DNA from: an uncultured Aeriscardovia sp.
Lineage (GTDB): Bacteria > Actinomycetota > Actinomycetes > Actinomycetales > Bifidobacteriaceae
Direction of reading: 5' to 3'
NCBI GenBank assembly: GCA_903789535.1
Contig: CAIFES010000003.1
Location: forward strand, 62,001 to 126,000
Length of the DNA stretch: 64,000 nucleotides
Positions 1-64,000 of this stretch are shown here, one piece after another (the stretch's first letter is position 1; each line of letters opens with the position of its first letter). A program made the translations under genes and the position numbers. The notes under the pieces were generated by a model. The model did no database searches, was not told the origin of the DNA, and saw nothing but the letters and a program-made list of their open reading frames with translations.

Positions 1-8
1 TGACCGGC

Positions 9-923
9 GTGCGCTCCGAGCCTGTGGCGGTCGGCCCGGACGGGCAGGTCCGGCTTCATACCCTCGCCTCCCGCCGCACTCCGCTCGCCGGTCTGCGCGC
101 GCTGCTGTGTGTGGTCCTCACCTGTGGTGTGGTGCTCGTGGGCGTCCTGTCCGGTCTGGCGTGGAAGGGGACCTCCACCGTCGGCGCCTCCCGTCAGGCG
201 CTGCCGATCGTGGCCGTCAATGATCTTCATTCCGGCAAGTCGCGCATCCTCGCCGTGCGCGCCGATGGTCGTGACTCGCTGCGCTACTGGGTGATGGGCA
301 CCGGCTCGGGTGACCTCATCGATGTCAGCCCGATGGCCTCTGCATGGTCGCTCACGCATACCGATCCGTCGGAGGAGGCCGTCTCACAGGCCGCGGCGGG
401 CCTGCTCGCCGGCAGCGGCCAGGTCGCCTCGCAGCTTGCGGCCCTCGGTTTCATCGGTATCTACGTCCCGCCGGCCACCGTCTCTTCCGACACCACCGTA
501 CGTCAGGCGCGCACGTCGCTCATCTCGCACATCCTTTCTGCCGACGGCACGGTACAGGTGACGAACACGGCCGAGGACGGCCTGTACGTGCGTCTACAGG
601 AGGCCGGGGGTATCTGCCGCACTGGCTCGACAGGCTCGTCTGCCGGTGCCTCGTCCGCTTCTGGCTCCTCCGCGTCGGTGGTGGAGGACCAGACTGGTGC
701 GGAAAGCGTCGGCGACGATGACGGCACCGATGTCTCTGCCTCCTCTACGCAGACGCAGTCCGGTTCATGCGCCGTCCAGAAGAGGACGGATAGCGCCTAT
801 TCCGCCGCGCAGACCGATCCGCAGCGCCTCATCTGGCTTGTGCTGCTCTGCCTCGTCCTGCTGATCTATCTCATCGTGGCCATCCCGCGCTCACGCCACC
901 TGTCCACGGAAGGGGGCCGCTGA
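9..923 (+). CDS. C-terminal part of a membrane-anchored protein (frame open to the window edge; probably the end of the actinobacterial glycosyltransferase that precedes DUF5719)
   Basis: ORF continues upstream of GTG at 9; two TM segments; TGATG overlap with the next CDS; gene-order resemblance to the actinobacterial glycosyltransferase-DUF5719-metallopeptidase cluster. Confidence 0.5.
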   Translation: MRSEPVAVGPDGQVRLHTLASRRTPLAGLRALLCVVLTCGVVLVGVLSGLAWKGTSTVGASRQALPIVAVNDLHSGKSRILAVRADGRDSLRYWVMGTGSGDLIDVSPMASAWSLTHTDPSEEAVSQAAAGLLAGSGQVASQLAALGFIGIYVPPATVSSDTTVRQARTSLISHILSADGTVQVTNTAEDGLYVRLQEAGGICRTGSTGSSAGASSASGSSASVVEDQTGAESVGDDDGTDVSASSTQTQSGSCAVQKRTDSAYSAAQTDPQRLIWLVLLCLVLLIYLIVAIPRSRHLSTEGGR

Positions 924-2497
924 TGGCACGTCCATCCTCCTCGCCGGTCGTCAACACGGGCCGGCGCCACGCGCTCACGCTCCTGTCAGGCCTGCTGCTC
1001 GTGCTGGCGGCGGCCATACTCGTCGTCGTTGCCTGCCTGCCCGCCTCTGGTCCGATCAGTCGGGCGCTTGCCGGCTCTTCGGCTGCCTCACCTGTGCGTG
1101 CCGTGGCCTCGACGAGCCGCCAGCTGTACTGCCCGCCCGCCATCGGCCTGTCCGATTCGGGCAGCTACGGCGATTCTTCCTTTGCCGCCAGCGCGGGTGA
1201 TCTCGCCTCGGCCCGCACGCTGCTCACATTCGGCTCGGTCTACGACGGCCAGGTTGCCGGGCTGTCCGCCTCGGCAGCCGCGGACACGCTCTCCCTGCCA
1301 TCGGGCAAAAAAGCCGGTGTGACGCGTTCGCAGGCCTCATCCTCCATCGTCTCCACCCAGCAGCTGTCGGCATCCGCCGGTGACGGCCTTGCCGGAGTGT
1401 CCGCCTCGTGGGCCAGCACCGGTGATGTCCAGGGGATCGCCGCGACCTCCTGTGCGGCCTCTGTCTCACGCGCGGGTTTCCTGCTGCCGAGCACCCAGGT
1501 GGGGCGTTCGGCGCGGCTGCTCGTCGCCAACGACTCGGATAAATCGACCGTCATCGCCCTGCGCTTGTGGGGCGCCTCCTCGGCGGGACAGATCCATCCC
1601 GCCGCCAATTCGCAAATCTCCGTCGCCGCCCATTCCTCGCAGACGATTAATCTCAGCGCGTTGACCGGCCATCAGAATGCCGCGTTCGTCGAGGCGCGCA
1701 GCACCGCCGTCGCCGTGCACATGCTTGTGGAGACGACAGCCGCCTCTGGGCTCACTTCCAAGGGTGTGGATTTCGCGCCCACGATCACGGCCGTGCGCTC
1801 CGGTACGCTCACCGGCCTGTCCAAGGGCAGTTCCGCACGTCTGCTGCTCTTCTCCTCTTCCGATGCGCGCGTGGAAGGGCACTGGCTCAGCTCCGACGGA
1901 CAGGAAGATGCGGAGCATCTCGCCAGTGGTGTACGTGTGAATGCCGGCCGTGTGACGAGCGTCGATCTTGGTTCCGTGCCCGAGTCGGTCGGGGCGTTGC
2001 ACCTGGACGCGGACAGACCGGTGTATGCCCAGATCGTGCAGACGACGGCGGGAAGCGACGGCCAGGAGGATTATTCGCTGATCGCACCGACGGTGGGGCA
2101 GAAGGTCTCGGCGCTGGCAGTGCCAAAAGGGCTGGACGCCGACGTGCTGCTCGCCAATTCGGGTTCTTCCACCCTGACCGTGCGGCTGAGGACCGTCTTC
2201 GCCCAGGGCTCGGTCGGCGGCGGCAGGACCGTCAGTCTCCAGCCTCAGTCCAGCGTCACGCTCGCGCTCTCGGATATCGCCGGGAATGCCGGCACAGGGT
2301 CGGTGGCGGGCATCACCGCCACACTCACGTCGGGATCCGCGGCGGATCTGTCGGCGGCGGCGAGCCTGTCATCGTCCACGCTCTCCTCCGCCTCCGTCGC
2401 ACAGGGCACGGTCGTCCCGTTCTCCTCGCTCATGCCGGCCTCCTCACGGGTCAGCGCGGTGCGCTCCCCGCTCGCCGCGGTCGGCAGCGCGCAGTGA
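923..2497 (+). CDS. DUF5719 family secreted/membrane protein
   Basis: N-terminal TM, Ser/Ala-rich extracellular body, position between the glycosyltransferase-like ORF and the metallopeptidase-family gene. Confidence 0.65.
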   Translation: MARPSSSPVVNTGRRHALTLLSGLLLVLAAAILVVVACLPASGPISRALAGSSAASPVRAVASTSRQLYCPPAIGLSDSGSYGDSSFAASAGDLASARTLLTFGSVYDGQVAGLSASAAADTLSLPSGKKAGVTRSQASSSIVSTQQLSASAGDGLAGVSASWASTGDVQGIAATSCAASVSRAGFLLPSTQVGRSARLLVANDSDKSTVIALRLWGASSAGQIHPAANSQISVAAHSSQTINLSALTGHQNAAFVEARSTAVAVHMLVETTAASGLTSKGVDFAPTITAVRSGTLTGLSKGSSARLLLFSSSDARVEGHWLSSDGQEDAEHLASGVRVNAGRVTSVDLGSVPESVGALHLDADRPVYAQIVQTTAGSDGQEDYSLIAPTVGQKVSALAVPKGLDADVLLANSGSSTLTVRLRTVFAQGSVGGGRTVSLQPQSSVTLALSDIAGNAGTGSVAGITATLTSGSAADLSAAASLSSSTLSSASVAQGTVVPFSSLMPASSRVSAVRSPLAAVGSAQ

Positions 2498-2524
2498 GCA
2501 TGTGCTGAGGCACCGGGGACTGTT

Positions 2525-2572
2525 TATTCTTCCTGCGTGGGATCGATCTATTCTTCCTGCGTGGGATCGATC
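2525..2572. repeat. Perfect 24-bp tandem duplication (TATTCTTCCTGCGTGGGATCGATC x2) across a stop codon
   Basis: Read directly: 2525-2548 and 2549-2572 are identical. Confidence 0.95.
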
Positions 2573-2997
2573 TCGTCAGGGCGACGGCCGGTCAGATCTG
2601 CCACGCGGTCGACAAGCTCGGCGCGTATGAGGCCCTCCAGATCCTGCGCGTCATATGATTCCGTCTCCAGCGGGCGGCGATAGAGTACGATGCGTGCCGG
2701 TCTGCCGTGCTCGGCGGGGAAGGCCTTCGACCGCGGCACGCGCTGTTCCTCCCAGGGCAGCGGGTCATCGGGCGGCACATCCTCCACAACGCACTGCACC
2801 GCGTCGATCACCTCCGGCCAGGCCGTGCGCAGCCGGCGGATTTCGGCAAGATACATGTCGTCGAACAGGCCCTGCTTCGTGCGATAACGTGGCAGCCAGC
2901 CGCCGAACAGCGGGCGGCGTTGCCCGCGTCCATGCCTGTCACGGTAGACAGGACGATTCCACGGCAGATCAGAGGCAGGGGTGCTCATGCCTGCCAT
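2548..2997 (-). CDS. Metallopeptidase-family (zincin-like) protein lacking HExxH
   Basis: RDRHGRG...PARIVLYRRPLE...DLEGLIRAELVDRVADLTG resembles the actinobacterial metallopeptidase family next to DUF5719. Confidence 0.6.
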   Translation of the reverse strand: MAGMSTPASDLPWNRPVYRDRHGRGQRRPLFGGWLPRYRTKQGLFDDMYLAEIRRLRTAWPEVIDAVQCVVEDVPPDDPLPWEEQRVPRSKAFPAEHGRPARIVLYRRPLETESYDAQDLEGLIRAELVDRVADLTGRRPDEIDPTQEE

Positions 2998-3184
2998 CCT
3001 ACGCAGAGGCGGCCGACCGTCGCCCCGGTCTTGATCACCTCCTCAGTTTTGACGGACGCCCTGGTTTTTGGGTATCGTCCCAGTTTTCCACAGTGCCGTC
3101 CATGGCTTGGGCTGCTGGCCCTTCGTGGTCCAGACTCGAAATTGACAGGACAGACGGTGACGGACCGGATGGAGGAGGAGCGAT

Positions 3185-4075
3185 ATGGCCGGACGATCAT
3201 TATCGGCGGTATCAGTGGCCGCGGTAACGGGAAGAGGGCAGGGACAGCAGGAGGCGGGACCGGACGGTATTCAAAAACGCAGGGATCCGGAGGACACAGA
3301 ACCGGAGGACGCAGAATCGGAAGACGAGGAATCAGAGGATGACGGCAGTATTTTGACCGATCTGCTCGGGCTTATCGCACCGCGCTTCTGCGCCGGCTGC
3401 AATCGGCCCGGCCGTGTGCTCTGCCCCGGCTGCCGCCGTCTGTTCGCGGCGGATATCGCCCGCCCGGCGCCGACCGGTCTGATCGCCTGCGGGCATGTCT
3501 ACTCGTGCGCGCGGTACGAGGGCGCGGCCCGTCACGCCGTACTGGGGTGGAAGGATCATGATGACATCGAGGCCGGCCGCCTGCTCGCACGGCTGCTCTG
3601 CGCTCTCACCGACCGCATCCTGCCCCGGGCGCCGGGGCTGGCCGTGGCCGTCGTCCCCGTGCCTTCCTCACGCCGATCGGTCCGTCGCCGCGGACGCAGG
3701 CATATCCTTGAGCTGTCTGCACCACTCGTGCGCGACCTGCGTCGCCGGGGATTCGACGCCCGACAGGTTCGGGCGCTCGCACTGCGCGGTACATCGGCGA
3801 AATCTGTCGCCCGTACGCATGCCGGCCAGCGGCGGTCCCGCTCGCGCACGGCGTTCCGTCTCGCACCCGCTGCACGGCGTCTGCGCCCAGGGGAGGCCGT
3901 GATCCTCGTCGACGATATCTGCACGACCGGCGCCACCTTGCTTGCCTGTTCGGCGCTGCTGGCCGGTGCAGGGCACAGGCCGCTCGTGGCCCTCACCCTC
4001 GCCACGGTCGTCTCGGATCGTGATCCGCAGGAACGCCGTCATCTGCTCGCTTTCCATCGTGAGCTTGTCAGCTGA
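3185..4075 (+). CDS. ComF family phosphoribosyltransferase-like protein
   Basis: CxxC...CPGC zinc-ribbon-like N-terminus and PRPP motif VILVDDICTTGATLLAC; start uncertain. Confidence 0.85.
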   Translation: MAGRSLSAVSVAAVTGRGQGQQEAGPDGIQKRRDPEDTEPEDAESEDEESEDDGSILTDLLGLIAPRFCAGCNRPGRVLCPGCRRLFAADIARPAPTGLIACGHVYSCARYEGAARHAVLGWKDHDDIEAGRLLARLLCALTDRILPRAPGLAVAVVPVPSSRRSVRRRGRRHILELSAPLVRDLRRRGFDARQVRALALRGTSAKSVARTHAGQRRSRSRTAFRLAPAARRLRPGEAVILVDDICTTGATLLACSALLAGAGHRPLVALTLATVVSDRDPQERRHLLAFHRELVS

Positions 4076-4279
4076 ATCGGGAGCTCGTCGGCTGAGCCCA
4101 TGCTTTTCACCGACGGGGTTGTGGGTGCCGGCCGTGATGGTTGCAGGAACGGCAGTGTTCCGGGCTGTCTCTGTTTCAGGCTGTCCTTGCCTCGGATTGC
4201 TCTTGGCGGGAGGAGCCTCGCCTTGTGTCTGATCGGTTCCGACTGGGGTTGATCGTTCTTACCGAAGGCCTTTCGTCTG

Positions 4280-5896
4280 TCACGCGCTCACGACGGGCAG
4301 CTCGTCCCAGCGTGTGGTGCATCGCGGCGAGAGGAGCTGCCGGCGCATGTTCCAGTCCGCCCCCGTCTCGTTGGACGCGCGCCCCCGGCCGCGCAGGCCT
4401 GACCAGCCGATGCCGACACTGTGGTCGCCGAAGACCGCATTGGCGCGGTCAAGCAGCGCGCCGATATTGCGCGTGTCCCGGTGTGCCTGGAAATCTGTCT
4501 GTGGCAGTGGATGGTAGGAGCCGGCGCTGATCAGCCCCTCCAGTACCACGCCGGCGCGTGACCAGCGCGAATGCGGATCGATGTCATCCAGCAGCCCCGA
4601 GCCGGAGAGCGCGTGCATGAAGACGAACGGGTCATCACTGGGGTTGTCCAGCTCCACAAAGCGCAGGGGCAACGATTCCTCGCCGTCGTGACGGGTGAAC
4701 GGCGCCCCGACGAAGAAACCGATGCGCCAGGCGAGCGAGTGCTGCCGTCGCAGCCGCCGGCAGGCGTCCTGGATATAGACGCCGAGCGCCTGCCGCACCG
4801 GCTCGGCCCCGTGCACATAATGGCCGAACATGCGCGAGCAGAGGATGGACTGCTTGCGCACCCCGCCGTCGGCGCTCGCCTCCTCGCCGATGCAGGCGCT
4901 GCCGCGTAGCTCGAGCACCGTGCGCGCCAGGCACACCCCGTACTGCGCGCGCAGCCGTACGAGGTCGGCGTCGCGCAGCTCTAGGGCGGTCACAATGCCG
5001 TGGGCGGCGAGTTTGCGCGTCAGCCGCCGGCCGATGCCCCACACGTCGCTGACCGGCGTGACGGCCAGCAGCGCCTCACGCTGATCGGCGTCGAGACGTT
5101 CCCAGGAGGAGACGTGGCCCTGGCCATGGCCGTGTTTGGCCCAATGGTTGACGATCTTGGCAAGCGTCTTGGTGGGCGCGACCCCCACGGACAGGGGGAT
5201 GCCGATGCCTTTCCAGACGGCCTCGCGCATCCGGTGCGCCGTCTGCACCGCCTCCTGTTCGGGCAGGGTGGTGCGCAGGAAGCACTCGTCGATGGAATAG
5301 ATCTCCTGATGGGCGAAGTAGCGGTGCATGAGGCGCATCATCCGCTGGGAGAGGCTGCCGTACAGCTCATAGTTGGAGCTGAGGGCCACGGCACCCTGTT
5401 CCGTGGCCTCCTCGCGTATCTGGAACCACGGCACGCCTTTGGGCACATACGGTTTCGCCTCGACGCTGCGTGTGACGACACAGCCGTCGTTGTTGGACAG
5501 GACGATCACCGGCCTGTGCGCGAGCTCGGGATGGAAGACGCGCTCGCAGGAGGCGTAGAAGGTGTCGGCGTCGGCGAGCACATAGAGCGTGCGCTGCTCC
5601 CGGGTACCCGATGCGCGCATGGCGGAAGGCATGGCGTCCGTGCAGCCCGCGACCTTATTCTTGACGTCTTCGTTCTTCTTGACGTCCCTGCTATTCCTAG
5701 CGCTCTGGCTTTCGATGTTTTGCTCTTGAGCGTCTTCTTCCCGTCTGGCGGTTTTCTGCCCAGCGCCTTTTGCCTGTTCGTCTTTGTTGCGTGCTTTGTT
5801 GCGTGCGACCTCCAGACGGGCAAGCTCGTGCTCTGGATTGATGAGTGGGGAGGACTGCCAGCTGGAACGCCGGCCGAACGTGCGCGAGACATCCAT
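4280..5896 (-). CDS. umuC: Y-family DNA polymerase (UmuC-like) with about 100 aa N-terminal extension
   Basis: YVLADADTFYASCERVF, NNDGCVVTRSVEAK, C-terminal RRQLLSPRCTTRWDELPVV (DUF4113-like); ATGA overlap with the upstream umuD-like gene. Confidence 0.9.
   Translation of the reverse strand: MDVSRTFGRRSSWQSSPLINPEHELARLEVARNKARNKDEQAKGAGQKTARREEDAQEQNIESQSARNSRDVKKNEDVKNKVAGCTDAMPSAMRASGTREQRTLYVLADADTFYASCERVFHPELAHRPVIVLSNNDGCVVTRSVEAKPYVPKGVPWFQIREEATEQGAVALSSNYELYGSLSQRMMRLMHRYFAHQEIYSIDECFLRTTLPEQEAVQTAHRMREAVWKGIGIPLSVGVAPTKTLAKIVNHWAKHGHGQGHVSSWERLDADQREALLAVTPVSDVWGIGRRLTRKLAAHGIVTALELRDADLVRLRAQYGVCLARTVLELRGSACIGEEASADGGVRKQSILCSRMFGHYVHGAEPVRQALGVYIQDACRRLRRQHSLAWRIGFFVGAPFTRHDGEESLPLRFVELDNPSDDPFVFMHALSGSGLLDDIDPHSRWSRAGVVLEGLISAGSYHPLPQTDFQAHRDTRNIGALLDRANAVFGDHSVGIGWSGLRGRGRASNETGADWNMRRQLLSPRCTTRWDELPVVSA
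5783..5806. repeat. 12-bp perfect tandem duplication (TTTGTTGCGTGC x2) inside umuC, encoding ARNKARNK
   Basis: Read directly. Confidence 0.9.
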
Positions 5897-6384
5897 CAGG
5901 ACCTTGCCTCCTGCCTGTTTCCCGTCTCTGCCGGCATGCCGTCGAAGCGTGGCATCTCGCGCCGCTGATAGTGATAATTGCCGATCACCACACCCCAGAC
6001 GGACAGCTCCTGGCCGTCATCGACGGTGATGTCCGGATAATCGGGATTCTCCGGGTGGAGCATCGGCCGGCCGTGCGCATCCCGTGCGAGACGTTTGACG
6101 GTGAGCTCGTCGTCGACGACGGCGATCACCACGTCTCCGGTGCGCGGCTCGAGCGAACGGTCCACGAGCAGCAGATCACCGTCGTAGATGCCGGCCCCGC
6201 GCATGGAATCGCCGGCCACGCGCACGGCGAATGTCGTCTCCGGGTGGGTGATGATGTGCTCATCAAAGGAAAAATCCGAGAGGAAGTAGTCCTGGGCCAC
6301 CGAGGGAAAACCGGCATGGACGGCTTCCAGCGCCTCATGGACGGGCGCCGCGCCGTGTGAGAGCCGGACGGGCAGGATGGGCAT
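5896..6384 (-). CDS. umuD: UmuD-like S24 peptidase
   Basis: HAGFPSVAQDYF cleavage-site region, VAGDSMRGAGIYDGDLLLVDRS, VKRL catalytic motifs. Confidence 0.88.
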   Translation of the reverse strand: MPILPVRLSHGAAPVHEALEAVHAGFPSVAQDYFLSDFSFDEHIITHPETTFAVRVAGDSMRGAGIYDGDLLLVDRSLEPRTGDVVIAVVDDELTVKRLARDAHGRPMLHPENPDYPDITVDDGQELSVWGVVIGNYHYQRREMPRFDGMPAETGNRQEARS

Positions 6385-6414
6385 GTCGGTCTCCTTTCGT
6401 CACCCTCACTGTAA

Positions 6415-6430
6415 TCGAACAAATGTTCGA
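6415..6430. promoter_or_regulatory. LexA (SOS) box TCGAACAAATGTTCGA upstream of umuDC
   Basis: Exact match to the Gram-positive/actinobacterial LexA consensus CGAACRNRYGTTYG; 30 bp from the umuD start. Confidence 0.9.
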
Positions 6431-6659
6431 ATAAAAGAGTGCGGAGGAAACGCCGCGAACGATAGGGGTCGCCGCCGTCATGGCCGTCTGGGCCGATCGA
6501 AGCGTCCGGGGCCGATCAACGACCAATCAGGAACCGATTACAGCCGGGAACCGGCCACTGACCGTGCACCCGACCCGTCTGAAAAGGGCCGGGACCTGAC
6601 CAGCCGGAAAGAAAAAGCAGAGTCCTGACTGGTCGAAAAGGCAGGGTTGTCGGCATGCC

Positions 6660-7775
6660 TCAGTCGGCGTCGTCACTATCCGCCGCAGCAGCATGCCGCA
6701 GCGGCAGCCGTATCTCGAAGTCCGTGCCGCGCCGGTCGTCCACCACGCGCACCGTGCCGCCGTGCAGTCTGGCGGCCCACCGGGCGATCGACAGACCGAT
6801 ACCCGTGCCGCCCGAGGAGGTGCCCGGATGCCCGTCGCCCTGCACGAACCGGCGGAAGATGCGCTCGCGATCCTTCTTGTCGATCTGCGAGCCAAGGTTG
6901 ATGACGTTCGTCACCGCTGTGCCGTCATGGTCGTTCTCATGCGCCTCGATGAGCACACGCGTGCCGTCGGGGGAGTGCTTGAGGGCGTTGTTGATGATGT
7001 TGGTGAACAGCTGGCCGAGCCGATCGGTGTCGCCGTCGAGGTAGAGCGTGTCGGGCACATGCAGCTCGATGTGATGGTTGTGCGCGGCGTCGGCGATCTC
7101 CAGCGGCCGGATCGTCTCCTCGAGCAGCTCGCGCAGATTGAAGCGCGTGATCTCCAGGCTCGCCGCTCCCGCCTCGATGCGGGAGAGGTCGAGGAGGAAG
7201 GCGATCAGATCCCCCAGACGCTTGGACTGGGTGACGATGAGCTCCAGATTCTGCGGGGTGGGTTCGACCACGCCGTCGGCCATGTTCTCCGCCTGTGCGC
7301 GCATGGCGGCGACGGGCGTGCGCAGCTCATGGCTCACGTTGGCGATGAGATCCTTGCGGCGCTGGTCGGTGTGCTCCAGCTCGGCCGCCATCTGGTTGAA
7401 ACCGGCGGCGAGCTCGCCCACCTCGTCCGTGCTGTGCGGCACCACGCGCGTGCTGTAGTCGCCGTCGGCCATGGCCTTGGCGGCGTCACGCAGCTCGAGC
7501 AGCGAGCGCGTCAGATGACGGGAGAAGAAGTAGCCGACGATGGCGAAGACGAGGACGGAGATGGGCAGGCTGATCCAGCCGCTCATGCCCAGCTCGTGCA
7601 GCGCCCACGAGAGGATGAAGGCGGCCGCGGAGGCGAAGACCACGAGGACGGTGATTTTGAGCGTCAGCGACGTATGACGGGGGAGCATCTCATGCTCGTG
7701 CGCCGTCTTCTCGATCTCCTCCTCCGGCGTCTGCGGCCGGTCGGTTGTGGCGTGTCGGTGCGGCGAAAGCGGCAT
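6660..7775 (-). CDS. Two-component sensor histidine kinase (HAMP/HisKA/HATPase)
   Basis: NVSHELRTPVAAMRAQAE, HATPase N and G boxes; ATGA overlap with response regulator. Confidence 0.93.
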   Translation of the reverse strand: MPLSPHRHATTDRPQTPEEEIEKTAHEHEMLPRHTSLTLKITVLVVFASAAAFILSWALHELGMSGWISLPISVLVFAIVGYFFSRHLTRSLLELRDAAKAMADGDYSTRVVPHSTDEVGELAAGFNQMAAELEHTDQRRKDLIANVSHELRTPVAAMRAQAENMADGVVEPTPQNLELIVTQSKRLGDLIAFLLDLSRIEAGAASLEITRFNLRELLEETIRPLEIADAAHNHHIELHVPDTLYLDGDTDRLGQLFTNIINNALKHSPDGTRVLIEAHENDHDGTAVTNVINLGSQIDKKDRERIFRRFVQGDGHPGTSSGGTGIGLSIARWAARLHGGTVRVVDDRRGTDFEIRLPLRHAAAADSDDAD

Positions 7776-8515
7776 CAGTCCTCGCTGCCGCCTTTCCAGT
7801 CGGCGGGCGGCTCAAAGGCATAGCCCACCCCGTGCACGGTGCGGATGCGGTCGGCACCGAGCTTGTGCCGCAGCGCCTTCACATGCGAGTCGACGGTGCG
7901 TGTGCCCGAGGCATCCACCCAGTCCCACACCTCCTCGAGCAGCTTCTCGCGGGTGAGCACGGTGCGCGGCCGGCGCGAGAGCGTGGTGAGCAGGTCGAAC
8001 TCGGTGGGGGTCAGATGCACCTCTTTGCCGTCGAGCGTGACGATGCGCTGCGCCGGGTCGATGACGAGCGAGCCGAAGTCGAGCACCTTTTCCTGCTCGG
8101 CCTTGCTGGCGATCACGCGTGCCCGATCGACGCGGCGGAAGAGCGCCTTGCACCGGGCGATGAGCTCGCGCATGGAGAACGGCTTGGTCATGTAGTCGTC
8201 CGCACCCGCGGCGAGACCGTTGATCTTGTCGGACTCGTCATCGCGCGCGGTGAGCATGAGCACCGGCACCGGGCGCTCGGCGATGATGCGCTGCGTCGCC
8301 TCGAGGCCGTCCATCACAGGCAGCATCACATCCATGATGACCAGGTCCGGCTTGAGCTGCGAGGCGGCGAGGACGGCGTTCTGCCCGTCCCCGGCCACGC
8401 GCACGGCCCACCCCTCGGACGAGAGGCGCTGGGCGATGGCGGTGGCGAGCGTGGGCTCGTCCTCCACCACCAGAATCATCTTCTTCCGGTCGTCGCCGGA
8501 TTTCTGGTCAACCAT
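7775..8515 (-). CDS. OmpR/PhoB-family response regulator
   Basis: ILVVEDEPTLA, DLVIMDVMLPVMDG, winged-helix C-terminus; start placed at MVDQKSGDDRKK. Confidence 0.93.
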   Translation of the reverse strand: MVDQKSGDDRKKMILVVEDEPTLATAIAQRLSSEGWAVRVAGDGQNAVLAASQLKPDLVIMDVMLPVMDGLEATQRIIAERPVPVLMLTARDDESDKINGLAAGADDYMTKPFSMRELIARCKALFRRVDRARVIASKAEQEKVLDFGSLVIDPAQRIVTLDGKEVHLTPTEFDLLTTLSRRPRTVLTREKLLEEVWDWVDASGTRTVDSHVKALRHKLGADRIRTVHGVGYAFEPPADWKGGSED

Positions 8516-8599
8516 GGATGCTCCTCTGCTGCCGGTTCGCCGTATAGCGATTGTGGCGGTCATCGCACGATGACCGCCATGCGGTACCACCCGCGGCGG

Positions 8600-10855
8600 T
8601 CACTTGGTGCTGTCAGGCTCCAAGAATAGTGCGCTCAGCGCGGGCACGGTGATCGGCGCGGACCAGTCACGCGAATGATACGGATGGTCCTCGGCCTGGA
8701 TGGTGCCGTTGGTCACGCCATTGCCGTCATAGCGCGTGTCGTCGGTGTTGAGCACCTCGTGCCATGCGCCGCCCTGCGGCAGCGGCAGGCGGTAGCCGTC
8801 CCAGCGTGATCCGGAGAAGTTGACGACCACCACGAGCGGATGGCCGGCCTTGTCGTAGCGCACGAACGAGAGCGTGTTGTGATCGGCGTCATCGCTGGTG
8901 AGCCACTGGAAGCCGGACTGGTCGAAGTCCTGCTGCCACAGCGCTGGGGTGGTCTTGTAGAACGCGTTGAGGTCGGAGACGAGGCTCTGCACGCCCTTGT
9001 GGTCGGGCGAGGCGAGGCTCGTCCAGTCGAGGGAGTTGTTGTAATCCCACTCGCCGAACTGGGCGAACTCGTTGCCCATGAAGGTGAGCTTGCGGCCCGG
9101 ATGCGCCCACTGGTAGGCGAACAGCTCGCGCACCTGGGCGAAACGCTGGGGGTCGCTGCCGGGCATACGGCCGATGAGCGAGCCCTTGCCGTGCACCACC
9201 TCGTCATGGCTGATGGGCAGCACATAGTGCTCCGTGTAGGCGTAGACCATCGAGAACGTGATCTCGTTGTGGTGCCACTTGCGGTTGATCGGCTGCTCGG
9301 ACATGTACTGGAGCGTGTCATGCATCCAGCCCATGTTCCACTTGAACCCGAAGCCCAGGCCGCCGGCGTTGGTGGGGGCGGTCACGCCCGGCCAGGCGGT
9401 GGACTCCTCGGCGATGATGACGGTACCCGGGTTGTTCTTGTAGGCGGTGGCCGTCGCCTCCTTGAGGAAGTCGATCGCCTCGAGGTTCTCACGCCCGCCG
9501 TAGCGGTTCGGACGCCACTGGCCCGGCTTGCGCGAGTAGTCGAGGTAGAGCATGGACGCCACGGCGTCCACCCTCAGCCCGTCCACATGGAACTCCTTGA
9601 GCCAGTAGATGGCGTTGGCCACCAGGAAATTGCGCACCTCGTTGCGTGAGTAGTTGAAGATATAGGTGCCCCAGTCGGGCTGCTCGCCGCGCAGCGGGTC
9701 GGGGTTCTCATACAGCGGCGTGCCGTCGAAGCGTGCCAGGGCGAAGTCGTCCTTGGGGAAGTGGGCGGGCACCCAGTCCATGATGACGCCGATGCCGGCC
9801 TGGTGGAACGCGTCCACAAGGTAACGGAAGTCGTCAGGGCTGCCGCCGCGCGAGTCAGGCGCGTAGTAGCCGGTCACCTGATAGCCCCACGAGCCCTCGA
9901 ACGGGTGCTGGGCCAGGGGCAGGAACTCCACATGCGTGAAGTTCTCCTTCTTGACGTAGGCCACGAGCTGGTCGGCCATCTGCCGGTAGGACAGTCCCTT
10001 GATCCAGCTGCCGGCATGCACCTCGTAGATGCTCATCGGCTTGAGATGGGCATTCTCCTGAGCGCGGCGGTCCATCCACTCCTCGTCGTTCCACGTGTAC
10101 TTCGTGTCGTCCACGAGGATGGAGGCGGTGCGCGGCGGCACCTCATGCGCGAACTCGAGCGGGTCGGCCTTTTCCTTCCACTCGTTGTTGGCATTGAGGA
10201 TCTGATACTTGTATTTCATGCCCGGCTTGAGGTCGGGGATGAAGATCTCCCAGATGCCCGAGGCGCCCATCGAGCGCATGGCGTAGGCGCGGCCGTCCCA
10301 GCCGTCGAAGTCGCCGACCACGCGCACGGCATGGGCGTTGGGCGCCCACACGGCGAAGGAGGCGCCGCTGATCTTCTTGCTGCCTGGGACCCCCGGCGTG
10401 CCCATCGGGTCGTCATACTGGCGGATGTGCGCGCCGAGCACCTGCCACAGGCGCTCATGCCGGCCCTCGCCGATGAGGTAGAGGTCCATGTCGCCCACGG
10501 TGGGCAGGAAGCGGTACGGATCATCCTGGATCTCCGGCTTGCCGCCCTTGTAGGTCACCTCCACGCGGTAATCGGGGGTCGAGAGCGTGCCGTCGGCCTC
10601 CTTCTCGAGCGGGACGAGGGCGACGAACACGCCGTTGTGCTCGTGGTGCGCCTCATACCGGCCGTTCTGCGTGAGGATGCGCACGCTCTTGGCCAGAGGC
10701 CGCAGAACGCGCACCGTCGCCCACCGGCTGCCGGAGCCGTTGGGGTGGATGCCCAGCACAGCGTGCGGGTTGTAGTACGTGCCATTGGAGACCGCGTCGA
10801 GGGTCCCCTGCTCCACCGGCACCGGTGCCGGTGTCTCACTAGTGTTTGTCACCAT
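8600..10855 (-). CDS. glgB: 1,4-alpha-glucan branching enzyme
   Basis: GH13 motifs ([54 protein letters not shown]); start placed at MVTNTSETP. Confidence 0.95.
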
Positions 10856-11060
10856 AATTTTGAGTTTATCGCAGATGTGAAGATCCCGGGGGCGGTTTGT
10901 GGAGGTGTTTTCCTGATCGGTCGCCTGCCGCCGGCAGCCATTTCCTGCCCCGCGTCCTTGTTGCGCGCACGGCGGGGCGGGCGGCTGTTTTGTCCGTGCC
11001 GGATGCCATGCTTTGCAATGGCTAAGTGTCGATTTTTCTGTTTTCGGGAGGATTTGGTCC

Positions 11061-11762
11061 ATGGCCTACAAGGTGGGGGACACCGTTGTTTATCCGCGTC
11101 ACGGGGCGGCCCGGATCGTCGCCATCGGCGACCATGAGCTCAAAGGCGTCACCCGTCGGTACATCAAGATGCAGATTCTTGATGACCCCTCGGGCAACGG
11201 CCTCGTCATCGAGATTCCCGAGAAGAACCTGAAGAAGATCGGCGTGCGCGACATCGCCGACGCCAAGGCCGTCACCAAGGTGTTCGAGATCCTCCGTACC
11301 CCCATCGAGGAGGAGAAGACCAACTGGTCGCGCAGATTCAAGCTCAACCAGGAGAAGGTCGCCTCGGGCGACGTCAACAAGATCGCCGAGGTGGTGCGCG
11401 ACCTCGCCCAGCGCGATGACCTCGAGCACGGCCTGTCCGCCGGCGAGAAGCGCATGCTCGTGCGCGCCCGCTCCGTCCTCTCGTCGGAGATCTCCTTGTC
11501 GGAGAACATCAGCATCGAGCAGACCGAGCACCTGCTCGACGTGAACCTCGGCTATGCCGAGCCGACAGAGGATGATCTCAAGCACCATGCCAAGGCGCCC
11601 AAGGAGAAGGCCTCGCAGACGCTCGACCGCGTGGAGGCCGAGCGCAAGGCTGCCCGCAAGAAGGCGCACCCGTCCAAGAAGAAGACGGCGACGAAGGAAG
11701 AGACGAAGGCTGTGCGCGAGAAGATCGAGAAGGCCTCCGCCGCCCGCTCGCAGCAGGACTGA
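11061..11762 (+). CDS. carD: CarD family transcriptional regulator
   Basis: [19 protein letters not shown], actinobacterial CarD architecture; RBS upstream of ATG 11061. Confidence 0.9.
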
Positions 11763-11798
11763 ACTTCAGGAACCGGATCCAGACGATCCGATAGACGG

Positions 11799-11840
11799 AA
11801 GAACCCCGCGTGGCCCTCATCCGGTCGCGCGGGGTTCTTT
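11799..11840 (+). terminator. Intrinsic terminator after carD
   Basis: GAACCCCGCG...CGCGGGGTTC stem followed by TTT. Confidence 0.85.
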
Positions 11841-11895
11841 CATATATTCGTTGTCTGTGCGGGGCTGGCATGTGCGCGGGGCCATGCGCCCGCGA

Positions 11896-12747
11896 TCATG
11901 CCTGACGGCGGCCGATGAGCTGGCTGACCGCCCAGATGAGCGTCGCGATCGTCACGATGGCAAAGCTCGGCGGGGTGGGCAGCATGGCCGAGAGCACGAG
12001 GCCGCCCCAGATGCTGATGAGGCAGATGACGCATGACCACACCATCGCCGACAGCGGCGAGCGGGCGAGCGTGTTGGCGCTTGCCGCGGGGGTGACCACG
12101 AGCGCGAAGATCAGCAGCGTTCCCACCGCCTGCACGCTGATGGTGACCGTGCCGGCGAGCATCAGCATGAACACGATGCCCATCAGCCCGGTTGGTACGC
12201 CTTTGGCGCGGGCAACCTGCTCGTCCACGGAGCTGAACAGCAGCGGGTGGTAGACGAGGCCGAGCACCACGAACAGGACGATGTCGAAGATCAGGTAGCC
12301 GAGCAGCTGGCTGTCAGTGATCGAGAGGATCGAGCCGAAGAGGATCGCCTGCATCTGCTGGCTGGCGGAGGCGGACAGCCGCGAGAAGAACAGGCCCAGG
12401 CCCATCGCGAAGGCGAGGATCGTGCCGGTGGCGATGCCCCTCTTGCTCGCCTTCCTGCCCAATGCCCCGATGATGAGGCCCCCGGCCATGGCGAACAGGC
12501 CCAGGCCCAGACTGACCGGCGCGCCGATGAGCACGGCGCCGGTGGCGCCCGGCAGACCGATGTGGGCCAGGGCATGGGCGGCGAACGAGGAGTTGCGGGC
12601 GATGACGAAATAGCCGATGAACCCGGCGGCGAGTGAGATGAGGATGCCGGCCAGCGCCGCGTTGCGCATGAACGGTGTGCCGAGCACGCTCCTCCAGCCG
12701 GGGTCGAACCACTGTGTGGCGAGGGTGAGTGTCTGTGCGTGCATCAT
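11896..12747 (-). CDS. Metal (Zn/Mn-type) ABC transporter permease
   Basis: ZnuB/TroC-type membrane protein; overlaps the ATPase gene. Confidence 0.88.
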   Translation of the reverse strand: MMHAQTLTLATQWFDPGWRSVLGTPFMRNAALAGILISLAAGFIGYFVIARNSSFAAHALAHIGLPGATGAVLIGAPVSLGLGLFAMAGGLIIGALGRKASKRGIATGTILAFAMGLGLFFSRLSASASQQMQAILFGSILSITDSQLLGYLIFDIVLFVVLGLVYHPLLFSSVDEQVARAKGVPTGLMGIVFMLMLAGTVTISVQAVGTLLIFALVVTPAASANTLARSPLSAMVWSCVICLISIWGGLVLSAMLPTPPSFAIVTIATLIWAVSQLIGRRQA

Positions 12748-13673
12748 CGATCCTCCTTCTTCGACTGCTCCTGCGGCGGGTCGCATTCGACCGGATCGTG
12801 GCCGGCGCTGTCCTCGCCCTGCGCATGGAACTGCGCCACCTGTGCGGCGGTGTGCGTGTGCGGGTGCCGCCCGCGCGGCTCCTCGAGCGGGTTGGGGCGC
12901 ACGAACATATCGCCCTCGGGGGTCTTGAGCACCTCGACCTTCGTGCCGTACAGATGTGTGAGCAGCCGGGAATCCATCACATTGCCGATCGGGGCGTAAT
13001 GCGGGTGCCCGTCGAGCAGATAGATGGCACCGGTCAGGATCGGCAGCAGCATGTTGAGATCATGGGCGACCACCTGGATGCTCATATCCAGGCGTGTGTT
13101 GAGATGGGAGAGCGTGGCAACGAGGTCACGCTGGCCGGTGATGTCGAGGTTGGCGAGCGGCTCGTCGAGCAGCAGCAGATCCGGGTCGGCCACGAGTGCC
13201 TGCGCGATGGCGACGCGCTGGCGCATCCCGCCGCTCATCTGCGACAGCCGCAGCCCTGCCGCGTCGTCGATGTCGGCCAGCCCCAGCGCCTCATGCACTT
13301 TGTCCCTCTGCGCACGGGTGAGCCGGCGGAAGCCGAACAGCGGGCCGTTGAGCCCCAAGGCCACCGACTGCTCGGCGGTGATGTTGGAGTCGATGTCGGA
13401 GGCGTAGGACTGCGGCACGTAGCCGATGCGCGCGTTGGCCTCGCCCGGACGCCGTCCCAGCACCCGCACCGACCCGTGGCTGAGCGGCACAAGTCCCAGC
13501 TCGACCGACAGGAGCGTGGTCTTGCCCGCGCCGTTCGTACCGACGATGGCCGTCACGCTGCCGCGCGGGATGGAGAACGTGCCATGGCTCCAGATCAGGC
13601 GTCGTCCGCGGCGCACTGCCGCGTCCTCGAAACGCACCGATTCGGCTGGTTTCTGCGTTGTCGCCTCGCCCAT
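12744..13673 (-). CDS. Metal ABC transporter ATP-binding protein
   Basis: Walker A GTNGAGKTTL, LSQMSGGMRQRVAIAQAL, LLLLDEPLANLD; RBS AGGAGG before the start at 13673. Confidence 0.9.
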   Translation of the reverse strand: MGEATTQKPAESVRFEDAAVRRGRRLIWSHGTFSIPRGSVTAIVGTNGAGKTTLLSVELGLVPLSHGSVRVLGRRPGEANARIGYVPQSYASDIDSNITAEQSVALGLNGPLFGFRRLTRAQRDKVHEALGLADIDDAAGLRLSQMSGGMRQRVAIAQALVADPDLLLLDEPLANLDITGQRDLVATLSHLNTRLDMSIQVVAHDLNMLLPILTGAIYLLDGHPHYAPIGNVMDSRLLTHLYGTKVEVLKTPEGDMFVRPNPLEEPRGRHPHTHTAAQVAQFHAQGEDSAGHDPVECDPPQEQSKKEDR

Positions 13674-13766
13674 CGGCCCCTCCTTCGTTCGTTCTCCTGC
13701 ACGCCGCCGCGTCATTCGGACGCGTGCCGCGTTGCGTGGATGCGCATGCGCTCCGGCCGTCCCTCT

Positions 13767-13844
13767 GGCATATGGTCGCATCAGGCATATGCGGTCGCTT
13801 TAGGCATATGGTCGCATCTGATAGGCATATGGTCGCATCTGATA
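13767..13844. repeat. Four direct repeats of GGCATATG(C)GGTCGCATCTGATA type, units 17/19/21/21 bp
   Basis: Read directly: 13767-13783, 13784-13802, 13803-13823, 13824-13844; the last two are identical. Confidence 0.9.
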
Positions 13845-13980
13845 TGGCCGGGACGATAACCGACCAGCTCTACCAGTACCCTCAGAGATCGGGACGCGCG
13901 GTTGAAATCCACAGCAGCAAACCGTGCGGACGCGCGGCGGAAACCACAGACGGACGACAGGCAGTAAGGCAGGTGCGGGT

Positions 13981-14883
13981 ATGACGGCACGAAGGATCGA
14001 CGGGCGTGAGTGCGCCCGACAGGTGAGGGCGGACATCGCCCGGCGCGTGGCAGCGCTGGGGGAGCGGGGGATCCGCCTCGCCCTCGGCACGCTGCTCGTG
14101 GGCGATGATGTCGGCTCGCACAAATATGTGGCGGGCAAACAGCGCGACTGCGCGCAGGTGGGCATCCGCTCCATCGCCCGCACGCTGCCGGTCACGGCCA
14201 CGCAAGAAGAGATCCTGGAGCAGGTTGACGCGCTCAACGCCGACCCGGACTGCACCGGCTACATCGTCCAGCTGCCCTTGCCGCGCGGCATCGATGAGCA
14301 GGCCGTCATCTCCCATATCGACCCGGCCAAGGATGCGGACGGACTGAGTCCGGCGAGCCTCGGCCGGCTCGTGCTGGACGTGTCCGGCGGTTCTGGCGCG
14401 CCGCTGCCGTGCACCCCGCGCGGGATCCTGCATCTGCTGCGCTGGGCGGGCATTGACCCGGCGCACAAGCATGTGGTCGTCATCGGCCGCGGCATCACCG
14501 CCGGCCGGCCGCTCGGACTGCTGCTGACCCGTCGGGACGTCAATGCCACGGTGAGCCTGTGCCACACGGGCACGCCCGATCTGGCACAGATCACCCGCCA
14601 GGCCGACATCCTCATCAGCGCGGCGGGCAAGGCGCATCTCGTCACGCCGGACATGGTCAGGCCCGGCGCGGTGCTCGTGGACGTGGGCGTCTCGCGCGGG
14701 CCGGTCGACCCGGCCACCGGCAAGACGCACATCGAGGGTGATATTGATCCGGCCTGCCGCGACAAGGCCTCGGCCTACACGCCCAACCCCGGCGGCGTGG
14801 GGCCGATGACGCGTGCCATGCTGCTGCTCAATCTCGTGGAGGCGGCCGAGCGCCAGGCGTGTTCGCCGACGCGCGGTTGGTAG
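13981..14883 (+). CDS. folD: Bifunctional methylenetetrahydrofolate dehydrogenase/cyclohydrolase
   Basis: [44 protein letters not shown]. Confidence 0.95.
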
Positions 14884-15052
14884 GCGCCGGTCGCTAAAAT
14901 TGTGCCCGTCGAACGGGTTGACCGCTCTTCCACGCGTCCAAGAAGGCGCGCGAAAAGTGAATGCCGTCCGCGCGGGCCGGGAAGCCGGGATCGCGTGCGA
15001 GGGCGGAGAACAGAAGACAGACAGTATCCATCAAGAAAGAAACCCATATTTC

Positions 15053-16552
15053 ATGGCAGAAACTAACGAGCAGGTTCAGAAGGTCGCCATCAACGACATC
15101 GGGACCAAAGAAGACTTCATCAAGGCCGTCGACGCCACCATCAAGAACTTTGATGACGGTGACATCGTCAAGGGCACCGTCGTCCGCATCGATCACGATG
15201 AGGTCCTTCTCGACATCGGTTACAAGACCGAGGGCGTCATCCCCTCGCGCGAGCTGTCCATCAAGAAGGATGTCAATCCGGATGATGAGGTCAAGCTCGG
15301 CGACGAGATCGAGGCGCTTGTCGTCACCAAGGAAGACAAAGAGGGCCGTCTGATCCTGTCGAAGAAGCGCGCGCAGTACGAGCGTGCGTGGGGCAAGATC
15401 GAGAAGATCAAGGAAGACGATGGTGTCGTCGAGGGCACCGTCATCGAGGCCGTCAAGGGCGGTCTCATCGTGGACGTCGGTCTGCGCGGCTTCCTTCCTG
15501 CCTCCCTCGTCGAGATGCGTCGCGTCCGCGACCTCTCGCCGTACATCGGCACTCGCATCAAGGCCAAGGTCATCGAGCTCGACAAGAACCGCAACAATGT
15601 GGTTCTGTCCCGCCGGCAGTATCTGGAGGAGACCCAGTCCGAGGTCCGCCAGGAGTTCATGTCCAAGCTCAAGAAGGGCCAGATCCGCGAGGGCACCGTC
15701 TCCTCCATCGTCAACTTCGGCGCGTTCGTCGATCTGGGCGGTGTCGATGGTCTCATCCACGTCTCCGAGCTGTCGTGGCGCCACATCGACCACCCGTCCG
15801 AGGTCGTCAAGGTCGGCCAGAAGGTCACCGTCGAGGTCCTCGACGTCGATCCGGAGCGCGAGCGCATCTCCCTCTCGCTCAAGGCGACGCAGGAGGATCC
15901 GTGGCAGAAGTTCGCCCGCACCCACGTGCCGGGACAGATCGTCAAGGGCAAGGTCACCAAGATCGTCCAGTTCGGTGCCTTTGTCGCCGTCGACGACGGC
16001 ATCGAGGGCCTGGTGCACATCTCCGAGCTCGCCGACCGTCACGTCAACGATCCGTCGACCGTCGTCTCGCAGGGCGAGGAGATCTTCGTCAAGGTCATCG
16101 ACGTCGATCTCGATCGTCGCCGCATCTCCCTGTCGCTCAAGCAGGCCGATGACTCGTGCGACCCGAACTCCGAGGACTTCGATCCGGCGCTGTACGGCAT
16201 GCCGGCCGAGTACGACGAGAACGGCAACTACAAGTACCCGGAGGGCTTCGATCCGCAGACGAACGAGTGGATGGAAGGCTACGACCAGCAGCGCGAGCAG
16301 TGGGAGTCCGAGTACGCCGCCGCCCACGATCTGTGGGAGCAGCACAAGGCCTTCGTCGCCAAGGAGCACGAGAACGCCGAGAAGTCGGCGGAGGAGGACC
16401 ACGAGGCCAACGAGGCCCGTCAGGCCGCCCGTCCGCAGGCTGAGGCCGAGGCTCCGACCAGCTACCACTCCGAGGCGCAGACCGAGGGCACCCTCGCGTC
16501 CGACTCGAAGCTCGAGCAGCTGCGCAATGAGCTTCTGAAGAACCAGAAGTGA
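15053..16552 (+). CDS. rpsA: 30S ribosomal protein S1
   Basis: Four S1 domains (e.g. GTVSSIVNFGAFVDLGGVDGLIHVSELSW). Confidence 0.97.
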   Translation: MAETNEQVQKVAINDIGTKEDFIKAVDATIKNFDDGDIVKGTVVRIDHDEVLLDIGYKTEGVIPSRELSIKKDVNPDDEVKLGDEIEALVVTKEDKEGRLILSKKRAQYERAWGKIEKIKEDDGVVEGTVIEAVKGGLIVDVGLRGFLPASLVEMRRVRDLSPYIGTRIKAKVIELDKNRNNVVLSRRQYLEETQSEVRQEFMSKLKKGQIREGTVSSIVNFGAFVDLGGVDGLIHVSELSWRHIDHPSEVVKVGQKVTVEVLDVDPERERISLSLKATQEDPWQKFARTHVPGQIVKGKVTKIVQFGAFVAVDDGIEGLVHISELADRHVNDPSTVVSQGEEIFVKVIDVDLDRRRISLSLKQADDSCDPNSEDFDPALYGMPAEYDENGNYKYPEGFDPQTNEWMEGYDQQREQWESEYAAAHDLWEQHKAFVAKEHENAEKSAEEDHEANEARQAARPQAEAEAPTSYHSEAQTEGTLASDSKLEQLRNELLKNQK

Positions 16553-16591
16553 GCCTCTGAGAATGCCTGAGGGCATTCTCGCGAGACACTG

Positions 16592-16622
16592 AAAAGGCAG
16601 GGCCATGTGCCCTGCCTTTTTT
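16592..16622 (+). terminator. Intrinsic terminator after rpsA
   Basis: AAAAGGCAGGG CCATGTG CCCTGCCTTTTTT; a second hairpin GAGAATGCC/GGCATTCTC just upstream. Confidence 0.9.
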
Positions 16623-17056
16623 GGTACTTCGAAACGGATGATGTCACCTTGGATTTGATCACCTCGGAGCGGGGTGACGTGCGGTGCGGCATCTGTGAGG
16701 TTGTGGCGGTGTGACGCTACCGTGCTGTGGCAGTCTGGTAGTGAGGTGTCCGTCACGTATCCCGCCGGGCGATGTTCCATCGATGTACCACTTGCATGCT
16801 TTGACGCATGTCCGTGGCTGTCCCCGCTGCTGAATATCTTCGAGTCCGTCACACCGGCCACATCCTGTTTCCCATCACGATCCCTCCCTATCGGGAAGAA
16901 CCCCTCCTCATCGGGAAGAATCGGCAGGCGCATGGTCGAGCCCGGCAGGACACGGATCCGGCCCAGCGCGAAAACGCCGGAGACGGCACGATGACGGCAT
17001 AATAGAAGTGTCCGGCGGAAGGACGGGGGTGCGCCCGTCCGGAAATGAGGAGCTGT

Positions 17057-17722
17057 ATGTACTCACGCGTCGCGCTGACCGGCGGAATCGGGGCCGGAAA
17101 ATCGACGATCGCCCATCATCTGGAGGGGCGCGGGGCCTATGTGATCGACTACGACGAGGTCTCCCGCGACGTCGTCGTGCCCGGAAGCGACGGTCTGCGC
17201 CGGCTGCATGACCTGTTCGGCGACGAGGCGCTCAATGCGGACGGCACGCTCAACCGTCGATGGCTGGCGCAAGAGATGTTCCACCGCGATGATCTGCGTG
17301 ATCGCGTCAACCGCACGCTCCACCCGCTCATCTTCGCCGAGGCGGAAAAGCGCGAGACCGACTGGCTCACCCGTCACCATATCAGCGCGAATTTCGGTGC
17401 GGGCAAAGGCTCGGGGTCCCGTTACTGGCGTGAGGGAGGTCTTCGCGCCATCGTGCTGCATGAGATCTCCCTGCTGGCCGAAACGGGCACGCAGTCATGG
17501 TTTGACGCGATCGTCGACGTGGAGGCCCCGGAGGACATGCGCATCAGGCGGCTCGTCGAGACGCGCGGGATGAGCGTCTCCGACGCGCAGGAGCGCATCG
17601 CCGCCCAGGCGGGCGAGGAGGAACGGCGGGCGATCGCCACCTATGTGATCGACTCGTCGGGCACCTTGGAGGAAACTCTGCGCCAGGCCGACGAAATCTT
17701 CGATCTGCTCCAGCGCCGCTGA
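17057..17722 (+). CDS. coaE: Dephospho-CoA kinase
   Basis: MYSRVALTGGIGAGKSTIAHHLEGRGAYVIDYDEVSRDV. Confidence 0.94.
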   Translation: MYSRVALTGGIGAGKSTIAHHLEGRGAYVIDYDEVSRDVVVPGSDGLRRLHDLFGDEALNADGTLNRRWLAQEMFHRDDLRDRVNRTLHPLIFAEAEKRETDWLTRHHISANFGAGKGSGSRYWREGGLRAIVLHEISLLAETGTQSWFDAIVDVEAPEDMRIRRLVETRGMSVSDAQERIAAQAGEEERRAIATYVIDSSGTLEETLRQADEIFDLLQRR

Positions 17723-17833
17723 GTGACATCCGCGTGTGTCAGTGGCATGCGCATCTTCCCCTCATCCGCGTCAGCCTGCGGCGATATCGCCGTGCGGCGG
17801 TACAGGCGATGGGTAGAGTGAAGACACCACGAT

Positions 17834-17847
17834 CGAACACCTGTTCG
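17834..17847. promoter_or_regulatory. LexA (SOS) box CGAACACCTGTTCG upstream of uvrB
   Basis: Matches CGAAC-N4-GTTCG, 17 bp before the uvrB start. Confidence 0.85.
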
Positions 17848-17864
17848 CGTGGGCGGAAAGGCGA

Positions 17865-20063
17865 GTGATGACGGCGCAGACGGGCACGGCGGAAAAGTAC
17901 TGGGACATGGCCGATACGGATATGGACGAGGCGGGGGAGGACGACCCGTTCGCCCCGCACGGCATCATCCGCACGAACAAGCCGTTCGTCGTCAAGGCGC
18001 CGTACAAACCCTCCGGCGACCAGCCGCAGGCCATCGCCGAGATCGCCCGGCGCATCAAGGCGGGGGAGAAGGACGTCGTCCTGCAGGGCGCCACGGGCAC
18101 CGGCAAGACCGCCACAGCCGCCTGGGTCATCGAGAAGCTCCAGCGCCCCACCCTCATCATCGAGCCGAACAAGACGCTTGCCGCCCAGCTGTGCAGCGAG
18201 CTGCGCGAGCTCATGCCTGACAACGCCGTCAACTATTTCGTGTCGTACTACGACTACTACCAGCCTGAGGCCTACATCCCGCAGACCGACACGTACATCG
18301 AGAAGGACTCGGACATCGACGACGATGTGGAGCGCCTGCGCCACGCCACCACTGCGAGCCTGCTCACGCGCCGCGACTGCGTGGTCGTGGCCACCGTCTC
18401 CTGCATCTACGGTCTGGGCACCCCGCAGGAATACGCCAAGCAGATGCTCTTCCTCCACGAGGGCGAGGAGGTCGACCGCCAGCGCCTGCTGCGCAAGTTC
18501 GTCTCCATGCAGTACAAGCGCAACGACGTGGCGTTCAGCCGCGGCACGTTCCGCGTGCGCGGCGACACCGTCGAGATCATCCCGGTCTACGAGGAGAACG
18601 CCATCCGCATCGAGTTCTTCGGCGACGAGATCGACCGCATCGCCCTGCTCAACCCCGTCACTGGCGACGAGATCCGCGAGGAGGAGCAGGTCCAGATCTT
18701 CCCGGCCACCCAGTACGCCAACGGCCCCGAGCGCACCAAACATGCCGTCAAAACGATCCAGGAGGAGCTGGACCAGCAGCTCGCCAAATTCAAGAAGGAG
18801 GGCAAGCTCCTCGAGGCCGAGCGCCTCCAGCAGCGCACCACCTATGATCTGGAGATGATCAGCCAGATCGGCTCGTGCAGCGGCATCGAGAACTACTCGC
18901 GCCACTTCGACCAGCGCGCGCCCGGCACCCCGCCCAACACGCTGCTCGACTTCTTCCCCGACGATTTCCTGCTCATCGTCGATGAGTCGCACGTCACCAT
19001 CCCGCAGATCGGCGCGATGTACAACGGTGACCGCTCGCGCAAGCGCACGCTCGTGCAGTATGGTTTCCGCCTGCCCAGCGCGCTCGACAACCGTCCGCTC
19101 AAATTCGACGAGTTCGAGGACCGTATCGGCCAGACGCTCTATATGTCTGCCACACCGGGTGATTTCGAGCTCGACCGCAGCGACGGGGTGGTCGAGCAGA
19201 TCATCCGCCCGACCGGCCTGCTCGACCCGAGGATCGAGGTGCGGCCCACGAAAGGCCAGATCGACGACCTGCTCGATGAGATCAACGAGCGCGTGCGCCG
19301 CCATGAGCGCGTGCTCGTCACCACGCTCACCAAGAAGATGGCCGAGGACCTGTCCGACTATCTGCTTGACCACGGCGTGAAGGTGCGCTATTTGCACTCC
19401 GACATCGACACGCTCAAGCGCGTGGAACTGCTGCGCCAGCTGCGCGAGGGAAAGATCGACTGCATCGTCGGCATCAACCTGCTGCGCGAGGGCCTCGATC
19501 TGCCGGAGGTCTCGCTCGTGGCCATCCTCGACGCCGACAAGGAGGGCTTCCTGCGCTCCTATCGCTCGCTCATCCAGACGATCGGCCGCGCGGCCCGCAA
19601 TCCCAACGGCATGGTCATCATGTACGCCGACAGCCGCACCGATTCGATGGACGCCGCCATCTCCGAGACAGAGCGGCGGCGGAGCCTGCAGGAGAAGTTC
19701 AACGCCGAGCACCACATCACCCCGCGCCCGCTCAAGAAGAAGATCACTGACGTGACCGACATGATCGCCCGCGAGGAGGTGGACACGAAGGACCTGCTCG
19801 CGGGCGGCTACCGCAACTCCGGCTCGGCGGCCAACACGCACTTCGGCATCCCGGCCGCCGACGCGCGCGAGATGGACGAACGACACGAACAGATCCGCAA
19901 GGCCGGCATGCCGGCGGAGGACCTCGACAAGCTCATCCGCGATATGGACGTCCAGATGCGCAAGGCCGCCCACGACCTGCAGTTCGAGCTCGCGGCCCGT
20001 CTGCGCGACGAGATCCGCGACCTGAAGAAAGAGCTGCGCGCGATGGTCGACGCCAAGAAGTGA
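17865..20063 (+). CDS. uvrB: Excinuclease ABC subunit B
   Basis: [36 protein letters not shown]-terminal UVR motif. Confidence 0.98.
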
Positions 20064-20245
20064 GAGGCTCCGGCCGCCCATCATCAGCACGATGCCGACG
20101 GCCTTTATCAGCACGGCACGAACAGCCGCCGCCAACAGGTGAACAGGGCCCCCTTGCCCCCCGGGTGCGTTAGAATCAGAGGCGTTGTCGGCCGGCGGCA
20201 GCACCGCCGGCCCCGAGCCATCACGTCACGTGAGGGAGTTATTTC

Positions 20246-21685
20246 ATGCGCAAAGGCAAGATCATCGATACCCAGGGTCCGGCAGTCGAGGGCTATGACA
20301 AGGCGCTCGCCGAGATCAAGGCCGGTATGGATGTCGCCCGTCTCAACCGTTCCCATGGCACGGTCGAGGAGCACGACACCAATTACAAGAATCTTCGTCG
20401 CGCCGCCAAGGAGGCCGGTCGCAACAACGCCATCCTGGTCGATATCCAGGGCCCGAAGATCCGCTGCAGCTGGTTCGAGAAGAACGCCGAGGGCAAGGAC
20501 CAGGTGACCCTCAAGGAGGGCCAGGAGTTCACCATCATCGGTGACAAGTCCATCGTCGGCGACGAGACCCACACCGGCTGCACCTATGAGGGCATCGCCC
20601 AGGACTGCCATCCTGGCGACCCGCTGCTCATCGATGACGGCAAGGTCCAGCTCGAGGTCACCTCCGTCGAGGGCAACAAGGTGCACACCAAGGTCACCGT
20701 CGCCGGACCGGTCTCCTCCCACAAGGGCATCAACCTTCCGGGCGTCGCCGTCTCGCTGCCGGCGCTGACCGAGAAGGATGAGGCCGATCTGCACTGGGCC
20801 GTCAAGGAGGGCGCGGACATCATCGCCATGTCGTTCGTCCGCTCCGCCAAGGACATCGAGCGCGCCCACGAGATCATGGACGAGGAGGGCCGCCGCGTCC
20901 CGATCGTCGCCAAGATCGAGAAGCCGCAGGCTGTGGAGAACCTCGAGGAGATCGTCAAGACCTTCGACGGCATCATGGTCGCCCGTGGCGATATGGCCGT
21001 CGAGATGCCGTTCGAGCAGGTCCCGCTCGTCACCCGCCGCTGCATCGAGCTGTGCCGCAAGTATGCCAAGCCGGTCATCGTCGCCACCGAGGTGCTGGGC
21101 TCCATGGTCCACTCGCCGATCCCGACCCGCGCCGAGGCCTCTGATTGCGCCGAGGCCATCCTCAACGGCGCCGATGCCACCATGACGTCCAACGAGACCG
21201 CCGTCGGCGAGTACCCGATCCAGACGATCAACGCCATGAGCCGCATCTCCAACTACGCCTCCGAGCACGGTTACGACTACATCCCGCAGCTCAAGGCCGA
21301 GGACATCGATCTGTCCAACGGCGGCGCCACCGCCTTCTCCGCCAACGAGCTGGCGAAGAACGTGAACGCCAAGGCCATCGTCACCTTCACCGAGAACGGT
21401 GACGCCGTGCACCAGATCTCGCGTCTTCGCCCGAAGGCCGACATCTACGGCTTCACCACCAACGAGCACACCTTCGGTTGGATCACCCTCAGCTGGGGCA
21501 CCACCGCCGTGATGAGCGACAAGAAGGCCTCCGAGCTTTCCCGCGAGGAGCTGCTCGCCGAGGTCGACAGCAAGCTCAAGGCCAACGGTGCCGTCAAGGC
21601 CGGCGACCAGATCGTCGTCTCCCTCTCCGAGAAGGGCGATCTGCTCGAGGGCAACGAGCAGGTGATCCTGCACACCGTTGCCTGA
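20246..21685 (+). CDS. pyk: Pyruvate kinase
   Basis: MRKGKIIDTQGPAVE, MVARGDMAVEMPFEQVP, GSMVHSPIPTRAEASD. Confidence 0.97.
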   Translation: MRKGKIIDTQGPAVEGYDKALAEIKAGMDVARLNRSHGTVEEHDTNYKNLRRAAKEAGRNNAILVDIQGPKIRCSWFEKNAEGKDQVTLKEGQEFTIIGDKSIVGDETHTGCTYEGIAQDCHPGDPLLIDDGKVQLEVTSVEGNKVHTKVTVAGPVSSHKGINLPGVAVSLPALTEKDEADLHWAVKEGADIIAMSFVRSAKDIERAHEIMDEEGRRVPIVAKIEKPQAVENLEEIVKTFDGIMVARGDMAVEMPFEQVPLVTRRCIELCRKYAKPVIVATEVLGSMVHSPIPTRAEASDCAEAILNGADATMTSNETAVGEYPIQTINAMSRISNYASEHGYDYIPQLKAEDIDLSNGGATAFSANELAKNVNAKAIVTFTENGDAVHQISRLRPKADIYGFTTNEHTFGWITLSWGTTAVMSDKKASELSREELLAEVDSKLKANGAVKAGDQIVVSLSEKGDLLEGNEQVILHTVA

Positions 21686-21818
21686 GACGGCTGCCAGTGA
21701 GCCGTGACAGGCAGCCTTGACAGGTCTGTCCGCGGCTGAAGGATCGTGGATCCGAAAGCCGGATGCCGGCAGATCCATGATCCGAGAGTCTGGCACAGCC
21801 TGACAGGTAGAATGCCGG

Positions 21819-21860
21819 AACGGGGCGGTGACCATGATGGTCACCGCCCCGTTCGTATTT
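21819..21860 (+). terminator. Intrinsic terminator after pyk
   Basis: 15-bp perfect stem AACGGGGCGGTGACC/GGTCACCGCCCCGTT with a T-rich tail. Confidence 0.85.
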
Positions 21861-21889
21861 TCATCGTCTTGTCCGCGTTCTACCGCGCC

Positions 21890-21951
21890 ATTCACGTTTT
21901 CCATCACTCATTCACGTCTTCCATCACCCGGTTCACGTTTTTCATCGTCCT
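21890..21951. repeat. Three imperfect about 20-21 bp tandem repeats (RTTCACGTNTTYCATCR...)
   Basis: ATTCACGTTTTCCATCACTC / ATTCACGTCTTCCATCACCCG / GTTCACGTTTTTCATCGTCCT; a more diverged copy at about 21851. Confidence 0.75.
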
Positions 21952-22039
21952 GTTTGTGCTTTTGCTCGCGTTTTAACCGCTTTGCTCGTGCTGTCAAAGG
22001 CCGGTCATCGACGTCGATGATCTGGCATAATAGAACCTT

Positions 22040-23305
22040 ATGCGTTCTCTCTCATTCGACACTCTTTCGGCAGACGAGTTCGACACTTTCTCACGTCAGG
22101 CGCGGTATGGCAACTTCCAGCAGTCCGTCATGGCGGCGAAGGCACGCCGGCTCGAAGGCATCCGCACGCAGTTCCTCGGAATCCGAGAGGGGGGGGGTCG
22201 GCATATTGTCGCCGCGGCTCTCGTCGAGACGCGCGGTTCAGGACTGAGGACGTATTGCACGATCCACGACGGACCGCTCTGCGATTTCGATGACCGCGAG
22301 CTGACGGTCTTCTTCCTGAAGCATCTTGCCGACTACGCCCGTTCACAGGGTGCCGTCCATCTGGACATCACCCCCGAGCAGCCGTACCAGATCCGTGACG
22401 ACCATGGCAGACCGCTCGCCGGTCATGCCCCTGACACGGCGATGATGGACAATCTCGCCGCGGCAGGCATGGTGCATGAGGGCTTCACCCGCGGTTACAC
22501 AGCCGTCCCGCGCTGGCGGTTCGTCAAGAATCTGACGAATATCAACAATTCCGACCAGCTTCTCGATTCTTATTCCAAGCGCACGCAATGGAGCGTCAAA
22601 AGGGCGCAGTCGATGGGTGTCCGGGTCCGGCAGATTGACCGGGACGAGCTCGGCATTTTTGCCACAATCGAAAAAGATACCGCCGAGCGCCGTCATTTCG
22701 ACTATCGTGACGAGGAATACTTCCGACAGTTCGCCGCCGGCTATGGCGAGCAGGCGCACTTCCTTCTGGCCGAGATCGATACGCAGTCGTATGCGCAGTC
22801 CATGCGGAACAAGGTCGAGGACCTGCAAAGACTCGTCGACGGGCTGGACCGGAAAATCGCCGTGCGTGAGACGACACGGTTGCAGCGCCGTCTCAAAGAG
22901 GAGTCCAGCAATCTCGCCGCCGCACAAAAACGCTACGCGGAGGCAGACAGACTGCTCGAACGAGGCCGGTATATCCCCATTGCCGCCTCGCTGTTTGTGG
23001 ATATGCCGCAGGAAGTCGTCTACCTGTTCTCCGGCAGTGTTGAGGAATTCAAACCGTTCTACGGCTCCGCCCTCATCCAATATGAGGCGATGCTCAGGCT
23101 GTGCGTCGAAAAAGGCATCACACGCTACAACTTCTATGGCATCGACGGTATTTTCGACGATCCGGACGATGAGGGGCGCGGTGTGCTGGAGTTCAAGCAG
23201 GGCTTCGACGGCTATGTGGAAGAGCTGCCCGGAACATTCATGCGTGTCCTCCGGCCGGGTGTCTACCGGTTGGAGCAGTGGGCACACCGCCTGCTGCACC
23301 GGTAA
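22040..23305 (+). CDS. FemAB/MurM-family peptidoglycan bridge aminoacyltransferase
   Basis: HLDITPEQPYQIRD, coiled-coil arm, YNFYGIDGIFDDPDDEGRGVLEFKQGFDG...ELPGTF; contains a G9 run at 22189-22197. Confidence 0.88.
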   Translation: MRSLSFDTLSADEFDTFSRQARYGNFQQSVMAAKARRLEGIRTQFLGIREGGGRHIVAAALVETRGSGLRTYCTIHDGPLCDFDDRELTVFFLKHLADYARSQGAVHLDITPEQPYQIRDDHGRPLAGHAPDTAMMDNLAAAGMVHEGFTRGYTAVPRWRFVKNLTNINNSDQLLDSYSKRTQWSVKRAQSMGVRVRQIDRDELGIFATIEKDTAERRHFDYRDEEYFRQFAAGYGEQAHFLLAEIDTQSYAQSMRNKVEDLQRLVDGLDRKIAVRETTRLQRRLKEESSNLAAAQKRYAEADRLLERGRYIPIAASLFVDMPQEVVYLFSGSVEEFKPFYGSALIQYEAMLRLCVEKGITRYNFYGIDGIFDDPDDEGRGVLEFKQGFDGYVEELPGTFMRVLRPGVYRLEQWAHRLLHR

Positions 23306-23416
23306 TAACGAGTCAAGTACCGAGTCAGGCCGGAGCACGTCCAGTCAGAGCGTCCGGTCGAACCAGAACTGAGATATGGCGGTCGGACGTGCCCTGGCTG
23401 GACTTAAATACAGGTT

Positions 23417-24124
23417 TCAGTTGGAGGCGTGCTCCAGTGCCTCACGGATCTGCGCCTCCGACTCGTCGGCGGAACCGTCGAAGTCCTCACCCTCGAACGG
23501 ACGGTTCGACATATCGGCGAGCACGTCCAGATCGGTGGCTGACAGCCGCGTCTTGGCACGCAGCACCGCGATGACGGTCTTCGCGTCGAGAATGCTGCCC
23601 GAGAGCACCATGTTGTACGCCTCGTCGAGGGTCAGCCAACGGATGGAGGAGCGGCGCATGTCCACGCCCTTGAGCTCACGGGAGACGTCGCGCAGACCAG
23701 TGGCGAGGAAGATCGACGTGTAATGCGTCGAATAGCTCGGCGTATTGATGAAGCGGATGATCTGGCGCATGTTGTGCGCGGTCAGACCGGCCTCGGCGCG
23801 CAGACGCTCGCGCGCGGTCTGCATCGGGTCGGAGTTGGGCGTGGTCTCGTGGCCGGCTGGGATCTCCAGCGTCCAGCGATGCGTGGGGATGCGATACTGC
23901 TCGATGAACGGGATCTTGCCGTCACCGCCGATGGCGAAGATGCCCACCGTCTCGCCGCGCTTGGTGTGGATGATGGTGCGGTCGAACGTGCCGGCCTTGG
24001 CGGCGTGCAGGGTGACCTTGTCGACCTGGAAATAATACGAGTCGAGGATCTGCTCCCGCGCATCCTCATGGACGGGAGGGACGCGCCACGGGTCAAAAGG
24101 TCGGAAAGTCTCGTCAGACGCCAT
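23417..24124 (-). CDS. NUDIX family hydrolase (ADP-ribose pyrophosphatase-like) with degenerate Nudix box
   Basis: IPFIEQYRIPTHRWTLEIPAGHETTPNSDPMQTARERLRAEAGL. Confidence 0.8.
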   Translation of the reverse strand: MASDETFRPFDPWRVPPVHEDAREQILDSYYFQVDKVTLHAAKAGTFDRTIIHTKRGETVGIFAIGGDGKIPFIEQYRIPTHRWTLEIPAGHETTPNSDPMQTARERLRAEAGLTAHNMRQIIRFINTPSYSTHYTSIFLATGLRDVSRELKGVDMRRSSIRWLTLDEAYNMVLSGSILDAKTVIAVLRAKTRLSATDLDVLADMSNRPFEGEDFDGSADESEAQIREALEHASN

Positions 24125-24308
24125 AATGAATCTCCTTCAGGAGGCTGCCGGCCCGTGGTGCATCTGCGGGCCATAATGTCCCATAGTAGAACAGACGCAA
24201 CGGGCGCAATAGGATATGCGCCCACGTTGCCAGTACCGGTTGCGGCGATGGCGTACGATGGGATCACGATCGTGATACGACACATCGTGTTCACGAAAGG
24301 AAAATCAA

Positions 24309-24382
24309 GCCCTGATAGCCCAATTGGTAGAGGCAACGCACTCAAAATGCGTGTGTTGTGGGTTCGAGTCCCACTCGGGGTA
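24309..24382 (+). tRNA. tRNA-Leu (CAA), 74 nt, short variable loop
   Basis: Cloverleaf read by eye: acceptor GCCCTGA/TCGGGGT, anticodon arm ACGCA-CTCAAAA-TGCGT, T arm GTGGG-TTCGAGT-CCCAC. Confidence 0.88.
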
Positions 24383-24520
24383 CGAGAAAAGGCTGAAAAC
24401 GCGGCTGTTACGTGCCTGTGCGCTATACTGTTATCGTTTGCAGACGTGGCGCCACACCGGTCGTGGCAGTGGCGCAGCCGTGTCCTCACAGTTGAGGCAT
24501 GGTCATCAGAGGAGATTGTC

Positions 24521-25129
24521 GTGGCACAGCAGAGCAGCGAGGAGAACGACGGCGCCGGCCGCAAGGTCGTCGTGGCAGAGGACGAGGCCCTCATCCGCCT
24601 CGACATTGTCGAATCCCTGAAATCCGCCGGATACGACGTGGTCGGGGAGGCCGCCAACGGTCAGGAGGCCATCGATCTCGCCCGCAAATATGACCCGGAC
24701 GTCGTCATCCTTGATGTGAAGATGCCCGGCACAGACGGCATCACCGCCGCCAAGACCATCACCGGTGAGGACATCGCTCCGGTCGTCATGCTCACCGCGT
24801 TCTCGCAGCAGTCGCTCGTCAAGCAGGCGTCCGAGGCGGGCGCCATGGCGTACGTCGTCAAGCCGTTCGTTCCGGAGAAACTGTTCCCGGCCATCGAGAT
24901 CGCCATCTCGCGCTTCGACCAGATGCACATCCTCAAGGACGAGGTCTCCGACCTCAAGGAGCGGTTCGAGGCCCGCAAGAAGGTCGACCGCGCCAAGGGC
25001 CTGCTCATGGAGAACATGGGCCTGACCGAGTCCGAGGCGTTCCGCTGGATCCAGAAAACGAGCATGGACCGCCGTCTGACGATGTCCGAGGTGGCCGATG
25101 CCGTCATCAGCCAGGTGCAGGGGGACTGA
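24521..25129 (+). CDS. ANTAR-domain response regulator (PdtaR-like)
   Basis: KVVVAEDEALIRLDIVESL...DVVILDVKMPGTDG; ANTAR helix region RAKGLLMENMGLTESEAFRWIQKTSMDRR. Confidence 0.92.
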   Translation: MAQQSSEENDGAGRKVVVAEDEALIRLDIVESLKSAGYDVVGEAANGQEAIDLARKYDPDVVILDVKMPGTDGITAAKTITGEDIAPVVMLTAFSQQSLVKQASEAGAMAYVVKPFVPEKLFPAIEIAISRFDQMHILKDEVSDLKERFEARKKVDRAKGLLMENMGLTESEAFRWIQKTSMDRRLTMSEVADAVISQVQGD

Positions 25130-25173
25130 GCCTGCAGAAAAGCGGCGACCCGGCTGCGGCTAGTGTGGTGTCT

Positions 25174-28100
25174 ATGACTACCACGAGCAGCGAGAACGCC
25201 ACCGCCGATTCCGACGACCGCCGGGCCGATACTTCGGCGACCACCGATACCGCCACTGTCGACACCATCCAGCGCGACGGCACACAGCGCGATGAGCAGG
25301 GTCGGCTGATCAACAACGGCATCCCCACGCTCTTCACCGACGAGCAGATCGCCAAAGCCGTCGACGAGGCGTACGCCACCGAGAGCGCCAAGGATTACTC
25401 CCACTGCGAGCAGATCGAGGAGGTGCCCCCGATCGCCGACCCCAAGGGTCGTCTGCTCGTGGTCGACGGCCATTCGCTCGCTTTCCGCGCGTGGTACGCC
25501 TATCCCGCCGACAGTTTCTCCGACGGGCAGGGACACCCCACCAACGCCGTCTACGGCTTCTTCAAAATGCTCTCCAGCGTGGTCGCCAAAGAAAAGCCCA
25601 CGCACATCGGCGTCGCCTTCGACGTGCGCGGCGGCACGTTCCGCAACCGCATGCTCGGCGGATACAAGGGCACGCGCGAGAAGGCGCCGGACGAGTTTCT
25701 CGAGCAGATCCCGCGCATCCAGGAGGTGCTGGAGGCGCTCAATATCCCGCACATCGAAAAGCCCGGCTATGAGGGCGACGATGTGATCGCCTCCCTCGCG
25801 CTCAAAGGCGAGCGTGCGGGCTATCAGGTGCTCGTCCTCTCCGGTGACCGTGACTCGTTCCAGCTCGTCGACAGCAATGTGACCGTGCTCTACCCGGGTC
25901 AGCATATGAACGACCTGCAGCACATGACGCCCGAGGCCGTGGAGGCAAAATACAAGGTCAGCCCGCACCAGTACCCGGAGATCGCCGCGCTGCGCGGCGA
26001 GACGTCCGACAACATCCCCGGTGTGCCCGGCGTGGGCGACGGCTATGCGGCCAAGTGGATCAACCAGTACGGCGGGCTTGACGGCATCATCGCCCATGCC
26101 GACGAGATCGGCGGCAAGAAGGGCGAGGCGCTGCGCGAAAACCTCGACCAGGTCAGGCTCAACCGGCGCGTCAACGCGGTGCGGCGGCATCTCGACCTGC
26201 CGGTGACTTTCGACCAGCTGCAGACCACCACGTTCGACCAGGACCAGCTCGACACGGTGCTCGACTCGCTCAAATTCGGCGTGCGCACACGCCGCGAGCT
26301 CATCTCCACCTTCTCCGCCCGCAGCGGGCAGAAGGCCGTGCTGCCTGCCCTGGGCGCCGGCGTGGGGGCCGGTGTGTTCGATGACGGCTCGTTCTCGACC
26401 ATCGAGCCGCGGCAGACGCATGTGGACCTTGAAGCTCGAGAGAATGCCGACGGGCTCGCACGGCTGTCCGCCTGGTTTGACGTGCATCCCTCGGCGCCGG
26501 CACGGAGGATGGCGACCGGCTCGCGCGACACGGTGGAGGCGTCGGGCGGCGATGACGCGGCCGGGCGCAAGGCCGTGACGGCGGCCCTCGGCGTGGAAAT
26601 GTCGGATGAGAAGGCGGTGGGCGACGCGCTCATCGTGCTGTTCGTCGGCGATCCGCACCCCGGCGCCGCGCGGCTGAACGCGCTCGAGTTCCTCGCGCCG
26701 GACGGGTCGGTGGCGCGCCTGGATCTGCATCATGCCGCTGATGCCGCAGCCGGATTCGACACCGGCGGGTCTCCGCGCCAACAGACGCTTGATCTGTTCG
26801 GAGACGGCGACGATGACGCTGATATGGGCGGTGGCGATGACGATGGTGATGACGCTAACTCCGTTTTGTGCGGTGGAGATAAAGACAAAGACACAATAAA
26901 AACGGCGAAAAATGGCGGGAACGCAATCGTCGGACATGAGAAAAGCACCGCACAAAACGCAGATACCTCCGCGGCGGCGACCGCGGCGTCCGTAGAAGCG
27001 ACCGTGGCGTCCACCAAAGCTGCCGCGACTGCCGCCGAAACGTTCTCCGTCTCCGCCGGTGCCGGCCGCCACGCCGCGCTCGCCGCCCTGCTGCGCCGTG
27101 TGCTCGCTGCCCGCGCCTTCCTGGTGTGGGGCTTCAAGGAGAACCTGATCCTCGCCCGGCTCATCGGCGTCGAGCTGCCTGACCCCGTGTTCGACGCGCG
27201 TCTGGCCGCCTACCTCGTCCGGCCCGACCAGTCGCCCGCCTCGGTGGAGCTTGCCGCCGCGCACCTGCTCACCACCGTGGAGGAGCCGGTCAAGGAGAAG
27301 AAGACACGTAAAAAGCCGACGCCGGAGGAGATCGAGGCCGCCAGAAAGAAGCAGCACGCCGAGGAGCTCGCCCGCCCCGCGCTCGTGGAGGCGCTCGCCA
27401 AGACGTGCGCCCGCGTGCTCGACGCGCGCGGCCAGGCCGGACTCCTCGCCGATATCGAGGTGCCGTCCTCGCGCGTGCTCGCCGGCATGGAGCAGGAAGG
27501 CATCGCCGTCGACGCGGACCGGCTGGAGCAGGTGCGCCAGGGCTTCGAGACCGCCGCCGCACAGGCGCAGCAGGAAGCCTATGATTTCGCCGGTCAGGAC
27601 GGCATCAACCTGCAGAGCCCGCAGCAGCTGCAGAAAGTGCTCTTCGAGGACATGGGCCTGGTCGGCACGCGCAAGACGAAGCGCGGCTGGTCGACGGATG
27701 CCACTGAGCTTGACAAGCTGCTCGAGCGGTATATCAACAACGAGCAGGCCGCCGGCTTCCTCGTCGCGCTCAAACGCTACCGGGAGCAGAACAAGCTCGC
27801 CTCCATGGTCGAGACGCTGCAGCAGACCGTCAACCCCGAGGACGGGCGCATCCACACCACCTATGAGCAGACGATCGCCGCCACCGGGCGCCTGAGCTCG
27901 ACCGACCCGAACCTGCAGAACATCCCCAACCGCAGCGAGGACGGCCGGCGCATCCGCTCGGCGTTCGTGGCGGGGCAGGGCTTCGAGAACCTGCTCTCAT
28001 GCGATTACTCGCAGGTGGAGCTGCGCCTGATGGCCCACTTCTCCGGCGATGAGGCGCTCATCGAGGCGTTCAACTCCGGCGCGGACTTCCACAAGTACGT

Positions 28101-28680
28101 CGCCTCGCTCGTCTTCGGCAAGCCGGTCGAGCAGATCACCGCCTCGGAGAGGACGCATGTGAAGGCGATGAGTTACGGCCTGGCGTACGGTCTTTCCACG
28201 TTCGGCCTGGCGCAGCGGCTCGAGGTCTCGCCCGCGCAGGCCTCCGTGCTGCGCGACAAGTATTTCGCCACGTTCGGCAAGGTGCGCGATTATCTCGATG
28301 ATCTTGTGGCGCAGGCGAAGAAGACCGGCTACACGACCACGATGTTCGGCCGTCGGCGCTACTTCCCGGGCCTGCGCGCCCGCAACCGCATGGTGCGCGA
28401 GGCGGCGCAGCGTGCCGCGCTCAATGCGCCGATCCAGGGCTCGGCGGCCGACATTATGAAGCTCGCGATGATCCGGGCCCAGCGCGGGCTGGACGCGGCC
28501 GGGGTGCGCTCGCGTCTGCTGCTGCAGATTCACGATGAGCTCGTCGTCGGCATTGCGCCGGGGGAGGAGAAGAAGGTGACGGCCATCATCACCGATGCGA
28601 TGGAGAACGCTGTCCACCTGTCCGTGCCGCTGACCGTCTCGACCGGTGTGGGTCCGGACTGGCAGGCGGCCGCGCACTGA
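25174..28680 (+). CDS. polA: DNA polymerase I with acidic low-complexity insertion
   Basis: 5' nuclease domain (LLVVDGHSLAFRAWYA), polymerase motifs A/B/C (DYSQVELRLMAHFSGD, AMSYGLAYGLS, LLQIHDELV). Confidence 0.97.
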   Translation: MTTTSSENATADSDDRRADTSATTDTATVDTIQRDGTQRDEQGRLINNGIPTLFTDEQIAKAVDEAYATESAKDYSHCEQIEEVPPIADPKGRLLVVDGHSLAFRAWYAYPADSFSDGQGHPTNAVYGFFKMLSSVVAKEKPTHIGVAFDVRGGTFRNRMLGGYKGTREKAPDEFLEQIPRIQEVLEALNIPHIEKPGYEGDDVIASLALKGERAGYQVLVLSGDRDSFQLVDSNVTVLYPGQHMNDLQHMTPEAVEAKYKVSPHQYPEIAALRGETSDNIPGVPGVGDGYAAKWINQYGGLDGIIAHADEIGGKKGEALRENLDQVRLNRRVNAVRRHLDLPVTFDQLQTTTFDQDQLDTVLDSLKFGVRTRRELISTFSARSGQKAVLPALGAGVGAGVFDDGSFSTIEPRQTHVDLEARENADGLARLSAWFDVHPSAPARRMATGSRDTVEASGGDDAAGRKAVTAALGVEMSDEKAVGDALIVLFVGDPHPGAARLNALEFLAPDGSVARLDLHHAADAAAGFDTGGSPRQQTLDLFGDGDDDADMGGGDDDGDDANSVLCGGDKDKDTIKTAKNGGNAIVGHEKSTAQNADTSAAATAASVEATVASTKAAATAAETFSVSAGAGRHAALAALLRRVLAARAFLVWGFKENLILARLIGVELPDPVFDARLAAYLVRPDQSPASVELAAAHLLTTVEEPVKEKKTRKKPTPEEIEAARKKQHAEELARPALVEALAKTCARVLDARGQAGLLADIEVPSSRVLAGMEQEGIAVDADRLEQVRQGFETAAAQAQQEAYDFAGQDGINLQSPQQLQKVLFEDMGLVGTRKTKRGWSTDATELDKLLERYINNEQAAGFLVALKRYREQNKLASMVETLQQTVNPEDGRIHTTYEQTIAATGRLSSTDPNLQNIPNRSEDGRRIRSAFVAGQGFENLLSCDYSQVELRLMAHFSGDEALIEAFNSGADFHKYVASLVFGKPVEQITASERTHVKAMSYGLAYGLSTFGLAQRLEVSPAQASVLRDKYFATFGKVRDYLDDLVAQAKKTGYTTTMFGRRRYFPGLRARNRMVREAAQRAALNAPIQGSAADIMKLAMIRAQRGLDAAGVRSRLLLQIHDELVVGIAPGEEKKVTAIITDAMENAVHLSVPLTVSTGVGPDWQAAAH

Positions 28681-28757
28681 CGTAACAACCGACGTATCCA
28701 ACTGGCGTATATCGACCGACATATCAACCCTGACGCATCAGAGAGGATGGCACAACA

Positions 28758-29888
28758 ATGACGCAGACTGACGAGACTTTCGAGACTGACGAGGCCAACG
28801 AGACAGACAAAATTGTCGAGGCTGCCGAGGACGGCACAGACATGGACGGCGGGGACGCGGAGGCGACGGCCCCCACGCTCGCCGAGGTCGTCTACCAGCT
28901 TGAGCGGCTCTATCCGCTCAAATACGCCGAGGACTGGGATCACCCCGGCCTCATCGTGGGCGACCCGCTCGCCAGGGTGCGCAGGATTTATCTCGCCGTC
29001 GACCCCACGCTCGCCATCGTGCGTGAGGCGGCCGCCTGGGGCGCCGACCTGCTCGTCACCCACCATCCGCTCTTCTTCCGCAGCGTCCATCAGGTGGCCG
29101 GGACCGGGCACAGGGGAGCGGTCACCAACGAGCTGGAGCGGCGGGGCATCGCCCTGTGGGTGGGACACACGAACGCCGATGCCGCGCACCGCGGGGTGAG
29201 CGAGGCGCTCGCCGACAAGCTCGGTGTGCGCCATCAGCGGCCGATCGTGCCGGTCTCCGACCCCGATTCCATGTGGGACGGCCAGGTGGGCCTGGGCCGC
29301 GTGGGAGAGCTGGAGAAACCGATGAGCCTGCGCAACTTTGCCGACGTGGTCAACTCCGTGCTGCCGCCGACGCGGCGTGGCATTGATGTGGCCGGCGACC
29401 TGCACATGCCGGTGCGGCGCGTGGCCGTGCTCGCCGGCTCGGGCGACTCGCTGTTCGAGCAGGTGCGTGCCACAGACGCCGACGTGTATGTGACGAGCGA
29501 TCTGCGTCATCACCCTGTGCTTGACGCCCGTCAGCAGGCCGATGAGGAGGCCATGCTGCGCAAGGCGGGCATCGAGGTGAGGGAGGGTGTCATCACCTCG
29601 GTGGGAGATCCCGGTGACATCACGACTGCTGACAGTGATGCCGTGGCCGGTGACAGTGACGTCACTGACTCTGACGCACGGGTCTTCGCCCGCCCCGCGC
29701 TCATCAACACCCCGCACTACGCCTCGGAGAAGGTGTGGATGGACTACGCGCTGCATGACATCCCTGCAGCGCTGGAGGACGCGGGCAACCGGCACGTGGA
29801 GCTGCGCCTCTCGCCCACGGACACCGACCCGTTCACCCTCCATCTCGACTCGCCGACCGAGCCGGTGATGCCCCGTCCGTTGTTCTGA
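28758..29888 (+). CDS. Nif3-like dinuclear metal center hexameric protein
   Basis: WDHPGLIVGD, LLVTHHPLFFR, GHTNADAA, GSG(D)S. Confidence 0.92.
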   Translation: MTQTDETFETDEANETDKIVEAAEDGTDMDGGDAEATAPTLAEVVYQLERLYPLKYAEDWDHPGLIVGDPLARVRRIYLAVDPTLAIVREAAAWGADLLVTHHPLFFRSVHQVAGTGHRGAVTNELERRGIALWVGHTNADAAHRGVSEALADKLGVRHQRPIVPVSDPDSMWDGQVGLGRVGELEKPMSLRNFADVVNSVLPPTRRGIDVAGDLHMPVRRVAVLAGSGDSLFEQVRATDADVYVTSDLRHHPVLDARQQADEEAMLRKAGIEVREGVITSVGDPGDITTADSDAVAGDSDVTDSDARVFARPALINTPHYASEKVWMDYALHDIPAALEDAGNRHVELRLSPTDTDPFTLHLDSPTEPVMPRPLF

Positions 29889-30042
29889 GCGACGTTGACG
29901 GCAGTGTCCGTGCTGCCTATTGCAGCCGTGCAGGAAAGCTCCCGCTGTCGTTTTGCGGTGCGGAGAAGCTGGCGTCGTTGCAGAGGATGATGGGACATCC
30001 TCCGTCCCGGTGCCGTCTGAGGTGCCCTCTGATGGGCGGTAG

Positions 30043-30071
30043 TTGGAGACAGCGGTCTTTTTGTGTAAACT
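30043..30071 (+). promoter_or_regulatory. Putative sigma70-type promoter TTGGAG-17-TAAACT
   Basis: Read directly; 17-bp spacer; predicted TSS about 30078. Confidence 0.55.
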
Positions 30072-30077
30072 GTGAGT

Positions 30078-30123
30078 GTTCCCGGTAATCCGCTGACCCA
30101 ATTGGATTGCCGGGAACTTTTTT
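30078..30123 (+). terminator. Intrinsic terminator-like hairpin + T6 immediately 5' of tRNA-Pro
   Basis: 14-bp stem GTTCCCGGTAATCC/GGATTGCCGGGAAC (one G-U), 12-nt loop, TTTTTT ending at 30123. Confidence 0.85.
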
Positions 30124-30197
30124 CGGGTCATAGCGCAGCTTGGTAGCGCGCCTGCTTTGGGTGCAGGAGATCGCGGGTTCAAATCCCGCTGGCCCGA
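30124..30197 (+). tRNA. tRNA-Pro (TGG)
   Basis: Acceptor CGGGTCA/TGGCCCG, anticodon arm CCTGC-TTTGGGT-GCAGG, T arm GCGGG-TTCAAAT-CCCGC. Confidence 0.93.
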
Positions 30198-30373
30198 CTA
30201 TTTCTTCCCATCATTCCAACGATTCCGTGTTGTTGGGGTGATGGGGAATTGAGTCTTCAGACATGATTAGACACGATTGCGTATTGCCTGCGACGATGTG
30301 CCGTGCGCGTGGGGTCTTGTTGCCCAGGCCTCGTTCCCGCACTGCCGGACCGATGTACCACATGTGCCGCGAA

Positions 30374-30403
30374 CCCATCGATCCGGTACCCATCGATCCG
30401 GTA
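30374..30403. repeat. 15-bp perfect tandem duplication CCCATCGATCCGGTA x2
   Basis: Read directly. Confidence 0.9.
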
Positions 30404-30586
30404 TGAGACACGCTGCTCGGTGTGCTGTTCCTGGACGGCTGTTCACTGCGGCCGGGGGCGGCAATAGAGTTGGTGTCTGTGGCTGGTCCGTCGTCCTCTC
30501 CGCGCCCGCTCGCGCTACCTCGTCGCCTGATTCGCCAGGGCGCACATTACGCCCATTACCTGCGCCCCTCCGTCCTGCGCGCCGGC

Positions 30587-31471
30587 ATGGTGCGCCACAG
30601 ACACGGTCTGATCGGCCTTCTGCTCACCGTCCTTGGCGGCTGCCTGTGGGGCATCAACGCCACCGTGTCGAAGGTGCTGATGAGCGATTACGCCGCCAGC
30701 CCCATGTGGATCGCGTGCGTGCGCGAGGTCGCCGCCGGTCTCATCTTCCTCGCGGTGGCGCTGTGCCAGGACGCGCGCCGCGTGGCCGCCGCCGTCACCG
30801 ACAAGCGCTCGTGGCCGTGGTTTGTCGCCATCAGTCTGACCACCGTCCTGCTCGTGCAGGTCTCCTATCTTTCCGCCATCAAGTGGACGAACTCGGGCAC
30901 CGCCACCGTGCTCCAGTCGCTCAACCTGCTGTTCGTGCTCGTCTGGGTGTGCGCGAGAGAACATCGTCGCCCGCGCTGGCCGGAGACGCTGGGCGTGATC
31001 CTCGCCTTCATCGGCACCATGCTCATCGCCACCGGCGGCGACATCACCTCGCTCAAGCTGCCGCTCGCCGGACTCCTGTGGGGTCTGGCCGACGCGTTCG
31101 GCACGGCCGCGATGGCGGTGCTGCCGGTCAAGATGATCGAAAAATGGGGCAATTTCATCGTCAACGGCCTGGCGTTCCTGCTCAGCGGGCTGATCCTGCT
31201 GCCGATCGTGCGGCCGTGGGCGGATGTGCCGGCCTTCGACGCGCGCGGCTGGGCGCTTGTGGCGTTCACCATCATCGGCGGCACGTTCGGCGCCTACTGG
31301 CTGTATCTTGCCGGGATGATGCGCGTGGGGTCGATGCGCGCGACGATGCTCGGCACGGCGGAGCCGGTGATGGCCACCATCTCGTCGGTCGTCTGGCTGG
31401 GTGCCGTGTTCGCACCCACCGATCTCGCCGGTTTCGCCCTGATCCTGACGATGGTGCTGCTCATTCATTAG
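30587..31471 (+). CDS. EamA/DMT-family transporter
   Basis: 10-TM pattern, WGINATVSKVLM..., two EamA repeats; start uncertain. Confidence 0.82.
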   Translation: MVRHRHGLIGLLLTVLGGCLWGINATVSKVLMSDYAASPMWIACVREVAAGLIFLAVALCQDARRVAAAVTDKRSWPWFVAISLTTVLLVQVSYLSAIKWTNSGTATVLQSLNLLFVLVWVCAREHRRPRWPETLGVILAFIGTMLIATGGDITSLKLPLAGLLWGLADAFGTAAMAVLPVKMIEKWGNFIVNGLAFLLSGLILLPIVRPWADVPAFDARGWALVAFTIIGGTFGAYWLYLAGMMRVGSMRATMLGTAEPVMATISSVVWLGAVFAPTDLAGFALILTMVLLIH

Positions 31472-31604
31472 TCTGTCATTCATGATTGATCGGGCATAAT
31501 TGAACGGGCGGCGCCCCGTCTGACCCATCGGTCATATCATACTCGCTACGATCGATGTGGTTGCTGATGCAGGGGACCGGATTATTGATACTCGGGTTGG
31601 TTTG

Positions 31605-33260
31605 ATGCAGAGGGAGAGACTGACAGTGGGGCAGCAGATGCGGCGGGCAGACACTCAGACGGATCAGAAGAGCACGGCTACCACGGCGGATGAGGAGAAG
31701 ACCGTCGCCATCGCCCTGGGCCCGCATGCCACGCGCACCGAGCGCGAGCGCCGTCATGTGCGCCGGCAGGCACGCCACCGTATCACCGTCCAGCTGGGAA
31801 AATCGATGCGTGCCGAGTCGGGCGCGCTCATCGCCTGCATTCTCAGCGCCATCGTCTCCTTCACCGCCATCTGCATCTATCTGGCCCATGCCACGCCAGA
31901 CTGGCTGCAGTCCGACGTTCTGTTCATGGTCAGCGGCGCCATTGTCGCCGTCCCCGCCGTCATCGCGTTCATCATCGGCTACTCCCAGCTGCCGCAGCTG
32001 CTCACCGCCCAGCGTTTCGAGCAGCTTGTCGACCTGTCGCTGACCGGCGAGCTGCCGGATGAGGAGGAGCGCGGCGCCCGTCGCCATGATCGTCAAGGGC
32101 ACGACGCCCGCCCGGATGCGGATTCCTCGCCCGACGGGAAAACGGGGGAGAAGGCGGACCACAGCAGTATCCGCGTCCGTCTGGGACGGCGCACCTACCG
32201 TCTGCTCGACCTCCTCCAGCGCCTCATCACCACCGTGGCGCTCGCCGTGGTGTACGGGTACACCATCTTCCTCGTCTCGTTCGTGATCCTGTACACGTTC
32301 AACGATTACGTGGGTTTCGACCCGCAGCACCGCTACCTCGTCGTCTCGGTGATCTTCATGTCGCTCATCACCGCGTATTACGCCTTCGTGACCGGTTCGA
32401 CGCTCACGGCCAAGCAGTTGAGCATGCTCCTGCCACTGTTCGTCATCGCCGGTGTGGGTGTGGCGGGCATCACCACGCCGTATCAGCATTGGTGGACCAA
32501 CAATTTCTCCGAGCTGGGCGACAATTCCACCCCGGCGGCACGCCTGTTCAACGTCACGCTCATCCTGGCCGGCATCTGCGTGGTCATCATCAGCTATTTC
32601 GCCGTCTACGAGCTCATCGCCTCACGCCAGCAGTATCTGCGCTGGGGGGAGGAGATTGAGGACCTGCCCGACGATTCGCCGGCCCGTCTCGTGCTCGTCA
32701 ACAAGGTCAAGGGTGACAGGATCCTCAAAGTCAGGCACTTCCGTGCCCGCACGATCACCCTGCTCGTGCTGCTCATTGCCTCGGGCGTGCTGCTCGCCGG
32801 CGTGGGCGTGTTCCAGTACAGCCAGCACCCCCTCGTGCACAACATCTGCGGGCGCGGGATGACGGTGCCCATCGGACTGCTCATCCTGCTCATGCCGTGG
32901 CTCGCACCGGAGTTCAGCGTCCCGTTCTTCGTCTCCGGGTATCTGATGGGCGCCGTGTGCTCCGTCTCGCTCGTGCTGTGGATGAAGGGGATCATCACGC
33001 TCGTCAACGTGGAGGGCCTGCTCTGGCTGCTCTATCTGCTCTGGTTCATCCTCTTCGCCCGCCAGGCGGCGGCGCTGTCGCAGGACCGCCGCGAGAACCA
33101 GCTGCTCTACGACGCGCTCGGCGTGCACACCACGCAGGTGGAGTCGCCGCTCGAGGCGCGCATGATCGCCCCGGGCAGACGCCAGAGCGCCACCATGCGT
33201 GAGGCGGCACAGCCGGGGACGAGTCTGGGCATGCTCAACGACTGGCCCGACTCGCTCTGA
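31605..33260 (+). CDS. Multi-pass membrane protein of unknown function
   Basis: Many predicted TM helices; no recognised family. Confidence 0.7.
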   Translation: MQRERLTVGQQMRRADTQTDQKSTATTADEEKTVAIALGPHATRTERERRHVRRQARHRITVQLGKSMRAESGALIACILSAIVSFTAICIYLAHATPDWLQSDVLFMVSGAIVAVPAVIAFIIGYSQLPQLLTAQRFEQLVDLSLTGELPDEEERGARRHDRQGHDARPDADSSPDGKTGEKADHSSIRVRLGRRTYRLLDLLQRLITTVALAVVYGYTIFLVSFVILYTFNDYVGFDPQHRYLVVSVIFMSLITAYYAFVTGSTLTAKQLSMLLPLFVIAGVGVAGITTPYQHWWTNNFSELGDNSTPAARLFNVTLILAGICVVIISYFAVYELIASRQQYLRWGEEIEDLPDDSPARLVLVNKVKGDRILKVRHFRARTITLLVLLIASGVLLAGVGVFQYSQHPLVHNICGRGMTVPIGLLILLMPWLAPEFSVPFFVSGYLMGAVCSVSLVLWMKGIITLVNVEGLLWLLYLLWFILFARQAAALSQDRRENQLLYDALGVHTTQVESPLEARMIAPGRRQSATMREAAQPGTSLGMLNDWPDSL

Positions 33261-33267
33261 TGCCCGC

Positions 33268-35448
<2,181 letters not shown>

Positions 35449-35736
35449 GGTACCGCTGTCCTTTTTGGCCGCCGTCGTCCCCAGGGTGGCAGGCCGTCTC
35501 GTTTTTCTCATATTTCGCGGATTTTCGCTTTGCGCAGGACAGGGGCTGACAGTGACAGGACAGAACGGCCATCATTCTTTTCATCAAGCGCTGTCAGGCG
35601 TATCGGTGCGATCAGTCGCCGGGGAGGGATGATTTCAGATTCTGCACGTTCGGTTGCAAAGTGGTCGTTAAAAGTTGCTCACATCTGCAATTTATGATGT
35701 ATTCTTGAAAATGATGAAAGAAAGCGGGGGAGTGCA

Positions 35737-36630
35737 ATGAAACCGGAAGACAACAATATTAAGACGGATCAGTCTGATTTCATCGTCCGCTCCCCCTCGG
35801 AGGACGCTCGACGCTCGTTCCTATATCTGGTGCGGGCCGGGGAATACGTGTACACCCCGGGTTTTCGCGATTCGCGCTCCGCGTTCGATGATTTTCTGCT
35901 TTTCTGTGTGCTGGAAGGCTCCGTCAGTCTTGACGTGGACGGGCGTGGGCTGAACGTGCCCGCAGGCCGGTTCTGCCTTGTCGACTGCCATCGTCCCCAT
36001 GCGTTCGGCACGTCCGTAGGTGCACGTGTGCTCTGGCTGCATTTTGACGGTGTGGGGGCCCGGGAGTATTACCGCTATATTGCCGACCATGCGGGCCAGG
36101 TGGTGGCTCCCGCCGACCCGGAGGCCGCGATCGATCGGATGCGTCACGTTGTGGATGCCGCCCGCAGCGAGCAAGGCTATCCTGAGCCGGAGATGGCCGC
36201 CGATCTGACGCTCCTCCTCTCCCGCATGGCCGCCTGCCGTCCGGATGCCAAAGCGCGGCAGAAGCGCCGCCAGCTCGACCAGATCGTCGCCTATATCTCC
36301 ACCCATCTGACGGGCGATCTGTCTGTGCCCACGCTTGCGCAGCGTATGTCGATGAGCGAGTACCACTTCATTCGTCTGTTCAAGCAGGCGATGGGGATGA
36401 CGCCGCATGCCTATATCGTCTCCGTGCGTGTCAGCGCGGCCAAGTATCTGCTCGCCAGCGGCTCGATGCCGATGACGCATATCTGCACGGCGTGTGGTTT
36501 CAGCTCGGTGACGGCGCTGGGCACCACGTTCCGACGCTCGGTGGGGATGACGCCGACGCAGTACCGGCGTCGCAACCAGGCGCGAATCCCGGCGGTCGGC
36601 GGCTCGTCGCCGGTCCTCGCCTTCGACTGA
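35737..36630 (+). CDS. AraC-family transcriptional regulator
   Basis: N-terminal cupin-like domain, C-terminal two-HTH AraC domain (LAQRMSMSEYHFIRLFKQAMGMTPHAYI). Confidence 0.93.
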   Translation: MKPEDNNIKTDQSDFIVRSPSEDARRSFLYLVRAGEYVYTPGFRDSRSAFDDFLLFCVLEGSVSLDVDGRGLNVPAGRFCLVDCHRPHAFGTSVGARVLWLHFDGVGAREYYRYIADHAGQVVAPADPEAAIDRMRHVVDAARSEQGYPEPEMAADLTLLLSRMAACRPDAKARQKRRQLDQIVAYISTHLTGDLSVPTLAQRMSMSEYHFIRLFKQAMGMTPHAYIVSVRVSAAKYLLASGSMPMTHICTACGFSSVTALGTTFRRSVGMTPTQYRRRNQARIPAVGGSSPVLAFD

Positions 36631-37043
36631 GCGTCCTGTTCCTGCGATGGTTGTCTAAAGTGACGGTTGGTGAAAGTGATGCCGCTGAAACAGATCCATC
36701 GTTGATATTTCGTTGAATCCGTAGAAGCGACATTCTACGGCTGTCCGAACTGCCTCGCTGATTTCTTCTCAAGAGGCCAAAAGACAGTCGCAGTTATTGA
36801 TAATGCTATAAATAAGCGAAATCAGGCGAGTTGTTCATCTGGGGTCGGCTGAGGCCTACTTCGTCGGTGTGTGGTAGGAGATAGGCCACGATGAAGCGAA
36901 AATCGCTTATTTCGCTCCGATTTTCGTAGCGTAAATGACTCGACAGTTGGTTCTCGCGTGACCGGAGTAATCGGCGTGTCTGTTGAAATGACGGGGAAAA
37001 CGAGTGGTCTTCCATCCGCGGTGAAAAATATCGGGTTATATGC

Positions 37044-37072
37044 TTCACAATGATTCACCGTTGTACTATATT
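37044..37072 (+). promoter_or_regulatory. Putative promoter TTCACA-17-TATATT for the sugar ABC operon
   Basis: Read directly; 17-bp spacer; about 34 nt leader to ATG 37113. Confidence 0.6.
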
Positions 37073-37112
37073 CAAAACTACACGATGATCCTGATTCGCA
37101 ATGGAGGGAAAT

Positions 37113-38393
37113 ATGGGATTCACCTATAAGCCTGTTATCGCCTCGGTGGCGGCGCTCGCGCTCGCCATGCCGCTCGCCGCCTGCGGTTCGTCGAGCAGCA
37201 GCGAGGGCTCGTCGAACGGCCCCGTCACGCTCTCGTTCTTCGCCAACAACACGGAGGACACCTACAAGAAGCTCGTCCAGGGCTTCCAGAAGAAGTACCC
37301 GAATATCAAGATCAAGTTCAGCACCACCAGCGGTGCGCAGGCCGGCTACCAGCAGACGCTGCAGACCCGCATCTCCGGCGGCCAGCTGCCGGACGTGTTC
37401 GTCGCCCCACCGGAGCAGCTCGGCTCCCTGGTCAAGGCCAACGCCGTCAAGGATTTGACCAACGAGTCCTTCATGAGCCGCATCGGCGATGAGAACAAGA
37501 AGGAATCCACGGTCAACGGCAAGGTCTACTCCATGTCCGTCACCAGCTGGACCAACGCCTTCGCCTACAACCTCGACCTGCTCAAGAAGGCCGGCTACAC
37601 CAAGGACACCATCCCCACCGACTGGGACGGCTTCAAGACCATGCTCAAGAAGCTCAAGGCCGCCGGCGTCAGCGAGCCCTACCTCGAGCCGAAGGGTGGT
37701 CTCGGCGCCCCGGTGGAGGCATGGATCGGTTACGATTCCAGCAAGTCGAAGACGTCGATCGACCAGCAGATCACCGACAAGAAGACGACCTTCGCCAAGA
37801 CGTACGGCAAGAAGTACTACGCCAAGTGGGACGAGCTCGTCAAGGAGGGCCTGCTGCCCAAGACGGTGACCGGCCTCGGCGATGACCAGGTCCGCTCCGA
37901 GTTCTCCTCCGGCCGCCTTGCCGTGATGAACTCCGGCTACTGGGACGTCAACACGTTCAACCAAGCAAAGCTCAACTACACGTTCGGCCCGATCCCGATG
38001 CTCAAGAAGGGTGACACCCCGTACGCGCCGGGCTCCGCCGACTCCGGCTATGCGATCAGCTCCAAGATCTCCGGCGCCAAGCTCAAGGCTGCCGAGAAGT
38101 TCCTCGACTACATCTCCAGCCCCGCGGGTCTGAAGGCGGAGCAGGACGGGCTCGGCCTCATCCCGGCCACGAAGAACTACTCGGCCAAGCTCGACGAGCA
38201 CTTCGCCACGCCGTACAAGCTCTACCTCAAGCCGGGCCATGTCTACCTCAACTCGCTCGGCTGGCCGATCAACGGTCGCTCCGCCCTGCGCGCCGAGACC
38301 TACTCCCAGCTCGCCGAGGTGGTGCTCGGCCAGGAGAGCCCGATGCAGGCCGCCCAGAATCTGGACGACAAGATGAACACCCTGCGCTCCTGA
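37113..38393 (+). CDS. Sugar ABC transporter substrate-binding lipoprotein
   Basis: Signal peptide + lipobox LAMPLAACGSSSSS; family 1 solute-binding protein. Confidence 0.93.
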   Translation: MGFTYKPVIASVAALALAMPLAACGSSSSSEGSSNGPVTLSFFANNTEDTYKKLVQGFQKKYPNIKIKFSTTSGAQAGYQQTLQTRISGGQLPDVFVAPPEQLGSLVKANAVKDLTNESFMSRIGDENKKESTVNGKVYSMSVTSWTNAFAYNLDLLKKAGYTKDTIPTDWDGFKTMLKKLKAAGVSEPYLEPKGGLGAPVEAWIGYDSSKSKTSIDQQITDKKTTFAKTYGKKYYAKWDELVKEGLLPKTVTGLGDDQVRSEFSSGRLAVMNSGYWDVNTFNQAKLNYTFGPIPMLKKGDTPYAPGSADSGYAISSKISGAKLKAAEKFLDYISSPAGLKAEQDGLGLIPATKNYSAKLDEHFATPYKLYLKPGHVYLNSLGWPINGRSALRAETYSQLAEVVLGQESPMQAAQNLDDKMNTLRS

Positions 38394-38594
38394 GCCTGAC
38401 CTGGGTATCTCCATAACGCAAAGCAGTGTTCCCGCAGACGGGCCGGTCCGTCGCAACCGGCACCACAAGGCCCTCTGATGAGACCGACCGGTCACCGGTC
38501 GGCCCACCGGCCCGTCAGCATCCTCTTTCTAGCCTGTTTCCAGAGCAAACGGGCGATATTTATCCGTTTCATGTCCCGTGTCGAGGAAGTACGC

Positions 38595-39548
38595 ATGTCC
38601 GCACAAACTCTTTCTCCGCAGGCCGAGACGATGGACCAGGCCGCGCATGACCGCGCAAAGAAGCGCATCAATCTGCGCGAGAATCTCCAGGCAGGCGAGT
38701 TCCTCCTGCCGGTGATCCTCATCTTCGTCGTCATCACCATCATCCCGTTCCTCGAGAGCTTCGTCTTCAGTCTGACCGATTATTCCGGTTACGATTTCTC
38801 CTCCGCAAAATTCGTCGGACTGGAAAATTACGTCACCATGTTCAAGGACCCGACCATCATGGCCGGCCTGGGCTTCACGCTCATGTACGCGGTGCTCACC
38901 ACGCTGATCGTTACGATCATTGCCCTGCCGCTCGCCGTGGTCCTCAACAAGAAGTTCTGGGGCCATAATTTCGCCCGCTCCGTGTTCTTCTTCCTGTCCA
39001 TCCCGTCGATGGCACTGCTCGGTCTCGTCTGGCAGTTCATCGTCTCGCCGCTGCCTTCGGGCGCGGTCAACCAGTTCCTCTCGCACTTCGGTGTGAGTGC
39101 CGTTCCGTGGCTGTCCAATCCGGATCTCGCCCGCGGATGCGTCATCTTCATCGCCGTGTGGGCCACGATCGGCTGGCACGCCACCCTTTACATCGCCTAC
39201 CTGCAGGCCATCCCCAGCGACCTGTACGAGCAGGCGAGCGTCGACGGCGCCAACGGCTGGCAGCAGTTCATCCACATCACGCTGCCGCAGATGACCCCCG
39301 CCATCGGCGTGTCCGTGTTCATGCTCCTGACCTCCGGCCTGAAGGTCTATGACCTGCCGTTCACCCTCATCGGCGGCGGCCCGGGCCACGCGACCTACAC
39401 CGTCACCCAGTCCATCATCGTCACCGGCATCGGGTCCAACCGTTATGGCCTCGGCTCGGCGCTCGGCGTCGTCTTCTTCCTGTGCTGCCTTGTGCTGGTC
39501 CTCGTCCAGCAGGCGGTCACCCGTGCGATTGAAAAGAGGATGGCATGA
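38595..39548 (+). CDS. Carbohydrate ABC transporter permease (MalF-type)
   Basis: EAA loop YEQASVDGANGWQQFIHITLPQM. Confidence 0.92.
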   Translation: MSAQTLSPQAETMDQAAHDRAKKRINLRENLQAGEFLLPVILIFVVITIIPFLESFVFSLTDYSGYDFSSAKFVGLENYVTMFKDPTIMAGLGFTLMYAVLTTLIVTIIALPLAVVLNKKFWGHNFARSVFFFLSIPSMALLGLVWQFIVSPLPSGAVNQFLSHFGVSAVPWLSNPDLARGCVIFIAVWATIGWHATLYIAYLQAIPSDLYEQASVDGANGWQQFIHITLPQMTPAIGVSVFMLLTSGLKVYDLPFTLIGGGPGHATYTVTQSIIVTGIGSNRYGLGSALGVVFFLCCLVLVLVQQAVTRAIEKRMA

Positions 39549-40378
39549 CACTCACAGCACGCAGGCGCCTGCACAACGCCATTCTTTCCGTCGTCATCAT
39601 TCTGCTCGCGCTCATCTGCGCGATCCCGCTGTGGATCATCTTCATCAACTCGTTCAAGACGAGCGGTGAGATGATGAAGGACCCGTTCGGCATGCCGGCC
39701 AGCTTCAGCCTGGACAACTACCGGCACGCCTTCGCCTCGCTGCCGATCGGACGGGCCTTCCTCAACACCATCATCGTCACGGTCCTGTCCGTGTTCATCC
39801 AGGTGTTCGTCGGCTCGCTCGCCGCCTACGGCATGATCCTCAAGAAGAGCCGCTTCACCGCGGCTATCGGCACGCTGCTCGTGCTCTCCTTCGTCATCCC
39901 GGGCCAGACGCTCATCATCCCGCAGTACAGGATGATGGCGGACTGGGGCCTTGTCGACCACCTCGCCAGCGTCATCTGCATCTACTCGGCAGGCGCGGCC
40001 TTCTGCTACTACCTCATCGTCGGCTATATGCGGGGACTGCCGCAGTCGCTGTTCGAGGCGGCGCGTCTTGACGGCGCCGGCCCGTGGAGGATCTACTTCC
40101 AGATCGTCCTGCCGCTCATCCGGCCGATCCTCATCACCACCATCGTCTTCCAGACGATGAGCGCGTGGAACGACTTCATGACGGCGAACATCTACCTGTC
40201 CTCCGTCGACAAGCAGACGATCGTGCTGCAGGTGTTCAGCGCCCAGGGACAGTTCACCACCAACTGGCCGCTGTTCATGGCCGTCACGACCATCGCGCTC
40301 ATCCCGGTGTTCATCTTCTTCCTCATCTGCCAGCGCTGGATCGTCTCCGGCCTGGTCTCAGGTGCTGTGAAGGGATGA
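39545..40378 (+). CDS. Carbohydrate ABC transporter permease (MalG-type)
   Basis: EAA loop LFEAARLDGAGPWRIYFQIVLPLI; ATGA overlap with preceding permease. Confidence 0.92.
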   Translation: MTLTARRRLHNAILSVVIILLALICAIPLWIIFINSFKTSGEMMKDPFGMPASFSLDNYRHAFASLPIGRAFLNTIIVTVLSVFIQVFVGSLAAYGMILKKSRFTAAIGTLLVLSFVIPGQTLIIPQYRMMADWGLVDHLASVICIYSAGAAFCYYLIVGYMRGLPQSLFEAARLDGAGPWRIYFQIVLPLIRPILITTIVFQTMSAWNDFMTANIYLSSVDKQTIVLQVFSAQGQFTTNWPLFMAVTTIALIPVFIFFLICQRWIVSGLVSGAVKG

Positions 40379-40512
40379 TGTCCTGACTTGCCCGACACGG
40401 GGCAACACGGGAGAGGCGGTCAGCGATGGCCGCCTCTTCTCAGTTCGACTTGTTTGAGTTCGACTTCTTTGACTGATTCGACCTTTACTGATTTGTGAGC
40501 AGAAGGATCATC

Positions 40513-42888
40513 ATGGCACATGCCCATACACTTGATCTGACCGGTTTCTCCGCGCCGAAGGCCAGGCCGTTCCACATCACCCGTGACGGCTGGAACGTCT
40601 CGCCCGAGGGCCACCGCATCGATTTCACCGACTACTACATGGCCTACGACGGCAAGCCGTTCTTCGGCGTTTCCGCCGAGTTCCACTTCTCGCGCCTGGA
40701 CAGCCGGATGTGGGACAAGGAGCTTGCCAAGCTCAAGGATGCCGGCGTCAATGTTGTCTCCACCTACATCTTCTGGAACCATCATGAGGCGAGGAAGGGC
40801 GTGTGGGACTTCACCGGCCGGCGCAACCTGCGCCGCTTCGTCGAGCTGTGCGCCCGCCACGGGCTGTTCGTCATCGTGCGCATGGGCCCGTTCGACCACG
40901 GCGAGGTGCGTAACGGCGGCATTCCCGACTGGGTGTTCTCCCAGCCGTGCGAGGCACGTTCCACCGATCCGGCGTTTTTGGCGCTCGTCAAAGACCTTTA
41001 CGGGCATATCGCCGCCCAGCTCTCCGGCCTGTACTTCAAGGATGGCGGGCCGATCATCGCGGCCCAGCTCGACAACGAGTACATGCATTCCTCGGCGCCG
41101 TGGGAGTTTCTCGACGGTGTGACCGAGGAGTGGGTGCCGGGCGGGCACGAGGGCTTCGCCTACATCGAGGCACTGCGCGCACTCGCCGAGCAGTGCGGCG
41201 TCGCCGTGCCGTTCTACACCAACACCGGCTGGGGCGGCGCGCCCGTGCCCGACGACGTGCTGCCGCTGTGGGGTGGCTACCCGTACCGTCCATGGCTCTT
41301 CTACGCCAAGGCGGGGGAGCACCCGCTCACCGACGAGTACCTGTACCGCGACTATCACAGCGATGATGTTCCGCGCGGCGAGGAGTTCGACCCCTCCTAC
41401 GCGCCCAGCACACGGCCCTACGCCTGCTGCGAGATGGGCGGGGGCATGATGGTCTCCTACAAGTATCGTTTCGTGCTGCCGATGAAATCGGTCGACGCGA
41501 TGGCCAACGTCAAAATGGCCTCGGGCTGCAACTTCCTCGGCTATTACATGCTCCAGGGCGGCTCCAACCCGATCGGCGGCGAGGTGGACGGTGCCCCCTC
41601 CTTCCTCAATGAGAACCAGGTGCCCAAGGTCTCCTACGATTACCAGGCACCGTTCGGCGAGTTCGGCCAGGTACGCCAGTCAGCACGGCGTCTGCGTCTG
41701 CTGCATCTGTTCGCCACCACTTTCGCCGACAGGTTTGTGCCCCTGCCGGTCGCCCTTCCCGACGACCAGAAGGGCCTTGACCAGCATGACCTCGACAGCC
41801 TGCGCTGGAGCGTGCGCACCGATGGGCGCCGGGGATTCGTGTTCATCGACAACTTCCAGGATCATGCGCACATGCCCGCCAAAAAGGATGAGCAGATCCG
41901 GCTCACCCTGGCGGATGGCTCGCACGTTGATTTCGACGGCATCGGGCTCGCCCCGGACGAGAATACCGTCCTGCCGTTCAACATGGACCTCGACGGCGTG
42001 GGCCTCGTCGCCGCCACCGTCCAGCCCGTCACCGTCATCCGTCCGGCCGGGCAGGATTCGCGTACGTTCGTCTTCCTGCGCCCCGAGGGCATGACCACGG
42101 CATGGATGCGCTTCGCCGATGGGACCGTGCGCACCCTTGACCCGTCGCAGGACATGGTCTCGTTCGACGTGGAGCAGGACGGGCACGCGGCCCGCATCCT
42201 CGTGCTCTCCCGCGCACTCGCCGACAGGATGACCGTGCTCGACGGCACGGCGCTCGCCTTCGTCGAGTCGCAGGAGTCCGAGGCGTCGGACTGCGCCTGC
42301 GAGACCGTCAACGACGACGTGCCGGCGATCTATACCGATCGTGGCACGCTCGTCGCCCGCACGGTGGACGACCACGTGCGCGTGGAGACGTATCCGGCCG
42401 GTGTGCTCGGGCAGGAGTCGGCCTCGTTTGCCGGCGTTCCCACAGGCGTATCAGAGGCGGGCGGAGCGGTTGGCACGACCAGCGCAGGTGGTACGACTGC
42501 CACCGATCTTTCTGTCACACGCCTGCACGAGGATCGCTGGATCCTCACCATCCCCGACAGGCTGTTCGACGACCCTGATCTCGACGAGCTCGTGCTGCGC
42601 CTCGATTATCGAGGCGATATCGGCTGGCTCTTCGCCGGAACACGCCTGCTCGACGACAATTTCTGCAACGGCGATCCGTGGGAGATCGGCCTTACCCAGT
42701 ATCGTCAGCAGATCCAAGACGCCGACGGCCGGCTCGTGCTCGTCATCACCCCGCGCAAGGAGGGCTCCACGGTCAACGTCGAGTCTGCCATGGCCGCCCG
42801 TCTCGAGTCGAGCACCTCGCGCCTTGCCGAGCTGGACAGCGCCGAGCTGCGCCCGGTGCGTACCGTGCGCCTGGGCCGCAAGGGGTGA
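40513..42888 (+). CDS. GH35-family beta-galactosidase (cytoplasmic)
   Basis: FFGVSAEFHFSRLDSRMWDKELAKLKDAGVNVVSTYIFWNHHE, PIIAAQLDNEY; no signal peptide. Confidence 0.87.
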   Translation: MAHAHTLDLTGFSAPKARPFHITRDGWNVSPEGHRIDFTDYYMAYDGKPFFGVSAEFHFSRLDSRMWDKELAKLKDAGVNVVSTYIFWNHHEARKGVWDFTGRRNLRRFVELCARHGLFVIVRMGPFDHGEVRNGGIPDWVFSQPCEARSTDPAFLALVKDLYGHIAAQLSGLYFKDGGPIIAAQLDNEYMHSSAPWEFLDGVTEEWVPGGHEGFAYIEALRALAEQCGVAVPFYTNTGWGGAPVPDDVLPLWGGYPYRPWLFYAKAGEHPLTDEYLYRDYHSDDVPRGEEFDPSYAPSTRPYACCEMGGGMMVSYKYRFVLPMKSVDAMANVKMASGCNFLGYYMLQGGSNPIGGEVDGAPSFLNENQVPKVSYDYQAPFGEFGQVRQSARRLRLLHLFATTFADRFVPLPVALPDDQKGLDQHDLDSLRWSVRTDGRRGFVFIDNFQDHAHMPAKKDEQIRLTLADGSHVDFDGIGLAPDENTVLPFNMDLDGVGLVAATVQPVTVIRPAGQDSRTFVFLRPEGMTTAWMRFADGTVRTLDPSQDMVSFDVEQDGHAARILVLSRALADRMTVLDGTALAFVESQESEASDCACETVNDDVPAIYTDRGTLVARTVDDHVRVETYPAGVLGQESASFAGVPTGVSEAGGAVGTTSAGGTTATDLSVTRLHEDRWILTIPDRLFDDPDLDELVLRLDYRGDIGWLFAGTRLLDDNFCNGDPWEIGLTQYRQQIQDADGRLVLVITPRKEGSTVNVESAMAARLESSTSRLAELDSAELRPVRTVRLGRKG

Positions 42889-43046
42889 ACGAGGCCAGAC
42901 CGGGGCCCGGCAGTGATCTGCCGCTCCGGCCGACCCACCCGGACAAAGAAAGGGCTGTGGCACTGGATTACCAGTGTCACGGCCCTTTTGTGTCTGTCAG
43001 GATCGATCGTCAGATCTCGTCAGATCTCACGATCGTGCCGCACACC

Positions 43047-44282
43047 TCACTGAAAGTCGGCGACCTTGTTGCCGTAGCTGTCCTCGCCGGCCTTGACGAG
43101 CGCGAGGCCCTTGCGGGCGATGGCGAGCTCCTCGTTGGTCGGGATGACGCACACGGCGACCTTCGAATCCGGCGTGGAGATGATGCGCGGCTCGCTGGAG
43201 TGCGCGTTGTTCTTCTCCTCGTCCAGCTTGACGCCGAACGGCTCGAGCGCCTTGATGGCCTTGGCACGCACGATCTCGTCGTGCTCGCCCACGCCGGCGG
43301 TGAAGGTGATGGCGTCCAGCCCGCCGAGCTCGGCCCAGTAGGCGCCGATGTAGTGCACGATGCGATGGACGTAGATGTCGAGGGCGAGCTTGGCGTCCTT
43401 GTTGCCCTGCTCGATGAGCTTGTGCACCTCGCGCAGATCGCCGTAGCCGGTCAGCCCGGTCATGCCGGACTTGTGGTTGAACAGATCGTCGAGCTCGTCG
43501 ACGTCCATGTGCGCGTTGCGGATGAGGTGGAAGACGACGGCCGGGTCGATGTCACCGGTACGGCCGCCCATCACCAGGCCCTCGAGCGGGGTCAGGCCCA
43601 TGGAGGTATCGATCGGCTTACCGGAGATCTGCGCGGAGGCGGAGGCGCCGTTGCCGATATGCAGCACAATCTGCTTGAAGCCTTCGGCCGGCTTGCCGAC
43701 AAGGCCCGGCACCAGCGAGCCGACATACTCGTGGCTCGTGCCGTGGGCGCCGTAGCGCTCGATGTGGTACTTTTCCGCCACGTCCTTGTTGAGCGCGTAG
43801 GTCTTGGCCTCCGGCGGAAGCTGGAAGAAGAACGAGGAGTCGAAGACGATGTACTGCGGCACATCCGGCAGCAGGTCCTTCATCGCCTCGATGCCCACGG
43901 CCTCCGGGCCGTTGTGCAGCGGCGCCATGACGGCGAGGTCCTTCACGTCCTGGACGACCTTCTTCGTGGCGAGCGCCGGCTGCGGGAAGAGCCAGCCGCC
44001 CTGGACCACGCGGTGGCCGACGGCGATGATGCCGGAATCCTTGAGATTCGGGCCGAACTCGTCGAAGAAGCCGAGCACGCGCTTGAAGCCGGTATGGAAG
44101 TCGGGGATCGGCTCGTGCACGTCATGTTTCTCGCCGTTGTAGACGTGCTGGTAGTGGCCGCCGACCGGCTCCTTGATGGCCTCGACGAGGCCGGAGGCGA
44201 TGGCCTGGCTTGTTTCCAGATCGACGAGCTGGTACTTGATGGAGCTCGATCCGGCGTTGACGACAAGGACGGTTTGTGCCAT
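43047..44282 (-). CDS. ackA: Acetate kinase
   Basis: VLVVNAGSSSIKYQLVD, VFDSSFFFQLPPEA. Confidence 0.97.
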   Translation of the reverse strand: MAQTVLVVNAGSSSIKYQLVDLETSQAIASGLVEAIKEPVGGHYQHVYNGEKHDVHEPIPDFHTGFKRVLGFFDEFGPNLKDSGIIAVGHRVVQGGWLFPQPALATKKVVQDVKDLAVMAPLHNGPEAVGIEAMKDLLPDVPQYIVFDSSFFFQLPPEAKTYALNKDVAEKYHIERYGAHGTSHEYVGSLVPGLVGKPAEGFKQIVLHIGNGASASAQISGKPIDTSMGLTPLEGLVMGGRTGDIDPAVVFHLIRNAHMDVDELDDLFNHKSGMTGLTGYGDLREVHKLIEQGNKDAKLALDIYVHRIVHYIGAYWAELGGLDAITFTAGVGEHDEIVRAKAIKALEPFGVKLDEEKNNAHSSEPRIISTPDSKVAVCVIPTNEELAIARKGLALVKAGEDSYGNKVADFQ

Positions 44283-44510
44283 AAGGCATTCCTCCAAATT
44301 CTTGATGGACGCGGACGCACCCTGGCTCTGTCGGCCAAAGGTCTGCCGGTAGGCTCCGGCAGGGTGGGAAGGCCGCCCCCGCTGTCGATTTTCCGCTTTC
44401 TAGGCTACTCGGCAACGGCTACATCAGGCTTATTGACGCCTCGATGACGGAGGCCGTGTCTGCGGATGACATAGCAGGCATGGCCTCCGTTGCCGGCGCG
44501 CATTCCTGTC

Positions 44511-46235
44511 TTATGCCTCGATGGCGGTCACGGCGATGGTGTTGATGATGTCGCGTGTGGTCGCCCCGCGCGACAGGTCGTTGACCGGCTTGTTGAGGCC
44601 TTGCAGGATCGGGCCGATGGCGACGGCCTGTCCCACGCGCTGGACGGCCTTGACGGCCACGTTGCTTGAGGAGAGGTCAGGCAGGACGAACACGTTCACG
44701 TGCCCGGCGACGGGGTCGTCCGGCGCCTTCATCTGCGCCACCTCCTCGCTCCAGGCGGCGTCGAACTGGATCGGGCCGGTCACCGGAAGATCCGGGTTCT
44801 CCCGTTTCGTCTTCTGTGCCGCCTCGCGCACAAGGTCCACGTCCGGGCCCTTGCCGGACGTGCCGGTGGAGTAGGAGAGCAGGCCGACCACCGGGTTGAG
44901 GCCGAACAGCCGCGCGGTGTGCGCCGACTCGCGTGCCACCTCGGCCAGCTGGTCGGCGGTGGGGTTGGACAGCAGCGCCACATCGGCGTACAGGTCGATG
45001 CGCTGGTCGAGGCACATGATCATCGCCCCGGAGACGAGTTTGTTGCCCGGACGCGTCTTGATGATCTGCAATGCGGGACGCACGGTGTCGGCGGTGGAAT
45101 GCGCGGCGCCGGAGACCATCCCGTCGGCGAGGCCCATGTCCACGCACATCGTGCCGAAATAGCTGGGCTGCTGGACCAGTTCCAGTGCCTGTTCGGCGGT
45201 GAGGGGCCTGCGGCTCGTCGCACGGATTTTCACGAGCCGATCGGCCATTCTGTGCAGCAGGTCATCGGTCGGCTCGAGGATTCTCGCCCGTTCGGCCACC
45301 GCATGCAGACCGAAGGACTCGGCATGCTCACGGATCTGTTCTGCCCTGCCGCACAGCAGGATGCCGACGATACCCTGGTCGAGCAGGTAATTGGCGGCGG
45401 TGAGCACGCGTCTGTCCTCGGACTCGGGCAGCACGATCGTCTTGCCGGCTGCCCGGGCCTTCTCAAGCAGCGAGTATTGGAAGGCGGCAGGGGTGACGAC
45501 CGGCGTGAGAGGACGCTGGCAGATGGCGTAGACGGCGTCATCATCAGGCGCCTGAGCTGACCACACGGGCACGGAGCTGACGTAGGCGGGAAGGGCATCC
45601 GCCGGTGTGTCGGTGACAAACACCCCCGAGACGCGGGCGCCGCCACGCTGCGCCCAGGAGATGGCGGAGGCGATGCGCGTATGCAGCTCCTCGAAGGAGT
45701 CGGGCGCATCGAGCCCGTCCTCGCCGGCGACGAGCAGGAACACACGCGCCTGCAGGTCGGCGGCGAGCATCGCCCCAGCCTCGATGAGCAGCGGGTCCAT
45801 GCCCATGTGGGCGCTCGGACCGGTCAGGAGCACACTCGTGGGATGGGTCATCCGCTCGAGCAGATGCACGTTTGTCACCGCCTCAAGGCGTGCCGCCTGC
45901 GCATCTGCCTGATAGCGGGGCAGCGTCGTGCCCGTCAGGGGGGAGGACAGCGTGATATCGGCCACCTGGGAGGGCTCTTTCTCGCTGATCGCCTCCATGC
46001 GCACCACACGCTCATGGTGTGCGGCGAGCAGCCCGTACAGATGGCTTGCGATGTCCTCTGTCGGCTTCCGCGTCGCCAGCGAGTAGAGAAAAATTCGCAT
46101 GGGATGCTCATCGCGGGTGATGGCGGGTTTTTCGGAGGCCATGTCGGTGTTGTTCATAGATCCGGTATTGTTCACGGATCGTCCGGGAATATCCGTGCCA
46201 TGCATCGGGTCTGTGTGCGTATCAGTGCTGGTCAT
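44511..46235 (-). CDS. pta: Phosphate acetyltransferase
   Basis: IVLPESEDRRVLTAANYLLDQGIVGILL, SYSTGTSGKGPDVDLVREA; start uncertain. Confidence 0.95.
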   Translation of the reverse strand: MTSTDTHTDPMHGTDIPGRSVNNTGSMNNTDMASEKPAITRDEHPMRIFLYSLATRKPTEDIASHLYGLLAAHHERVVRMEAISEKEPSQVADITLSSPLTGTTLPRYQADAQAARLEAVTNVHLLERMTHPTSVLLTGPSAHMGMDPLLIEAGAMLAADLQARVFLLVAGEDGLDAPDSFEELHTRIASAISWAQRGGARVSGVFVTDTPADALPAYVSSVPVWSAQAPDDDAVYAICQRPLTPVVTPAAFQYSLLEKARAAGKTIVLPESEDRRVLTAANYLLDQGIVGILLCGRAEQIREHAESFGLHAVAERARILEPTDDLLHRMADRLVKIRATSRRPLTAEQALELVQQPSYFGTMCVDMGLADGMVSGAAHSTADTVRPALQIIKTRPGNKLVSGAMIMCLDQRIDLYADVALLSNPTADQLAEVARESAHTARLFGLNPVVGLLSYSTGTSGKGPDVDLVREAAQKTKRENPDLPVTGPIQFDAAWSEEVAQMKAPDDPVAGHVNVFVLPDLSSSNVAVKAVQRVGQAVAIGPILQGLNKPVNDLSRGATTRDIINTIAVTAIEA

Positions 46236-46390
46236 GCTCCCATTATCGCGCGTGGTAGGTAGCGGCGAAGCGAGGTCGCTGATCGGATCCTTGAACGAAG
46301 ACGAAGTAGACAGTGATGAAAAAGAAGAACCAGAAGCGCGGACGAGATCGGAGATAGATGGGCCAGATCTGTTCTGGCAGGTTGATTGCA

Positions 46391-46449
46391 TAAAAATCCC
46401 CCGTCCGAGGATCGATGGGGATCCGTTCGGACGGGGGATCAGCGTCTCA
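46391..46449 (-). terminator. Intrinsic terminator of xfp (minus strand)
   Basis: 13-bp stem ATCCCCCGTCCGA/TCGGACGGGGGAT, T5 on the minus strand. Confidence 0.85.
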
Positions 46450-46482
46450 GGCCTTCAGGCCGTCAACAGGAAGGAGTCATGC

Positions 46483-48966
46483 TCACTTCTCGTTGTCGCC
46501 GGCGGTGTTGATCGCCATGTGGACGTCGCCGCCCTGCAGGTCGGTGCGCACGCCCGGCCACACCCAGTCGGTGTAGTCCGGATCGTCGTAGCCGTTGTCG
46601 ACGGCAAACTGGAAGGCCGTGGTGCGGAACTTCTCCAGCTTGTTGATCTCATCGGAGAACTTGTCGGCATCGACCATGCGCAGCGCCTCGGCGGTGAGCT
46701 CATAGCGATCCATATCGTTGACGCGGACCATGTCGTACGGGGTGGTGGTGGAGCCCTCCTCCTTGTAGCCATGGACGTTGAAGTTGTCGTGGTTCGGACG
46801 ATCCCAGATGAGCTGGCGGATATCACCCGCATAGGAGTGATAGGCGAACAGGACCGGCTTGTCGGTGGTGAAGAGATCAGCGAACTCCTCATCAGAGATG
46901 GCCTCGTCGTTGTCCTTGGCGTTCTGGATCGACAGCAGTCGCATGACGTTGACGACCTTGAACTTCACACCGAGCTTGTTGAGGCGATCGGCCGTGGCCA
47001 TGATCTCCTGGGTCGGAACATCACCGGCGGAGGCGAGGACGACCTGGACCTCATCGTTGGACTTGGCGTTGGACGCCCACTTCCACTCGGCGACACCCTT
47101 CTCAAGCTCAGCACGGGCCTCGTCGAGCGAGAGCCAGGTGTAAGCAGGCTGCTTGCCGGCGATGATCGCGTTGATCTTGTTGCGGGACTTGAAGCAGCGC
47201 TCGGCAATGGCGAGCAGGCCGTTCGCATCCGGGGCGAAGTAGATCTCGACGACGTGGTCGTTGTGGAAGTTCTTGTTGAGCAGCAGGGAGGTCACACCCG
47301 GATCCTGATGGGAGAAGCCGTTGTGATCCTGACGCCACACGTGGGAGCTGACGACGAGGTTCATCGACGCGATCGGCTTGCGCCACGGGATGTGGCGAAC
47401 GGTGGCCTCGAGCCACTTCGCATGCTGGTTGAGCATGGAGTCGATGACGTGGACGAAGGACTCATAGGAGCTCCACATGCCGTGACGGCCGGTGAGCAGG
47501 TAGCCCTCGAGCAGACCTTCCATCTGGTGCTCGGAGAGCATCTCGATGACCTGGCCGGAGACGGCGAGATCATGATCGGTCTGATCGGAGAGGTAGCCGG
47601 CGTCCCACTGCTTCTTGGTGACCTCGTAGGCGGCCTGGAAGCGGTTGGAGGCGTTCTCATCCGGGGAGAACACGCGGAAGTTATCCGGGTTGCGGCGGAT
47701 GATGTCGCGCACATAGTTGCCCATGACGCGCGTGGCCTCGGTCTGGCCCCAGCCGTGACCGTACTTCTCGACGCCGTCGATCTTGTAGTCGTCGAGCTTC
47801 GGCAGGTCGAGCGGCTTGAGGATGCGGCCGCCGTTGGCGTTCGGGTTCTGGCCGATGCGCAGCTCGCCCTTCGGCATGAAGGCGGTGACCTCAGGACGGA
47901 CGGTGCCGTTCTCGTCGAACAGCTCCTCCGGCTTGTAGGACTCGAGCCAGTTCTTGAGAACCTCGAAGTGCTCCTTGGAGTCGCGGGCGGAGGCCAGCGG
48001 CACCTGGTGGGAACGCCAGCTGCCCTCGGTCTTCTTGCCGTCGATGTACTTCGGGCAGGTCCAGCCCTTCGGCGTGCGGAAGATGATCATCGGGTAGAAC
48101 GGACGCTCCATGTCGTTCGTCTGAGCCGCGGCCTTGATGTCGCAGATCTCATCGAAGACCTGCTCGAGCAGGTCGGCGAAACGACGGTGGATGGACATGT
48201 GGTCCTCGTCGTCGAAGCCGGCGACGAACTCATACGGCTCATAGCCCATGCCGTGGAAGAAGTCGTGCAGCTCCTCATCGGAGATGCGCGAGAGGATGGT
48301 CGGGTTGGCGATCTTGTAGCCGTTGAGGTGCAGGATCGGCAGCACGATGCCATCGGTGCGCGGGTTCATGAGCTTGTTGGTCTGCCAGCTGGTGGCGAGC
48401 GGGCCGGTCTCGGACTCGCCGTCACCGACGACGGCCGGGACGAACAGGCTCGGGTTGTTCAGCGCGGCGCCATAAGCGTGGGAGAGCGCGTAACCGAGCT
48501 CGCCGCCCTCGTGGATGGAGCCGGGGGTCTCCGGCGCGAAGTGGGACGGGACGCCGCCCGGGTACGAGAAGCGGCGGAAGAACTTCTGCAGACCCTTCTC
48601 GTCATCGGTGATTTCCGGGTAATACTCATGGTACGTGCCGTCCAGATAGGACTGCGCGGTGCCGGCGGGGCCGCCGTGGCCCGGGCCCATGATGAAGACC
48701 GTGTTCTGCTGGTGGTCAGCGATGAGACGGTTGATGTGACCGAGCAGGAAGTTGAGGCCGGAAGTCGTGCCCCAGTGGCCGACGAGACGATACTTGAGGT
48801 CGTCACGGGTGAACGGCGGACGCATCAGCGGGTTGCTGCGAAGGTAGATCTGGCCGATGGCCATGTAGTTCGCAGTGCGCCAGTACTTGTCGACGCCCTC
48901 GAGTGCTTCCTCGGAAACCGGCCTGCCAAGCTTCTTCCAAGGCGTGCCAATAACAGGATTCGTCAT
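46483..48966 (-). CDS. xfp: Xylulose-5-phosphate/fructose-6-phosphate phosphoketolase
   Basis: [49 protein letters not shown]; hallmark bifidobacterial enzyme. Confidence 0.98.
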
Positions 48967-49290
48967 GTGTGCTCCTGCATTCTGTGTGAATCAGTTGTTT
49001 TTACTAAGGCCGAGGCCTTGTGGGACAACGGCAACGCCCTCGTCCCGCGGACCCCCGTCCTCGTCGCACACAAGTTTATTGGAACGACACGACCGGACGC
49101 GCGATATCGGCGCCATCACGCCGGTTCCGCGCGGCGGTTCGTCCCCGGGCGAAAGGTCGGCGGCCCGGTTTCGAGGTCATGGATAATACGGGCTGAAAAT
49201 ATCGCCCTATGTCCCCTCGCGGCGGGAAAATAAGCCTACTTTGGCACCTGAGGCTCTCTGCCTCTATCCGTATATCCGAAAAGGAGTCGT

Positions 49291-50853
49291 ATGGCCAGGC
49301 GTCCGGTTCTCGTCATTGATTACGGCGCGCAGTATGCCGAGCTGATCGCCCGTCGCGTGCGCGAGGCGCATGTGTATTCCGAGCTCATCCCGCACAGCAT
49401 GCCGGTGGAGCAGATTCTGGCGAAGAAACCGCTCGCCATTATCTTCTCCGGCGGCCCTGCCTCGGTGTTCGAGCCCGGCGCCCCTCACATCGACAAGTCG
49501 ATCTTCGACGCGGGCATCCCGATTCTGGGCATCTGCTACGGCTTCCAGCTCATGGCCGAGGAGCTGGGCGGAGAGGTGAACAAGGCTGCCCTGGGCGAGT
49601 ACGGGCACACGAAGGCGACTATCACCTCGGCAAAGTACATGCTGCAGGACTCACCGGCGCAGCAGGACGTGTGGATGAGCCACGGCGTCGCCGTCACACG
49701 CGCACCGCAGGGCTTCGAGGTGCTTGCCTCCACTCCGGGCGCCCCGGTGGCCGCCATGGCGGACCCCGCCCGGAAGCTGTTCGGCGTGCAGTGGCACCCC
49801 GAGGTCAAGCACACCCCGCTCGGCCAGGACATCTTCACCCACTTCCTGCATGACGTGTGCGGCATCCCCGACAACTGGACCACCGAGGGGCTCGTCCAGG
49901 AGCAGATCGACAAGATCCGCGCCGAGGTGGGCGACGACCAGGTGATCTGCGGCTTGTCGGGCGGTGTTGACTCCGCCGTGGCCGCGACGCTCGTGCACAA
50001 GGCCGTCGGCGACCAGCTCACCTGCGTGTTCGTCAACCACGGGCTGCTGCGCGAGGGCGAGGTCGAGCAGGTCCAGCACGACTTCGTCGAGGCGACAGGC
50101 ATCAGGCTCGTCACGGTCGACGCCTCCGAGCAGTTCCTCACCGCGCTCAAGGGCGTGAGCGAGCCGGAGAAGAAGCGCAAGATCATCGGCGACCTGTTCA
50201 TCCGCACGTTCGACCGCGAGGCGAAGAAGATCGTCGAGGAGGCCGGAAAGAACGGCAGACCGGTGCGCTGGCTCGTGCAGGGCACGCTCTACCCGGACGT
50301 GGTCGAGTCGGGCGGCGGTGACGGCGCGGCCGTCATCAAGAGCCATCACAACGTTGGCGGCCTGCCCAAAGACCTCGACTTCAAGCTCATCGAGCCGCTG
50401 CGCACCCTGTTCAAGGATGAGGTGCGCTCCATCGGCACGCATCTGGGGCTGCCGGACTATCTCGTCTGGCGCCAGCCGTTCCCGGGCCCGGGCCTGGGCA
50501 TCCGCATCATCGGCGAGGTGACGCCGGATCGCCTCGCCCTGCTGCGCCATGCCGACGCCATCGCCCGTGAGGAGATGACGAAGGCCGGACTCGACCGCAA
50601 GATCTGGCAGTGCCCGGTCGTGCTGCTTGCCAACGTCCACTCGGTGGGTGTTCAGGGCGACGAGCGCACGTACGGCAGCCCGATCGTGCTGCGCCCTATC
50701 GAGTCCGCCGACGCCATGACCGCCGACTGGTACCGCATGCCCTACGACGTGCTCTCGCGCATCTCGACCCGCATCACCAACGAGTGCCCGGGTGTCAACC
50801 GCGTCGTTCTTGATGTGACCAGCAAGCCGCCGGCCACCATTGAGTGGGAGTGA
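49291..50853 (+). CDS. guaA: GMP synthase (glutamine-hydrolysing)
   Basis: [36 protein letters not shown]. Confidence 0.98.
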
Positions 50854-50862
50854 TTTTTCCCA

Positions 50863-50894
50863 GGCGTCGGGGTTCGTGCCCCGGCGCCTTTTTT
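50863..50894 (+). terminator. Intrinsic terminator after guaA
   Basis: GGCGTCGGGG TTCGTG CCCCGGCGCC TTTTTT. Confidence 0.88.
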
Positions 50895-50911
50895 ATGGAA
50901 GGAGACAGAAG

Positions 50912-51238
50912 ATGGCCATCACCATCAATCTGACGTATACAGGAAAGAACGGCGCGGCGCGCAAGTTTGCCGAGGAGATGGTCTCCAGCGGCACCGTCGA
51001 CGCCATCCGCGCCCTCGACGGCAACGAGGGCTATCAGTATTTCATTTCGTATGACGATCCGGAGACGCTGCTGCTCATCGACCGCTGGCGCGACCAGAAG
51101 GCCATCGACGCCCACCACGACTCGCCGATGATGAAGAAGATTGCCGAGCTGCGTGACAAGTACGACCTGCACATGACCGTCCACCGCTATACCGATATTG
51201 ACGAGGCGCCGGGCGACGACAAGTTCATCCGTCGCTGA
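50912..51238 (+). CDS. Antibiotic biosynthesis monooxygenase (ABM)-domain protein
   Basis: Small ferredoxin-like protein with YQYFISYDDPETLLLIDRWRDQKAIDAHHDSPMMKK. Confidence 0.82.
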   Translation: MAITINLTYTGKNGAARKFAEEMVSSGTVDAIRALDGNEGYQYFISYDDPETLLLIDRWRDQKAIDAHHDSPMMKKIAELRDKYDLHMTVHRYTDIDEAPGDDKFIRR

Positions 51239-51331
51239 GACTTCGTCCGCGGCCGTGCGGTGCATCCGCCGTGGTTTGTGCGGCGGTAAACGACGGAAAC
51301 ACGGCCGGCTGCAGGACAGCGTCCGCGTAAG

Positions 51332-52114
51332 GTGAGGGCTGTGCTCGCTCATCTGCCGTTCCCGGCCCTCATGGCCTACCTGCTCGTCGGGGGATTTTTC
51401 GCGGGGCTGTCGTCGTCGATGGCCTCGTTCGCCTCGCTCATCTCCTACCCGGTGCTGCTGTCGGTCGGCATTCCGCCTGTGTTCGCCAATGTGACGAATG
51501 ACGTGGCGATTGTCGCCAACAGCGCCGGTGCCACCCTCGCCTCCGGCAAGGAGCTGCATGGGCGGTGGAAGACGGTCGGCGCTCTCGCCACCTGCACGGT
51601 CATCGGCTCGATCATCGGGGCGGTTCTGCTGCTCACCTTCCCCTCGACGGTGTTCGAGAAGGCGGTGCCGTTCTTTATCGCGTTCGCCGGTGTGATGATC
51701 CTCGTCTCCGGCCGCCATCAGTCGGTTCCCGATGCGAACCGGCCCTTGTGGCAGAGGATCGTGTTCTCGCTGCTGCTCATCGTGATGGGCATCTACGAGG
51801 GCTATTTCGGTGCCGCCGGGGGAGTGGTCGTGCTCGTCATCCTCACCTATGTGGTGGGCGGCGAGTTCACCGTCATCAATGCCATGCGCAACGTGATCTG
51901 CGGGCTCGCCGACCTCGTGGCGCTCGTCATCTACTCATTCTTCTCGAAGGTGTACTGGCTCGATGCCGTGCCGATGGCGGTGGGGATGTTCCTGGGCGGC
52001 CTGGTCGGCCCGATCCTTCTGCGGCACATCCCGGCGAAGGTCATGCGCCGCGTGATCGCCGTCCTCGCCTTTATCCAGGCCGGCTACTTCTTCTGGCAGG
52101 CGTACATCGCCTGA
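51332..52114 (+). CDS. TauE/SafE-family sulfite exporter-like permease
   Basis: GGFFAGLSSSMASFASLISYPVLLSVGIPP, GYFGAAGGVVVL. Confidence 0.88.
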   Translation: MRAVLAHLPFPALMAYLLVGGFFAGLSSSMASFASLISYPVLLSVGIPPVFANVTNDVAIVANSAGATLASGKELHGRWKTVGALATCTVIGSIIGAVLLLTFPSTVFEKAVPFFIAFAGVMILVSGRHQSVPDANRPLWQRIVFSLLLIVMGIYEGYFGAAGGVVVLVILTYVVGGEFTVINAMRNVICGLADLVALVIYSFFSKVYWLDAVPMAVGMFLGGLVGPILLRHIPAKVMRRVIAVLAFIQAGYFFWQAYIA

Positions 52115-52157
52115 ATCATCCGAGCACTGATCGTCGGAAGAGAGATATGCCCATCGG

Positions 52158-53141
52158 CTATGACCGTGGCCCGGCAACCTGATTGCTGACGGGCCTGCCG
52201 GTAAGAAAGGCCGAAATGTTGTCGCACGCGAGCGAACAGAGCGCGTCAGTGGTGGAAGCAAGACGCCAGCCCCCGGCGACATGCGGCGTGATGACCACAT
52301 TCGGCATCCGCCAGAGGGGATCGGAGGACGGCAGCGGCTCGGGGTCGGTCACATCAAGTCCCACGCCGCCGAGCCTGCCAGATTTCACCGCCTCGCGCAG
52401 AGCCGGCATATCAACGGCATCGCCGCGCCCGCCGTTGAGGAAGAATGCCCCTTCTTTGAGCAGATCGAAGAAATGTCGGTTGAAGACGCCACGTGTCTGC
52501 GGTGTGGACGGCAGAAATGACACGACGGCGTCCGCGTCCGGCAGCAGGGCCGCCAGCTCGTCCATCCCGCATGTTCGGCCTTCTGCCCTGACCGCGTCCT
52601 CACTGTTCGCGTTTGCTGGTATATGACGTCGCAGACCGGTGACCCGCGCCCCGAGCGCTGTGGCGAGACGGGCAAATTCAGAGCCGATGTGGCCTTTCCC
52701 GACAACCAGCACATGCGCATTCTGGAGCGAGGAGACCGCACCCTCGTCATGCCAGACTCCGCGATGCTGGTTGTCGCGGTACAACTCGAGTTTGTTCTGC
52801 AGTTCCATCAGCACGGCGAGGCAATGCTCCGCAACCGCGCGGTCGAAGGCACCGGATCCGTTCGAGACGATCGTGGAAGAAGAGAGAATGCCTGGACGCT
52901 GATACTGCTCGTATCCGGCTGATGTGAGCTGGAGAAAAGCCGGGGCCGTCGCCGCATCTGTCAGTTGTCGCACCGCTGACGGCGGATATGAGCCGATGAT
53001 GACCCTGGCGGCAGGAAGATCGGTGACGGAAAGCGGAAGAAAATGCACTGACGGTTCGGGATCGTCGGGTGTCGAGAGCGCCGAGACAAGGCGTTTGCGC
53101 TGGTCAGCTGTGAAACGTGAGGCGATGACGGCAGAAATCAT
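52158..53141 (-). CDS. D-isomer-specific 2-hydroxyacid dehydrogenase family protein
   Basis: VLVVGKGHIGSEFARLATALGARVTGLRR, NGGRGDAVDMPALREAV, GVGLDVTDPEPLP. Confidence 0.88.
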   Translation of the reverse strand: MISAVIASRFTADQRKRLVSALSTPDDPEPSVHFLPLSVTDLPAARVIIGSYPPSAVRQLTDAATAPAFLQLTSAGYEQYQRPGILSSSTIVSNGSGAFDRAVAEHCLAVLMELQNKLELYRDNQHRGVWHDEGAVSSLQNAHVLVVGKGHIGSEFARLATALGARVTGLRRHIPANANSEDAVRAEGRTCGMDELAALLPDADAVVSFLPSTPQTRGVFNRHFFDLLKEGAFFLNGGRGDAVDMPALREAVKSGRLGGVGLDVTDPEPLPSSDPLWRMPNVVITPHVAGGWRLASTTDALCSLACDNISAFLTGRPVSNQVAGPRS

Positions 53142-53292
53142 TATCTGTGATCCTCTCGTGCTTTCTTTTCATTCCCCGCTGTCAGGCAAGGAGATCCCGG
53201 TCATCTGGCGGTCCGAATTCCCGTACTATCTCGGTACTGTCTCGGCATCACGTACTGCTTCAGTGCTGTATCACTGTTTGAGTACCGCAGCG

Positions 53293-54117
53293 TCAGTACT
53301 GCATCTCGACGCGCATGTTCTCCGGCCAGCCCCAGCCGACCTGAGTGCGTCTGTCCCGTGCGCGCAGATCCGCCTTGTCCTGCTCGTCCAGCTCGAAGTC
53401 GAACAGGTCGAAATTGTCCTTGACGTGCGCGGGGTTGAGCGATTTGGGGATGACGAGGATATCCTCATCGATCTCGAAGCGCAGCAGCACCTGCGCCGGT
53501 GATTTGCCATGCTTCTCGGCGATCCGCACGAGCACCGGGTCGGAGAGCATGTGCGCCCCGCCCTCGCCGAGCGGCGCCCATGCCTCGTGCAGGATGCCCT
53601 TCGAGGCGAGATAGCGGTGCATCCGCCTCTGCTGCCAGTACAGATGCGTCTCGATCTGGTTGATCGCCGGGACCGTCTCGAAGTGGTCGATGATGTTCTG
53701 CGTCTCCTGTTCGTTGTAGTTGCTCAGGCCGATGGCGCGGATCTTGCCGGCTTTGTACGCCTCCTCGAGCGCCTTGTAGGTGCCGAGGTCGTCGCGGCGC
53801 GGCCAGTGGATGATCATGAGATCGATGTAGTCCAGACCTGTGCGGCGCAGCGAGCCGTCGATACCTTCAGTAGTCTCCTTGTACCCGTCGGTATCCACCT
53901 TGGTGGCGAAGACGATCTGATCGCGCGGGATGCCGCTGTGGCGCACGCCGGCGCCGACCTCGCCCTCGTTGCCGTAGTCCTGCGCGGTATCGACGAGCCG
54001 ATAGCCGTCGTGCAGGGCGTCGATCACGTTCTGCTCGGCCACGGAGGCCGGGGTCTGATAGGTGCCATAGCCGATGGCGGTCACAACGACGCCGTTGTTG
54101 AGGGTGAAAGTCTTCAT
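53293..54117 (-). CDS. Aldo/keto reductase
   Basis: GYGTYQTP, DTAQDYGNEGEVGAGVRHSGIPRDQIVFATK, LMIIHWP. Confidence 0.93.
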   Translation of the reverse strand: MKTFTLNNGVVVTAIGYGTYQTPASVAEQNVIDALHDGYRLVDTAQDYGNEGEVGAGVRHSGIPRDQIVFATKVDTDGYKETTEGIDGSLRRTGLDYIDLMIIHWPRRDDLGTYKALEEAYKAGKIRAIGLSNYNEQETQNIIDHFETVPAINQIETHLYWQQRRMHRYLASKGILHEAWAPLGEGGAHMLSDPVLVRIAEKHGKSPAQVLLRFEIDEDILVIPKSLNPAHVKDNFDLFDFELDEQDKADLRARDRRTQVGWGWPENMRVEMQY

Positions 54118-54488
54118 CTGTCGATCCTTTGATGATCTTGACGTTTTTTGATGTCACGCGGAATTCTGATGGCCCGTGCTTTTACGTGGGCGGATTCTCA
54201 TCAGAAAAGCATGGGCGGCTGGGCGCTGATAATTTCCATTGTGCGACGGATGGGGCTGTGGCGGCAGACGATGCGCCGAGAGGAAAACATTTGTGCCGGT
54301 CGAGAAAACCTCAGCAGCGTGATGCTCCGATTTGATGACTGAAATCCTTATATAGAGCCAAATATTCTTTATGTTGCTTGAAGTCTTGCGGGAACCTCTG
54401 CGCGTAAAATATCCGACGGTGTAAACAGATCCGGCAAACGGATGCGACAGAACAGAATTGAGAGAAATCGATAGAAAGGGGCGTTGCC

Positions 54489-54905
54489 ATGACGGACGCA
54501 CACGAGTCGGCGGAGGCATCGGTGCACGACGCCGAACACGGTCTGCGAATCGAGCGCATTTACGGCTCCGTCCCGCGCCATGGTGAGAGGCGCGTGCTTG
54601 TCGACCGGCTCTGGCCGCGCGGGACCTCCAAGGCAAAAGCGGCACTCGACGAGTGGGACAAGCAGATCGCCCCGAGCAATGATCTTCGCCAATGGTTCGG
54701 ACACGACCCGGCCAAATGGGAGCAGTTCAGCACACGCTACCGTGCCGAGCTGGAATCGAACCCGGATGCCCCGGCGTTTGCCCAAAAGATTCGTTCCTGG
54801 CTTGCTGACGGCCCGGTCGTCCTGCTCTTCGGGGCCAAAGACGAGGAACACAACAACGCCGTCGTGCTGAAACAATGGCTGGAAGAAGAGAGGAGAGGAC
54901 AGTGA
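54489..54905 (+). CDS. DUF488 family protein
   Basis: RIERIYGSVPRHGERRVLVDRLWPRGTSKAKAALDEWDKQIAPSNDLRQWFGHDP. Confidence 0.88.
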   Translation: MTDAHESAEASVHDAEHGLRIERIYGSVPRHGERRVLVDRLWPRGTSKAKAALDEWDKQIAPSNDLRQWFGHDPAKWEQFSTRYRAELESNPDAPAFAQKIRSWLADGPVVLLFGAKDEEHNNAVVLKQWLEEERRGQ

Positions 54906-56023
54906 CAACACAGACCGCGCACACACAAAACAACCCCATGGACGGGACTGACGAGGCCGACCAGGCCGCAGCGCTCTGTCCCAATACAGCGCTCTGTCCC
55001 AATACGACGCTCAACGTCGGCCAGCCGGACCTGACCCGCTGGGCAGGCACCCACGCACGTCGTGTGGGCAGAATCGTCACGGATGCAGAAACGTCCCCCG
55101 CACCACGCAAACGTCTCATCAAGGATGTGTATCTGACCGGCGAGCGGCCGCTGTACGGCTTGCGCGACGCGGTGATCGACGGTGTCACTTTTGGCGAGGG
55201 CGAGTCCCCGCTCAAAGAGGCGCGCGACATCGAGGTGAGAAACTCGGTGTTCAAGTGGAAGTATCCGTTCTGGTATGCGGACAACGTCAAAGTCTCCGAC
55301 ACGATCGTCGAGACCGTGGCGCATGCCGGCATGTGGTACGTCACCAACTTCGATATGCGTGACAGCTCGCTGCAGGGCACGAAGCTCTTCCGCCGTTCGA
55401 GCCATATCCGTCTGACGAACGTGCATTTCGCGAACGCGGTCGAGACGCTGTGGAGCTGCGACGACATTACCCTTGACCATGTGCAGACGAACGGCCTGTA
55501 TGTGGGCAAGGACAGCCGCGGTATCCGCGCCGACCATCTCGACCATGTGGGTGACTACCTCTTCGACGGTGCCGAGGACATCGTCGTCGACCATTCGCGC
55601 ATCATCGCCAAGGATGCGTTCTGGAACAGCCGCAACGTCACCGTGCGCAACTCGTTCATCAACGGCCAGTACCTTGGCTGGAACAGTGAGAACCTCACCT
55701 TTGAGAACTGTGTGATCGAGTCGGATCAGGGTCTGTGCTACATCAAGGGCCTCACCCTGCGCAACACGCGCCTGCTCCACTCCGACCTCACCTTCGAGCT
55801 GTGCTCCGACGTCGACGCGCAGATCACCTCGTCGGTCGACTCGGTCAAGAACCCGATCTCCGGGCGCATCGAGGCGGCCTGCTTCGGCCAGGTCATCCTC
55901 GACCCGACCATCATCGATCCTTCGGCCACTACCATCTTTGAAGGCGGCAAGCCCGTGGCGAAGAGCAAGATCATCAGCTCGTCCGATGACAGCGACGAGC
56001 ATGTGGCCGGTTACGGGGAGTAA
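54902..56023 (+). CDS. DUF3737 family protein (right-handed beta-helix-like)
   Basis: KDVYLTGERPLYGLRDAVIDGVTFGEGESPLKEARDIEVRNSVFKWKYPFWYADNVKVSDT; GTGA overlap with the DUF488 stop. Confidence 0.85.
   Translation: MTTQTAHTQNNPMDGTDEADQAAALCPNTALCPNTTLNVGQPDLTRWAGTHARRVGRIVTDAETSPAPRKRLIKDVYLTGERPLYGLRDAVIDGVTFGEGESPLKEARDIEVRNSVFKWKYPFWYADNVKVSDTIVETVAHAGMWYVTNFDMRDSSLQGTKLFRRSSHIRLTNVHFANAVETLWSCDDITLDHVQTNGLYVGKDSRGIRADHLDHVGDYLFDGAEDIVVDHSRIIAKDAFWNSRNVTVRNSFINGQYLGWNSENLTFENCVIESDQGLCYIKGLTLRNTRLLHSDLTFELCSDVDAQITSSVDSVKNPISGRIEAACFGQVILDPTIIDPSATTIFEGGKPVAKSKIISSSDDSDEHVAGYGE
54970..55005. repeat. 18-bp perfect tandem duplication AGCGCTCTGTCCCAATAC x2 (ALCPNT-ALCPNT) in the DUF3737 CDS
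   Basis: Read directly. Confidence 0.95.
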
Positions 56024-56095
56024 ACGCGACGATCTGATAAACGATCTGATATCAGACGGATCGGGAGAAAACGTACCGAGAGGAAAGACGGGGCG

Positions 56096-57385
56096 ATGAC
56101 GCAGACGACACAGACATCACAGACGATGCAGACATACGATTTCGACACACCCGTTCAGCGGCGGGGGACCGACTCGGTCAAATGGGACGTCAAGCCCGGC
56201 GAGCTGCCCATGACCATCGCGGACATGGACTTCCGCACGGCGCCGGAGATCGTCAACGCCCTACGCGAGAAGGTCGAAACCGGCGTGTTCGGCTACGAAT
56301 GGCCGGGAGACGACTACTTCCAGGCCGTCAGCGACTGGCAGGCCGCCCGCCACGACTGGAAGGCGCCCACGCAGTGGATGGTGTTCACCACCGGCGTCGT
56401 TCCCGCGCTCAGCTCGCTCGTGCGGCACCTGAGCAATCCTGGCGACAATGTGCTCGTTCAGACGCCGGTCTACAACATCTTCTTCAACTCGATCGCCAAC
56501 AACGGCAGGCACCCGCTCGCCAGCCCGCTCGCCTATGACCGTTCGGCGCACACCTATTCGGTCGACTGGCAGGATCTGGAGGAAAAACTCGCTGACCCGC
56601 TCACCACGCTCATGATCCTGTGCAACCCGCACAACCCGGTGGGCAAGGTGTGGGAGCCGGAAGAGCTGGCAAAGCTTGTCCGGCTGGCCGAGAAGCACCA
56701 CGTGGTCATCATCTCCGACGAGATCCACGGCGACCTCGTGCTGCGCGGCGAGCCGATGACGCCGATCCTCTCCCTGCCACAGCCGCTGCGGCACAACACC
56801 ATCGCGCTCGTTTCGCCGTCCAAGACGTTCAACCTCGCCGCCCTGCACGCCGCCACCATGATCGTGGCCGACGAGGGTCTGCGGCAGAAGGCCGAGCGCG
56901 GGCTCAACTGCGATGAGGTGGCCGAGCCGAACATGGTCGCCATCCCCGGCACCATCGCCGCCTACACGAAAGGCGGTGCCTGGCTCGACGCGCTCAACAA
57001 ATATCTGCTCGGCAACGTGGAGTATGTGGAGAAAACGCTCGCCGAGAAGATGCCCGGCATTGTGCCCGTGCGTCTGGGGGCGACGTACCTCATGTGGCTC
57101 GACTGCTCGCAGATAGTGGCCGGTCAGCGGCAGGCCACGCTGCAGGCCGATGCGGCGCACGACGCCGACACGGCCGAGGCGCTCGCCACCCGGCCCGGCG
57201 CCACGGACGCGCTCGCCGCGTTCATCCGCGAGCAGACCGGCCTGATCCTCACGCCCGGCTCCGCCTATCACGGCAATGGGGGCGATTTCCTGCGCCTGGC
57301 GGTCGCCTGCCCGCGTGCGCAGGTGGAGGACGCCATGCGCCGGCTCACAACCGCCTACGACATGTGGACGGCCCGTCAGGCCTGA
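56096..57385 (+). CDS. PatB/MalY-type PLP-dependent aminotransferase / C-S lyase
   Basis: RRGTDSVKWDVKPGELPMTIADMDFRTAPEI, ISDEIHGDL, SPSKTFNLAAL. Confidence 0.92.
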   Translation: MTQTTQTSQTMQTYDFDTPVQRRGTDSVKWDVKPGELPMTIADMDFRTAPEIVNALREKVETGVFGYEWPGDDYFQAVSDWQAARHDWKAPTQWMVFTTGVVPALSSLVRHLSNPGDNVLVQTPVYNIFFNSIANNGRHPLASPLAYDRSAHTYSVDWQDLEEKLADPLTTLMILCNPHNPVGKVWEPEELAKLVRLAEKHHVVIISDEIHGDLVLRGEPMTPILSLPQPLRHNTIALVSPSKTFNLAALHAATMIVADEGLRQKAERGLNCDEVAEPNMVAIPGTIAAYTKGGAWLDALNKYLLGNVEYVEKTLAEKMPGIVPVRLGATYLMWLDCSQIVAGQRQATLQADAAHDADTAEALATRPGATDALAAFIREQTGLILTPGSAYHGNGGDFLRLAVACPRAQVEDAMRRLTTAYDMWTARQA

Positions 57386-58410
57386 GAGGCCTCGGTGGCG
57401 TCATCCTGCTCGTCGAGCTGTCTGGCGCGGCGCTCGTCCTCCTCGGCCTGCCTGCGTTCGGCAACGGCCTTGTCCTCCTTGTACGTGTCCTCCTCGGACT
57501 TGACGTTGACCGGCAGGCTGCGCCGGATGGCCGCCAGCGTGCCGCCCAGCACCGCCTGTGTCTGTCTCTCGCCCAGATCCGCCGCGCGCACAGCCTCCAT
57601 CGCCGCCGTCTCCATGTCGAGCGGATCGCCGCCATTGCTGGCGAACGGTGCCTCGGAGGAGAAGAGCAGATGATCGGCACCGAGCACCTGTGCCGCTGTG
57701 GAGATCTGGGTGCTGCCGGCAAGCGCCGTATCGACGTAGAGCCGGTCGGCGCCTTTGCCGGAAAGATGGGAGAGCGCGTCAGCGAGCGTCTGGCGGTCGA
57801 GCAGCGCGCCGCCGTGCAGCACGAGGCGCAGATGCGGGTTGTTGGCCAGCAGCGTGGAGGAGGCCAGATCCTCCAGCATGCGTGAGAGCTGCCCGGCCCA
57901 TTGCTGGCGGCACGAGGCCATGTCGCGGCTGTGGGAGAGTGGGTGGACGAAGACCGGCCGGCGCGAGGCGTCAATCGCCTGGAAAATCGGGGCGAACGAG
58001 GCATCCGTGAGCGGCAGGCCCTGCTCGCGTGTGAGCAGCTCGATTCCCACGAGCGAATCGGAGCGCGCGATCGTGTCGGCCACATATCCCGCGCTCCAGG
58101 CCGCATCGGCCATGTCGAGACGGGCGAGGGCGCCGATGAACAGCTCAGGATGGTCGAGCACGGTCTGGGCAAGCTCCTGGTTCGCCGTCTCGAACGTGTG
58201 CGTGCCCATCGTCTTCTCAGCCTCCTCGATCACCGGCAGGGCGATCACCTGCACGCTGCGCGGGGGATTGGCCACAAGGCGCATATCAAGGTCGGTCAGC
58301 AGCGGCTCGCGGGTGAACGGGTATTTCTGCCCGAGATTGGGGATGACGCGCTCGGCCGCACGGCGGTAGGAGCGCGGGAAAACATGCGTGAGGACGTCGA
58401 TGAAGATCAT
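57376..58410 (-). CDS. Amidohydrolase family (TIM-barrel) protein
   Basis: MIFIDVLTHVFPRSY, VFVHPLSHSRD, LRLVLHGGALL, LFSSEAPFASNGG. Confidence 0.78.
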   Translation of the reverse strand: MIFIDVLTHVFPRSYRRAAERVIPNLGQKYPFTREPLLTDLDMRLVANPPRSVQVIALPVIEEAEKTMGTHTFETANQELAQTVLDHPELFIGALARLDMADAAWSAGYVADTIARSDSLVGIELLTREQGLPLTDASFAPIFQAIDASRRPVFVHPLSHSRDMASCRQQWAGQLSRMLEDLASSTLLANNPHLRLVLHGGALLDRQTLADALSHLSGKGADRLYVDTALAGSTQISTAAQVLGADHLLFSSEAPFASNGGDPLDMETAAMEAVRAADLGERQTQAVLGGTLAAIRRSLPVNVKSEEDTYKEDKAVAERRQAEEDERRARQLDEQDDATEASQA

Positions 58411-58739
58411 TCTTCCAGCCTAGCGGCACGCTCGAAGCGTTCGGCTCTCGGCGCGACGCGGAGGAATCGGCGAGGCGATCGGGCTACCTGCCGGATGATC
58501 CACATTCGGATTATCCACATTCCGTGTCCTCGCCATCTGTCGACAGCAGGGTTGGTAGCATGGAAAACCGCGTCCGGACCCCGGGCGCGCACTTATCATC
58601 ATTAATCGCTGTCACGCCCACGCTGCCACTGACATGCATGAAGCTCTGCATGACGTGCTTTGTCGCACGCCGGTCCCCGGCTGGCGACCAGAGCCGCGGG
58701 AGACTTATGCGTGCCGCGTGCGGGCGCTGGAGGAGGACC

Positions 58740-61589
58740 ATGTCTGACGTTGCGGGCTTCGACGATACCGGATTCGCGGACTCGGCGGACGACGCGCTGC
58801 TTGCCGGGCTGAACCCGCAGCAGGCGCAGGCGGTCGCCTCCACCTCGCCCGCGCTGCTCATCTCCGCAGGCGCCGGCTCGGGCAAGACGCGTGTGCTCAC
58901 CCGCCGCATCGCCTGGATCCTCTCGCATCGGCGCGCCTGGCCGAGCCAGATCCTCGCCATCACCTTCACCAACAAAGCGGCCAACGAGATGAAGGAGCGC
59001 GTGACGCGGCTCGTCGGCCCGGAGGCCGGCAGCATGTGGATCTCCACCTTCCATTCCGCCTGCCTGCGGCTGCTGCACCGCTTCGGCGAGGCCGTCGGCC
59101 TGCACTCGGGCTTCACCATCTACGACACACAGGATTCCACCCGCCTGATGAAGCTGTGCGAGACGGCCCTCAACATCGACCCGAAGCGCCTGTCGCCCAA
59201 GGCCGCGCTGACCACTATCTCCGGCTACAAGAACAGCCTTCTGCCGCCTTCCGTGGTGCTCGCCCAGGCAGGCGTCGACTACACGCCCGGCTCCACAGGC
59301 CGGCCGCCCTCCTTCGGCGCGGGCGAGGACGAGAAGATGACCGCCTGCCTGTACGCCGAGTACCAGCATCGTCTCGGCTCCTCGAACTCGGTGGATTTCG
59401 ATGATCTCATCTTCAAGGCCGTCGATCTGCTGCGTACCGACAAAGAGGCCGCCGACTGGGCCCATCACCGTTTCCGCTACGTGCTCGTCGACGAGTATCA
59501 GGACACCAACGACGCGCAGTACCAGTTCTTGCGCGAGGTGGCCGGCTACGGTGCCTTCCAGCAGGAGGCGCCTGCCGTGGGGGAAGACGGTTTCGCCCTC
59601 GATCCGGCCCAGCAGGCGGCGCTCTCGCATGCGTGGATCACCGTGGTGGGCGATTCGGACCAGTCCATCTACGCCTTCCGTGGGGCAAATGTGAGGAACA
59701 TCCTTGATTTTGCCAAGGATTTCCCCACTGCCCAGACCATCCGGCTCGAGCAGAACTACCGGTCCACACAGACGATCCTTGACGCCGCAAACGCCGTCAT
59801 CAAGAACAATTCCGGCCGCTCGCCCAAACACCTGTGGACGGACAAGGGCACAGGCAGCCCGATCGTTGGTTTCGCGGCGGAGAACGCGCAGGAGGAGGCC
59901 GACTGGGTCGCCCGCCGCATCGCCGGCCTCGTGGGTGGCGACGACACATCCGGCAGCGGGCTGGGCGTGGGCGACGACACCACGTACTCCTATTCCGACA
60001 TCGCGGTGATGTACCGTGCCAACGCCCAGTCGCGCAACCTCGAGGAGGCGCTCGTCTCCGCCGGCATCCCGTACACCATCGTGGGCGGCACGCGCTTCTA
60101 CGAACGCAAGGAGGTCAAGGACGGCCTCGCCTACCTGCACGCCGTGGCCAACCCCGAGGACGACGTGAGCATGCGCCGCATCCTCAACGAGCCCAAACGC
60201 GGCATCGGCGCGCGCACCGAGCAGGCAGCGGCACTGTGGGCGCAGGAGAACAATTCCAGCTTCTGGCAGGCGCTCAACCATTCGGGCGAGCTGGGGCTTG
60301 GCAGCGCGGCCGTCAAGAAGGTCGAGGCTTTCCGCGATCTGATCCTCACCTTCACCCAGAGCACCCAGGGCGCCAAGCCGAGCGACGTGGTCAGGCAGGT
60401 GCTCGAGGGATCCGGTCTCATCGCCCAGTACGAGAACTCCAAGGACCCGCAGGACCAGACGCGTCTGGAGAATCTCGGCCAGCTGCAGACCCTCGCCGCC
60501 GAGTACGAGAAGACGAATCCGGACGCCACGCTCACCGATTTTCTCGAGAACACGGTGCTCGTGGCGGACGCGGACCAGGTGCCCGACGCCGGCAAGGGCG
60601 AGGTGACGCTCATGACGCTGCACACCTCCAAGGGCCTCGAATATCCGGTCGTCTTCCTCACCGGTCTGGAGGACGGCACATTCCCGTACCAGCGCAGTTT
60701 CGACGACCCCCGCCAGCTGGAGGAGGAGCGGCGCCTCGCCTACGTGGGCATCACCCGCGCCCGCAAGCGCCTCTTCCTCTCGCGCGCGGCCGAGCGCAGC
60801 CAATGGGGAAGGACGCAGGAGCTGCCGCCCAGCCGGTTCCTTGAGGAGATTCCTGACCATCTCATCGACTGGGAGCGCAAGGAGACGTCCAGCGAGGGTG
60901 TGCGCCGTCGTTGGGGTGACAGCCTCGATGGTTTCGATGACGGTCTTGGCGGCGGTTTCGGTGACTATACCGATGGTTTCGCCGCCGATGACGGGGGCAC
61001 GACGTTCGGCGGACGCTCGTATGGCTCGGGTTCGCGCGGGCGCTCGCGACGCTGGGGCGACGACGATTTTGACGTAGATGGCTCTGACGGGCAAAGCACG
61101 TATGGCGGGTCTTATGGGTCATACGGGTCGCGGTCGGGCTCCGGCAGCGGCTCGCGTGGCGGCGGGTATGGCTCCCGTTCCTCGCGCTCAGGGGGCTCGT
61201 CCTCGTGGCGTTCCGGCTCGTCTTCCTCGCGGTACGGCTCCTCGTCGCGGTATGGTGCGTCGTCCTCTCATTCCTCTCGCTCGGGCTCGTCGCATTCCTC
61301 CGGCCGCGGCGGGTCACGGTACGGCGCGTCGAAGGCCGATCTGTACCGTCAGGTCTCCAAAATCCACTATTCGCACCGCAAACCGGCCTCCAAGCCGGCT
61401 GCCTCATCGACCGCGCATCTGACCGCCGCCGACCTGCGCCCGGGGGACAAAGTGACACATGACTCGTACGGCCTCGGCACCGTGCAGACCGTCAACGACA
61501 AAGGCGCCAATTCCGACGCGGTGATCGACTTCGGCGCGAGCGGCATCAAACGGCTCATGCTCCGCTTCGCCCCGCTCGAGAAGCTCTGA
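58740..61589 (+). CDS. pcrA: UvrD/PcrA-type SF1A DNA helicase with long low-complexity C-terminal linker
   Basis: LNPQQAQAV, ISAGAGSGKTRVLTRRIAW, VDEYQDTNDAQYQFL, VTLMTLHTSKGLEYPVVFL, C-terminal GDKVTHDSYGLGTV Tudor-like domain. Confidence 0.96.
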   Translation: MSDVAGFDDTGFADSADDALLAGLNPQQAQAVASTSPALLISAGAGSGKTRVLTRRIAWILSHRRAWPSQILAITFTNKAANEMKERVTRLVGPEAGSMWISTFHSACLRLLHRFGEAVGLHSGFTIYDTQDSTRLMKLCETALNIDPKRLSPKAALTTISGYKNSLLPPSVVLAQAGVDYTPGSTGRPPSFGAGEDEKMTACLYAEYQHRLGSSNSVDFDDLIFKAVDLLRTDKEAADWAHHRFRYVLVDEYQDTNDAQYQFLREVAGYGAFQQEAPAVGEDGFALDPAQQAALSHAWITVVGDSDQSIYAFRGANVRNILDFAKDFPTAQTIRLEQNYRSTQTILDAANAVIKNNSGRSPKHLWTDKGTGSPIVGFAAENAQEEADWVARRIAGLVGGDDTSGSGLGVGDDTTYSYSDIAVMYRANAQSRNLEEALVSAGIPYTIVGGTRFYERKEVKDGLAYLHAVANPEDDVSMRRILNEPKRGIGARTEQAAALWAQENNSSFWQALNHSGELGLGSAAVKKVEAFRDLILTFTQSTQGAKPSDVVRQVLEGSGLIAQYENSKDPQDQTRLENLGQLQTLAAEYEKTNPDATLTDFLENTVLVADADQVPDAGKGEVTLMTLHTSKGLEYPVVFLTGLEDGTFPYQRSFDDPRQLEEERRLAYVGITRARKRLFLSRAAERSQWGRTQELPPSRFLEEIPDHLIDWERKETSSEGVRRRWGDSLDGFDDGLGGGFGDYTDGFAADDGGTTFGGRSYGSGSRGRSRRWGDDDFDVDGSDGQSTYGGSYGSYGSRSGSGSGSRGGGYGSRSSRSGGSSSWRSGSSSSRYGSSSRYGASSSHSSRSGSSHSSGRGGSRYGASKADLYRQVSKIHYSHRKPASKPAASSTAHLTAADLRPGDKVTHDSYGLGTVQTVNDKGANSDAVIDFGASGIKRLMLRFAPLEKL

Positions 61590-61649
61590 GCGGTCAGCGG
61601 CATGGACTAGTGTTCTTCTCTGGTGCCTTACTGCTATCGAGGCACTGAT

Positions 61650-61790
61650 CTGGAGCCTTAGCCCGTCGATGGGTCGGCGGCGAAAGCCGTTGCGGGAGAC
61701 CGCGCAAGCATCGGAGAGGCCCGGCTCGGCCGTATGGCAGGCACCATGCGGTCACGTCCAGACAACGACAGAAAGAAAGCAGGTCACACT
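61650..61790 (+). promoter_or_regulatory. Structured 5' leader of rpsD (candidate S4 autoregulatory leader)
   Basis: 7-bp stem with GAAA tetraloop at 61675-61692; long-range stem GACCGC 61698-61703/GCGGTC 61748-61753 enclosing smaller hairpins. Confidence 0.45.
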
Positions 61791-62420
61791 ATGACCAGTG
61801 TTCAGCGCGCACGCCGCCAGGTCCGCCTGTCCCGTGCACTGGGTATCGCCCTGACGCCGAAGGCGCAGGCGCAGTTCGAGAAGCGTTCCTATGGTCCGGG
61901 CGAGCACGGCAACTCCCGTCGCCGCACCGAGTCCGATTACGCGGTCCGTCTCAAGGAGAAGCAGCGTCTGAAGGCGCAGTACGGCGTCTCTGAGAAGCAG
62001 CTCCGTCGTGCCTATGACGACGGCAAGCGCACGACCGGCCAGACCGGCAACGCCATGCTCATCGACCTCGAGACCCGTCTCGACGCCCTGGTTCTGCGTG
62101 CCGGCTTCGCCCGCACAATCCGCCAGGCCCGTCAGTACGTGGTCCACCGTCACATCCTCGTCGACGGCAACATCGTCGATCGTCCGTCCTTCCGCGTGAA
62201 GGTCGGCCAGGTCATCCAGGTCAAGCCGAAGAGCCAGACCATGGTCCCGTTCCAGATCGCCGCCGAGGGCTCGCACCGCGACGTCCTTCCTGCGGTCCCG
62301 GGCTACCTTGATGTGGATCTGACCGCCCTCAAGGCCACGTTCACCCGTGAGCCGAAGGTGGAGGAGATCCCGGTCCAGGTCAACCTCGCGTTCGTGGTCG
62401 AGTACTTCGCCCACTACTGA
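61791..62420 (+). CDS. rpsD: 30S ribosomal protein S4
   Basis: QRARRQVRLSRALGIALTPKAQ...RRTESDYAVRLKEKQRLK, S4 RNA-binding domain. Confidence 0.97.
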   Translation: MTSVQRARRQVRLSRALGIALTPKAQAQFEKRSYGPGEHGNSRRRTESDYAVRLKEKQRLKAQYGVSEKQLRRAYDDGKRTTGQTGNAMLIDLETRLDALVLRAGFARTIRQARQYVVHRHILVDGNIVDRPSFRVKVGQVIQVKPKSQTMVPFQIAAEGSHRDVLPAVPGYLDVDLTALKATFTREPKVEEIPVQVNLAFVVEYFAHY

Positions 62421-62442
62421 TCCTTTCGCCCATCTGGGTTCT

Positions 62443-62477
62443 GCCCCGCGGTCGCTTCTGCGCCGTGGGGCTTTTTT
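62443..62477 (+). terminator. Intrinsic terminator after rpsD
   Basis: GCCCCGCGG TCGCTTCTGCG CCGTGGGGC TTTTTT. Confidence 0.9.
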
Positions 62478-62484
62478 ATGCTTG

Positions 62485-62538
62485 GACCTGACTGCCTGGG
62501 TTTATTTCTCGAACCTGACCGCCTGGGATTATTTTTTC
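62485..62538. repeat. Imperfect about 27-bp direct repeat (RACCTGAYYGCCTGGGWTTATTTYTC)
   Basis: gacctgactgcctgggtttatttctc and aacctgaccgcctgggattattttttc. Confidence 0.8.
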
Positions 62539-62691
62539 CTTCCCCCACCTATCTACCCGGGCTGTGAGGCTGTTGTACCGTTGGTGGTAACGCGGCAAGT
62601 GTCTCAGACATGCTGAGAAGGACTGGCACGTACCGGCCTGATATCGCAGGTGATATCGCGGCCGGTATGGGCGGGCAGTCGGCTATCCCGT

Positions 62692-62715
62692 CTGATAACA
62701 GCCCTGATAACAGCC
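62692..62715. repeat. 12-bp perfect tandem duplication CTGATAACAGCC x2
   Basis: Read directly. Confidence 0.9.
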
Positions 62716-62764
62716 GTGGGGACAGTGCGGTTCCCACCGATTTCAGCCGCGGGGGAGGTACGCG

Positions 62765-63661
62765 ATGGGTACGGCACACAAAGCGGTCACTCCTCGTCCG
62801 CTCGCCTGGTGGATGACATGGGACCGATATCAGGCGCCGGTCGTCGTCCTTCTGGTGCTCTGGTCGTTCATCTGTGGCTATTTGCTGAGCGTGAGCGACT
62901 GGACGCTCGACTTCGCCCAGGCATCCGGCCAGAACAACGGATTCGGCTTCGAAGCACCGGAATTCCTCCTGTACCCGCTTGCCGGGACCGCGCTGTTGCT
63001 GTTCATCGCCGGACTATCGCCGCTGATGAGCATGACGCTGCCGGTGACGGGTGCTGTCGCGGACGCGGTGGCGCTTATCGGCGCGTCGGTCAGTTCGTAC
63101 ATACACATCGCCGCCGGCTCACCGGGCCGCAGAGGCCTCTCCCCGGTGTGGCTGCTCCTTGCAGAGGCCCTCGTCTGCTTCCTCGCGGTGGCCGCCTTCT
63201 CCTTCGTGCCGTGGGCGCTCTCGGCCGGTCTGATCCGTCCGTCTATCAGCCGCGCCCTCGAGAAACCGGGCACGAGCATGTTCGGACGCTGGATTCGTGC
63301 GAACAATGCGCTTTTCGGTGTGCTGGTGATGGGCGTCCTTGTTTTTGTCGTCGTGAATGGTGTGCTCCTTGGGTATGACATCGCCTATTGGGGTGTGCCG
63401 TCATTCGCCACGAGCATCATTCTTGCCAGTCAGTCCATCTTCCCGGCCTGTCTGTTCTGCTTCGGGTGGGCGGCCGTGCAGGAGGACCGCAATGGCTGGT
63501 GGGCGCTGCTCGCCGCATTTGTGCTGTGTCTGATTCCCGTGCTGGTCGAGTGCCGAATGGATGGAGGGGGTATTTACTGTCTGCTCGCCGGTTTTGCGCT
63601 CGTCGGCGGGGTGATCGGCGAGATCGTCCGTCGTCGTACGAAGCCGAAGAACGTCGATTAA
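62765..63661 (+). CDS. Multi-pass membrane protein of unknown function
   Basis: About 7-8 hydrophobic segments; RBS GGGGGAGG upstream. Confidence 0.68.
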   Translation: MGTAHKAVTPRPLAWWMTWDRYQAPVVVLLVLWSFICGYLLSVSDWTLDFAQASGQNNGFGFEAPEFLLYPLAGTALLLFIAGLSPLMSMTLPVTGAVADAVALIGASVSSYIHIAAGSPGRRGLSPVWLLLAEALVCFLAVAAFSFVPWALSAGLIRPSISRALEKPGTSMFGRWIRANNALFGVLVMGVLVFVVVNGVLLGYDIAYWGVPSFATSIILASQSIFPACLFCFGWAAVQEDRNGWWALLAAFVLCLIPVLVECRMDGGGIYCLLAGFALVGGVIGEIVRRRTKPKNVD

Positions 63662-63671
63662 AATCGGTGCC

Positions 63672-64000
63672 ATGATCCTGCATCTGCATCTCGTCCGTCA
63701 TGGCCGGACCTACTTCAACCGCTACAACCGTCTGCAAGGCTGGTCGAATTCGCCGCTGACGGACTCGGGCATCGCCGATGCGAGAAAGGCCGCCGACAAG
63801 CTGAAGAACGTGCGTTTGGCGGCCGCCTACTGTTCCGACACCACGCGTGCTGAGCAGACCGCGCGGATGATCCTCCAAGCCAACACAGTCGCAGGGACCG
63901 TTTCGGACGTGATCGAGAATAAGGCTTTCCGCGAGCAGTTCTACGGCTATTTCGAGGCGATGGACATGAACCTCGCCTGGTATGCCGCCGGCGCCCCGCA
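63672..64000 (+). CDS. Histidine phosphatase family protein (phosphoglycerate mutase-like), truncated by window end
   Basis: Translated by eye: MILHLHLVRHGRTYFNRYNRLQGWSNSPLTDSGIADARKAADKLKN, RHG motif; absent from the ORF track because no stop lies in the window. Confidence 0.85.
   Translation, partial: MILHLHLVRHGRTYFNRYNRLQGWSNSPLTDSGIADARKAADKLKNVRLAAAYCSDTTRAEQTARMILQANTVAGTVSDVIENKAFREQFYGYFEAMDMNLAWYAAGAP

Follow-up and report, generated by a model that had tools for sequence, protein, structure and literature searches.

The hairpin that stands directly ahead of the tRNA-Pro(UGG) gene in the 64,000-nucleotide stretch of DNA analysed here (the window) is probably the 5′ leader of the tRNA precursor, of a type that recurs in the Bifidobacteriaceae, with passive, leaky termination in the source species at the six T residues (T6) that separate stem and tRNA. 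It is ordinary in kind for the family, and unusual in its strength and in its T tract; the start site, the use of the leader by RNase P and the partial termination are what we infer from the sequence. The assembly of the source genome comprises 1.6 Mb in 14 contigs and is 93% complete, and tRNA-Pro(UGG) is the sole UGG proline gene found in it. A 16S search of the assembly found no rRNA gene. The window appears to come from a separate small-genome genus within the Bifidobacteriaceae. The sequence CTCCTGGAAACGGGTGG, which we take to be a Bifidobacterium-specific 16S primer site, occurs in genomes from two further genera of the family and is absent from the same-order outgroup.

The layout of the locus is given in Table 1. 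A sequence-only reading had proposed that TTGGAG-17-TAAACT fires into a terminator hairpin ending exactly where tRNA-Pro begins, and the positions of the hexamers, the 14-bp stem, T6 and the 5′ end of the tRNA were borne out by the sequence, ARAGORN and Rfam, the latter two agreeing on the same first base of the tRNA. The arms of the stem occupy 30078-30091 and 30104-30117, enclosing a loop at 30092-30103, and the single G-U pair is T30086-G30109; the gap between hairpin and tRNA is 6 nt and the distance from the −10-like hexamer to the tRNA 52 nt. The Nif3-family gene adjoins tRNA-Pro(UGG) in relatives too, either oriented alike or lying on the opposite flank. The hairpin 3′ of the tRNA is long and strong but lacks a T tract, and the downstream terminator that is usual for tRNAs of the source genome is missing at tRNA-Pro(UGG). 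We also considered a repeated-element origin of the region 30030-30210 and rejected it, matches elsewhere in the source genome or genus being limited to the tRNA part.

Table 1 Features of the tRNA-Pro(UGG) locus in window coordinates
Feature	Position	Strand	Basis and remarks
−35-like hexamer TTGGAG	30043..30048	+	Read from sequence; best pair by tRNA-promoter matrix
−10-like hexamer TAAACT, 17-bp spacer after TTGGAG	30066..30071	+	Sequence; predicted RNA start ~30078
Leader hairpin, 14-bp stem with one G-U pair, 12-nt loop	30078..30117	+	Fold
T6 between stem and tRNA, putative single-stranded spacer for RNase P, U-tract of a terminator, or both	30118..30123	+	Sequence, terminator score
tRNA-Pro, anticodon UGG, CCA not encoded	30124..30198	+	ARAGORN; Rfam RF00005, 67.1 bits
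Upstream gene, Nif3-family protein (name from the sequence-only reading)	28758..29888	+	ORF; stop 189 nt ahead of stem
Hairpin 3′ of tRNA-Pro, possible trailer or 3′ structure	30205..30247	+	Fold, −27.8 kcal/mol; then ATTGAG

The leader hairpin folds at −25.8 kcal/mol, compared with −9.4 ± 2.4 kcal/mol for shuffled sequences (z −6.9), and in a fold of the full precursor it forms side by side with the tRNA. It is the longest stem followed by T6 in the window and, on both strands, the sole stem of at least 12 pairs with this ending, an arrangement that did not occur once in 200 shuffles. A simple terminator scan gave no report at this hairpin because its loop, at 12 nt, exceeds the 8 nt to which the scan is limited. 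Likewise, TTGGAG-17-TAAACT went unreported in a scan for the stock sigma-70 consensus because the −35 is weak. When a promoter matrix trained on the other tRNA genes of the source genome was used (consensus TTGCGC-N16/17-TATACT), this pair was the best in the upstream region, yet 16% of shuffles reached its score. In the same genome TAAACT is also the best −10 for tRNA-Ile according to the matrix and is visible ahead of tRNA-Lys(UUU), and in relatives a clear TATAYT box occupies the corresponding position. On these sequence features, we regard TTGGAG-17-TAAACT as a probable promoter.

To place the hairpin in its family, we compared 60 distinct regions upstream of tRNA-Pro(UGG) from Bifidobacteriaceae with 21 such regions from further families in the class. 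In the layout that recurs in the family, the tRNA is preceded by a −10 box, a spacer of about 10 nt, a stem-loop and a gap of 0-4 nt. A hairpin that ends at most 6 nt from the tRNA and exceeds 95% of shuffles in strength is present in 38% of the family leaders versus 10% of the outgroup leaders, with a median hairpin p of 0.12 versus 0.50; taken individually, about 60% of the family leaders are non-significant for such a boundary hairpin. The clearest clade keeps the TATAYT −10, the roughly 8 nt that follow it, the TTGTGC start, the stem and a gap of 2 nt constant; the hairpin goes from 24 to 12 nt (from GCTCACATGAGC to GCCCATACGGTGATACCGATGGGC), and on comparison of the sequences the arms change in step (GCTC/GAGC, GCCC/GGGC, GCCTGG/CCAGGC). 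Several outgroup genes have a TAGACT-like −10 only about 14 nt ahead of the tRNA, which leaves no space for a hairpin. The difference in frequency, the constancy within this clade and the hairpin-excluding spacing of these outgroup genes lead us to regard leader hairpins, on sequence comparison, as a recurrent feature of the Bifidobacteriaceae, in which sequence and length drift and the stem re-forms.

The same tendency is seen across tRNA genes of other specificities. Among tRNA genes without another tRNA close upstream, significant leader hairpins were found in 41% of the 37 regions of the source genome, in 32% of 28 regions from two Bifidobacterium genomes and in 15% of 27 from the same-order outgroup, each region being compared with 40 shuffles, which makes the p value of any one region coarse. 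The strongest hairpin of the 37 is that of tRNA-Pro(UGG) (z −6.3), followed by those of Ser(CGA), Leu(UAA) and Gly(GCC). The leader in the window fits the family pattern, with a −10 box, a stem-loop and a short unpaired gap, and with a stability above shuffles that recurs in relatives; with its 14 bp and T6, it is far longer than the typical leader hairpin of the family and more terminator-like. In three relatives of the same genus no comparably strong hairpin was found ahead of tRNA-Pro(UGG), the best folding at −3.4 to −6.0 kcal/mol, and the leader hairpin is therefore not a strict orthologous element. A literature search, which covered open-licence papers only and is thus weak evidence, found no paper on leader hairpins across bifidobacterial tRNA genes or on mapped tRNA starts in this group.

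How might such a leader work? RNase P favours unpaired leader bases beside its cut and is hindered when the leader pairs with the 3′ end or is occluded by a stem-loop; a leader stem-loop can also inhibit the enzyme in E. coli valV, and in engineered leaders, a distal stem-loop has been used to keep distal leader bases from inhibitory structure (PMC9433436). The likely use of the family hairpins would be of the latter kind: they would hold the distal leader apart from both the body and the 3′ end of the tRNA, and a short piece of leader would stay unpaired for RNase P. At the locus in the window, RNA polymerase would start at, or a few bases from, the foot of the stem, the stem would fold while emerging from the polymerase, and the six U residues would stay single-stranded beside the cleavage site, allowing RNase P to cut at 30124. 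In the source species this unpaired stretch happens to be T6, and some transcripts would therefore probably end there. A passive, leaky terminator of this type would lower the yield of tRNA, and would also block part of the read-through from the upstream gene.

Among the 60 family relatives compared, T6 is private to the source species: a conserved T tract was not found, and none of the 60 family tRNA-Pro(UGG) leaders scores above −15 on a terminator score of the d'Aubenton-Carafa form, which is used here for ranking only. The hairpin is therefore a habit of the family, and the terminator character belongs to the source species, so that the conservation in relatives that had been suggested as a check holds for a leader hairpin as such but not for its terminator character. 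In sequence, the element does have the parts that define an intrinsic terminator, a stable GC-rich hairpin with a T tract immediately after it in the same strand, and it scores 34.5. In the source genome, a positive score is obtained in 22 of 45 downstream tRNA regions, and the downstream tRNA terminators with a hairpin and T5 or longer mostly score 32-68, which places the leader in the window near the lower limit of that range; Val(CAC) has the one other upstream region with a comparable score, 48.5. The earlier description as a perfect terminator hairpin can thus be kept as regards a strong hairpin followed by T6, but not as regards perfection, given the G-U pair and the low-end score. From its sequence, passive partial termination at T6 is plausible. 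As a separate observation on downstream elements, near-identical long hairpins (GGCCGG...ACCAACGATTCTGAATCG...CCGGCC) lie downstream of tRNA-Arg(ACG) (L074) and tRNA-Arg(UCU) (L068) in the source genome, perhaps as a copied terminator.

Could the hairpin instead be a true intrinsic terminator that ends the Nif3-family transcript and insulates the tRNA, the promoter being spurious or weak and the tRNA fed by read-through? From the stop codon at 29888 up to the tRNA, this is the only hairpin with a T tract directly after it, and a hairpin with T5-T7 ends many tRNA units of the source genome, in the range of which the score of the element falls. The stem, however, lies 189 nt past the stop codon, a recognisable promoter stands between gene and hairpin, relatives of the same genus with the same gene order (L003, L004) have no such terminator ahead of the tRNA, and the tRNA would be left without a promoter of its own. 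We therefore consider this explanation unlikely. The related alternative in which the hairpin ends the Nif3-family mRNA and the tRNA starts from its own downstream signal finds no sequence support for a downstream start. T6 abuts the tRNA and leaves no space for a promoter after the stem, so that a promoter bypassing the hairpin would need to sit within the stem, and none is visible there. Transcription from the Nif3-family gene would likewise cross the hairpin, and relatives keep the order of −10, hairpin and tRNA. The layout of the sequence thus supports the view that every route to tRNA-Pro(UGG) passes the hairpin, in agreement with the original claim that the tRNA must be transcribed through it.

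As only one tRNA-Pro(UGG) gene was found, this read-through must be substantial if UGG is needed. With inosine in place of the first base of its anticodon, tRNA-Pro(AGG) could read CCA too. A proline tRNA with A34 is unusual in bacteria and would depend on the inosine modification for wide reading. In the genus, tRNA-Pro(AGG) is present in two genomes (the source genome, L010/L081, and L009), and tRNA-Pro(GGG) in two others.

One could also speculate that termination itself is under selection, most chains stopping at T6 and a leaky remainder setting a low dose of tRNA-Pro(UGG). The terminator-like score, which is within range, would be in line with such a passive attenuator, as would a second case in the source genome. 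In the cluster Gly(GCC)-Cys(GCA)-Val(GAC)-Val(CAC) (contig C9:13522-13892 of G000; L083 1023-1393), a terminator-like hairpin with T7 (CCGAAGCGGTAGCTTCGG-TTTTTTT) lies between the two Val genes, 9 nt ahead of tRNA-Val(CAC), so that a tRNA preceded by a terminator-like hairpin is no isolated case in these genomes. The arrangement recurs in several relatives, where the same spacer holds hairpins of other sequence, several of them with T tracts (L253, L254-L256, L259, L261); other relatives have no hairpin or no T tract there. A precedent is offered by E. coli glyV-X-Y, where a terminator with considerable read-through has been termed an attenuator (PMC10950094). Against selection for this function stand the restriction of T6 ahead of tRNA-Pro to the source species, the lack of a reliable way to compute termination efficiency, and a score close to the lowest among T-tract terminators in the source genome, and we regard it as quite improbable.

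A regulated attenuator that can switch to an antiterminator structure, or an abundant regulatory RNA of 45 nt acting on its own, is very improbable: the locus does show the order expected of a short RNA, a promoter and then a terminator-like hairpin, and the loop sequence UGACCC is complementary to GGGUCA at the 5′ end of the tRNA, but the predicted RNA begins at the stem, with no upstream segment for a sensor, a leader peptide or an antiterminator, the 5′ end of the tRNA is made only after the decision point, and an Rfam search returned no RNA family besides tRNA. The pairing of loop and tRNA was itself discarded as a signal, being equalled by 9% of shuffled leaders and showing no excess in relatives. 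Attenuation in the regulated sense, as had been suggested from the sequence, is thus unlikely because no RNA upstream of the hairpin could form the antiterminator; the short RNA and the insulator suggested alongside it are possible as side effects.

The preferred reading, a family leader hairpin with passive leaky termination, has partial counterparts among known systems. Like the leader in the window, that of E. coli valV in the valVW operon has a stem-loop in the transcribed 5′ leader beside the RNase P site (PMC9433436), but the valV stem-loop inhibits RNase P and orders the processing of a two-tRNA transcript, whereas the window has a single tRNA with six unpaired U residues predicted beside the cut, and leader hairpins recur across tRNA genes of its family. 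The glyV-X-Y unit of E. coli similarly contains an intrinsic-terminator-like hairpin at which read-through is expected (PMC10950094), but behind the tRNAs, whereas the hairpin in the window stands ahead of its tRNA, no more than 50 nt from the predicted start. With intrinsic terminators it shares the GC-rich stem directly followed by T6 and a score in the genome's own range; it differs from the usual ones in lying at a transcript start rather than a gene end and in its long 12-nt loop, and is a candidate only. Attenuators of the trp-type leader peptide and T-box classes have the same succession of promoter, terminator-like hairpin and gene, but the locus in the window has no leader peptide, tRNA-binding domain or antiterminator, and its predicted start is too close to the stem to accommodate them.

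Leaders of tRNA precursors are commonly regarded as short and lacking structure. If many tRNA genes of a family begin with a hairpin that drifts in sequence and keeps its fold, that family would offer a natural series for the effects of leader structure on tRNA folding, RNase P processing and transcription, and the hairpin in the window, with its gained T tract, a test case for whether a built-in leaky terminator can dose a tRNA. A prediction program that labels leaders of this kind as terminators would put the ends of transcripts in the wrong place. The significance of the finding would rise if termination sets tRNA dose, and one could, with little confidence, extend the argument to propose that Bifidobacteriaceae may dose individual tRNAs by leaky terminators ahead of them, at the transcript start (Pro UGG) or within a cluster (Val CAC), built on the habit of forming leader hairpins.
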